Part shown: in pieces, positions 1 to 32,961 of the stretch
Layout: every line of letters begins with the position of its first letter
Position numbering within the stretch: position 1 is the first letter of the stretch
DNA from: an uncultured delta proteobacterium
GTDB lineage: Bacteria > Bdellovibrionota_C > UBA2361 > OMII01
Assembly: GCA_903920005.1 (NCBI GenBank)
Contig: CAIXKI010000095.1
Coordinates: 1 to 32,961 of the forward strand
Reading direction: 5' to 3'
DNA length: 32,961 bases
Notes under the pieces: generated by a model
Databases searched by the model: none
What the model was told of the DNA's origin: nothing
What the model saw: the letters and a program-made list of their open reading frames with translations, nothing else
Program-made: the position numbers and the translations under genes

Positions 1-132
1 CTCGAGATTATATATCCCTGGATCATAAGATCCCTAAAGGCATGTTGTAGACTACAACGTTGATAGGTTGGAGGTGTTAGCGTAGTAATACGTTCAGCTG
101 ACCAATACTAATTTGCCGTGAGGCTTAACCTT
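1..132 (+). rRNA. rrl: 23S ribosomal RNA, 3' end (partial)
   Basis: The sequence matches the conserved 3' terminal part of bacterial 23S rRNA. It has the block GTTGATAGGTTGGAGGTGT at 59-77, CAGCTGACCAATACTAAT (helix 101 region) and the terminal GTGAGGCTTAACC near 118-130. The gene enters from outside the left edge, so only about 130 nt are present. The exact mature 3' end is set by analogy with E. coli and may be off by a few bases. It is transcribed toward the 5S gene. Confidence 0.95.
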
Positions 133-313
133 TTTTCTTAAAGCGTTAAGCATAGTGTCTGAAGTTTAGACACAATTTAGAGAGCGGCTGGTTATTACGA
201 TAATAGCTGGTTGCGCTCGAGAATATTGATTCGCGGTAATAGACTTACCGCCACAATAAAGTTATTATCACTCGCACAGAAAACAGGATGTCCCTGAAGG
301 GGGCATCCGATTT
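133..313 (+). other. 23S-5S internal transcribed spacer
   Basis: This 181-nt spacer contains no tRNA. Two hairpins are visible. The first is GTGTCT (155-160) with AGACAC (168-173). The second is a composite stem made of CAGAAAA (277-283) with TTTTCTG (311-317) around an inner GGATG (286-290)/CATCC (304-308). The second hairpin runs into the 5S 5' end, so it could be part of the pre-5S processing structure. That role is inferred. Confidence 0.6.
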
Positions 314-423
314 TCTGGTGGCTCTACCTGAGAGGTCACACCCGTTCCCATTCCGAACACGGTAGTTAAGCTCTCAAAGGCCGATGATACTGGGATCTCC
401 CGGGAAAGTAGGTCGTTGCCAGA
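314..423 (+). rRNA. rrf: 5S ribosomal RNA
   Basis: This is a complete 5S rRNA gene of about 110 nt. It contains the conserved loop B/C segment CCCGTTCCCATTCCGAACAC, the following GTTAAGCTCTC and the loop E/helix IV region GGGAAAGTAGGTCG. Terminal helix I pairs the 5' TCTGG (314-318) with the 3' CCAGA (419-423). It lies downstream of 23S in the standard 16S-23S-5S order and is followed directly by a strong terminator. Confidence 0.95.
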
Positions 424-428
424 TTTAT

Positions 429-467
429 GCCCCATAAAGCAGAAATGCTTTGTGGGGCTTTTTTTTT
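429..467 (+). terminator. Rho-independent terminator of the rRNA operon
   Basis: A 12-bp stem pairs GCCCCATAAAGC (429-440) with GCTTTGTGGGGC (447-458), with one T-G wobble, around a 6-nt loop. It is followed by nine T residues (459-467). It lies a few bases after the 5S 3' end and ends the rRNA transcript. Confidence 0.93.
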
Positions 468-814
468 GCTCGCGGCGCGGGCTGATGAGCGATTTACCAT
501 AGACCCCTTCCTTCAGCTGGGATTCAACCCACCCGGGGTAGGATATTGGAGAGGTGTCTGCGGTGGCGAGTGCCCGAGCAAGGTGGCCCATGACGCCATG
601 AAAGCTTCCGCGGACTCGGGGCTTTAGCGGGAAGGCTTCGTTATCTTTCAGTAGGAGTCTTTCCCCTGAATAGCTTGTGTCCGGCTATCGAATTTCTAGA
701 GCCGACCTGAAGGCGTCGCTTTGTACTAACAGCTAGGCTCGTGATAAAACCGCTGTGGGCGAGGTGGTTGTGTAGGCCGCCATGGTTTTTTAGGTTGTTT
801 TCGGGGGCACTTCC
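468..814. other. Intergenic region without recognised gene
   Basis: About 350 bases lie between the rRNA terminator and the next gene. Short open frames here have no family resemblance or ribosome binding site. A segment near 521-532 (GGGATTCAACCC) recalls a tRNA T arm on the opposite strand, but the loop is one base short and no cloverleaf forms around it. I see nothing else to annotate. The promoter of the 815 gene presumably lies here. Confidence 0.5.
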
Positions 815-1180
815 ATGTCTAGGAAAGACCACGCTAAGCGCGTAGCGCGAGAGCGGAAGAAGCACGAGCAACGGAAGCAGGAGCACGAACGAAGCCGGCA
901 GTCGATGCGGACGTCGCCGGGAAAGGTGTTGAGAGATTTAAAGTCGCTTTTTAAGGAAGACGCGGCTAGGTCGATGATCCTTCTGTTTACTCAAGGTTTG
1001 CCGGTCGAAGAGATTGCGGTTCGCTCCAATGTCTCTATCGAACGGGTAAAAGAGTTGGGGGATAAGGTGAATAGCCTTCCTCCCTCTTTGAAGAAGCTTC
1101 TTGAGTCTAATCCAGAGGTCCTCCTGAACTCTAATGTTCTTCATGCAGGTCTTGAGGGCGTTAGGGAGACAGGGCTCTAA
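815..1180 (+). CDS. Small basic HTH-like hypothetical protein
   Basis: This is a 121-residue protein that I do not assign to a named family. Residues 1-35 are a very basic, Arg/Lys/His/Gln-rich helix. Residues about 50-90 contain LFTQGLPVEEIAVRSNVSIE, which has the spacing of a helix-turn-helix (a helix, a turn around RSNVS, then a recognition-like helix), as in sigma-70 region 4 or small DNA-binding proteins. The start follows a weak purine-rich stretch (GGGGG at 804-808). A perfect palindrome lies 12 bases after the stop. A nucleic-acid-binding role is plausible but inferred. Confidence 0.55.
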   Translation: MSRKDHAKRVARERKKHEQRKQEHERSRQSMRTSPGKVLRDLKSLFKEDAARSMILLFTQGLPVEEIAVRSNVSIERVKELGDKVNSLPPSLKKLLESNPEVLLNSNVLHAGLEGVRETGL

Positions 1181-1192
1181 TAGCGATTTTGT

Positions 1193-1226
1193 GCCAGGTA
1201 CTAATCGTTTCGCATTAGTACCTGGC
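1193..1226. repeat. REP-like perfect palindrome
   Basis: The 13-bp arms GCCAGGTACTAAT (1193-1205) and ATTAGTACCTGGC (1214-1226) are perfectly complementary around the 8-nt loop CGTTTCGC. No T-run follows on either strand, so this is not an ordinary intrinsic terminator. The arm begins GTGCCAGGTAC, a motif I associate from memory with dispersed intergenic palindromes linked to REP-associated tyrosine transposases. I see no second copy in this window. Confidence 0.6.
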
Positions 1227-1420
1227 TTACCATCACCTTGCCTCCCATATTTTTCTAAAACAAACCCCTTCCGACTTGTTCGGCATCGATTTGCACAATA
1301 CCTGTTTGATTTTACCACGGCCTCCCCCTACGATTGAGGTCGTCCGAAAACTAACGCGATCACACGGTACAGTGCTTGAGCCCCTCTCATAACGACAAAC
1401 AAACGAAACCCGGTGTTGTC

Positions 1421-2896
1421 ATGCCTCCACCTAATCCGATGGGGCTAAAGCTGCCCAGCAGGATTGAGGGGCAGGTTCACGCTACGATCTCTCCGGCTTC
1501 AAACTTTCATTGGCTCCTTGACGAGTCCCATTCCAGTATTCTTCGGCAGGCGAGTTGCGAGCGAGCTTGGTATTTGAGTTCGGGTCTAGAACGAGCGGTC
1601 GATATCCACGAGGTTGCGATCCTTAAATCCCTTTCAACGTACGGAGGTGCGTTTGGGACCGTCGTCCACGACGTTATTCGGAGAGCCCTCGATGCGCACC
1701 GCCAAGTCATAGCGGTTGACGGCCGCGCGTTGACGGAGTCAAGGCCACATGATTTTGACCGGGGGACTGCGGCCGGAGTTGAGCGGTTGTCCAGCATGAT
1801 CGAAAACTCTTGGCGAGAGTCCTTTCCTAACGGAAAGGCCTCTCGGGATCATCCCCGTTTTGTGGAGCATGTGAAGGCAAAGCACCACCTTGATATGCAT
1901 CGAGGGGCCTCGCCTCCTACTGCTTCAGAAAGGCATCCGGACCAAGCCACTGTCGAAAGCCTTAAGGCACAGCTTCGAGAGACTGCTCGAAGATGGCTGG
2001 ACCTCTTTTATCTCGATACCGAGGATGTTTTTCGAGAAGATCCGAGAGGCTTGATCCCTCCAGGGGGATTGCGAAACATCGATCCGGCGCTCATCATTGA
2101 AGCCGAGGAAAAGAGTGTCAGTTACCTGAAGCAGGATACGTTTGAGCTTTTGGCAAAAGGGGCACTATCGCTTCCTTTCTACGAGCTGGATGTTGCCATC
2201 GCGAACGCTCCGGTGAGTGTATTGCAAAAAGCAGGGATTCCCGGGCGCTTCCAGTTCAGAATCCGAGACGTAATCGATTTTGTCTATCTTACCTTTACAC
2301 AGAAGGGAGAGCCTCGGCTCGTTGCGATGGACTGGAAGACCAACTCGTTGGATGAGCACACCGGCGCCCCCTCGTACGTGACACAACAGGCACACCTCGA
2401 GCAGCTGAAACATCATGCGGTGTATCTGCTGCAGCGGTATCACGATATCTTTCAACGATATGACAAGGAGATAACTCTCGCCTTTCAACGATCTGGAAAA
2501 CACAAACCGGCGCTCCCACAGATGCTGTCATCGGAGATGGTATTCGTCGGGGACGTCTATCTGTCGGGTGATAATTTGGGCGCACAGTATCGGTTCAAAC
2601 CAAAGTGCGCTGCGGATCTCGACCTCGATATCTTCATAGCCGATATTCGGGAGCGATTAGCGCGGAAGGTGCAAAAGTTCATCTCTGTAGATCCAATTAA
2701 AACAGAGCTCGACCGGTGGCCTCCCACTGGACTTACAAAAAATCAGTGTGAGGGATGCACTCAAGCTCCGATCTGTCCTGATGTCCCCCCGGAGATTCGA
2801 ACGGAATGGCCGGCGTCGGTAGGCGCATTGCTTGAGAGATTAGTCGTACCGGCAACAGATGTCAGAAACGGTACCCGGAGCTCACCAAACAGCTAA
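1421..2896 (+). CDS. PD-(D/E)XK superfamily nuclease, RecB/AddB/Cas4-like with Fe-S cysteines
   Basis: This is a RecB-type nuclease. Numbering here is from an upstream TTG at 1376 (506 aa); ATG 1421 is residue 16 and is preferred only because neither start has a clear ribosome binding site. A cysteine sits in SCERAWYL (C61), followed by the GTVVHD motif with H98. The catalytic pair is D301 in VIDFVYL and D319/K321 in AMDWKTNS, with the QxxxxxxY helix at 343-350. Near the C terminus is C458-x2-C461-x5-C467. One early Cys plus C-x2-C-x5-C is the 4Fe-4S arrangement of AddB, Cas4 and Dna2. The family cuts DNA ends in recombination or CRISPR adaptation. No cas or addA partner is nearby, so the role here is open: repair, or end processing with the large helicase at 5747-9043. 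Confidence 0.82.
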   Translation: MPPPNPMGLKLPSRIEGQVHATISPASNFHWLLDESHSSILRQASCERAWYLSSGLERAVDIHEVAILKSLSTYGGAFGTVVHDVIRRALDAHRQVIAVDGRALTESRPHDFDRGTAAGVERLSSMIENSWRESFPNGKASRDHPRFVEHVKAKHHLDMHRGASPPTASERHPDQATVESLKAQLRETARRWLDLFYLDTEDVFREDPRGLIPPGGLRNIDPALIIEAEEKSVSYLKQDTFELLAKGALSLPFYELDVAIANAPVSVLQKAGIPGRFQFRIRDVIDFVYLTFTQKGEPRLVAMDWKTNSLDEHTGAPSYVTQQAHLEQLKHHAVYLLQRYHDIFQRYDKEITLAFQRSGKHKPALPQMLSSEMVFVGDVYLSGDNLGAQYRFKPKCAADLDLDIFIADIRERLARKVQKFISVDPIKTELDRWPPTGLTKNQCEGCTQAPICPDVPPEIRTEWPASVGALLERLVVPATDVRNGTRSSPNS

Positions 2897-3204
2897 TACT
2901 ATTGTGGTCCCTTTGTTCCGGTCTGGCATGGATACTTCCGCGATTCTGAGATCTTGCAGAGCGCGGCAAAGCCGCCAATAAAAGGGAGCAGATACGACGG
3001 CACTTTTTTAATCTCCCCTGATTCGGCCAGCCTAAAAGGCCCTGTCTTTTTAACGGATTCTGGAAAAAGCTAGCGTGGCCATGCGTGGAGAGGATATCTT
3101 CTCCTGGATGGCAGCCACCGGGCGTGGCCAGATCCCGGCCAGATAGAGTTGGCGCCTGCGGATACCCACGAACTATATTTTTAAAAGTGCGGCGACGCCT
3201 ACTC

Positions 3205-4353
3205 ATGCGATCATCTTCATCAAGTATCCGAGTCTTTGTAGCTTTGTGTGTCGGTACGCTCATCGCGATCCTGTATTCACTCGCATACCATGACCCCTCG
3301 AGCTCAGTACTCGTGGTCGGAGACCTTCCTGGATTTTACGGCTTAGGAAGGCTTGTCATTGAGGGTAAGGGGCATAACCTCTTCGATATTGAACTCCAAC
3401 GAGAAGTCCAAAATCGGTTTTGGCCCGCGATATCGGGGCGCGTTCTATTTACACTTTATCCGCCGTTCGTCGCGGGAATTATGAGTTTGGTCGCGTGGAT
3501 GCCACCGAGGATTCTTCAATGCCTATTTGCCGCCACGTTGACTGCCCTACTTGTATGGTCGGTTCGAGAGGAGATTAAAGACCGATTCATCGAACGACTA
3601 TCACTTATTCTCTTCTCTCTCCCCGTACTACTAAGCATCGTAGGAATACAGAATACCGCTCTATCCATCGCCCTTATTGTTGTAACTCGCAAACTCCTCC
3701 GAGATCGCCGCGATCTGGCTGCCGGACTGGTAGCGGGAGCGCTCCTCTACAAGCCACATGTTGGTCTCCTGTTCATCGCGTTGATGGCGGTCTCCGCGCA
3801 CTTTAATTTTATTCGAGGCGTAGTCATAACCGCCCTCCTGGAATACGTGATCGGATACGCCATCACAGGGGATGAGTGGCTAGGTCGTTGGATGATCGAG
3901 ATTCGCAGCTTCTCTTCCGCGCGAGCCGGGGTTGATGGCTACCAGATGACCAGCGTTCTGCAGGCGCTTGGGAGTACCGCAGCTCCAGCGTTGGAGATAG
4001 TAGGTTTAGTGGGTTTTTTCGCGCTTCTGAGTGGTGCCTCGTTTGTCCAGCGCCATCAACCTCAATCAGTGTCTCGAATCGTGGACCTCTTTCTGGTTGC
4101 TTTTCCCCTCTTTGTTCCTCAGACTATGTTTTACGATCTGGGTATATCGATCTTCATCCTCTTCACTCGAATACCGCTTACGACAACCCGCTCCCTTAGA
4201 GTCGCGGTTTTAGCGGTTCTTGCGCTCAATGCTTGTGTTTTTTTTCGTACAGCGCCGCTTACTCTTGTACCTCTCGCTGCTCTTTTGGTTGCCAGCTACG
4301 CTCTAATCATGGATCGCATGTCCTATCGTCGGGCGCCAGGCTCCACGCTGTGA
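3205..4353 (+). CDS. GT87 (DUF2029) family integral membrane glycosyltransferase
   Basis: This 382-residue multi-pass membrane protein resembles the DUF2029/GT87 family, which uses polyprenyl-phosphate sugars such as mannose on the outer face of the inner membrane. Supporting features are the N-terminal membrane helix (about 9-28), an Asp in VVGDLPGFYGLGRLV (D40), the conserved YPPF at 85-88, GIQNTALSIAL at 148-158, and AAGLVAGALLYKPHVGLLF ending near 190. Several hydrophobic helices follow. ATG 3205 is chosen because the frame upstream (to GTG 3085) encodes an implausible Arg/Pro-rich extension before the first membrane helix. No good ribosome binding site is visible. The acceptor is unknown. 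Confidence 0.72.
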   Translation: MRSSSSSIRVFVALCVGTLIAILYSLAYHDPSSSVLVVGDLPGFYGLGRLVIEGKGHNLFDIELQREVQNRFWPAISGRVLFTLYPPFVAGIMSLVAWMPPRILQCLFAATLTALLVWSVREEIKDRFIERLSLILFSLPVLLSIVGIQNTALSIALIVVTRKLLRDRRDLAAGLVAGALLYKPHVGLLFIALMAVSAHFNFIRGVVITALLEYVIGYAITGDEWLGRWMIEIRSFSSARAGVDGYQMTSVLQALGSTAAPALEIVGLVGFFALLSGASFVQRHQPQSVSRIVDLFLVAFPLFVPQTMFYDLGISIFILFTRIPLTTTRSLRVAVLAVLALNACVFFRTAPLTLVPLAALLVASYALIMDRMSYRRAPGSTL

Positions 4354-4644
4354 GATCCTCTACGTAACGTAAACGAACACACTGCGAAATATCCCCCGGG
4401 TACAGCGCTGCTGTTGGGAGTGCGCCCAAGAAGAAAGTGTTTCATGACGCTACTCATTGCCGAGGCATTGAAAATGCGGATAGTTAAACCCAGTTCCTCG
4501 TAATGAGTATTCACGCGAAAGCGATGAACGAGATCCTTTCACCGGGCATGAATAGAGCGCCCGACAAGGTAGAGAATTGAAATGATCGGACGTCTAGGTG
4601 TGAGGGCTTGAATATCCGGCTAGCTCAAACGACAAGCGCATCCC

Positions 4645-5583
4645 ATGTATATGCAGCAGGTTAAGGACGTCATTACAACAGGGAGATCCGGTATCGCGGC
4701 CTTATCTTCTCATCCCGTAAGACCTTTAGTAGGGACAGTTGGAAGCACTATTGTAGACGCGGCGCGTGCCCTGCAACGCGACGAAACGAGTGGAGGTGAT
4801 CTTAGGGCTCTAACCGAAAGTTTGATGCGCGCTCGTGATTTCGCCTTGGGCGAGAAAATAGCGCACGGAATGGTCGTTACCTTTGGTACAGGCGCAGCTC
4901 AGATTCATATTAGCAATACTGAGATTAAGCCAATATTGCTTAGTTTGCGGGAGTACGGACACAAACTATCCGAGTGCATAGAGAGATATCAACAGCTCTT
5001 AGGTATGACCCCAAGTAAAGCGGGATTTCGGGTCTTTTCACTCGTGCTAAAAAAAATCATTGATGATGTTCAAGTGAATAGAGAGCTTAAGACAATCTGT
5101 AATGAGGCCCTCGATATCGATCTGCGGTTACCCCAGGATCCTCAGTGGCTGCGACAGGTAGTCGTTCCGATTAACGGGGTAGAAACAAGAGTCACCCTTT
5201 CAATCAGTCCGGTTCCACTGTTTTCGCGGGCCATTCTCCGTACCTTACATACAGACGTACCGAGTAAGGATACGCATAATCGGTACGGGTACCAAGTGAA
5301 GATAGAACCTGAGATCGCTCGGGAGAGCCTCGCTCTTCGTGACGTAAAGGCTCGGGCACGGCAGGCAGTCGCCGTTATTGTTCAAGCGAGCCCAATCCTA
5401 GTAATTGCGTTTGCGGTATCGCTGGTTCCTTCATCCGACCTGCTACCACAAGTTAGCTCGAGCCCGCGAGTGCAGGAGGGGTTGGGTGAGGCTGTGAAGC
5501 TGCTCGCCACCGTAGGGGCGGGGTTGGTCTCGTTTGCTACGGACCGCTTTATTGCACGGCGTAGATTGATGCCCGACACCTAG
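4645..5583 (+). CDS. Hypothetical protein with C-terminal membrane hairpin
   Basis: I do not recognise this 312-residue protein. The first roughly 235 residues look soluble and mixed alpha/beta, with a helical section about 65-165 and a segment about 175-215 that alternates beta-type residues. Two hydrophobic stretches follow, at about 241-262 (AVAVIVQASPILVIAFAVSL) and about 285-302, and a basic tail ARRRLMPDT ends the protein. This suggests a cytoplasmic domain anchored by a C-terminal hairpin. No ribosome binding site precedes ATG 4645; the Met two codons later is an alternative. The next gene is convergent. Confidence 0.6.
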   Translation: MYMQQVKDVITTGRSGIAALSSHPVRPLVGTVGSTIVDAARALQRDETSGGDLRALTESLMRARDFALGEKIAHGMVVTFGTGAAQIHISNTEIKPILLSLREYGHKLSECIERYQQLLGMTPSKAGFRVFSLVLKKIIDDVQVNRELKTICNEALDIDLRLPQDPQWLRQVVVPINGVETRVTLSISPVPLFSRAILRTLHTDVPSKDTHNRYGYQVKIEPEIARESLALRDVKARARQAVAVIVQASPILVIAFAVSLVPSSDLLPQVSSSPRVQEGLGEAVKLLATVGAGLVSFATDRFIARRRLMPDT

Positions 5584-5640
5584 CCATGTGTTGAGGGTTC
5601 GTTAGGCGTACCATTTTTCGATTCTATGTAAGGGAACGTT

Positions 5641-5658
5641 CACGAAAAGCCTTTCGTG
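5641..5658. repeat. Short hairpin between convergent genes
   Basis: CACGAAA (5641-5647) and TTTCGTG (5652-5658) form a perfect 7-bp stem with loop AGCC. It lies in the 163-bp space between the ends of two convergent genes. There is no T-tract on either strand. It may help end transcription or stabilise 3' ends, but this is weak evidence. Confidence 0.4.
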
Positions 5659-5746
5659 TACCGATAGTTAATGCCGTTGCTGTCCAGTCGGTGCTTTTTG
5701 GCCCTTTAGATTGTGCGCGGAGTGCCCAATAATGAAACTGTGGAAG

Positions 5747-8700
5747 CTAGTCCGTTCCAGGCGTCTCTATCTCTCGCCAACTCTCCGACTGCGTGAGCGT
5801 CCGCTTCATCCAAGAATACTTGTTGATGGCGCTCAAGAAGAGATACCTCTCGAACGTGTTTTGAGTTACGTGATAAAAGCATTGTCCTACCCGACCGAAG
5901 AAATTGTCTCCTTTGGGTCGTCCAGCTCTCCCGATAGTCTGGAGTAGCTTTTGCGCGTCGGCGTGCATGGTATAGAGGTGCGCTTCTGCCGCGGCGGAGA
6001 GGTTGTGCCCGACCGCCAGACGGCTTGTCGCCACAATAATGTCAGCCCGGCGATGCGCGCCATCGGTTGGGGCTTCAAAAGCATCACGAATCTCTTTGAA
6101 CGGCGAGAGGAACTTTTTTGAGGGAACATCTGGCTCGGCTTGTAATGCTGTAAGGCTATCGGCTAAATCAGCAGCGAAGCCATCTCCTTCCCCGGAAACG
6201 AAAGCGACGCGAACTCCGCGCGTGTGAAAACGGTGGTGGAGTCGGAGAGCCAAGTAACGAGTGAGGTATCGCGGCTCGGCGAATATCAGAATCCCGCGAG
6301 CCTCCTTGTCCGCCAAACGTTCTTCGATATGACTAAATAGCTGCCCCTCTTTTTGATGTTCAACCCCAGGGTTTTGTGACATCTGATGAGTCGCAAGGCG
6401 AAGGAAGAGCTGTTTGCGGTCAAGCGGATCTATCGGGATAAGACGATCCGGAATAGCAAATGCCCGTTGAAGGGCATCACGGCCTGAGGTTGCCTGAAGG
6501 AGGTGATAGAAGGGGGTGTCTGCGGCGATCTGTCTGATAATTCCGCGATAATCGGGGCTTTTCACGAAGTTTTGAATAAGGGGAAGGGTTCCAGCTCTCC
6601 GCGAAGATTCAAGCATATGGGGGAACCACGTATCCGCGAAATCGTATAGAAAGGGGAATCGCCCCCCTGAGCTTAGAGGGGCCATAGCCGCGTTCACGCT
6701 TCCGATACGCCCTAAATTTATAGACGCGTTCGCTGTTTCTTTTGAGGCTCTGCCCAAGAGTTCTCCAACCGGTAGCCCTGCTTTTTTGCGACGCTCGAGG
6801 GCTGTTTTGATCTCCTCTCGGAGTTCTTGTAGCTCAGCTTTAAGCTCATTCACTCGATGAGCGGTCGGTGCCGAAAAGCTTATGATGTGGGGTTTTCGTT
6901 GAAGCTTTTGTCTGTTGTGAAAGAGGGTTGCTGTTTCTCGCCCCTCAGCTTGATTAAAAAGCGTTCTTCCGTTTAAGAGCTGTTCCCGAGCGTCGATGTA
7001 CGGAAGTAACGCGAAGTGAGAGAGCTCGCGCAGGAGAGTGGTAAGTTGGGGTGTAATGGTTGACGCGACAAGGACGTGATTCTTAAGGGGCTGCGGAATT
7101 GAGGGAACAAGGGAGCCCTCGTGGCCTGGCAGGAGCGCTTGCTTCTCAGAGAGGTCCTCGTCATCCCGAACTGGGGTTCCGGAGAGCGCGAGGATGGGGA
7201 CGCCCGTAGCGCGGGCTTCGCGAATGAGGCGAGCCATTTCGTGATCACCTTCGGCCGTTTGGAATTCGTCAACCACCAGAAGCGAAAGCGAATCATAGCC
7301 GCTGCCCGGTGGAGCGGTGTTGAGGGAAGTTCTGAGAGTGCCTGGAGTTCCTACAAGGATCTTGTTGGAGTCATTCGAGATAATCGCCCGCCTCCGCGCG
7401 GTAGATGTTTTGCCGTTCAAGATGGCGACATCGGAGTCTTTAAGGTCGATGAATCGAAGGAACTCCTCCTTTGCTTGCGGGCATAAGTCTACGTTAGGGG
7501 TTGCGTACCCGATGCGAAATCCGCGTCGACACATCTGTGGCGTTGACGGAGAGTTGCCGAGCCGAATAGCCATCACCATTGACGCAAATGCCGTCTTTCC
7601 GGAGCCGGTTGGGGATTTATAGAGCCAGTTAAAAGAATCGGCGGCGATCATTCGCAGCAGCTCTTGCGTTTGATCCGCCCGAGGGATGAGGGCGCTTTTG
7701 ATGTTCGCGATTCCGAGCATTGAGTTCAGCTGAGAGACGTCCCTGGGCAACGTTTCCGGATCGATCTCTGGTAGAGGCTTCAGGGGTGGTTTCGGAGCAG
7801 GGGGTGGTTTTAGGGAATCGAGGGTTTGTTGGTCGAACAGAGAGGGCTCCTGTGGGCGCGGTAATTCGACCACCAAAGAGCCCCGTTTCGGCTGAGAGTG
7901 CGGATCGGCGCCTCGAAATGGGGACAATGGCGCTTCAGACGTTTTTGGTATGCTTGGGGCGGGGAGAGGTGCTTCAGAGGAACTCGCTAGGCACAGTTGG
8001 CTAACCTTCTCATCCAGTGTGAAGAGCTCTGATGTCGTTTGCAGGATAGAAATATGTCCATTTCTAAAGAGCGCTTGTAGATGCGAAAGGGCTGCTGGCG
8101 AAAGAGGGTTGATCTTTGCCTTCTCGATGAACAGAGGAGAGTGGAGCACCACTGATGTGTGATCCTCACTCGCAAAGAGGTGTGCCTGACGCACCGAGCA
8201 TACGAAGACGCGCTGAGCTATCTCTGGGAGAGGTGCCTCATTATCGGGAGGTTCTGTGCGAAAGTTCTTGGAGTTCTCTGGGAGTTTGTTACGGAGGCGC
8301 GCTACGAGGAGGCCGGTCTCGTCGGGCGCGGTGATGACGATGAGGCGGCGAACTGACGGAGAGTCCGCCGCTACAAAGTCCTTTATTCGTTGAATAATGG
8401 TAGCTTCCTTCGTATGCGCGCGTTCTAATAGATGACACTCCCTTGAGAGTCGCTCTAAGGCCTGCTGGCCCTCTTTGCCAGTTGGGAGCGACGAACGAGA
8501 GATTGGGGAGCCTCCTATTGATGACAGCTGAATATTTAAGGCGCTCAATAAGAGAGGGTGGCTGTAAAGTCTTTTGATGTGAGGATGTGTCTCTAACGCA
8601 GGGTCCGCGGCCGCGCTCGCTTGTTGGTAAGCTCGCAAAAGGAAGCTGGGGCTTCCGTAAGAAGCGAGAAGAGAGGCAAGGTGCGTTAACTCATAGAGTC

Positions 8701-9043
8701 CGTTGAAAAGACTTCGCCCCTCCGTGACGTCGCTACTTCTCACGTCTTCAAGAGTTTTCACTACCTGAGTGTACGCAGCCCACGGACCTACAAATGGCGG
8801 AGCCTTCCGCTCTATTTCCGCTCGAGTGTCTGGCGGGAGGACTTCGAGCGTCTGTTCGTTGCGCCCGATGAGAGTGTTGACCTGTTTAAAGATGGTCGCC
8901 CATAAAGTCGCCAGCTTTTCTAAGCTTGCGGTTTGGTCCGGAGAAAGGGGAGAGGTATCACGGGGATCGACAAAAGAGATCTCGCTTAGTGAGGGAAGCG
9001 AGATAGGCCCGGAAGATGGCGGTGAGGAGCGAGGCGGTATCAT
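5747..9043 (-). CDS. Large superfamily 2 DEAD/DEAH-like helicase
   Basis: This 1098-residue SF2 helicase has a complete motif set: Walker A SPTGSGKT (477-484), Ia near YATPNVDLCPQ (513-523), Ib VGTPGTLRT (564-572), motif II DEFQ (592-595), III SGTP (621-624), IV ILIFAEP (918-924), V ATSRLAVGHNL (1005-1015) and VI QTIGRAGRP (1035-1043). Residues 1-350 are an unrecognised helical domain. Residues 355-430 are a Pro/Ser-rich linker. About 290 residues separate motifs III and IV, with a coiled-coil-like stretch near 730-755, so there is a large insertion between the two RecA lobes, as in Hef/RIG-I-like helicases. ATG 9043 is preceded by GAGG. The substrate (DNA or RNA) is unknown, and no confident subfamily fits. 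Confidence 0.85.
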   Translation of the reverse strand: MIPPRSSPPSSGPISLPSLSEISFVDPRDTSPLSPDQTASLEKLATLWATIFKQVNTLIGRNEQTLEVLPPDTRAEIERKAPPFVGPWAAYTQVVKTLEDVRSSDVTEGRSLFNGLYELTHLASLLASYGSPSFLLRAYQQASAAADPALETHPHIKRLYSHPLLLSALNIQLSSIGGSPISRSSLPTGKEGQQALERLSRECHLLERAHTKEATIIQRIKDFVAADSPSVRRLIVITAPDETGLLVARLRNKLPENSKNFRTEPPDNEAPLPEIAQRVFVCSVRQAHLFASEDHTSVVLHSPLFIEKAKINPLSPAALSHLQALFRNGHISILQTTSELFTLDEKVSQLCLASSSEAPLPAPSIPKTSEAPLSPFRGADPHSQPKRGSLVVELPRPQEPSLFDQQTLDSLKPPPAPKPPLKPLPEIDPETLPRDVSQLNSMLGIANIKSALIPRADQTQELLRMIAADSFNWLYKSPTGSGKTAFASMVMAIRLGNSPSTPQMCRRGFRIGYATPNVDLCPQAKEEFLRFIDLKDSDVAILNGKTSTARRRAIISNDSNKILVGTPGTLRTSLNTAPPGSGYDSLSLLVVDEFQTAEGDHEMARLIREARATGVPILALSGTPVRDDEDLSEKQALLPGHEGSLVPSIPQPLKNHVLVASTITPQLTTLLRELSHFALLPYIDAREQLLNGRTLFNQAEGRETATLFHNRQKLQRKPHIISFSAPTAHRVNELKAELQELREEIKTALERRKKAGLPVGELLGRASKETANASINLGRIGSVNAAMAPLSSGGRFPFLYDFADTWFPHMLESSRRAGTLPLIQNFVKSPDYRGIIRQIAADTPFYHLLQATSGRDALQRAFAIPDRLIPIDPLDRKQLFLRLATHQMSQNPGVEHQKEGQLFSHIEERLADKEARGILIFAEPRYLTRYLALRLHHRFHTRGVRVAFVSGEGDGFAADLADSLTALQAEPDVPSKKFLSPFKEIRDAFEAPTDGAHRRADIIVATSRLAVGHNLSAAAEAHLYTMHADAQKLLQTIGRAGRPKGDNFFGRVGQCFYHVTQNTFERYLFLSAINKYSWMKRTLTQSESWREIETPGTD

Positions 9044-9245
9044 AGCCCTCAGCAGAGTTCCATAAGGGCTCCCGTACCGGGAGCGGTATAACAGCGCATA
9101 TGTAATGCACTTTTAGGACAGTTTCTAGGGGGTGTAAAAACGGTGGTCGTTTAAGGATTATCTAGGTAGTTTTGAGGGGTTTCTGTTAGGCTGAACGTGT
9201 CGGTTTAAGAAATAACCACTCCGCTATTTCGCTTGAGGAAAGACT
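9044..9245. promoter_or_regulatory. Divergent promoter region with hairpin in the helicase leader
   Basis: This 202-bp spacer separates the divergent helicase (-) and DoxX-like (+) genes and should hold both promoters. A perfect inverted repeat, GCTCCCG (9068-9074) and CGGGAGC (9078-9084) with loop TAC, lies 25 bases upstream of the helicase start. It could be an operator or an mRNA leader hairpin. No T-run follows in the helicase direction. I cannot pick out convincing -35/-10 pairs. Confidence 0.45.
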
Positions 9246-9623
9246 ATGTCGCACAACCTCGTCCTTATTAGTCAGCTCGTCATAGCCTTTGGCATCTATA
9301 ACGTCTGGCTCCTGCGAGCCAATAGAGCTACCGAGTATCGTGGAGGTGGGGCTCAAAACATGGAGGAGGAGTTTCGTGTGTACGGTTTATCTACTCGATG
9401 CATGAAGGTTGTTAAGATTTTTAAACTCAGCTTTGCGACGCTTCTCCTTCTCGGAGTTCTGTATCGCCCATTGGCCTGTGTTGGAGCGGTCGGGATGGGT
9501 GGGCTTATGCTTGCGGCGGTTGTGATGCATGCCAAAGTGCACGATCCCATCAAGAAGACTTTACCGGCACTCTCCCTTCTCGCTCTCTCACTGGTCGTCG
9601 CGTTCTCTACGAGCGCGGGATAG
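9246..9623 (+). CDS. DoxX-like integral membrane protein
   Basis: This 125-residue protein has four predicted membrane helices, at about 5-22, 58-76, 78-94 and 105-122. Its pattern is that of DoxX-like proteins (PF13564 type): a helix ending in a basic loop, a KIFKLSFATLLLLGVLYRP segment, a small-residue-rich third helix, and VMHAKVHDPIKKTLPAL before the last helix. Family members are small membrane proteins of mostly unknown function, some linked to thiosulfate or redox metabolism. ATG 9246 has an excellent ribosome binding site (TTGAGGAAAGACT). Confidence 0.65.
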   Translation: MSHNLVLISQLVIAFGIYNVWLLRANRATEYRGGGAQNMEEEFRVYGLSTRCMKVVKIFKLSFATLLLLGVLYRPLACVGAVGMGGLMLAAVVMHAKVHDPIKKTLPALSLLALSLVVAFSTSAG

Positions 9624-9668
9624 AGACCCTCACATCGAAATGCCTGAGTGCGTCTTGTCGCGCCTAGC

Positions 9669-9685
9669 TGCAAAAAGTTTTTGCA
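9669..9685. repeat. Short A/T-core palindrome between convergent genes
   Basis: TGCAAAAA (9669-9676) and TTTTTGCA (9678-9685) are complementary around a single G. The site lies in the 160-bp space between the converging 9246 and 9784-10422 genes. It may act as a weak bidirectional terminator or a protein-binding site. There is no other content of note in this spacer. Confidence 0.4.
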
Positions 9686-9783
9686 TTCGATGAGCTTGTA
9701 GCGTTGTTCGATATCGGGGGCATTATTGATGCAGATGGCCTGGGTCTGCTTGATCGCCGGCACGGGCTCGCTAGCCAGGTTGC

Positions 9784-10422
9784 TTATGCGTCCCCTCTAA
9801 TTTTTAGGAGCCTACTCGTGAGTCGCTCACTTATTTCTCGAATAGCTGCCGAACCGTCAAGGACCATTAGGTGAGTGATGCAGCTATAATTTGCGTCGTA
9901 TCCAGAGTGGCCGGTAAACTGAAATCCATAATGTTTCTCATAGCTCTTCGGAGCGGCTCCTAAATTACCGTCGACTACGTCTATGAAGAGTCGATTGATA
10001 CCTGATGAAACGGAGAAGCGAAAAGCGGCTTCAATGAGGCTTGCGGTAGCCCGTCCTTTTCGGGCGTCCGGACTAATTAAAAAACGAGAAATCTCCCCGT
10101 TGTTTGCCTCAAGATCGGATGAATAGGAAGGGTAGAAGTGGTTGAAAGGCAGTTTTAGGTGCTGGTCTGCCGAGGTGATCCTTAGGAGTCCTGTTTCCTT
10201 GCCTTTTTCGCCGTACAAGGCATGCAGGCTCCTCTCGTCAAAGTCGTCGAATGAGATCGATGCAATTGAATTGGGAGCGAAGCGCCCATCTTGTTCAAGG
10301 CACCTGGTTCGGCACGTGATAACTCTGCTCGAAAATGATTCGGCCTGAAGCAGCGATGAGGGACGAGTAGAAGTTTTTTGAAATTGGTTTGAAGGCGTAT
10401 TTTCGAAGGAAGAACCAAACAT
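9784..10422 (-). CDS. FeeM/LuxI-like GNAT N-acyltransferase
   Basis: This 212-residue protein matches the layout of GNAT enzymes of the N-acyl amino acid synthase (FeeM) and autoinducer synthase group, which transfer fatty acyl chains from acyl-ACP to an amino acid or its derivative. The family pattern is an N-terminal 'RyrVyceE' block, a D-x-(Y/F)-D block and an E-x-SR block. Here these read RVITCRTRCLEQDGR (33-47), FDDFDERSLHAL (58-69) and EISRFLISPDARKGRA (110-125). The segment FRFSVSSGINRLFIDVV and the later SYEKHYGFQFTG (160-171) fit the fourth strand and C-terminal lobe. A long N-terminal leader of about 30 residues precedes the domain. ATG 10422 has only a weak CGGA upstream. It is divergent from the MurC-like ligase. 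Substrate unknown; no LuxR-type receptor lies in the window. Confidence 0.6.
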   Translation of the reverse strand: MFGSSFENTPSNQFQKTSTRPSSLLQAESFSSRVITCRTRCLEQDGRFAPNSIASISFDDFDERSLHALYGEKGKETGLLRITSADQHLKLPFNHFYPSYSSDLEANNGEISRFLISPDARKGRATASLIEAAFRFSVSSGINRLFIDVVDGNLGAAPKSYEKHYGFQFTGHSGYDANYSCITHLMVLDGSAAIREISERLTSRLLKIRGDA

Positions 10423-10701
10423 AATTGTTCCGAAACTTTGGGATATAAGCGGCAGAAGTCTAGCCTAGACAGATACTGAGTCCAATCGTCTTTGTATCAA
10501 GGGATGTTTTTCCTTTGGGGCCTGCCAATTCAGGAGCCTGGCTTTTATGGGGAGTGCTAGGTGTTCGGAAACAGAATATAGTACGAATACCTTCTTTGAT
10601 ACGTGCGCTGGTCTACTCTTCCCGTCGTTACGGTACGGCGGTGGGATTCCGTAAAGCTAGAGCATGAGGCTATCGGGCTTAAAACCGGTGCAGAAGTCCC
10701 T

Positions 10702-12054
10702 ATGATAATGAATCGTAAGATATTTTTCTGTGGTATCGGTGGCGCGGGAATGAGTCCGTTAGCGCGGCTTATGGCGCAACGAGGCTATTCGGTTTTCGGG
10801 TCGGATAGGTCATATGATCTCGGACGAAACGCCTCACTTTTTGCCCTTTTAAAAAAAGAGGGAATTACACTAGTCCCGCAAGACGGAACGAGCATCGATG
10901 CAAGTATCGACACCTTCGTGGTAACTCGAGCGGTTGAAGAATCGGTACCCGATATCAAACGAGCGGTTGACCTGAAGCTTAAGATTCTCAAGCGGCCACG
11001 ATTTATGGCGGAGGTATTCAAGGATACCAAAAATATCGCGGTCGGTGGAACGAGTGGCAAGTCTACCACTACTGGAATGATCGGGCATATTCTTCAGGTC
11101 ACAGGAAAGTCTCCTACGATCATGAATGGAGCCGTTATGATAAACGGTGAAACTAACTTTGTGAGCGGCGCCAGCGATATAGCTGTATTTGAGGCCGATG
11201 AGAGTGACGGCTTTGAGGATGTTATTTCTGTGTGTCCAGCCGCGATGGCGGTACTGACTAACATCTCCCTTGATCACTTCGAGCTCGACGAATTGAAAGA
11301 GATGTTTAGCGAGTTTCTTAAGAAGGCTCCACTGGGAGCGGTGCTCAATGCGGATTGTGAGAACTCGATGGCATTGCTCGGCTGCAATCCAAAGACCGTG
11401 ACGTTCGGCACTTCACCCAAAGCCACGTTTTCTCTCGCTTCAATCTCTCCAAGCCTCTCGATTCCGGGTCAGCACAATGAGCTAAACGCTCTCGCGGCGA
11501 TCGCAGCCTGCTCACTACTCGGAATATCGACTGCGGACTCACTTGAAGCGCTTGAGACGTTTAGGGGAATAAAGAGACGTCTTGAAGTAGTGGGCGAGCC
11601 GCGAGGTATACGAGTAATCGACGATTTTGCGTCTAATCCCGGCAAGATCGCGGCTTCGTTAAAGGTCGCAATCGCTGGTTCTCGCCGGGCTTTTGTGGTG
11701 TTTCAGCCACATGGCTTTCAGCCAACCAAGATGATGAAGGAGGGCTATATTGAGACGTTCAGTGCCACACTTCGGCCCGCGGATATGCTCCTTATGCCGG
11801 ACATCTTTTATGTCGGAGGTTCGGTTAATCTTGTGAATGGCGAGGTTGTAGCGCTTCCGAAAGATATTTCGTCTCAGGATGTCGTTGAGCCGGTAGCAAA
11901 GCGCGGGCGCGAGGCCCATTACATACCTAAGCGAGAGGATATTATTCCCTTTTTGAAGAGGAGCGCGCAGCCAGGTGACGCGGTAATTGTGATGGGGTCT
12001 CGAGACGAAAGCCTCTCTGATTTCGCAAAGGAGATAGCTCTCGCCCTGGTATGA
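10702..12054 (+). CDS. Divergent MurC/Mpl-type Mur ligase
   Basis: This 450-residue ATP-dependent amide ligase belongs to the MurC branch. The Rossmann motif is FFCGIGGAGMSPLA (8-21), the P-loop is GGTSGKSTTT (115-124) and the Walker-B-like motif is FEADESDG (163-170). Further matches are NISLDHFE (187-194), GQHNELNALAAIA (256-268), RRLEVVGEPRGIRVIDDFA (292-310) and FQPHGF (334-339). MurC joins L-Ala to UDP-MurNAc; Mpl reuses tripeptide. Oddities: GTHGKTTT is GTSGKSTTT, DDYAHHP is DDFASNP, and the usual roughly 60-residue stretch before GQHN is cut to about 20, so the substrate may differ. It is not in a mur cluster. ATG 10702 is chosen because MurC proteins begin a few residues before the GxGGxGMS motif. 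The stop abuts the convergent 12055 gene. Confidence 0.78.
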   Translation: MIMNRKIFFCGIGGAGMSPLARLMAQRGYSVFGSDRSYDLGRNASLFALLKKEGITLVPQDGTSIDASIDTFVVTRAVEESVPDIKRAVDLKLKILKRPRFMAEVFKDTKNIAVGGTSGKSTTTGMIGHILQVTGKSPTIMNGAVMINGETNFVSGASDIAVFEADESDGFEDVISVCPAAMAVLTNISLDHFELDELKEMFSEFLKKAPLGAVLNADCENSMALLGCNPKTVTFGTSPKATFSLASISPSLSIPGQHNELNALAAIAACSLLGISTADSLEALETFRGIKRRLEVVGEPRGIRVIDDFASNPGKIAASLKVAIAGSRRAFVVFQPHGFQPTKMMKEGYIETFSATLRPADMLLMPDIFYVGGSVNLVNGEVVALPKDISSQDVVEPVAKRGREAHYIPKREDIIPFLKRSAQPGDAVIVMGSRDESLSDFAKEIALALV

Positions 12055-13026
12055 TTATTCAGTAGTTGCTTTTAAAATCAGAGCGATAGCTTTTGCGAGG
12101 TCGGGGTCGCATGCGGGTAGTTTCATGCACTCCGCCATCGCTTGAATAGCGTAATCTCGAGCTGTAAGAGGCTCACCTTCACTGACATGGTGATGCGATA
12201 GGTGAAGGAGTGCTCTAATAAAGAGTTCCGGTTCGGTAGAATTAGCGCCAGCATTGACTGCCGCTAGTTTCAAAAGAGCACCCGCAGGCGGCAGAAGCAG
12301 GCGAGAGAGGCCCGCGACGTCATTCGCCTTTTGAATAGCGGCTATCTCTATAAGTATGCCAACAACAGCCGGCATGGACTGAAAGGACGAGCTTTTCGCC
12401 TCATTCATTGTAATGGCTTTGAACGCGCGCTCGGCGATAGTGCCAGCAACGAGAACTCCAGGAAAGTTATCCTGCTGCTCGTGATTTGCTCGCATCGTCC
12501 GCAGGATTGTAAAGCATCCCATCGCCAAAGAAGGATAGAGATGCCACTTGTTGAGCGGCATCTGATTGATCGCGAGGAGCCACGCATCCTCACACAATTC
12601 GGGAGCGAATCGCTTGAGCGCTATCGCGGAATTGATTGAGCAAACGGAGGATAGTTCTCGGTCGTACCCAACAAGTTTTTGTACTTTGCGGAGCAACTGG
12701 ATGGAGATAGCGTTCTCTTTTGAGTTGATTAGGTTCCCGCAAAACAGCACCGCCGCTCGGAAAAGAGCGGGGGATGGGTTTGCGCGTGTCGCGGCCCAAT
12801 CGCAAGCAGAGTGAAGGTCTGGGGTGAGTTCTCGTAACGTTTCCGGAAAGGCTTTGGTCGCCCATGTTGAGAACGTCTGCTGCGTTTTGAGCGCGGCATC
12901 TTTATTTCCAAGATGCTCCTCTTGTCGGAGCGTGTTGAGCAGGCGCTGTCCGTATTGGCGTTCCCAGCGGACCTCTGCCTCTTCTAATCCTCGGCTCTGT
13001 TTCGACTGTTGATAGGGTGACAGCAT
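12055..13026 (-). CDS. Hypothetical helical protein
   Basis: This is a 323-residue protein of unknown family. It is almost wholly alpha-helical, with repeated amphipathic helices of 15-25 residues (for example AISIQLLRKVQKLVGYDREL and AKAIALILKATTE), which would suit a TPR/HEAT-like solenoid. No signal peptide, membrane segment or catalytic motif is seen. ATG 13026 is preferred over the upstream GTG 13062 because GGAG lies 9 bases before it (CACGGAGTATTTTGTC). The stop codon immediately follows that of the MurC-like gene with no spacer, in convergent orientation. Confidence 0.6.
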   Translation of the reverse strand: MLSPYQQSKQSRGLEEAEVRWERQYGQRLLNTLRQEEHLGNKDAALKTQQTFSTWATKAFPETLRELTPDLHSACDWAATRANPSPALFRAAVLFCGNLINSKENAISIQLLRKVQKLVGYDRELSSVCSINSAIALKRFAPELCEDAWLLAINQMPLNKWHLYPSLAMGCFTILRTMRANHEQQDNFPGVLVAGTIAERAFKAITMNEAKSSSFQSMPAVVGILIEIAAIQKANDVAGLSRLLLPPAGALLKLAAVNAGANSTEPELFIRALLHLSHHHVSEGEPLTARDYAIQAMAECMKLPACDPDLAKAIALILKATTE

Positions 13027-13139
13027 GACAAAATACTCCGTGGTGAGCGGAGAACGTAGCACGGCCGTTCTGTTATTTCCTAGGAGAGGCCGACCCTGTA
13101 TTAGATTGTTTGGGGTCGTATGGGTAGATTTTGGTCATG

Positions 13140-13173
13140 AAAAAAGGGCCGCGAGGGGGGTCTCGCGGCCCTT
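13140..13173 (-). terminator. Rho-independent terminator of the cytochrome c peroxidase gene
   Basis: On the minus strand, AAGGGCCGCGAG pairs with CTCGCGGCCCTT (12 bp, plus-strand arms 13144-13155 and 13162-13173) around a 6-base loop, followed by a T-run (plus-strand AAAAAA at 13140-13145). It lies just after the 13187-14146 stop codon. Confidence 0.92.
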
Positions 13174-13186
13174 GGTGTCAAAGAGA

Positions 13187-14146
13187 CTACAACAACTTTG
13201 ACGGATCGGAGGCAGTAAGAGTTCCCAGGAACGCTGTAATGTCGTTGACCTCTTCAGGCGAGAGTTGTTTGCCGAGTTGATACTCAGCCATAATCGACAC
13301 AGCTTCATTCAGGGTCTTCACACTTCCGTCATGAAGGTATGGGCCAGTTTTCTCTACGTTCCGTAGCGCGGGAACCTTAAAGATAAATTTATCCGCAGGG
13401 TTCTTGGTGAGCGCCGCGCGGCCCTCGTCCTGCGTCGCGTACGGTTTAACCATGCCGAGTTTTTGGTACATCATTCCACCAAGGGCCGGTCCGTTATGGC
13501 ACGCGATGCATCCGGTTTTAACAAAGAGCGCACCACCTTTCTTTTCCTTCTCAGTCAGCGCAGACGAGTCTCCTTTAAGGAAGGCATCGAAGCGCGAAGG
13601 GGTGATGAGGGTTCGCTCGAAAGCTCCGATTGCATTTCCAACATTGGGGTAGGTTACCGGATCCTTTTCACCGGGAAATGCCGAGGCGAATTCAGTTGTG
13701 AGTGCTTTATCTGATTTGAGGCGATCGATTACCGCTTGCTCACTTGGCATCGCCATCTCTTTGGGATTGAGGATCGGGCCGAGAGCTTGCTTCTCTACGT
13801 TCTCAGCTCGACCATCCCAGAATTGGGCGATGTGAAGTGCGGCGTTAAACGAGGATGGAGAATTGCGATCTCCGCGTTGCCCCTTGTGTCCAGGAGAGGT
13901 TGCCTCATTGTCGACGCCGAATGTTTTTAAATTGTGGCATGAGTTGCACGATACGTCCTGATCCTTCGACAATCGAGTGTCGAGGTAGAGCTTCTTGCCG
14001 AGAGCTATCTTTGCTTTACCGACACCGTCAGTCGGTTGCGTTACGCTGGGAAGCGGAGAGAATACCGCCTTCCAACTATCATCTTCACCGTGAGCAAGTG
14101 GCGCCGAAAACGCAACAACGAGGGCGGCATAATGAGCGATCTTCAT
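13187..14146 (-). CDS. Di-heme cytochrome c peroxidase (CcpA/MauG family)
   Basis: This 319-residue periplasmic enzyme reduces hydrogen peroxide to water with electrons from small c-type cytochromes. A Sec signal peptide (MKIAHYAALVVAFSAPLAHG) precedes the mature domain. Two heme-binding motifs are present, CNSCH (67-71) and CIACH (213-217), together with the family landmarks SPGHKGQRGDRNSPSSF (84-100), QFWDGRAENVEKQALGPI (108-125), NAIGAFERTL (171-180) and KTGPYLHDGS (266-275). The length fits the family. ATG 14146 is chosen because it gives the signal peptide and follows AGGAG by 8 bases; an in-frame extension upstream is implausible. A strong terminator ends the gene. With the peroxiredoxin at 27748, it suggests exposure to peroxide. 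Confidence 0.95.
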   Translation of the reverse strand: MKIAHYAALVVAFSAPLAHGEDDSWKAVFSPLPSVTQPTDGVGKAKIALGKKLYLDTRLSKDQDVSCNSCHNLKTFGVDNEATSPGHKGQRGDRNSPSSFNAALHIAQFWDGRAENVEKQALGPILNPKEMAMPSEQAVIDRLKSDKALTTEFASAFPGEKDPVTYPNVGNAIGAFERTLITPSRFDAFLKGDSSALTEKEKKGGALFVKTGCIACHNGPALGGMMYQKLGMVKPYATQDEGRAALTKNPADKFIFKVPALRNVEKTGPYLHDGSVKTLNEAVSIMAEYQLGKQLSPEEVNDITAFLGTLTASDPSKLL

Positions 14147-14294
14147 GACAGGAGCTCCTATATTTGAGTATTGAGGCCTGAGACTTACGCGAAGTCCGTG
14201 CGCCCTCCAGTATCGTACTATGAGCCTCCCTAAACGCAACCTAAATGGTTCGTAACGAGGGTTTTATGCAATAGAAACAAACGACGATTGCCTA

Positions 14295-14945
14295 TTACCA
14301 CCCCTTGGGCGGCTGAAGAGCTTGGAGGCACGTTGAATTCCTAATAGCCTGAAGATCTCTTTCGGCGATGGCGTAAAAGACGGGGTGAAGAGGCGCCTCT
14401 GGGGCCGTCCTCGGAACATGAGGCCAGAGTTCGAGGTAGGCGCGCAGTGCAAACTCAATCTGAGTAGCGGTGTTTTCGGTGACGTTTCTCTGATGGGAGA
14501 TGAGGAAGTTGCACACCCTTTGGTGTAGTGGTCCCACGAAGATTCCAAGTTCGATATTTTGCAAGTTACCTTTTTGGATAAAGGTATCTGTTAATGAGAT
14601 GAGTTCTTCTTGAGGGAGGTGTGTGTCTCTCTTTGGGGTCAGTAGTGCTAGGCCATGCAGGGCGAGAAGGTAGTCCATATCGCTTTGAGGAGTCAGGGAG
14701 GTGTTCACAAAGACGTCGGCAAGCTTATCTTTGAGAGCGCGCGGTATCGGGGGCTCATCTATCCGAGTCGTGAGATGGTCTAAGATGGCCACCGCCTTGT
14801 GGCGAGGAGAGCACGCGTGCGGAGAAACGCCGGGAACACGAATCCCCTCCAGCTGTTCAGCGGCGAGGTTAGCCAGAGCGAAAAGGTGGGATTGAATCTG
14901 AGTTTGGGCCTCAGGGTACATGCGAGGAATGGAAAAAGAGGTCAT
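14295..14945 (-). CDS. Hypothetical protein
   Basis: I do not recognise this 216-residue protein. It is predicted soluble and mainly helical, without signal peptide or membrane segment. A HIS/PRO-containing stretch, ISHQRNVTENTATQIEFALR, lies about residues 149-168. ATG 14945 has a good ribosome binding site (GGAAGGACTACCAA). It is co-directional with the peroxidase gene but separated from it by 148 bases, so they need not be co-transcribed. Confidence 0.6.
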   Translation of the reverse strand: MTSFSIPRMYPEAQTQIQSHLFALANLAAEQLEGIRVPGVSPHACSPRHKAVAILDHLTTRIDEPPIPRALKDKLADVFVNTSLTPQSDMDYLLALHGLALLTPKRDTHLPQEELISLTDTFIQKGNLQNIELGIFVGPLHQRVCNFLISHQRNVTENTATQIEFALRAYLELWPHVPRTAPEAPLHPVFYAIAERDLQAIRNSTCLQALQPPKGW

Positions 14946-15293
14946 TTGGTAGTCCTTCCAGTTGGATAAGGATTTCAGTTGTTACGCGAGGATTATAAGA
15001 GAGCGGGAGAACGGATGAATTAATGGCGCCAACGCCAAATGGCACGAGAGAAGAGTGACCTGATATTCATCATGTTAGAAAGTTAATTGAGAACCGGCTC
15101 TTTGACAACACCGCCGGAGTCCTTTGAGGCAGCGTCGTCGACTGCCATCATCAAGGCTCATCTTATCTGTTCGAATCTGTCGCGAAGGGATTTGGATGTC
15201 GAGGTTTTTTAGAAAGGTAACCGAGCAGCTTGTCTGGTGACCCGCGCCCTCCCTCTTCCATTCCGTTCGTAATTTTTCGATAGTAGCCACGGC
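14946..15293. other. Intergenic region between divergent genes
   Basis: This 348-bp spacer separates the divergent 14295-14945 (-) and 15294 (+) genes. It should hold both promoters, but I find no convincing -35/-10 pair. A 71-codon minus-strand frame at 15075-15290 has no ribosome binding site or family resemblance and is not called. Confidence 0.5.
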
Positions 15294-17213
15294 ATGCGTA
15301 AGTCATCTACCTCGCAGACACAGAGTGATAGCACCCCTCTATCCGTTCCTCGATCTGAGGTTGGGGGTCGTCTGTCCGCGCAAAATCGTCTTCCGCATCT
15401 CTTAAAAGAGGCGCTTACGGACGAGGTCTCTCCGTTGCGCGCTCAGTTGTCTCCGACCCAAATACACTTTCTCAGGGCAATGTACCTTCCGCAGGTGCCC
15501 GATGTGTCTGATGGACGAGGCTCTCAGTTTCAACATAGAGCTAATGGATGCTCCCTCCTCTTCAACGCCCTACGCGATCGGGGGTACACGCGCGAGGATA
15601 TAAAAGCTGGGCTTGAAAAAATTAGGTACCTCGATTTCATTGAACGAGCGGATCGGTGGATTGATGATGGAGGGGAGTCTCCGACCAGCCCCATGCCGGG
15701 AGATTTCACTTTCGATGTTCGCAGTCGAGCGCACGCCAAATCCGCGTTTGAAGGCTTCGCTCGTCACCTTCGTATTCCACCGAACTTTTTTGATCACGGG
15801 ACGATTACCCCCTTCTTCCGTCCATCTCTTGGCTTTGGCTTTAGAGTTTCGCAAGGCGGGGAGGTTCATTCGTTTTTGTGCGCTTCCCTGGATGGCGTTC
15901 GATTGGCACCGATTAATGAGGATACGCAGGCCTTAGCTCGTGGCATGGCTTCTGAAAGCAGACACCTGATGAATCTGTTGCAAAGAAGAGCCCCAGTCGA
16001 TCTGAATTTGGCGTTTGCTCCCCGTCCTATTACGTATGCTGGTACCCTTCGAATAGCGCTTTTTCCTAAGAACGACCCGAGGTGCCCCCCTGCATACGTC
16101 TATCTTCCGCCCTCGGTGAGGGAGTCAGCCCTAGTGCCCAATGTGGATGGCCAGGCGTTGATGCGAGGAGAGAGAGTTGTTGAGCTTCGGGGAAAAGAAT
16201 CGAAGAAATTAGTCGCGACGGTAACGCTACACGCGGAGACTGTTACACTGGCGACCCTAAAGCTTGCGCCTGATGTTAGCGCGTCCCTCTACACGCGTTT
16301 CCGCCCGGTCTCCCTATATCTTCGTGGGCTAATCCAGGAGCCGCCGGACCCTATTAGGACTGACATTAATCGACGGGAGATCGGCAATGGGGTCAACCAA
16401 CGCGTTCTCCTTGGCTGTCAAATGGTGGTGCCGGCCTGGTACCCTTTCCGCACGATCACCGTGCATCCGATCGTATCCCCTACAGGGTCGCGCCACGTGG
16501 GCCTTTACCCGCTCGGAGTTTCTCCAGTTTCAACACCGCCACTAAAAGCATTTATGCTCGATGAGGCGAAAACTGAATGGCATCCGATAGAAGTAACTGC
16601 CGCATGGAACGGTCCGAACGCGGAGCGAGATAGATTGTTTAAACTTATTGAGCGAGTCACGGGCTCAAACGCGACAGTCTCTCGCGATGCGTGGGTAGAG
16701 TTTCATGAGTGGGTAAAGAATGATCCCGTTCTTTTACATAGCCTGCTATGCGTGCGAGAAAATCCGGTGTCATTGCGTAACGTGCCTGGTGTTAAAAAGC
16801 TCTTTGAGTTGCCAGGCTGGGAAAGTTATGAGGCGCGCATCCGCCGCGCAGTGTGTGCATATCAAGCTAGTTCGGTGCCGTTTGTAGCGAATCTCTTACT
16901 CGAGGCAGGCGCCCCGAGAAGCTATAAAGTTGAGTGGCTTCTTAAAAGGATGCCGGACTATGCGACCGGACCGGAGGCTAAACCGCTTGACCTCTTGACT
17001 CGACTTGCCGTTACGGCGCCGAAAGAGTTGGAGACCACGCTTGCGGAGATTCGAAGCAGCCCTCTTACGGAGTTCGCTCGACTCGTGGGTGACTATAGGT
17101 CTGTTTCAGAATTAATCGGAGGGCTCTCAAGAGTTGCCCCGGATCCCCTACGGCTGCGTCCGTGGAGGGAAGATCGTGAGTATGGAGCTACCGAACTCAG
17201 TTCTGAATCCTAG
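15294..17213 (+). CDS. Large hypothetical protein
   Basis: This 639-residue protein has no motif I recognise. Residues 1-30 are Ser/Thr-rich and probably disordered. The body mixes helices with long beta-type stretches, such as KLVATVTLHAETVTLATLKL about 302-321 and a region at 375-400, and the C-terminal 180 residues are helical. There is no signal peptide or membrane segment. Only a poor ribosome binding site precedes ATG 15294. It is on the same strand as the CDPS-like/racemase pair but 455 bases upstream, so co-transcription is uncertain. The style (N-terminal Ser/Thr/Pro tail, no homology) resembles the N-terminal part of the large helicase and the 19344-20060 product. Confidence 0.65.
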   Translation: MRKSSTSQTQSDSTPLSVPRSEVGGRLSAQNRLPHLLKEALTDEVSPLRAQLSPTQIHFLRAMYLPQVPDVSDGRGSQFQHRANGCSLLFNALRDRGYTREDIKAGLEKIRYLDFIERADRWIDDGGESPTSPMPGDFTFDVRSRAHAKSAFEGFARHLRIPPNFFDHGTITPFFRPSLGFGFRVSQGGEVHSFLCASLDGVRLAPINEDTQALARGMASESRHLMNLLQRRAPVDLNLAFAPRPITYAGTLRIALFPKNDPRCPPAYVYLPPSVRESALVPNVDGQALMRGERVVELRGKESKKLVATVTLHAETVTLATLKLAPDVSASLYTRFRPVSLYLRGLIQEPPDPIRTDINRREIGNGVNQRVLLGCQMVVPAWYPFRTITVHPIVSPTGSRHVGLYPLGVSPVSTPPLKAFMLDEAKTEWHPIEVTAAWNGPNAERDRLFKLIERVTGSNATVSRDAWVEFHEWVKNDPVLLHSLLCVRENPVSLRNVPGVKKLFELPGWESYEARIRRAVCAYQASSVPFVANLLLEAGAPRSYKVEWLLKRMPDYATGPEAKPLDLLTRLAVTAPKELETTLAEIRSSPLTEFARLVGDYRSVSELIGGLSRVAPDPLRLRPWREDREYGATELSSES

Positions 17214-17668
17214 TAGAGTCGAGAAAAAATAATATTCCGCGGTGGTTTTTGACCGAGGGGGTCCGTGTTTGCAAAAGCGCTTGACGATTGTGCGCTTTGT
17301 GGAGGCTCCTAAAAAATAATAAAATACCACACTGGGTAACGCCTTATTGTTTCATCACTTCAGCCTTCAGTCGTTCAAGCTCTCAAGATGTTACTACGGT
17401 TCATTTCGCTCCCCCTTGCACGACCAAGTTTTCTGTTGACTAAAAACTTTGAATCCGTAGACTTCAGCTATGCAAAGCTCCAGAGCCTACATTGCATCTC
17501 GTCTCGTTTCGCCAGCCTCTTCTTGGCGTGCCCCTCGTTGGGCTTAGTCCCTTCATACATTCGTCCTTACAATTAATTGTTTCTTCTCCTGATTGTTACT
17601 TCGACGGGTTCCGTCTTCAGCTTTATCGCGCGCTCTTTGCGAAGGCACGCCTATTTACGAGAATTGAT
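17214..17668 (+). promoter_or_regulatory. Leader region of the CDPS-like gene with promoter candidate
   Basis: These 455 bases hold no supported gene. An imperfect hairpin, AAAGCGC (17274-17280) with GCGCTTT (17292-17298), follows the 15294-17213 gene but lacks a T-tract. A sigma-70-like candidate is TTGACT (17436-17441) and TAGACT (17458-17463), spaced 16 bp. If used, it would start transcription about 200 bases before ATG 17669. The frame of the downstream gene is open back to 17492, but that stretch looks non-coding. Confidence 0.3.
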
Positions 17669-18568
17669 ATGAATATTCAAAGCGCCTCTACAACACGACA
17701 CAGCTCGGAGAATCCGCTGCTTATCTCGAATCCAGCATTGCTTGAGGGGAGGCGTAGCTTTATCGGAATGAGCAGTGGCGCTAAGGGAGTTCCTATCGAC
17801 ATCGTGGCGCTTCTCCTTGCATCCCGGCCAGCAAAAGAAACGACCGTTCTTTGTACCGACGTCTTTCAAAGTATGAATGGGATTCAGGCGAACGAGGTGC
17901 GAAACAACACCGCAGAGTTCGAGGCCACTGTGCTTGCCATAGCGAGAGCATTTCAGATGAATGTTACGATCATAAAAACCTCTGAAATATACGCGTCGGA
18001 TCGATATCAGGAGTCGCTGCGCCGATTTGACGACGGGTTGACGGGGCAGGGGTTGCGCGAGATGTGTCTGGAGCTTGTTCCGGAGCGACATCGCGGCAAT
18101 CCAAAAGCACTGCTGTATCCCCTTCATCAGCTTGCAATGTGCGATTTCGTACGAGCGGAGTTGGGGCTTGAGGTCAAGATCGGTCCGCGCTCGGAAGTTC
18201 CTTATGATTCGGTTCTGGCAAAATATGGCGCGCGCCTTTCCTTCGCCTATGTAACGGACGCGCTTCCCCTCGAAACGAAGGGCGAGCCTCGTCCCGTAGT
18301 GCATTACGTGGCAGGCCATCGAGAGAATGGAACCAGGTTGATGTGTCACGTATCTAGAGAGGAGGCGCTGCGAAGGATCGCTCTTAGCTCGGAAAGTACC
18401 CTAAAATACCTTCTCAAGATGTCGCAGGTAGCTGGGAGGTGTCTTTGGCGTTGTAGAATCACCGCCGGAAAACGAGCTCGAACTCTCCTTAGAGCGGTTA
18501 CGACGGATCGTGCCGGAGCTCTTCGTCATGAATGTTTTGGACCCCCTGCACGATACGCTGCGGGGTGA
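17669..18568 (+). CDS. Divergent cyclodipeptide synthase-like protein (frame as read)
   Basis: As read, this is 299 residues. Its layout resembles tRNA-dependent cyclodipeptide synthases (CDPS), which use two aminoacyl-tRNAs to make a cyclic dipeptide on a class Ic aaRS-like Rossmann fold. FIGMSSGA (31-38) corresponds to AlbC LIGISAGN, with S35 at the nucleophile position. A helical middle follows (NVTIIKTSEIY, then RYQESLRRFDDGL). ALLYPLHQ (147-154) corresponds to the family NYVLAE helix, keeping Tyr150 but with Gln154 for the catalytic Glu. DSVLAKY (180-186) matches SSVLCYH with Tyr186. The spacing between the last two motifs is about 12 residues longer than in AlbC. Residues after about 255 look out of frame (see 18432-18647). 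ATG 17669 gives a CDPS-like N terminus; the upstream extension does not. It could also be another HUP-fold nucleotidyl enzyme. Confidence 0.5.
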   Translation: MNIQSASTTRHSSENPLLISNPALLEGRRSFIGMSSGAKGVPIDIVALLLASRPAKETTVLCTDVFQSMNGIQANEVRNNTAEFEATVLAIARAFQMNVTIIKTSEIYASDRYQESLRRFDDGLTGQGLREMCLELVPERHRGNPKALLYPLHQLAMCDFVRAELGLEVKIGPRSEVPYDSVLAKYGARLSFAYVTDALPLETKGEPRPVVHYVAGHRENGTRLMCHVSREEALRRIALSSESTLKYLLKMSQVAGRCLWRCRITAGKRARTLLRAVTTDRAGALRHECFGPPARYAAG

Positions 18569-18647
18569 AAGGTCACTAACAGGAGCTTTGCGGACCTCGG
18601 TGCTGCCCAGCAGCTTTAGAGAGAGCTTCCAAAAGGAGGCGCTATGA
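18432..18647 (+). other. Apparent +1-frame C-terminal continuation of the CDPS-like gene
   Basis: The frame beginning after the TAG at 18429-18431 is open to a TGA at 18645-18647. It encodes a normal-looking acidic/amphipathic sequence (GVVESPPENELELSLERLRR, then VMNVLDPLHDTL and SSFRESFQKEAL), while the annotated frame here gives Arg/Cys-rich, low-quality sequence. Its stop overlaps the racemase start as ATGA (18644-18647), a typical translational-coupling junction. The real product is probably about 325 residues, made by frameshifting or disrupted by one inserted base near 18435-18446. Confidence 0.6.
18434..18449 (+). promoter_or_regulatory. Candidate +1 frameshift site resembling that of prfB
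   Basis: The zero frame reads GGG AGG TGT CTT TGG C. The E. coli prfB recoding site reads AGG GGG TAT CTT TGA C. Both have a Shine-Dalgarno-like purine hexamer, exactly three bases, then the slippery CTT T. The stop codon of prfB is TGG here. A +1 slip on CTT resumes at GGC (18447), which is exactly the frame open to 18647. It could instead be an ordinary indel or a sequencing error. Confidence 0.35.
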
Positions 18648-19384
18648 GAGTGCCTGGAATATTGGGGGGCTTGGGGCCACAGACAACAGCGGTTTTTTAT
18701 AACGCACTAGCAAAGCTTTCTGATCAAAGTGGAGCCGATCACCGTGCGGGGATGCTTATGGTAAGCGTTCCAATTAAATATTCATACGAGCAGGATGCCA
18801 TTCAGAATGGACAGGGAGAGGAGCGGCTTCTGCCTATGTTGTTCGATAGTGTGCGGCGTCTCGAAGATGGAGGAGCCGATTTTATAGCGATGCCCTGTAA
18901 TTCGTTGCATATCTTTCATGAAGAGTTGCAACGGCGTGCGAGAGTTCCTTTCTTGAATATTGTCGAGGAGACCGCTTCCGTTGTCTCCGCGGAGGGTCAC
19001 AAGCAGGTGGGGCTTCTTGGCTCGCCAATAACGCTGGGCAAGCAGTTATATCAGCGGGACCTTAACAAGAGGGGGATAGAGGCACACCTTCCCGGGACAG
19101 ACGAGTCCGTTGAATTGGCGGCGATTATTCATCGCCTTGTGTTACAAGCCGCGACGGAGAAGGACAGAGACGCCTTCGAACGGATGGTTATGGGAATGTT
19201 GGACCGGGGCGCAGGCGCTGTCATTCTTGCATGCACAGATCTGCAGCTCTTGCTTTCTTCCAGCCTTAAACCGTACGTAATCGACACGCTCGAGGTTTTG
19301 GTAATGGCGACTATGCGGGAGATTCTGAAGGGGGCTAGCGTGGTTAACGGGGACGGCTTGTGTCTCGAAACGCGCCATCCTTGA
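18644..19384 (+). CDS. Aspartate/glutamate racemase family protein
   Basis: This 246-residue cofactor-independent amino acid racemase interconverts L- and D-Asp or Glu using two cysteines. The N-terminal motif is GILGGLGPQTT (5-15). The first catalytic cysteine lies in MPCNSLH (C85; family CNT-x-H) and the second in ILACTDLQLLL (C197; family GCTE). Length is typical. ATG 18644 has a strong ribosome binding site (AAAAGGAGGCGCT) and overlaps the stop of the upstream +1-frame continuation as ATGA, so it is probably translated with the CDPS-like gene. D-amino acid supply for peptidoglycan or for a secondary metabolite are both possible. The 3' end overlaps the convergent gene by 41 bases. Substrate specificity cannot be told from the motifs. 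Confidence 0.88.
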   Translation: MRVPGILGGLGPQTTAVFYNALAKLSDQSGADHRAGMLMVSVPIKYSYEQDAIQNGQGEERLLPMLFDSVRRLEDGGADFIAMPCNSLHIFHEELQRRARVPFLNIVEETASVVSAEGHKQVGLLGSPITLGKQLYQRDLNKRGIEAHLPGTDESVELAAIIHRLVLQAATEKDRDAFERMVMGMLDRGAGAVILACTDLQLLLSSSLKPYVIDTLEVLVMATMREILKGASVVNGDGLCLETRHP

Positions 19385-20060
19385 AGTCGAAGATACGCAC
19401 AGAGGTATAGAGGTTGCAGTGACTCAGCGTCTCCCGTATTTGGGCGTCGGCCTGTCGAGACATGAAGAGCTTGTTGTCCAGAAATTTCGCCTCATCATAG
19501 TCGAAACCCATGCCCATCGCACGACGTTGTCGCTCGGTGGCCTGGGAGCTTAGACGCTCCTCCAATGAGATAGGCTGTTCGTGCTTCACCGTGAGTCCCG
19601 ATTGAAGGAGTAGGTCCCTGATATGCGCGAATCGGACGGTGCCTGATGCTTGACCGGTTGACGCCAGCGCATGGTCGACCGCAATCTTTGAGAGTAATCG
19701 GGGTAGGCCAGTGCCACGAAATGGAGTGAGCAGAAAGTGACCCAGGTCAGTTGGTACGGTAGAAACGAATAGGCGATGTTGCAGTGATAGTCCAACAACC
19801 TCATTTCCCGCCGGAAGGATTGATATCTCGCGACCGTGGTGAGCAAAACGTGCGACGTAATCGCTTCCTTTGTGAGAGAAGGCTGTAATAAGGGTTCCAT
19901 GGGGAGAGGTGAGAGGTGTTGAGAACGAGTGGGTGCGGAAGGTCGCCGTGGCATGAGTATCTGATATCTCCATAGTCGCCACGGTGAGGCCGCGTCTAGG
20001 TAGCCGAAGAGGAGCTTCTTTATCGAAATGTCTGTCGGTTTTGGTCGTCTCTTGAAGCAT
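19344..20060 (-). CDS. Hypothetical protein, possibly GNAT-like
   Basis: This is 238 residues from the preferred ATG 20060; the frame is open further, but the extension overlaps the divergent ABC gene and reads as Pro/Arg-rich non-coding sequence. The ribosome binding site is weak (GAGGGGA about 14 bases upstream). LLTPFRGTGLPRLLSKIAV (111-129) recalls the acetyl-CoA-binding motif A of GNAT acetyltransferases (V-x-P-x-x-R-G-x-G-x-G/L), preceded by beta-rich sequence, but the rest does not clearly match. The C terminus is hydrophilic and overlaps the end of the racemase gene by 41 bases on the opposite strand. Confidence 0.5.
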   Translation of the reverse strand: MLQETTKTDRHFDKEAPLRLPRRGLTVATMEISDTHATATFRTHSFSTPLTSPHGTLITAFSHKGSDYVARFAHHGREISILPAGNEVVGLSLQHRLFVSTVPTDLGHFLLTPFRGTGLPRLLSKIAVDHALASTGQASGTVRFAHIRDLLLQSGLTVKHEQPISLEERLSSQATERQRRAMGMGFDYDEAKFLDNKLFMSRQADAQIRETLSHCNLYTSVRIFDFKDGAFRDTSRPR

Positions 20061-20200
20061 GCGCCTGTTATGCTCCCCTCTCGCTATGTTGAGGCATTCA
20101 GAGAAGGTCCCCAAATGATTGATTGGTTTCGGTGGTTTCCGTACCCTGGGAACGAAAAGGGAAGGGGGCAGCCCATCCCCAGAGCCTAGAGTACATACGA

Positions 20201-22258
20201 ATGAGAGAGCAGAAAGGTCGAAGCGAGGATCCGCAAAGGCAGCAGTCGGCATCCCCACAGGGTGCCCCCGAGCCCCCACTCACAGCTCCGTCCGCGAAGA
20301 TCGATGCTAGCACTGAGTGGAGCGCGGAGCTTCAGAATCCAAAGAGTTCGGTGCTCTCGGCGAGTCCTCGTTTGCTCGAACTCGTGGCTCATTCGGTAGA
20401 AGGAGCCACGCTTACCTTTCGCACCGGATATCTCCTTCTTGGTGAAACGCTCGGCGCGTGGGGAAGGGCGGTTAGTTTGATGACCTCGGCGGCTAAAGGA
20501 TCTCAGAATCTCATTTACGGATTTCTGGGTGCTGGGCTCGTGAATTGTCTTCGAGAGGGGCGGTCAGACTCCGCAACATTCGCCGCGTTTGCGGGCGGCT
20601 TTGCCGCCGTAAAGTTTATAGTTGGGTCCTTTGAAGCGCTCGATCAGAAGCGACAATCACGAGCGGCAGTTGAGGTGGGCGACTTGGGATACCGGGTGAT
20701 GCGTAACGCGCTTCTGACCAAAGATTACGAATCCATGAGAGTCGCGAATATCTCCAACGCGGTGTCGCAGGCAAATGAAAATTTATGGCGATTTCCGCTC
20801 TTCATGGTCGCGACGACCGAAGCGGTTTCTCAGACCGTTGCGCTTGGAATCGCAGGCTATGCCATCTGTAAGGCTCCGATTCCCGTGATCTGTTGCGCGT
20901 TAAGCGCGGCGGCGATCTCCATCGTAAAAAACGTTCACCTCGCCCGCAAAGCCGCGGAGGACGAACCAAAGATAGCGGATCCACGCAGACGAACGTGGTG
21001 GCTGGGTTGGATGACTGTGGATCCGGCTTCGACAAAAGAGGTGCGGATGCTTGGGATCGCGCCAGAACTGGAGCGTAAACGGCAGGCATCTCGCGTTGTC
21101 GCGTGCGACCCGGGGTTTAAACGATCGCACGTCGAGTTCCTCTATAACCTCGCCGACAACCCGGTGTCGGCATTGGCGATGGCGGGGTCGATCTATATGC
21201 TCGGAATGGCAGTAGAGGGAGGCTCCCTGGACCTCGGAACAGCCTCTTTCATCGCGCTCGCGGCGTATCCCTCTTTTGTGCAGACGTTGGGTCAGCTGAG
21301 TACGACACTCGGAAGGCTCTTAGAACACGGGCCACACATTAAGCACTACCAGACGATCGCGACACTGGAACCGGGCATGATATCCCGGCAGCTCGACGTC
21401 CAGCCGAACAAGGTTACGCAGGTGGTTGATCGGATACCGCCGCCAAAATCACTTGAGTTTGTGCATGCTGCCTACTCCTATCCAGACTCATCGGGAAGTA
21501 GAGAGGGTGCTGCCCCCGTCTTCAAAAACGTTAACATCGTCCTCCCCGCCGGAAGCATGGTGATGATCTGTGGCGAAAATGGGGTAGGAAAGTCGACCCT
21601 CTTCGAATGTCTCGTTGGATTGCGTGCGCCGACGGAGGGAGCGTTGCTCATTAATGATCAGCTCCCGGATCCTGCTCAGAAGGGAGAGTGGGCGAAGATG
21701 CTTGGTATATGCTTTCAGGATTTCTACCTGTTTGGTTCCCTGACCTTCCGAGAGATATTGACGATCGGGGCTCCACCGGTCTCTGAGGAGTACTTTAACC
21801 ATGTGCTGAAGGAGACGGGAGTACGGAAAATTCTTGATGAGCAGATTCGCGAGGGCGAAACGACGCGGCCTCGCTTTCCGAAGGGGATCGACTCAACGTT
21901 TGGCGCAACCTTCAAGGATGGTGTTGATCTCTCAGGGGGAGGCAAACAAAAATTCGCGGTCGCGCGCGCGCTGTTGCGACGCCCCGCGGTGATCGTGCTC
22001 GATGAGTTTACGTCGGCCCTCGATCCTGACGATGCCGATCGCATATACGAATTTCTTAAAAACGCCAAGGAGACGATGGGATACTCTCCAACGATTATTT
22101 ACAGCACCCACGACTATCGGCGGGGCAAGTTCGCGGATCAGGTCCTGATGCTTTCTCGAGGTGTCGATGGCTCTATTAAGCATCAGGTCGGTACGTTCGA
22201 TGAGATGCGAAAAGGGGAATCAAGTTTCGCCAATAAGCTGAAGAGCTCCAGCCATTAA
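20201..22258 (+). CDS. ABC transporter, fused membrane and ATP-binding domains
   Basis: This 685-residue half-transporter of exporter type has a disordered Gln/Pro/Ser-rich N terminus (1-55), a membrane region with about six hydrophobic segments between 75 and 365, and an ATPase domain from about 415. Motifs: Walker A GENGVGKST (458-466), Q-loop GICFQDFYLF (502-511), signature LSGGGKQKFAVARALL (577-592), Walker B VIVLDEF (597-603) and H-loop STHDY with H637. The signature reads LSGGG rather than LSGGQ. Such proteins pump lipids, peptides or drugs across the inner membrane as dimers. ATG 20201 has no clear ribosome binding site; the frame is open upstream to TTG 20123. A terminator follows. 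Substrate unknown. Confidence 0.88.
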   Translation: MREQKGRSEDPQRQQSASPQGAPEPPLTAPSAKIDASTEWSAELQNPKSSVLSASPRLLELVAHSVEGATLTFRTGYLLLGETLGAWGRAVSLMTSAAKGSQNLIYGFLGAGLVNCLREGRSDSATFAAFAGGFAAVKFIVGSFEALDQKRQSRAAVEVGDLGYRVMRNALLTKDYESMRVANISNAVSQANENLWRFPLFMVATTEAVSQTVALGIAGYAICKAPIPVICCALSAAAISIVKNVHLARKAAEDEPKIADPRRRTWWLGWMTVDPASTKEVRMLGIAPELERKRQASRVVACDPGFKRSHVEFLYNLADNPVSALAMAGSIYMLGMAVEGGSLDLGTASFIALAAYPSFVQTLGQLSTTLGRLLEHGPHIKHYQTIATLEPGMISRQLDVQPNKVTQVVDRIPPPKSLEFVHAAYSYPDSSGSREGAAPVFKNVNIVLPAGSMVMICGENGVGKSTLFECLVGLRAPTEGALLINDQLPDPAQKGEWAKMLGICFQDFYLFGSLTFREILTIGAPPVSEEYFNHVLKETGVRKILDEQIREGETTRPRFPKGIDSTFGATFKDGVDLSGGGKQKFAVARALLRRPAVIVLDEFTSALDPDDADRIYEFLKNAKETMGYSPTIIYSTHDYRRGKFADQVLMLSRGVDGSIKHQVGTFDEMRKGESSFANKLKSSSH

Positions 22259-22267
22259 GGGTGGGTA

Positions 22268-22305
22268 CCGACAAAGAGGGGGGCTCTTTGTCGGCACGAG
22301 TTTTT
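22268..22305 (+). terminator. Rho-independent terminator of the ABC transporter gene
   Basis: CCGACAAAGAG (22268-22278) pairs perfectly with CTCTTTGTCGG (22284-22294) over 11 bp with a GGGGG loop. A TTTTT run follows at 22301-22305, six bases past the stem. It starts 10 bases after the stop codon at 22258. The T-run touches the stop codon of the convergent 22304-22567 gene. Confidence 0.82.
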
Positions 22306-22567
22306 ACCTATTCTTTACTTCCTTGCGAGCAATCCAGAGGAGCTCTACTTGTTCTAAACGATCCTCGATGAGAGAGATTCGGTCTCGGCAAGCGCTCTCC
22401 GAGATTTTAAAGATCTTGGCGATAGCGGCAAGCGGAAGTACGTAGCTATCTCCAATACCAAACCATAGCTTCGAGATCTCTCTATCCATGTAGTCCATGG
22501 ATTGAATGAAGTCTCCAAGAAGTTGTTGGGCATCTGGCACCACATATCCCTCTTCGTGGTCAGCCAT
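22304..22567 (-). CDS. Small sigma-70 region-4-like HTH protein
   Basis: This is an 87-residue protein. Residues 29-72 (REISKLWFGIG, then LPLAAIAKIFKISESACRDR) follow the pattern of sigma-70 region 4: a helix with 'lRFGL', then a helix-turn-helix 'TLeEIgk.fgvsrerVRqie'. An acidic 28-residue N terminus precedes it and there is no region 2. It could be a stand-alone region-4-like regulator or a fragment of a phage or anti-sigma-type protein. ATG 22567 has a good ribosome binding site (GAGAGG, 6-base spacing). It is convergent with the ABC transporter gene and divergent from hslR. Confidence 0.6.
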   Translation of the reverse strand: MADHEEGYVVPDAQQLLGDFIQSMDYMDREISKLWFGIGDSYVLPLAAIAKIFKISESACRDRISLIEDRLEQVELLWIARKEVKNR

Positions 22568-22935
22568 AAAAAACCTCTCTTTCTGGTAAGAACCTTGAAA
22601 CTCGTGAAACCCAGCAAAAACGTAGAGGAGTTTCTTTGTCTAATCAACCGTCGGGTTGTGAAAAGCTTAAGAAAAACTCGAGAATTTGGTTCTTAGGAGC
22701 AGGGTATCTGCCAGGCGATTGCGAAAGATGCTGGAGCTTTCGTAGACTGGGGCCTGTTTGAGTAAGTCTTGCTACCTATCGGCGGCGTTTGGTCGAACGA
22801 GGTACTAGTACTATCTCGAGTGTTTTCGCGGTGAATGACAGCGAAAGCGAACAGCTCCCTCACGGGTCATGGGCGGCTACTAGGGGAAGGAACTTTGTGA
22901 AAGCCGCACTAGCGTTGCATACAGGAGTCACCGCA
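22568..22935. promoter_or_regulatory. Divergent promoter region upstream of hslR
   Basis: This 368-bp spacer separates the divergent sigma-4-like (-) and hslR (+) genes. The hslR frame is open back to 22789, but that stretch looks non-coding. No clear promoter, heat-shock element (sigma-32 CTTGAA...CCCCAT) or hairpin is visible. Confidence 0.4.
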
Positions 22936-23337
22936 ATGGCCAGAAAACAAGACGAAGATACCGATAACGACGTACGACTAGACAAATGGCTCTGGGCAGC
23001 ACGATTCTTTAAAACTCGCTCTATGGCTCATGACGCGATAAATGGTGGTAAAGTATTTGTCGGTGGATTCCGTGCTAAACCAAGTCGCTCTGTCGAGGTT
23101 GGACAAGAGATTCTGATAACGACCGATCGTGGTCGTTTCACGGTTGTAGTTGAAAAGTTATCCGCGGCGCGTGGATCGGCGACGGTAGCGTCTACGCTTT
23201 ATCGAGAGACCGACGAAAGCAAGCAACAACGTGAACAGGTATCGGAGATGCATCGATTGGCAAAGATGACCGCTCCCTCCGAGCGTCCTAATTCTCACGA
23301 CCGAAAGATCCTTCGTCGATTGAAAGAAGGCAATTAG
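22936..23337 (+). CDS. hslR: Hsp15, ribosome-associated heat shock protein with S4 domain
   Basis: This 133-residue protein has an N-terminal S4 RNA-binding domain (about 13-60), opening with VRLDKWLWAARFFKTRSMA, the hallmark start of the Hsp15/HslR family, followed by the INGGKVFVGGFRAKPSRSVEVG portion. The basic C terminus (ERPNSHDRKILRRLKEGN) is also typical. In E. coli, Hsp15 binds free 50S subunits carrying nascent chains and helps rescue stalled complexes. ATG 22936 is chosen because AGGAG lies 8 bases upstream and the domain begins directly after. The stop codon runs into the GC-rich repeat region. Confidence 0.9.
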   Translation: MARKQDEDTDNDVRLDKWLWAARFFKTRSMAHDAINGGKVFVGGFRAKPSRSVEVGQEILITTDRGRFTVVVEKLSAARGSATVASTLYRETDESKQQREQVSEMHRLAKMTAPSERPNSHDRKILRRLKEGN

Positions 23338-23530
23338 GCCGCAGGTGCAAATGTCGCGGGTCGTGCGAATCATATAATTAAAGCGGGAATAATTGGAGGG
23401 CCGGCGGCCTCGCCGGCCTCAGGTGCAAACGTTTCGACGTGGTTGATGCCGCGGGTCGCGACAAGTCCCTGAGGCTCCGCCTCGGCTAGCCTCCGGCGAG
23501 ACCGCGGCCTCCCAGGTTCGAATAGTGTAG
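23337..23530. repeat. GC-rich structured intergenic region with duplicated motif
   Basis: A 17-base unit occurs twice, GGCCGCAGGTGCAAATG (23337-23353) and GGCCTCAGGTGCAAACG (23415-23431), with 15 of 17 identical, each followed within about 30 bases by CGCGGGTCG. Between and after them are strong stems: GCCGGC at 23400-23405 and 23412-23417 (around GGCCTC), GAGGC/GCCTC (23471-23475/23479-23483), GAGGCT/AGCCTC (23471-23476/23488-23493) and the palindrome GGCTAGCC (23484-23491). There is no T-tract. It lies between the convergent hslR and yraN genes. It may be a dispersed intergenic repeat or a structured 3' element. Confidence 0.6.
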
Positions 23531-23565
23531 AATTGACGGAGAATAGTCGCTTCTTGAATGAGGGA

Positions 23566-24066
23566 TTACAAGAGAGCCGATCCCCTCACTCCTACGTGCC
23601 ATTTCAAAGCGGTGACCTTTCGTTGACCAAACCTTCCCCGCGTATAATACACCTCGATGATATCGATTCTGTGGTTGCGGAGAGAGAACCTCCGACAGAG
23701 GGGGCCATGGTTGCGCATGAATCTCTTAAGGAGCGAGGAGAGGTGCTGATATTTTTCCGGTGTCACGGCGGCGATGCCAGGATAGGTATGCATCAGTCGC
23801 GAGTGGCGTGTCTTCACTTCGACAACAGCAACGGTTCGGCGGTCAATGAGGATGATATCTGCTTCTAGACGTGACGCTCGCCAATTCGTTGTAACGACAA
23901 GGAGACCGTTTTTTTTAAGGTGGTATCGAGCAACGCGCTCTCCCCATCGCCCGATCGATCGGTGGAGTCGGATCTCGGTCTTTAGGCCAGCGAAGAAAGC
24001 TCGAGTCCGTTCGATGAAACGCGCGCAGGAACGACTCCAGCAAATGTTCTTCGGTGCACTCGACAC
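23566..24066 (-). CDS. yraN: YraN family (UPF0102) putative endonuclease
   Basis: This 166-residue protein has the YraN core: SIGRWGERVARYHLKKNG (37-54), then TNWRASRLEADIILID (60-75) and the nuclease pair D70 with E83-V-K85 in VVEVKTRHSR. This is a small PD-(D/E)XK, Holliday-junction-resolvase-like fold; the in vivo role of the family is unclear. The GTG start at 24066 overlaps rnhB by 85 bases; a later start is possible because the conserved part begins near residue 37. The rnhB-yraN order is common in bacteria and implies translational coupling. The basic N-terminal extension is longer than usual. Confidence 0.85.
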   Translation of the reverse strand: MSSAPKNICWSRSCARFIERTRAFFAGLKTEIRLHRSIGRWGERVARYHLKKNGLLVVTTNWRASRLEADIILIDRRTVAVVEVKTRHSRLMHTYPGIAAVTPEKYQHLSSLLKRFMRNHGPLCRRFSLRNHRIDIIEVYYTRGRFGQRKVTALKWHVGVRGSALL

Positions 24067-24569
24067 GGACCAAGCTCCAGAATAGCGCGCTTGTGAGCGG
24101 GTGTCGGATAGCCTGAGTGCTTTTCAAGCCCATATCCGGGATATTTGGCCCCAAGGGTTTCCATCAACCGGTCTCGGTACACCTTAGCAAGGATCGACGC
24201 GGCAGAGATCTGCACGTGCAATCGATCTCCCCCTACTACCGTCCTCTGAGGGAGTGAGCACACGATCGGTTGATTGCCATCTATCAGCACGAGGTCAGCC
24301 TGAATGCGCTCAACAGCGAGACGCATGGCAAGCTTCGTCGCTTGGAGTATGTTGATAGCCTCGATTCGACGTGGACCCACTGCTATAATCGCCCAGCTCG
24401 TCGCGGTTTGTTGTATCTGTTCGAAAAGAGCGTTCCTTTGTTTCGCGGTGAGGGCCTTAGAATCTTGAATAAGATGGTTCTCGTACCCTTCAGGAAAGAC
24501 GGCGGCCGCCGCCACTACCGGTCCAGCAAGTGGCCCTCTTCCTGCCTCATCAACGCCGCAAATTAACAT
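23982..24569 (-). CDS. rnhB: Ribonuclease HII
   Basis: This 195-residue enzyme removes ribonucleotides from DNA by cutting RNA in RNA-DNA hybrids. The family opening CGVDEAGRGPLAGPVVAAA gives the first catalytic pair, D7 and E8. QDSKALT (35-41), LVLIDGNQ (94-101, D98) and ASILAKVYRDR (124-134, D133) carry the other conserved positions, and GYGLEKHSGYPTPAH (145-159) is the C-terminal signature. ATG 24569 is chosen because it starts five codons before the signature and follows AGGGAG by about 6 bases; the frame extends upstream to 24635. It overlaps yraN at its 3' end. A 287-bp spacer before the next gene shows no further features. Confidence 0.95.
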   Translation of the reverse strand: MLICGVDEAGRGPLAGPVVAAAAVFPEGYENHLIQDSKALTAKQRNALFEQIQQTATSWAIIAVGPRRIEAINILQATKLAMRLAVERIQADLVLIDGNQPIVCSLPQRTVVGGDRLHVQISAASILAKVYRDRLMETLGAKYPGYGLEKHSGYPTPAHKRAILELGPCRVHRRTFAGVVPARVSSNGLELSSLA

Positions 24570-24856
24570 CAGTGCTCCCTGGGTGAGTGAGAAGGGCTTG
24601 GTCATCCCTTCACTATAATGGACTGAGATATACACGAGTTGTCGAGGGTGCTCTATCCGAAACTAGTAGTTTTAGGACAGGGCCACTCATAAGAATTCAT
24701 GAGGATTCTAGGCTCCGCCTACTGATAACTCGTAACTCCCAGCCCCTGCAGAGGTTTCAGACCTACGAAAGTGTTATTGCGTCGTTATCGGGTAAGGGAT
24801 AGGGTAAAAAGGTAGTCGCATCGAGATGTTGAATCAGATTCCTGGCCTTTAAGCGT

Positions 24857-25204
24857 ATGGATATTTATCGGTTCTTTCATCCTCATCACAATCCTCGGTT
24901 GGTGAATACCGCTTTGCGGTACACTGAACTGAGTGAGCTCTTACAAGCGGCTGTTGAGCTCAGAAAGGCGCTTGAGCGGGCGCAACAAAGAACCTCGCGG
25001 CAGGCTATCCCGCCGATACTTTCTGAGCATTTCACCGATATCATTAAAGCGGAGAGATTTATTGAAGAGTCCCTTCAAACCCTCTGTGAAGTGCATCCGG
25101 GCGATTCCGGGGATGAACTACAAAGGTTAGCGTCCGAGCGCTCCTCCAGTTCTGGCTGGCAGGCGTGGACCAAAAGCGTACAGACAGGCATCAGTACTAA
25201 ATAA
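24857..25204 (+). CDS. Small hypothetical helical protein
   Basis: This is 115 residues, unrecognised. It is predicted to be mostly helical (residues about 15-45 and 52-80), with an N terminus rich in His/Pro/Asn (FFHPHHNPRLVNTALRYTE) and a Ser-rich tail. There is no signal or membrane segment. The ribosome binding site is poor. It ends 22 bases before the LOG-family gene, so the two are probably co-transcribed. Confidence 0.5.
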   Translation: MDIYRFFHPHHNPRLVNTALRYTELSELLQAAVELRKALERAQQRTSRQAIPPILSEHFTDIIKAERFIEESLQTLCEVHPGDSGDELQRLASERSSSSGWQAWTKSVQTGISTK

Positions 25205-25226
25205 AGCCAGAGAACGAAGAGGAAGT

Positions 25227-26045
25227 ATGTCCGGTAGTAAGAGAAATAAGGCCCCACGAAACACGAAGGGGAAAACTTTAAAATCTAAGAAGGTAACTGA
25301 CACCCCTCGAGTTCCAGGAGAGCTAGAGAGTCGGCGTGGTAGTCGCAGCGAGCGACGAAAACACCTCGACGAGCGTCTCCGGCTGCTCTATCAGCGCACG
25401 ATGGTGATTGAGGATGAGCTTCGTCGATTAGATGAAGATCGTTTCTATCGTGTTTGTATCTTCGGTAGTGCTCGTATTAAGCCGGAGACAAAGCCGTATA
25501 CTGACGTGTTTGAGCTTGCCCGATATCTTTCATGGGAGGGGATCGATGTTCTTACGGGGGGAGGTCCAGGCCTCATGGAAGCCGCCAATATGGGTGCCCG
25601 CCTCGGTAGTGAAGAGAAGAAGACGAAGAGCCTCTCCTACGGTCTCTCAATTCAGCTTGATTTTGAGCCGGAGCCGAACAAGCATCTCGATATCAAGCGA
25701 CATCACCACAAGTTCTCGTCCCGTCTGGATGATTTTATCCGTCTTTCGAACTCAGTGGTTTGTACTCCTGGAGGAATCGGCACAATCCTGGAGTTTTTCT
25801 TCGTCTGGCAGCTGATTCAGGTAAAGCACGCCACCCCCCGACCGATCGTTCTCCTTGAGCGCGCATTTTGGGAGAGTTTCTTTGAGTGGATGAAGAAGGA
25901 ACCGCTTGGGCGAGGGCTCATGGGAGAAAAAGATTTCTCAGTGATCCATATCGTCGATACGCCTGCAGAGGCGTTCGAGATTATCTCTCAACACCACCAG
26001 GAGTTCCGCTCCCGTACTTCCAAGATCGTTGAAGAGCCGACGTAA
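25227..26045 (+). CDS. LOG family protein (lysine decarboxylase-like, putative nucleotide phosphoribohydrolase)
   Basis: This 272-residue protein has the Rossmann-type LOG domain at about 74-258. Key motifs are VCIFGSARIKPETKPY (76-91), LTGGGPGLMEAANMGAR (109-125) and the family signature PGGIGTILE (181-189, pattern PGGxGTxxE). FSSRLDDF (163-170) occupies the place of the usual M-x-x-RK segment. The family cleaves nucleoside 5'-monophosphates, including cytokinin ribotides in plants, and is commonly mis-annotated as lysine decarboxylase. A basic, low-complexity N terminus of about 50 residues (Lys/Arg-rich) is unusual. ATG 25227 has AGAGGAAGT upstream. It ends 21 bases from the convergent pseudo-ABC gene. 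Confidence 0.9.
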   Translation: MSGSKRNKAPRNTKGKTLKSKKVTDTPRVPGELESRRGSRSERRKHLDERLRLLYQRTMVIEDELRRLDEDRFYRVCIFGSARIKPETKPYTDVFELARYLSWEGIDVLTGGGPGLMEAANMGARLGSEEKKTKSLSYGLSIQLDFEPEPNKHLDIKRHHHKFSSRLDDFIRLSNSVVCTPGGIGTILEFFFVWQLIQVKHATPRPIVLLERAFWESFFEWMKKEPLGRGLMGEKDFSVIHIVDTPAEAFEIISQHHQEFRSRTSKIVEEPT

Positions 26046-26066
26046 GCAAGCGTAAAGGAGATGAGG

Positions 26067-27488
26067 TTATTCCTCGCCCTCTTGTTGTCGTCGCTCGGCG
26101 GCGGCGCGGATAGCCTCTAAGAACTTCTGTCTAATCGCTTCTCGTCGAGACTCCTCCTCAGAGGCGTCAACTGGTTCTGATTGTTCTGGCTCAGACCAGC
26201 CTCCCGAAGATTGAGGCTCCTCGTATGAAGATTCAACCCCACCCGAATCTCCTCCCGGTTCGGGCTTATCGGAGCTTGCGCTCTCAAGGAGTGAGTAGAG
26301 AGAGCCGCTTTTTTGTTGAGCTGGTTGAGCTTGTATTGGTTCTTCAGAAACAGCGACCTCTCCCATGACTCCTCGGCTCGTATCGAGTAGGGCGGCTTTG
26401 ATGACCTCTGGGTATTTATCCAGGAGGAGAGCGGTCTTTATCTTCTCTCCACTTCCGCCATTGAGCGAGGCCGCGGCGTGTTGGGCGGTGGTATCTCCTT
26501 TACTCTCGGCGATCTTCTTTAGTGTTTGGTCCGAAGTGGTTGCCATCGCCGTCTTAGCGCTACGCGCCGGCGCGCCCTGGTCTTTGGCGTCGAGCACTCC
26601 GGTAAAAGTTAATGCGGCCCAGATACCGATACTTCCCGCGCCTAATGCCGAGGCTCCTTTGAGCGCTACGAGAGTGAAAGGTTGTTGCCACCACGGGGCA
26701 TGTATCTCGTGTGGGACATAGTTAGCTTCTTGTTCGTCTGCTGAGCCAGTCGCGGTCGCGATAGCTCCAAACGACGCGGCCGCCGCTAGTGGACGAGAGC
26801 TATCGTCAGACTGCTCCTGTCGAAGCTGGTCTCGTAACTGATTCATAAGTTGAGTCGTCTCGGAATCGTGTGATCCGAAGCCGATAGTTTTGCGGAGCGC
26901 TTGCCCCACCTGTTGGCGCGAGATCGTCGCGTTGTCGATCCAGTTGTCGGGGCGATATGAGAGGCTCGCCACAATAACGAGGCCGTTCTTCGTGCGAGCA
27001 TACTCGGAGAGATATTCCGCGAATCGCTCTCGCCACTGACTTGAGATCGGCTCAAACGGTTCATTGAGTATGAGCGCTTTCTCGGCAGAGATAGTTGTCC
27101 CAAGGATTCGAACCCGTCGCTCCTCATCGAGTGAGAGTGACGAACACTGACGCTCTGCGCAGTTCTCGAGACCGAATGCCATGAGAAGGCTATCGACCGA
27201 ACCCTCTGTGAGCCCCTCACCAATGAGGTATTGGGCTACGGTTTGGCCCGAATGGGGAGGAATCTCTCCGAACCCGATCAGATGATGTTGTTCGTGGCGA
27301 TACTCTGTGTTGTCTAAAACGATCACGAAGCGTTCTTTGCCCTGAAAACCAGAGAGAGCTCGTTGATACGGCTTAAGTTCGCTCGGAGATTCGGCGCGAA
27401 GAACAGAGATCTGTCCTGCCGCGCAATTTGTCATATTGAGGAGCTCTCCTGACTGTGACAGCAGCTTGATTTGTAATTTCTTTGGCAT
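26067..27488 (-). CDS. Degenerate ABC-ATPase domain fused to membrane segment and low-complexity tail
   Basis: This is 473 residues from ATG 27488 (an upstream TTG at 27494 adds two). Residues 1-190 follow an ABC ATPase fold with all nucleotide motifs eroded. Walker A is replaced by AESPSELK (32-39) within GQISVLR...YQRALSGFQG. The Q-loop region is IGFGEIPPHSGQTVAQYL. The signature is LSLDEERRVRI (118-128) instead of LSGGQxQRV. Walker B is ALILNEPFEPIS (138-149), with Asp replaced by Asn. The H-loop is VASLSYRP, with His replaced by Ser. A hydrophobic segment lies at about 270-298. The C-terminal 170 residues are Ala/Ser/Glu/Pro-rich, ending in a charged helix (EAIRAAAERRQQEGEE). Probably a non-hydrolysing structural or regulatory subunit at the membrane. 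Confidence 0.7.
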   Translation of the reverse strand: MPKKLQIKLLSQSGELLNMTNCAAGQISVLRAESPSELKPYQRALSGFQGKERFVIVLDNTEYRHEQHHLIGFGEIPPHSGQTVAQYLIGEGLTEGSVDSLLMAFGLENCAERQCSSLSLDEERRVRILGTTISAEKALILNEPFEPISSQWRERFAEYLSEYARTKNGLVIVASLSYRPDNWIDNATISRQQVGQALRKTIGFGSHDSETTQLMNQLRDQLRQEQSDDSSRPLAAAASFGAIATATGSADEQEANYVPHEIHAPWWQQPFTLVALKGASALGAGSIGIWAALTFTGVLDAKDQGAPARSAKTAMATTSDQTLKKIAESKGDTTAQHAAASLNGGSGEKIKTALLLDKYPEVIKAALLDTSRGVMGEVAVSEEPIQAQPAQQKSGSLYSLLESASSDKPEPGGDSGGVESSYEEPQSSGGWSEPEQSEPVDASEEESRREAIRQKFLEAIRAAAERRQQEGEE

Positions 27489-27670
27489 CCCCAATCCCCA
27501 ATTTCTAGTGGATCACGCATTCCGTCATCCCCCTCGGTTATCGGAGGGTATACGGAGTTCCTTTAGTTTTGGGGGCGAGATGCAAGGAGGGGATGCCCCT
27601 GGCCACGGGGGCGTCGAGATAGAGAGACTGCCGATCGGTACAACTGGCTGATACGAGGGAGTTATGGGTG

Positions 27671-27734
27671 AAAAAAACGGGGCCGGCGGCACTTGTGGTG
27701 GTTCTACACCACCTACGGAGTGCCGTCGGTCCCG
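27671..27734 (-). terminator. Compound terminator of the peroxiredoxin gene
   Basis: On the minus strand a 16-bp outer stem (plus-strand arms 27678-27693 and 27719-27734, two G-U type pairs) encloses an inner hairpin, GGTGGT (27697-27702) with ACCACC (27708-27713). It is followed in the minus direction by seven Ts (plus-strand A-run 27671-27677). The position just after the peroxiredoxin stop supports an intrinsic terminator. The bipartite stem is unusually long. Confidence 0.85.
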
Positions 27735-27747
27735 CGGTTTGAACGTC

Positions 27748-28281
27748 TTAGTTCAACGTCTTCTGGCCAGGGGTCCATCCACATGGGGTGAGTTTCTCGG
27801 TTTGGAGAGCCTCGACCACGCGAAGAACCTCGTCAACGTTGCGGCCCACGCTGAGGTCGTTCACAGATACCCAACGAATCGTGCCTGAGGGGTCAACGAT
27901 GTATGTCGCTCGGAGGCAGATCCCGGCGTCTTTGTGAAGGATGCCGAGTGTGCTTGAAAGTTCACGCTTGAGGTCGGCAAGCATTGGGAAGGGGAGCCCC
28001 TTCAGGTCACGATGATCTTTACGCCAAGCAAGGTGGCAGTACTCAGAATCCGTGCTGCAGCCGAGCACCTGACAATTAAGCTTTGTGAAGTCGGCGTTCT
28101 TGTAGCCGAACTCAGCAATCTCAGTCGGGCATACAAAGGTGAAGTCGAGTGGCCAGAAGAAGACTACCTTCCACTGTCCCTGATAGGCAGATTCGGTGAT
28201 GGTTTGGAACTCTTTGCCCTCATCAAGAGAGACGCATGCTTTAAGGGAGAATGAAGGGAATGTATCGCCAATTGTTAACAT
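27748..28281 (-). CDS. Peroxiredoxin (AhpC/Prx1-type, 2-Cys)
   Basis: This 177-residue cytoplasmic thiol peroxidase reduces hydrogen peroxide and organic hydroperoxides. The peroxidatic cysteine lies in FTFVCPTEI (C51), preceded by VVFFWPLDF. Arg124 in CLRATYIVDPSGTIR matches the conserved active-site Arg. A C-terminal cysteine in TPCGWTPGQ (C167) would be the resolving Cys of a typical 2-Cys enzyme. Length is near the family norm (about 175-200). ATG 28281 has an excellent ribosome binding site (CCGAGGAGCTTCT). No AhpD or AhpF partner lies in the window, so the reductant is unknown. A 97-bp spacer separates it from the divergent fusion gene. Confidence 0.95.
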   Translation of the reverse strand: MLTIGDTFPSFSLKACVSLDEGKEFQTITESAYQGQWKVVFFWPLDFTFVCPTEIAEFGYKNADFTKLNCQVLGCSTDSEYCHLAWRKDHRDLKGLPFPMLADLKRELSSTLGILHKDAGICLRATYIVDPSGTIRWVSVNDLSVGRNVDEVLRVVEALQTEKLTPCGWTPGQKTLN

Positions 28282-28304
28282 AGAAGCTCCTCGGTTTTTT
28301 TGCT

Positions 28305-28325
28305 GGGTCCCTACGGTACGGGACC
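28305..28325. promoter_or_regulatory. Inverted repeat in the divergent peroxiredoxin promoter region
   Basis: GGTCCC (28306-28311) and GGGACC (28320-28325) form a dyad separated by 8 bases, in the 97-bp space between the peroxiredoxin (-) and the fusion gene (+). The spacing suits a dimeric regulator or a leader hairpin of the peroxiredoxin mRNA. It does not match known OxyR or PerR boxes that I can recall. Confidence 0.35.
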
Positions 28326-28378
28326 TATCAGATTGTTGTCAAGGAACGTGGAAGTTGGTCTAGTAGGAGGAACAGGAT

Positions 28379-30196
28379 ATGGGGCGAGCAAGGCCAAGCA
28401 TGCAGAATATAGTCATCAGCCGAGATGAAGCGGTAAGGCTTCGAGAAGGTTATCGAAATACGGGCAAAACCGTCGGCTTTACTTCAGGCGTGTTTGATAT
28501 CGTTCATGCTGGGCACGTTGAGTATCTGGAAGAGGCTAAGCGGCGGGTTGATATCCTTATAGTGGGTATAAACGCGGATTCATCGGTTAAATCCAATAAG
28601 GGCGAATCTCGTCCGATCGTCGGGCAAGAACAACGCGCCGAGGTCATTGGGGCGCTCAAGGCGGTTGATCACGTTTTTGTGTTTAGTGAGCTGAATAATA
28701 ACGAAAATGTGACGCTCCTCAAGCCGGATGTATATCTTAAGGCTGGTGACTATTCCGTCGACCAGTTGTCGTCGAAGCAGTTGGTGGAATCATACGGTGG
28801 GCGGGTAGAGCTCGTTGCCTTCAGAGCGGGCCTTTCATCGACCTCGATTATAAGAAAAATAGCTGAATCTCATACGACAGTAGAGGGGCCGGACGTTTCT
28901 CATGAGAGGGTGCCGGCTGTGTTCGTGGATCGAGACGGAACGATCAATGAACATGTGGAGTATCTGAGCGATCCAAAAAAGTTTGTGGAGATCCCGAATA
29001 GCTTCAAAGCGCTCAAGCGGATTCAGGACCTTGGGTACCGAATAGTGGTTGTTACCAATCAGCCCGGTATCGGCCTCGGATATTTTTCGAAAGAAGAATT
29101 CTTCGCGGTGAATCGAGAAATGATGAAGCATTTCTCCGCCGCTGGTTGTTCAATCGACAAGATTTACTTCTGTTCGCACTCAAAAGCGGAGAAGTGCGTA
29201 TGCCGAAAGCCGGAGCCATTCTTTATTCACCGAGCTGAAAAAGAGCTAAACGTAGATGTCGCGAAGAGCTTCGTTATTGGAGATATGTCGTCCGATATTC
29301 AGCTCGCGAAGAACGCCGCCTGTGGAAGTATTCTCGTAAAGACAGGACGAGGAGGGGACGATGGAATGTTCCCTGCTTCCCCGGATGTCACCGTCGCCGA
29401 CCTTTCCGCGGCCGCCGATTTTCTTGAGAGTCAAGGTCGAGTGGTGCCTGAGAGAGCGTCTTCAGCGAAGGACCTTAGGGCAGAGTCGTTGTCTACCAGC
29501 CTCTCCTCCTCACTTGGAGGAGATTTCGATAATATTTTCGGCTCGATCCTTGGATGTGCGGCGTTAATCGCTCAACGAGTGGGGGTGGATAAGGGGTTGT
29601 CGGGTGTCGATGATGCGTTGACGATACTAAAAAAAGCCGCTGTTCGAGGCTTGGCTATCTCAAAAAAGATGAACAATCTCTTTTCGGCGAGTGGCTCCGC
29701 CCGAGGTTGTCGCTCGCTGCGCGCGTGTATTCAGTCTGTCGTCGAACTTCTTTCCAGCTCTCATAACGGAGAGTGTCAGATAGAGATCGTTTGTCCTCAC
29801 GATGTGGAGGTCGAGATGGCGGATTTCACGATCGTGCAGATGCTTTTAGAGCTCTGTGAGAACTCCCTCGAGGCGATGGCGGCGCTTCCTGAGCGATTCA
29901 TAATGTTCCACGTTGGAGTTGTTGATGTTCGAGAGCAGGCGAGCGCGCTTGAACTTGAGGCTGGTACCTATGCGAAGGTAAGCCTCGTGGATCATGGTGA
30001 GGGTATCGAGCCGGATCAGCGAGAGGTCGTATTTCAACCCTTTTCGTCAAAGAAGGATCAGGATTCCGGAGGTGGAATCGGTATTAGCCTCTCAATGGCG
30101 AAGGCTGTCATGAAGAAGCATGGTGGTACGATTACTCTCGCCTCTCAGCCGCGAGTCGGAACCAACATCTCTCTCTATTTCCCTACGGCCCGGTGA
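28379..30196 (+). CDS. Fusion: HldE-type nucleotidyltransferase, GmhB-type phosphatase and histidine-kinase-like domain
   Basis: 605 residues in three parts. Residues 30-162: cytidylyltransferase-like fold of HldE domain II, with TSGVFDIVHAGHVEYL (HxGH at 43-46), NADSSVKSNKG and LKAGDY; it would add ADP to heptose-1-phosphate. Residues 178-350: HAD phosphatase like GmhB, with DRDGTIN (184-190), TNQPGI, the Zn-type cysteines C265, H267, C273, C275 in the CSHS...CVCRKP loop, and GDMSSD (301-306); it would dephosphorylate heptose-1,7-bisphosphate. Residues 375-605: kinase-like module, with N-box ELCENSLEAM (491-500), G1 DHGEGIEP (538-545) and G2 GGGIGISLSMAKA (564-576). The DHp-like segment reads LGGDFDNIFGSILG (379-392), where the usual HDFNN His is Gly. 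ATG 28379 has AGGAGG 8 bases upstream. The HldE sugar kinase domain is absent. Confidence 0.88.
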   Translation: MGRARPSMQNIVISRDEAVRLREGYRNTGKTVGFTSGVFDIVHAGHVEYLEEAKRRVDILIVGINADSSVKSNKGESRPIVGQEQRAEVIGALKAVDHVFVFSELNNNENVTLLKPDVYLKAGDYSVDQLSSKQLVESYGGRVELVAFRAGLSSTSIIRKIAESHTTVEGPDVSHERVPAVFVDRDGTINEHVEYLSDPKKFVEIPNSFKALKRIQDLGYRIVVVTNQPGIGLGYFSKEEFFAVNREMMKHFSAAGCSIDKIYFCSHSKAEKCVCRKPEPFFIHRAEKELNVDVAKSFVIGDMSSDIQLAKNAACGSILVKTGRGGDDGMFPASPDVTVADLSAAADFLESQGRVVPERASSAKDLRAESLSTSLSSSLGGDFDNIFGSILGCAALIAQRVGVDKGLSGVDDALTILKKAAVRGLAISKKMNNLFSASGSARGCRSLRACIQSVVELLSSSHNGECQIEIVCPHDVEVEMADFTIVQMLLELCENSLEAMAALPERFIMFHVGVVDVREQASALELEAGTYAKVSLVDHGEGIEPDQREVVFQPFSSKKDQDSGGGIGISLSMAKAVMKKHGGTITLASQPRVGTNISLYFPTAR

Positions 30197-30357
30197 TGTC
30201 CTGGCAGCCGAGAAGGGGTGCGGAAAAGGAGTGATCGCGCACGGATGACGCTCTGCTAGCCCGCAAATCTCTGCCACCGCCCGAAGGTTCCATAACAGAC
30301 CAATTGGGCGTGGTCGCGATGCACGGTTTCGAGTACCAGGGCTTATTGGCCGCCTTC

Positions 30358-31884
30358 CTATCGCTTCTTTTGAGTTCTCTTTACATTCGAGGATGCTTGC
30401 TTTGAGCTTTTCTTCACGAAGGAGCTGTATGAGCTCTTGCTGCCGCGACTCTTTTTGACTGAGGTGCGACGAACTGGAGCTACCGGTTCGGCGGGTGTTA
30501 TGCCGAAGTATTTTTGAAGGACGAGTCTTCCTAGATGTGATGCTTTTGAAGAGCTACGAGGGTCTACCGTGATCACAGCTACCGCGATTTTAGGATTTTG
30601 AATGGGCGCGGCGCCGATGAACCAGTTGTTAAGTCCAACAGGATTATCTCCGGTAAGAGTTCCTGTTTTTCCGGCCACGTCGATGGCGCCGAGGGTAGGT
30701 GATGAGCCTCTCATGAACTCTCGGCGAGAGGTCCCAACCGTTGTGGTGTAACGCATCATTTCCATCAAGGATTCTGATGTTGATGGTTGGACGATCCGTT
30801 GAAGGGTCTCGGGCTTCTGCTTATGGAGTACTACTCCGTCCTGATTGACGATCGTGTCGATAAGTTGCGGACGAGGTAGGAGACCTCCATTGGCGACTCC
30901 CGACATAATCGCAGCCGCGTGAATCGCGCTTAGGCGCACCTCTCCGAATCCCGCCGATGTTCTGCTTAATTCGTACTGGTTGTCTTGTGGGATCCACGCC
31001 GAACTCTCAGGCAGAGGGGCTTCTAAGGAGAGGCCTCGGTTAAATCCGAAGAGGCGGGCATATTTGGCAAGGATGTCGCCGTTTAGGTACTTAATCCCAA
31101 GGTGCCCGAACACTGGATTGCAGGAGCGCCCGAGAGCCTCTCCAACGCTCATAACCCGACGATCTTTGCTCGGATCGGGATAATAGTTGGCTTGATTCAG
31201 GGTGTACGTTCCGCCACGAAATGGAATGAGCGAGTGAGTAGCGATGCCTGCGTGTTCGACCGCTGCCGCGGCAGTGACTACTTTGAAGAGAGAGGCAGCC
31301 GGAAACCCCGCGTGGTATTCGATGTCTTGGATTGAGATTGATTTGCCCGCGATTGCTAAGATTGCCCCTGTCGAAGGCGCCATGGCGACGACGGCCACGT
31401 GATTAGCTTGCGCGCGATTCACGACGCTTTTTACGTACTCTTGAAGGTCCGCGTCGAGTGTGTAGAACACGAAGTTGTTGTTTGAGGTTGCGTGAGCAAA
31501 GCGATCTCCGATACGCGCGTCAAACTTCGGACGATCGCTGAGAGTGATGTCACCGTTGGCGGTGGTGCGAACGTTGACGCGACGTGTTTCGGGAAGGGGG
31601 TACGCGCGGCCGACAGTGCGAGAGTCTTCGTTCATCGCAAGGCGCTCAACGGGTGCTCGGTTAAGAGTGCGTTCGATTTGAGCTTGGACGACCGGATCGT
31701 TCGACAAAAGTTGAGCTTGATCTTGGATGCTGCTGTCGGCAGCTATCGCCGGAGAACTAGAGGCCGCGGCTACGATGGCCAGAGCTATCGCGTTAAGAGC
31801 TTTTCGGTACGGGGTCATTGCAAGCTTAGCGAGCGGGGATGGGGAAGCTTCCTTGTTTGTTGCTTGCTCGCGAAACACCTGCAT
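30358..31884 (-). CDS. Penicillin-binding protein with D,D-transpeptidase domain
   Basis: 508 residues. The transpeptidase motifs are complete: SLFK (198-201, nucleophile S198), SCN (254-256) and KTGT (406-409). Supporting landmarks are VVAMAPSTGAILAIAG (165-180), YWPD-like YYPDPSK, and SAGFGEVRLSAIHAA (310-324). A cytoplasmic stretch of about 25 residues precedes one hydrophobic segment (28-48, ending SSPAIAA), either a signal or an anchor. The N-terminal non-catalytic part (50-135) is much shorter than in typical class B PBPs, and the Lys/Ser/Arg-rich tail (468-508) is unusual. It cross-links peptidoglycan in the periplasm. ATG 31884 is chosen for GGAGG upstream; a Met at 31818 is an alternative. 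It may be a divergent MrdA/FtsI-like or accessory enzyme. Confidence 0.9.
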   Translation of the reverse strand: MQVFREQATNKEASPSPLAKLAMTPYRKALNAIALAIVAAASSSPAIAADSSIQDQAQLLSNDPVVQAQIERTLNRAPVERLAMNEDSRTVGRAYPLPETRRVNVRTTANGDITLSDRPKFDARIGDRFAHATSNNNFVFYTLDADLQEYVKSVVNRAQANHVAVVAMAPSTGAILAIAGKSISIQDIEYHAGFPAASLFKVVTAAAAVEHAGIATHSLIPFRGGTYTLNQANYYPDPSKDRRVMSVGEALGRSCNPVFGHLGIKYLNGDILAKYARLFGFNRGLSLEAPLPESSAWIPQDNQYELSRTSAGFGEVRLSAIHAAAIMSGVANGGLLPRPQLIDTIVNQDGVVLHKQKPETLQRIVQPSTSESLMEMMRYTTTVGTSRREFMRGSSPTLGAIDVAGKTGTLTGDNPVGLNNWFIGAAPIQNPKIAVAVITVDPRSSSKASHLGRLVLQKYFGITPAEPVAPVRRTSVKKSRGSKSSYSSFVKKSSKQASSNVKRTQKKR

Positions 31885-32309
31885 GTGTTGTAGACCTCCG
31901 AGAAAAGATTCTCTACCGTCTCGTTGGGCCAGAACAACAGGCCCCTCTTTCTATACCGCGGTAGGTGGTAGAGATAAGATGCCAAGAGGAGCAAAAGTTT
32001 GCGCCAGAGCGCCGAGCCCTTGCCCGTCTTCTCGACGCTTTTACGAGCCGAGAGGAGGATTCTGAACATGAGGAAACGATAAGTTTTAATGCTGACTGAA
32101 ATCGCGTGTTTCAACAATCCCTAAACACCCTACAGCAGCCTTTCTTCGCAACTTTATGGTGGTCGAAATCCTCGTGGGATTGATTAAGCTTCAGAGGCTA
32201 AGTTTTTGGCTCCGTGGTCAACTTCGTCATTCTTTTTGCCCGTCGCTTCTGGTAGGAATCTCATCCAGGTTGCTTGTTGTTGCTCCTAGAGTGAAGTATT
32301 GAGAGTCCT
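31885..32309. other. Intergenic region between divergent PBP and bactofilin genes
   Basis: This 425-bp spacer separates the divergent PBP (-) and bactofilin (+) genes. A 100-codon minus-strand frame crosses it (to 32117), but it runs into the PBP gene out of frame and resembles nothing. I see no terminator, tRNA or clear promoter pair. Confidence 0.5.
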
Positions 32310-32786
32310 ATGTTGTGGAAAACAAAAAAATCGTCGTCTCAGACCCCTCCTAGTCACACGACATCGACCCCGGACGTGCCGTCCAGGCCGGCTGAAGAGC
32401 GGGTGTCCCAGTTCGAGGTAACTCCACAGAATCTCGATGTTTCGGTTAAGCGCCCATCGGGGGCTTTCGTCATTGCGAAGGGTTATCGCGTAACTGCCTC
32501 AGTTATTACAGCTCGCCCAGTGGTAGTTCTTGGCGAGCTCGTCGGAGAATCCCTCACGTCCCCATCTGTCTCTGTTGGTCCGAATGGTCGGTTGAATATT
32601 CCCGTTGAGACCAACTCCCTAACGGTTGAGGGTGCGGTAGAGCAGCGGGTGCGTGCCAGAGACACTGTAGAGGTGAAGTCGGGCGGCGCGATTCTTGCTG
32701 ATATTGAGGCTGCTGCCATCTCTATAGCTCCAGGAGGCGTTGTTTCGGGCGCTCATCTTGCGATCGGCCCTCTTCGGGCTGCCTAG
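32310..32786 (+). CDS. Bactofilin (polymer-forming cytoskeletal protein)
   Basis: 158 residues. A Ser/Thr/Pro-rich N-terminal tail (1-45) precedes a right-handed beta-helix repeat region (about 50-155) with the bactofilin pattern of alternating V/I with G turns every 16-18 residues: VVVLGELVGESL, VSVGPNGRLNIPVE, VEVKSGGAILADIEA and ISIAPGGVVSGAHL. Bactofilins self-assemble into filaments without nucleotide and often position cell-wall enzymes. The divergent neighbour is a peptidoglycan transpeptidase, which fits that role. ATG 32310 has a modest purine stretch (GAGAG) upstream. A hairpin terminator lies about 107 bases downstream. Confidence 0.8.
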   Translation: MLWKTKKSSSQTPPSHTTSTPDVPSRPAEERVSQFEVTPQNLDVSVKRPSGAFVIAKGYRVTASVITARPVVVLGELVGESLTSPSVSVGPNGRLNIPVETNSLTVEGAVEQRVRARDTVEVKSGGAILADIEAAAISIAPGGVVSGAHLAIGPLRAA

Positions 32787-32892
32787 GGCAGGGCTTGGTT
32801 TCGAAGTGCTCGCGGTGTGGGCTAGCAGGGTGGTGAAAAATGATTTCCTGTTGCGCATTTCGCTCGTTGGACTGCAACTTCGTTGGAGCCCA

Positions 32893-32940
32893 CGAAAAAA
32901 TCCTCAGCGTATCTCAGAGGATACGCCTCCGGTTTTTTCG
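32893..32940. terminator. Probable bidirectional terminator
   Basis: GCGTATC (32907-32913) pairs with GATACGC (32920-32926) around a 6-base loop, enclosed by the flanking CGAAAAAA (32893-32900) and TTTTTTCG (32933-32940), which give U-tracts on either strand. It is the likely end of the bactofilin transcript, and perhaps also of a gene entering from the right edge. Confidence 0.75.
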
Positions 32941-32961
32941 CAATCTCCGCCTCGTTTCGTC

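Follow-up and report, generated by a model that had tools for sequence, protein, structure and literature searches.

Which family of enzymes is encoded by the gene that precedes an Asp/Glu racemase gene in the DNA analysed here, and could the two products act in a common pathway? The whole stretch (hereinafter, the window) comprises 32,961 nucleotides of an uncultured delta proteobacterium and belongs to a 257-contig assembly (contig C95). In a preliminary description, the upstream gene was read as a divergent cyclodipeptide synthase (CDPS) coupled to the racemase, and the pairing of an aminoacyl-tRNA-using enzyme with a racemase was proposed to be new. CDPSs are structurally related to TyrRS and TrpRS, which are class Ic aminoacyl-tRNA synthetases (aaRSs). 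The proposed type of partnership is not new because NozR, an Asp/Glu-racemase homologue, is already known to interconvert the stereoisomers of a CDPS product in nocardioazine biosynthesis (PMC10156859); a racemase link of the upstream gene is thus plausible and has a precedent.

The contig begins with the end of a 23S rRNA gene (1-132) and a 5S rRNA gene (314-424). The gene pair itself is flanked by long frames at 15294-17213 (639 aa, plus strand) and 19344-20279 (311 aa, minus strand), neither of which has a Pfam match.

Reading frames and gene coordinates

The region 17669-18647, previously taken for a single gene, consists of two frames rather than one (Table 1). Frame 0, starting from the ATG at 17669, is terminated at 18566-18568 after 299 aa, and the stop that overlaps the racemase ATG (TGA, 18645-18647) belongs to the +1 frame. 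The racemase does follow the upstream gene as described, but the ATGA junction is reached only in the +1 frame. Entry into this frame is possible only between its last stop (TAG, ~18429) and the frame-0 stop. The +1 tail is probably the true C-terminus of the upstream protein: it can be aligned with the end of an intact homologue from the genome SSF28, and its codon usage is slightly better than that of the frame-0 tail in this part of the gene (0.16 vs 0.086).

Table 1. Features of the gene pair in the window and of the homologue in SSF28
Feature	Position	Strand	Basis
Class-Ic aaRS/CDPS-superfamily-like protein, frame 0; predicted Rossmann (HUP) core and beginning of helical C-terminal region	17669..18430	+	ORF, full-length homologue, two models, weak TIGR04539 match
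FIGMSSGAKGVPI, first beta-strand and loop	17759..17797	+	
YPLHQ	18116..18130	+	class-Ic aaRS YPLxQ signature; CDPS Tyr178/Glu182 region
Likely frame-shift site	18431..18448	+	sequence, codon listing, pattern count
Probable C-terminal region, +1 frame (LGVVESPPENELELSLERLRRIVPELFVMNVLDPLHDTL...)	18444..18647	+	homologue alignment, by-eye match to Mj TyrRS C-terminus, codon usage
ATGA stop/start overlap of +1-frame C-terminus and racemase	18644..18647	+	
Asp/Glu racemase-family protein	18644..19384	+	PF01177, TIGR00035, Cys motifs
SSF28 homologue, intact, full-length	L007:5980-6969 = L004:6271-7263		

The likely site of the shift reads GGGAGG TGT CTT TGG (C). Here, the Shine-Dalgarno-like hexamer GGGAGG lies three bases 5' of CTT T, in the spacing and register of the prfB +1 site, with a Trp codon in place of the stop, and the pattern GGAGGNNNCTTT occurs only once in the window. 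The prfB gene of this genome itself has no frameshift, so the likeness is a resemblance only. The shift may stem from an assembly error, a mutation or programmed recoding. No riboswitch or T-box was detected near the gene pair by an RNA-family scan.

Family and fold of the upstream protein

Profile searches do not bear out the assignment to CDPSs. Nothing relevant was found in Pfam for the upstream protein: there was no match to PF16715, and none to PF00579 at E<=10 with hmmscan. The sole NCBIfam match was to the CDPS model TIGR04539, which is colinear with the protein and scores far below its cut-off (E=0.011, 15.3 bits vs 45). With hhalign, the comparison with a profile of nine CDPSs, which includes no recognised XYP members, was null, and none of the separate TyrRS, TrpRS and CDPS profiles exceeded the shuffles. 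The combined TyrRS and TrpRS profile scored 25.3 against a null maximum of 20.8, that is, above 100 of the 100 column-shuffled nulls, with the signal located around and after the KMSKS region. A second global sequence-profile test, employing per-protein shuffles and decoys, yielded no significance for either aaRSs or CDPSs; this test is underpowered because it missed the known relation between TyrRS and CDPS (Mj TyrRS vs CDPS, Z 0.26). Sequence-profile statistics with free end gaps were uninformative.

The comparison of predicted structures, suggested together with the CDPS call, speaks for the superfamily, albeit with models of low confidence. AlphaFold models of the window protein and of the homologue, each made with two sequences, reach pLDDT values of 45 and 36, respectively. 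The best 50 Foldseek matches of both models among 350,542 chains are almost exclusively TyrRS, TrpRS and CDPS, with CDPSs ranking high for both and no E-value below 0.001. In structure comparison, all 50 matches listed for the homologue model are class-Ic aaRSs; this model, at pLDDT 36, aligns with whole TyrRSs including the C-terminal domain (Z 8.6, 208 residues, 4.4 A), and residues 229-300 of the window model match C-terminal parts of TrpRS and TyrRS. Best Z-scores of 7-8 may be background in such a comparison, so the weight is put on the uniformity of the list and on the long alignment. Overall, the fold is probably class-Ic aaRS/CDPS-like, an assignment that is supported but not proven, and the C-terminal extension appears to resemble that of TyrRS and TrpRS, not CDPSs.

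In a search of the genome itself, the only synthetases of this type to come up were a normal TyrRS and a normal TrpRS. It also encodes a genuine CDPS, on contig C147 (L013:1480-2907; 125-127 bits with TIGR04539), whose single 475-aa frame continues at the C-terminus into a fused domain resembling solute-binding proteins (EhuB-like, 39.9 bits); the fusion is unusual, and the contig is only 4.2 kb long.

Motifs and catalytic residues

The motifs on which the CDPS reading had been based are present in the window protein, namely, FIGMSSG with its Ser (residues 31-37), YPLHQ with its Tyr (150-154) and VLAKY (182-186), as are the departures reported with them: Gln in place of Glu, Ala at the position of AlbC N40 and Gly after the second Tyr. 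As a family signature, these residues fail in the comparison with the homologue. FIGMSSG corresponds to FVGLGYG, so that Ser35 (placed against AlbC by eye) is replaced by Gly and the nucleophile Ser is not a conserved trait of the two-member family; the Tyr of VLAKY is replaced by Met; and YPLHQ corresponds to YTLNE in the Tyr178/Glu182 region, with Tyr150 retained and Gln154 replaced by Glu. The catalytic Ser and Glu are therefore found together in neither member, the window protein having Ser and Gln, and the homologue Gly and Glu. Judged by spacing, the Tyr202 position falls on the Gly-Pro of K(I/V)GP, which is conserved, and there is no conserved Tyr to match it. In active CDPSs, Ser37 and Tyr202 are strictly conserved, and Tyr178 and Glu182 are well conserved (PMC5935735); the signature with Tyr202 is NYH or XYP, and the subfamilies are described in PMC5816076.

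The blocks common to both members are GVPID (as GxxGVPID), K(I/V)GP (KxGP), YD and PxPVVHY. GVPID occupies the place of HxGH in aaRSs; neither HxGH nor KMSKS occurs in the window protein or in the homologue. In a joint alignment with aaRSs, SFIGMSSGAKGVPID lies under the strand and the HxGH region, YPLHQ under YPLxQ, and VKIGPRSE near the VELGGTDQ region.

The preliminary family call is accordingly supported at the level of the superfamily, to which the structural matches to TyrRS, TrpRS and CDPS and the TIGR04539 hint point, and not for CDPSs proper, given the residues, the C-terminal region and the null profiles. Plain CDPS identity was rejected on the basis of the non-conserved residues and the null profile tests, and the label that suits the product of the upstream gene best is class-Ic aaRS/CDPS-superfamily protein with lost or altered catalytic motifs.

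The racemase and the neighbourhood of the homologue

The downstream protein belongs to the Asp/Glu racemase family, with 128 bits against PF01177 (E=4.5e-37, cut-off 31) and 151 bits against TIGR00035 (cut-off 93.1), and carries the catalytic cysteines in PCNSLH (from residue 84) and ACTDL (from residue 196). Its best solved relative is the aspartate racemase 1jfl (107 bits); with the cysteate racemase model CuyB (NF052483), it scores 156.9 bits and does not reach the equivalog cut-off of 190. Relatives of the racemase in two other genomes (G018 and G020) adjoin other genes and lack an aaRS-like neighbour. The one in G018 (L098:4182-6104, 36% identity) has an MFS transporter gene immediately downstream.

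The only homologue of the upstream protein that was found is a 330-aa protein of the Oligoflexia MAG SSF28 (JAIBBU010000002.1; E=1.5e-27, ~30% identity). Contig scans with the single protein as a query revealed no relatives, and those with the two-row alignment revealed SSF28 only; a profile search of 382 genomes yielded the two family members. No copies of the aaRS-like gene were detected in 11 genomes of the same genus or in 32 other genomes of the class among the 382, and no relatives in viral contigs or, by tblastn, in plasmids. A match in G060 (L003, E=8e-4) was discarded as a short chance match within an unrelated 95-aa frame.

The homologue does not share the exact pairing with an Asp/Glu racemase. 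In SSF28, the intact homologue overlaps, via ATGA, a 452-aa gene without a family match, followed 12 bases on by an MR/MLE enzyme with KIKL, ADES and DLDMD motifs, which among solved structures is closest to dipeptide epimerases (3rit, 122.7 bits, and 3jva). The 452-aa gene (L004:7260-8618) and a 601-aa gene of the same-genus genome G001 (L101:5090-6895) form one family without a Pfam match, each being located immediately upstream of a dipeptide-epimerase-like gene; in G001, this pair occurs without the aaRS-like gene. With the racemase in the window and the epimerase in SSF28, both members of the rare family share an operon with a stereo-inverting enzyme, albeit from different superfamilies. 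Because there are few such genes per genome, this co-occurrence is a suggestive hint of coupling, with n=2 and a grouping made post hoc. The racemase and epimerase relatives that lack an aaRS-like neighbour speak against tight coupling.

Proposed function and alternative explanations

We tentatively propose, with a probability of about 0.4, that the upstream protein is a degenerate class-Ic aaRS-like enzyme that uses charged tRNA, and that the racemase acts on what this enzyme makes or furnishes a D-amino acid. The protein would combine a Rossmann (HUP) core with a helical C-terminal domain of the TyrRS/TrpRS type, as predicted by the models. Without HxGH and KMSKS, ATP-dependent activation of amino acids is not expected of it. 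Instead, it might take an already charged tRNA and use the aminoacyl group to modify another amino acid or a small acceptor, in analogy to CDPSs and to SbzA, the IleRS-like aminoacyl-tRNA-dependent transferase of SB-203208 biosynthesis (PMC12945691). The co-translated racemase would then invert an alpha-carbon of the product or provide a D-amino acid. The combination of a tRNA-dependent synthase and a stereo-inverting enzyme is a plausible, unproven hypothesis; the use of tRNA, the formation of the bond and the functional coupling with the racemase are the steps that we infer.

Considerably less credence is given to the broader claim of an uncharacterised class-Ic aaRS lineage that has degenerated on its own, apart from CDPSs, and forms dipeptides or conjugates in an aminoacyl-tRNA-dependent manner, the stereocentres of which are inverted by racemases or dipeptide epimerases of the same operon, with the full-length enzyme possibly produced via a prfB-like +1 frameshift in the window species. 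If true, a second lineage that keeps the synthetase C-terminal domain but lacks the ATP-activation motifs would help to explain the conversion of synthetases into peptide-forming enzymes, and an additional aminoacyl-tRNA-dependent route to small molecules containing D-amino acids would exist in little-studied bacteria.

Among the alternatives, a TyrRS/TrpRS paralogue without catalytic activity, which would act as a sensor of an amino acid, of uncharged tRNA or of a metabolite and as a regulator of or scaffold for the racemase, is unlikely but deserves consideration. Regulatory subunits of the HisZ type that are derived from aaRSs exist and would be a precedent for a protein which, like this one, has lost both ATP-binding motifs without a conserved catalytic substitute. 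However, the partner enzyme of the homologue is a different one, and the preservation of GxxGVPID, PxPVVHY and KxGP at ~30% overall identity suggests an active site.

It is rather improbable that the protein is a bona fide, very divergent CDPS with an extra C-terminal domain, the diketopiperazine of which is epimerised by the racemase in the manner of NozR. The colinear, if weak, TIGR04539 match, the high rank of CDPS structures in both Foldseek lists, and Ser35 and Tyr150 at the nucleophile and Tyr178 positions all favour this possibility, and CDPSs of the XYP subfamily vary widely, some having additional C-terminal domains (PMC5816076). These points are outweighed by the Gly of the homologue at the strictly conserved Ser37 position (PMC5935735), by the lack of a conserved Tyr that would fit Tyr202 by spacing, by Gln in place of Glu182 in the window protein and by the null profile alignment, although the profile contains no recognised XYP members.

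The odds are likewise poor that the window copy is a pseudogene, or that the neighbours are unrelated, an ordinary racemase merely adjoining a gene that was acquired horizontally and is decaying. Such a history would account for the frame shift, for the lack of copies in the 11 same-genus genomes and for the racemase homologues that elsewhere occur alone or next to an MFS transporter. Yet a one-base assembly error explains the shift equally well, the remaining frame is open for ~250 codons, over which both codon usage and GC3 are normal, and the ATGA coupling is of the same kind as in the homologue. Finally, an unrelated fold, with structural matches that are artefacts of shallow alignments, would agree with the low pLDDT, the Foldseek E-values and the mostly null sequence tests but is highly unlikely, given that the match lists of both models centre on one superfamily, in agreement with the independent TIGR04539 hint.

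Comparison with known systems

With the class-Ic aaRSs TyrRS and TrpRS, the upstream protein shares a similar size, a YPLxQ-like block and, as predicted, a Rossmann core with a helical C-terminal domain over the whole length; it differs in lacking HxGH, KMSKS and a significant PF00579 match. The likeness to CDPSs (PF16715/TIGR04539; AlbC, Rv2275 and YvmC) consists of the predicted superfamily fold, the weak profile match and, in the window copy, Ser and Tyr at two motif positions, whereas the Ser-Glu pair and an equivalent of Tyr202 by spacing are missing from the family, an extra C-terminal domain is predicted and the profile comparison is null. The window racemase and NozR share the family and the two catalytic cysteines, and the partner of NozR uses aminoacyl-tRNA, as the window protein presumably does; that partner, however, is a true CDPS whose gene lies elsewhere in the genome, in contrast to the overlapping genes of the window, the candidate in which is not a CDPS. 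The MR/MLE (enolase) dipeptide epimerases (3rit, 3jva and 1jpm) include the product of the third gene of the SSF28 operon, but none is encoded next to the window gene. SbzA, although derived from the IleRS lineage with its editing domain and not TyrRS/TrpRS-like, sets a precedent for a class-I aaRS-like protein that functions as an aminoacyl-tRNA-dependent transferase.

Follow-up and report, generated by a model that had tools for sequence, protein, structure and literature searches.

A putative bifunctional ADP-heptose enzyme carrying a pseudo-histidine-kinase tail in an uncultured delta proteobacterium

The window (the whole stretch of 32,961 nucleotides of DNA that was analyzed) carries on its forward strand a gene whose reading frame is open throughout, starts with ATG and encodes a 605-aa product combining a HldC-type nucleotidyltransferase (NT), a GmhB-type HAD phosphatase and a tail related to histidine kinases (HKs) (Table 1). 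A second in-frame ATG at 28400 matches, in the alignment, the start of most relatives, and no sigma-70 promoter or terminator is conspicuous around the gene. An earlier note on this DNA had described a one-frame, three-part fusion with a strong ribosome binding site; the open frame and the AGGAGG preceding its ATG bear this out, and the domain search that the note had called for recovers, by Pfam and NCBIfam, the three modules in the order it had given. Its description of three complete signatures stands for the HAGH motif of the NT domain, for DRDGT and CxHx5CxC of the HAD domain and for the N-box (ELCEN) and G1 box (DHGEG) of the tail (where the G2 box reads GGIGIS), but not for the kinase-like module as a whole, which is incomplete (residue 381 is Gly). 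In the AlphaFold2 model of the full protein, the NT and HAD domains are confident and the helical hairpin of the tail, which precedes a CA fold modeled at residues 447-603, is moderately so; the placement of the domains relative to one another is not fixed (pTM 0.41).

Table 1. Coordinates of the fusion gene and its features within the window
Feature	Position	Strand	Basis and remarks
Complete CDS, 605 aa (HldC-type nucleotidyltransferase + GmhB-type phosphatase + pseudo-histidine-kinase tail)	28379..30196	+	frame check, domain searches, orthologues
Ribosome binding site AGGAGG	28365..28370	+	8 nt 5' of ATG at 28379; from sequence
HldC/RfaE domain II nucleotidyltransferase, residues 28-163	28460..28867	+	profiles, intact HxGH, match to 5xf2
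GmhB-type HAD phosphatase, residues 178-350	28910..29428	+	profiles, intact DRDGT and Zn-type CxHx5CxC, structural matches
Fast-changing linker, residues 351-378	29429..29512	+	pN 0.28-0.60; overlaps predicted start of hairpin helix 1
DHp-like two-helix hairpin, residues 364-401 and 408-436	29468..29686	+	AlphaFold2, moderate confidence here
H-box position, residue 381 = Gly	29519..29521	+	alignment; His in 22/22 comparison HKs, 3/11 tails
CA (HATPase_c) ATP-binding fold, residues 447-604	29717..30190	+	Pfam, AlphaFold2, Foldseek
N-box Asn495 (Mg/ATP ligand position)	29861..29863	+	invariant in 11/11 tails
G1 box DHGEG, residues 538-542	29990..30004	+	Asp and first Gly invariant in 11/11 tails; second Gly in 10/11
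G2 box GIGIS, residues 566-570	30074..30088	+	final GxGxG glycine replaced by Ser in 11/11 tails; Gly in 22/22 HKs

The N-terminal part of the fusion protein matches Pfam CTP_transf_like (residues 35-158, 1.2e-16) and NCBIfam rfaE_dom_II (TIGR02199; residues 23-162, 2.2e-49, 167 bits, slightly under the cut-off of 181.5). A PDB sequence search with this part returned a putative cytidylyltransferase (5x9q/5xf2, of which 5xf2 is HldC), and a Foldseek comparison of the model with Burkholderia pseudomallei HldC (5xf2) gave a target TM of 0.85-0.92. The domain that follows is covered by Pfam HAD families around residues 177-344 (Hydrolase_like, 1.4e-12) and by the NCBIfam GmhB profile PRK08942 (NF006506; residues 178-350, 3.4e-47, 160 bits, slightly under the cut-off of 178); the HAD-IIIA motifs DxDGT, TNQ, RKP and GD..D and the Zn-binding loop are all present, and GmhB structures were recovered both by the PDB sequence search (4pnh, 2gmw) and by Foldseek with the model (3l8h, 3l8e and 2gmw; target TM 0.86-0.88). 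The GmhB profile also outscores hisB_Nterm on this domain (160 vs. 97 bits), a comparison that speaks only indirectly to substrate. The earlier identification of an ADP-heptose enzyme is thus supported by the rfaE_dom_II and GmhB profiles, the intact motifs and the structural matches (with activities predicted from family and motifs), and the NT-HAD half appears to be a bifunctional enzyme that catalyzes two successive reactions of ADP-heptose synthesis. The GmhB domain of the corresponding fusion in genome G012, from a second family of the order, is devoid of the Zn-binding cysteines (L017; SPHTKAENSKWRKP); members of the genus retain them.

Within the source genome, the fusion protein is the sole HldC match as well as the sole GmhB match. 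Encoded elsewhere in this genome are GmhA (181 bits), a stand-alone HldA-type kinase (330 bits), HldD (391 bits) and GT9 heptosyltransferases, the HldA-type kinase gene adjoining GT9 genes in relatives. The HldD score lies above its cut-off; those of GmhA and HldA, like those of the NT and GmhB domains, fall a little under the strict cut-offs. Since the fusion is the only candidate for both domains, the pathway would have gaps unless this protein provides the 7-phosphatase as well as the adenylyltransferase.

The tail matches Pfam HATPase_c (PF02518; residues 485-604, 8.8e-18) and an NCBIfam VirA-like sensor kinase profile (residues 375-603, 8.6e-22); the PDB sequence search returned ZraS (9jfj), and Foldseek matched the tail model to DHp-CA structures of HKs including CckA, HK853, ZraS and RetS. 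We have compared 11 fusion tails (10 from the genus and that of G012) with 22 HKs, almost all of which belong to this lineage. PF02518 was matched in all 11 tails and PF00512, weakly, in three. Four residues (Asn495, Asp538, Gly540 and Gly566) are invariant in tails and HKs alike, whereas the phospho-accepting His is replaced by Gly, Ala, Arg or Tyr in 8/11 tails, and the F-box position (Phe555), occupied by Phe or Tyr in 22/22 HKs, retains Phe in 4/11. The His is kept in G002, G007 and G012 and the F-box in the window protein, G004, G006 and G012, the two occurring together only in G012 and in none of the genus members. An acid at H+1 is retained in all 11 tails and Asn or Thr at H+4 in 10 of them, and an FGSILG stretch following the H-box is nearly invariant.

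A GHKL module, as previously proposed, is therefore present (PF02518, a HK-like match, intact N and G1 boxes), but its reading as an ordinary kinase-like sensor fails, with the His absent here and in 7/10 others and the G2 box altered in all. Indeed, Gly at residue 381 already refutes the classical sensor-kinase form for the window's own protein, and with no His in its tail autophosphorylation is not expected. Judged by these residues, the tail is a HK transmitter that, in most members, is predicted not to be a working kinase.

The pN/pS analysis was based on Nei-Gojobori counts in which pS is saturated, so that only the contrast between regions is meaningful: in close pairs, pN was 0.10-0.22 in the DHp-like and CA parts vs. 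0.28-0.60 in the linker, and 0.075-0.20 in the NT and HAD domains, near the tail values. In more distant pairs, pN of the DHp-like part reached 0.25-0.35. Purifying selection on the tail is comparable to that on the catalytic domains, and random decay of a useless tail is ruled out by its low pN relative to the fast-changing linker. A conserved HK fold, a replaced His and maintained selection together make the tail a pseudo-histidine kinase.

Conservation in relatives, which the earlier note had made a touchstone of the fusion, was found: 10 of the 12 genomes of the genus have the three-part architecture, in nine as a single frame and in G006 split across two contigs, and also in G012 (609-aa frame). 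The two genus genomes without the fusion have completeness values of 60% and 70%. Besides the window's protein, the genus has eight single-frame orthologues, which are 55-67% identical to it and show conserved synteny. An assembly chimera or frame error joining adjacent genes might be suspected, given that the genomes are draft metagenome assemblies only; nine single-frame copies in separate genus genomes plus G012, in the same gene order, refute such an artefact and make its probability negligible. The remaining gene-bearing members of the order encode an NT-HAD protein mostly of about 340-390 aa, ending 5-30 aa past the HAD match, and no match of that strength was found in the searched genomes of other orders of the class. 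Tail-less NT-HAD proteins are also present in other phyla, including one phylum with matches of that strength in 26/82 genomes, most of them lying in one frame of some 360-420 aa. Thus, the joining of nucleotidyltransferase and phosphatase, previously considered exceptional, is not so (NT-HAD proteins of some 350-400 aa are found order-wide and in another phylum), and because this fusion is widespread the novelty lies in the tail. Long frames in G353 and G068, considered as further fusions, proved to be a HldE-like NT-bearing frame followed by a separate HAD gene. A full-length three-part match was found outside the two families in none of the genomes searched; nor is an NT-GmhB-HK protein described in the open-access literature searched, an absence that is no proof.

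All eleven tails group in a single clade that excludes the 22 HKs (support 100/99; the G012 branch is long and flagged by a warning), and each has the G2 Ser and a gap of one residue ahead of the N-box. The G012 tail scores 114 bits against the window tail, the best HK in the ten genomes searched scoring 94. An independent gain of the tail in G012 is not favored in view of the single clade, the shared Ser and gap and these scores. The minimum number of changes on the tail tree is two for the His and one for the F-box; we read the former as one loss and one regain, the alternative being four losses without regain. In the simplest reading, one fusion preceded the split of the two families and the kinase residues were lost mainly in the genus. 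As the NT-HAD tree gives G012 no firm position, the gene may instead have been transferred whole at a later time. As to the ultimate source, the tail would derive from a VirA-like/HisKA histidine kinase.

In the window, the fusion gene stands between a divergent AhpC-type peroxiredoxin gene and a convergent PBP gene, and across the order it tends to sit between a group of RNase HII, LOG-type and uncharacterized genes and a group of PBP, bactofilin and mreB-mreC-mreD-mrdA-rodA genes (PBP, bactofilin, LOG and RNase HII were named by search; mre, mrdA and rodA by eye from translations). No response regulator was recognized beside the fusion gene, and no partner gene was identified. The conserved block (window 23985-32783 and L116-L134: rnhB, LOG-type, uncharacterized, PBP, bactofilin and, by eye, mreBCD-mrdA-rodA) forms a positional link between LPS-core supply and cell-shape genes. 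One of its neighbors (26070-27494, minus strand) encodes a 475-aa protein that is conserved across the order and has no Pfam or NCBIfam match; its N-terminal part resembles, by eye, an ABC-type ATPase but shows no clear Walker A. The AhpC/TSA peroxiredoxin gene (27751-28281, minus strand) adjoins the fusion in some relatives only. Further upstream, positions 15294-17213 (plus strand) encode a 639-aa protein.

Overall, we favor (with a probability of about 0.6) a bifunctional ADP-heptose enzyme whose kinase-dead transmitter serves as a nucleotide-responsive regulator or a response-regulator dock. The HAD domain would strip the 7-phosphate from heptose 1,7-bisphosphate, and the NT domain of the same chain would then turn the resulting heptose 1-phosphate into ADP-heptose. 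Since the parts for autophosphorylation are lost and the nucleotide pocket and fold are kept, the most likely properties of the tail, as its residues and fold suggest, are ATP or ADP binding and dimerization; it would act as an allosteric or docking module, and its role is probably that of a switch or adaptor rather than of a kinase. Either the adenylate state could set enzyme activity through the tail, or the tail could hold, and perhaps dephosphorylate, a response regulator depending on the enzyme. The tails that still have the His (G002, G007 and G012) may take part in phosphotransfer by another kinase. The coupling of LPS-core supply to a signal, suggested in the earlier note, is possible.

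The homology of the tail to HisKA-type HKs across DHp and CA, along with the His, DxxN and F-box retained in G012, would also be consistent with a genuine two-component sensor kinase having the enzymes as its input, in which bound heptose phosphate would control both autophosphorylation and the onward phosphotransfer to a response regulator. This is quite improbable, as the His is gone from 8/11 tails, the F-box from 7/11 and the G2 glycine from 11/11, the protein has no REC domain and no adjacent response regulator was recognized. A DivL-like, kinase-dead response-regulator phosphatase or dock that follows the state of the heptose enzyme, the narrower of the two halves of the explanation we favor, is possible if tentative. 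It would fit the H+4 and H+1 residues that persist despite the loss of the His, and the nearly invariant FGSILG; moreover, phosphatase activity in CrdS and EnvZ benefits from the His without depending on it (PMC3510030). However, PleC does require the His for this activity (PMC3510030), no partner was found, and in CrdS it is the H+4 residue that is needed for phosphatase and the H+1 acid for kinase activity (PMC3510030), which leaves retention of the latter unexplained. Somewhat more doubtful is a scheme with the LPS-core enzyme as the input of a two-component pathway, where the kinase-dead transmitter would bind and dephosphorylate or hold a response regulator and envelope expression would track ADP-heptose flux. 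We consider it unlikely that the tail is a purely structural dimerization element, a HK relic without ligand or signaling role: the loss of catalytic residues agrees with this, as does the fact that most of the order manages without a tail, but nucleotide-site residues invariant in 11/11 tails and the strong constraint on CA exceed the needs of a dimerizer.

A histidine-kinase transmitter usually takes its input from sensor domains; in the fusion, it is fixed to an LPS-core sugar enzyme and stripped of kinase residues, with its fold and nucleotide site kept. The enzyme with its predicted regulatory tail offers a natural case for asking about the role of a kinase-dead transmitter and about direct adenylate or two-component control of ADP-heptose supply. 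The graded series of tails, from His plus F-box (G012) through His only or F-box only (the latter including the window's) to neither, makes this testable with parallel constructs.

Among known systems, GmhB of Escherichia coli and Vibrio is a protein apart from HldE, and in some bacteria HldA and HldC are likewise two proteins (PMC10948575). Residues 23-162 of the fusion share HxGH with B. pseudomallei HldC (PDB 5xf2) and are 38-40% identical to it over the structural match; the NT domain is joined not to an HldA kinase but to GmhB and a transmitter. With GmhB (2gmw, 3l8e, 3l8h) the fusion shares the HAD motifs and the Zn-type cysteines, as a middle domain here. Uncurated bifunctional NT-HAD (HldC-GmhB) proteins from this order and from other phyla (L018-L028, L198, L200-L205) have the same domain order and about 40-57% identity, but none has the tail, those of the order ending shortly past the HAD domain. 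The tail is 23-30% identical over about 235 aa (DHp and CA) to VirA-like/HisKA hybrid HKs of its own genus (L002, L171, L176), from which it differs in having no sensor or REC domain and in having mostly lost the His, the F-box and the G2 glycine. DivL of Caulobacter, a HK with Tyr in place of His, regulates without kinase activity (PMC4211667); common to both proteins, and the features by which we liken them, are a HK transmitter, replacement of the phospho-accepting His and maintenance under selection. DivL, however, has PAS inputs, whereas the remainder of the fusion is a biosynthetic enzyme.
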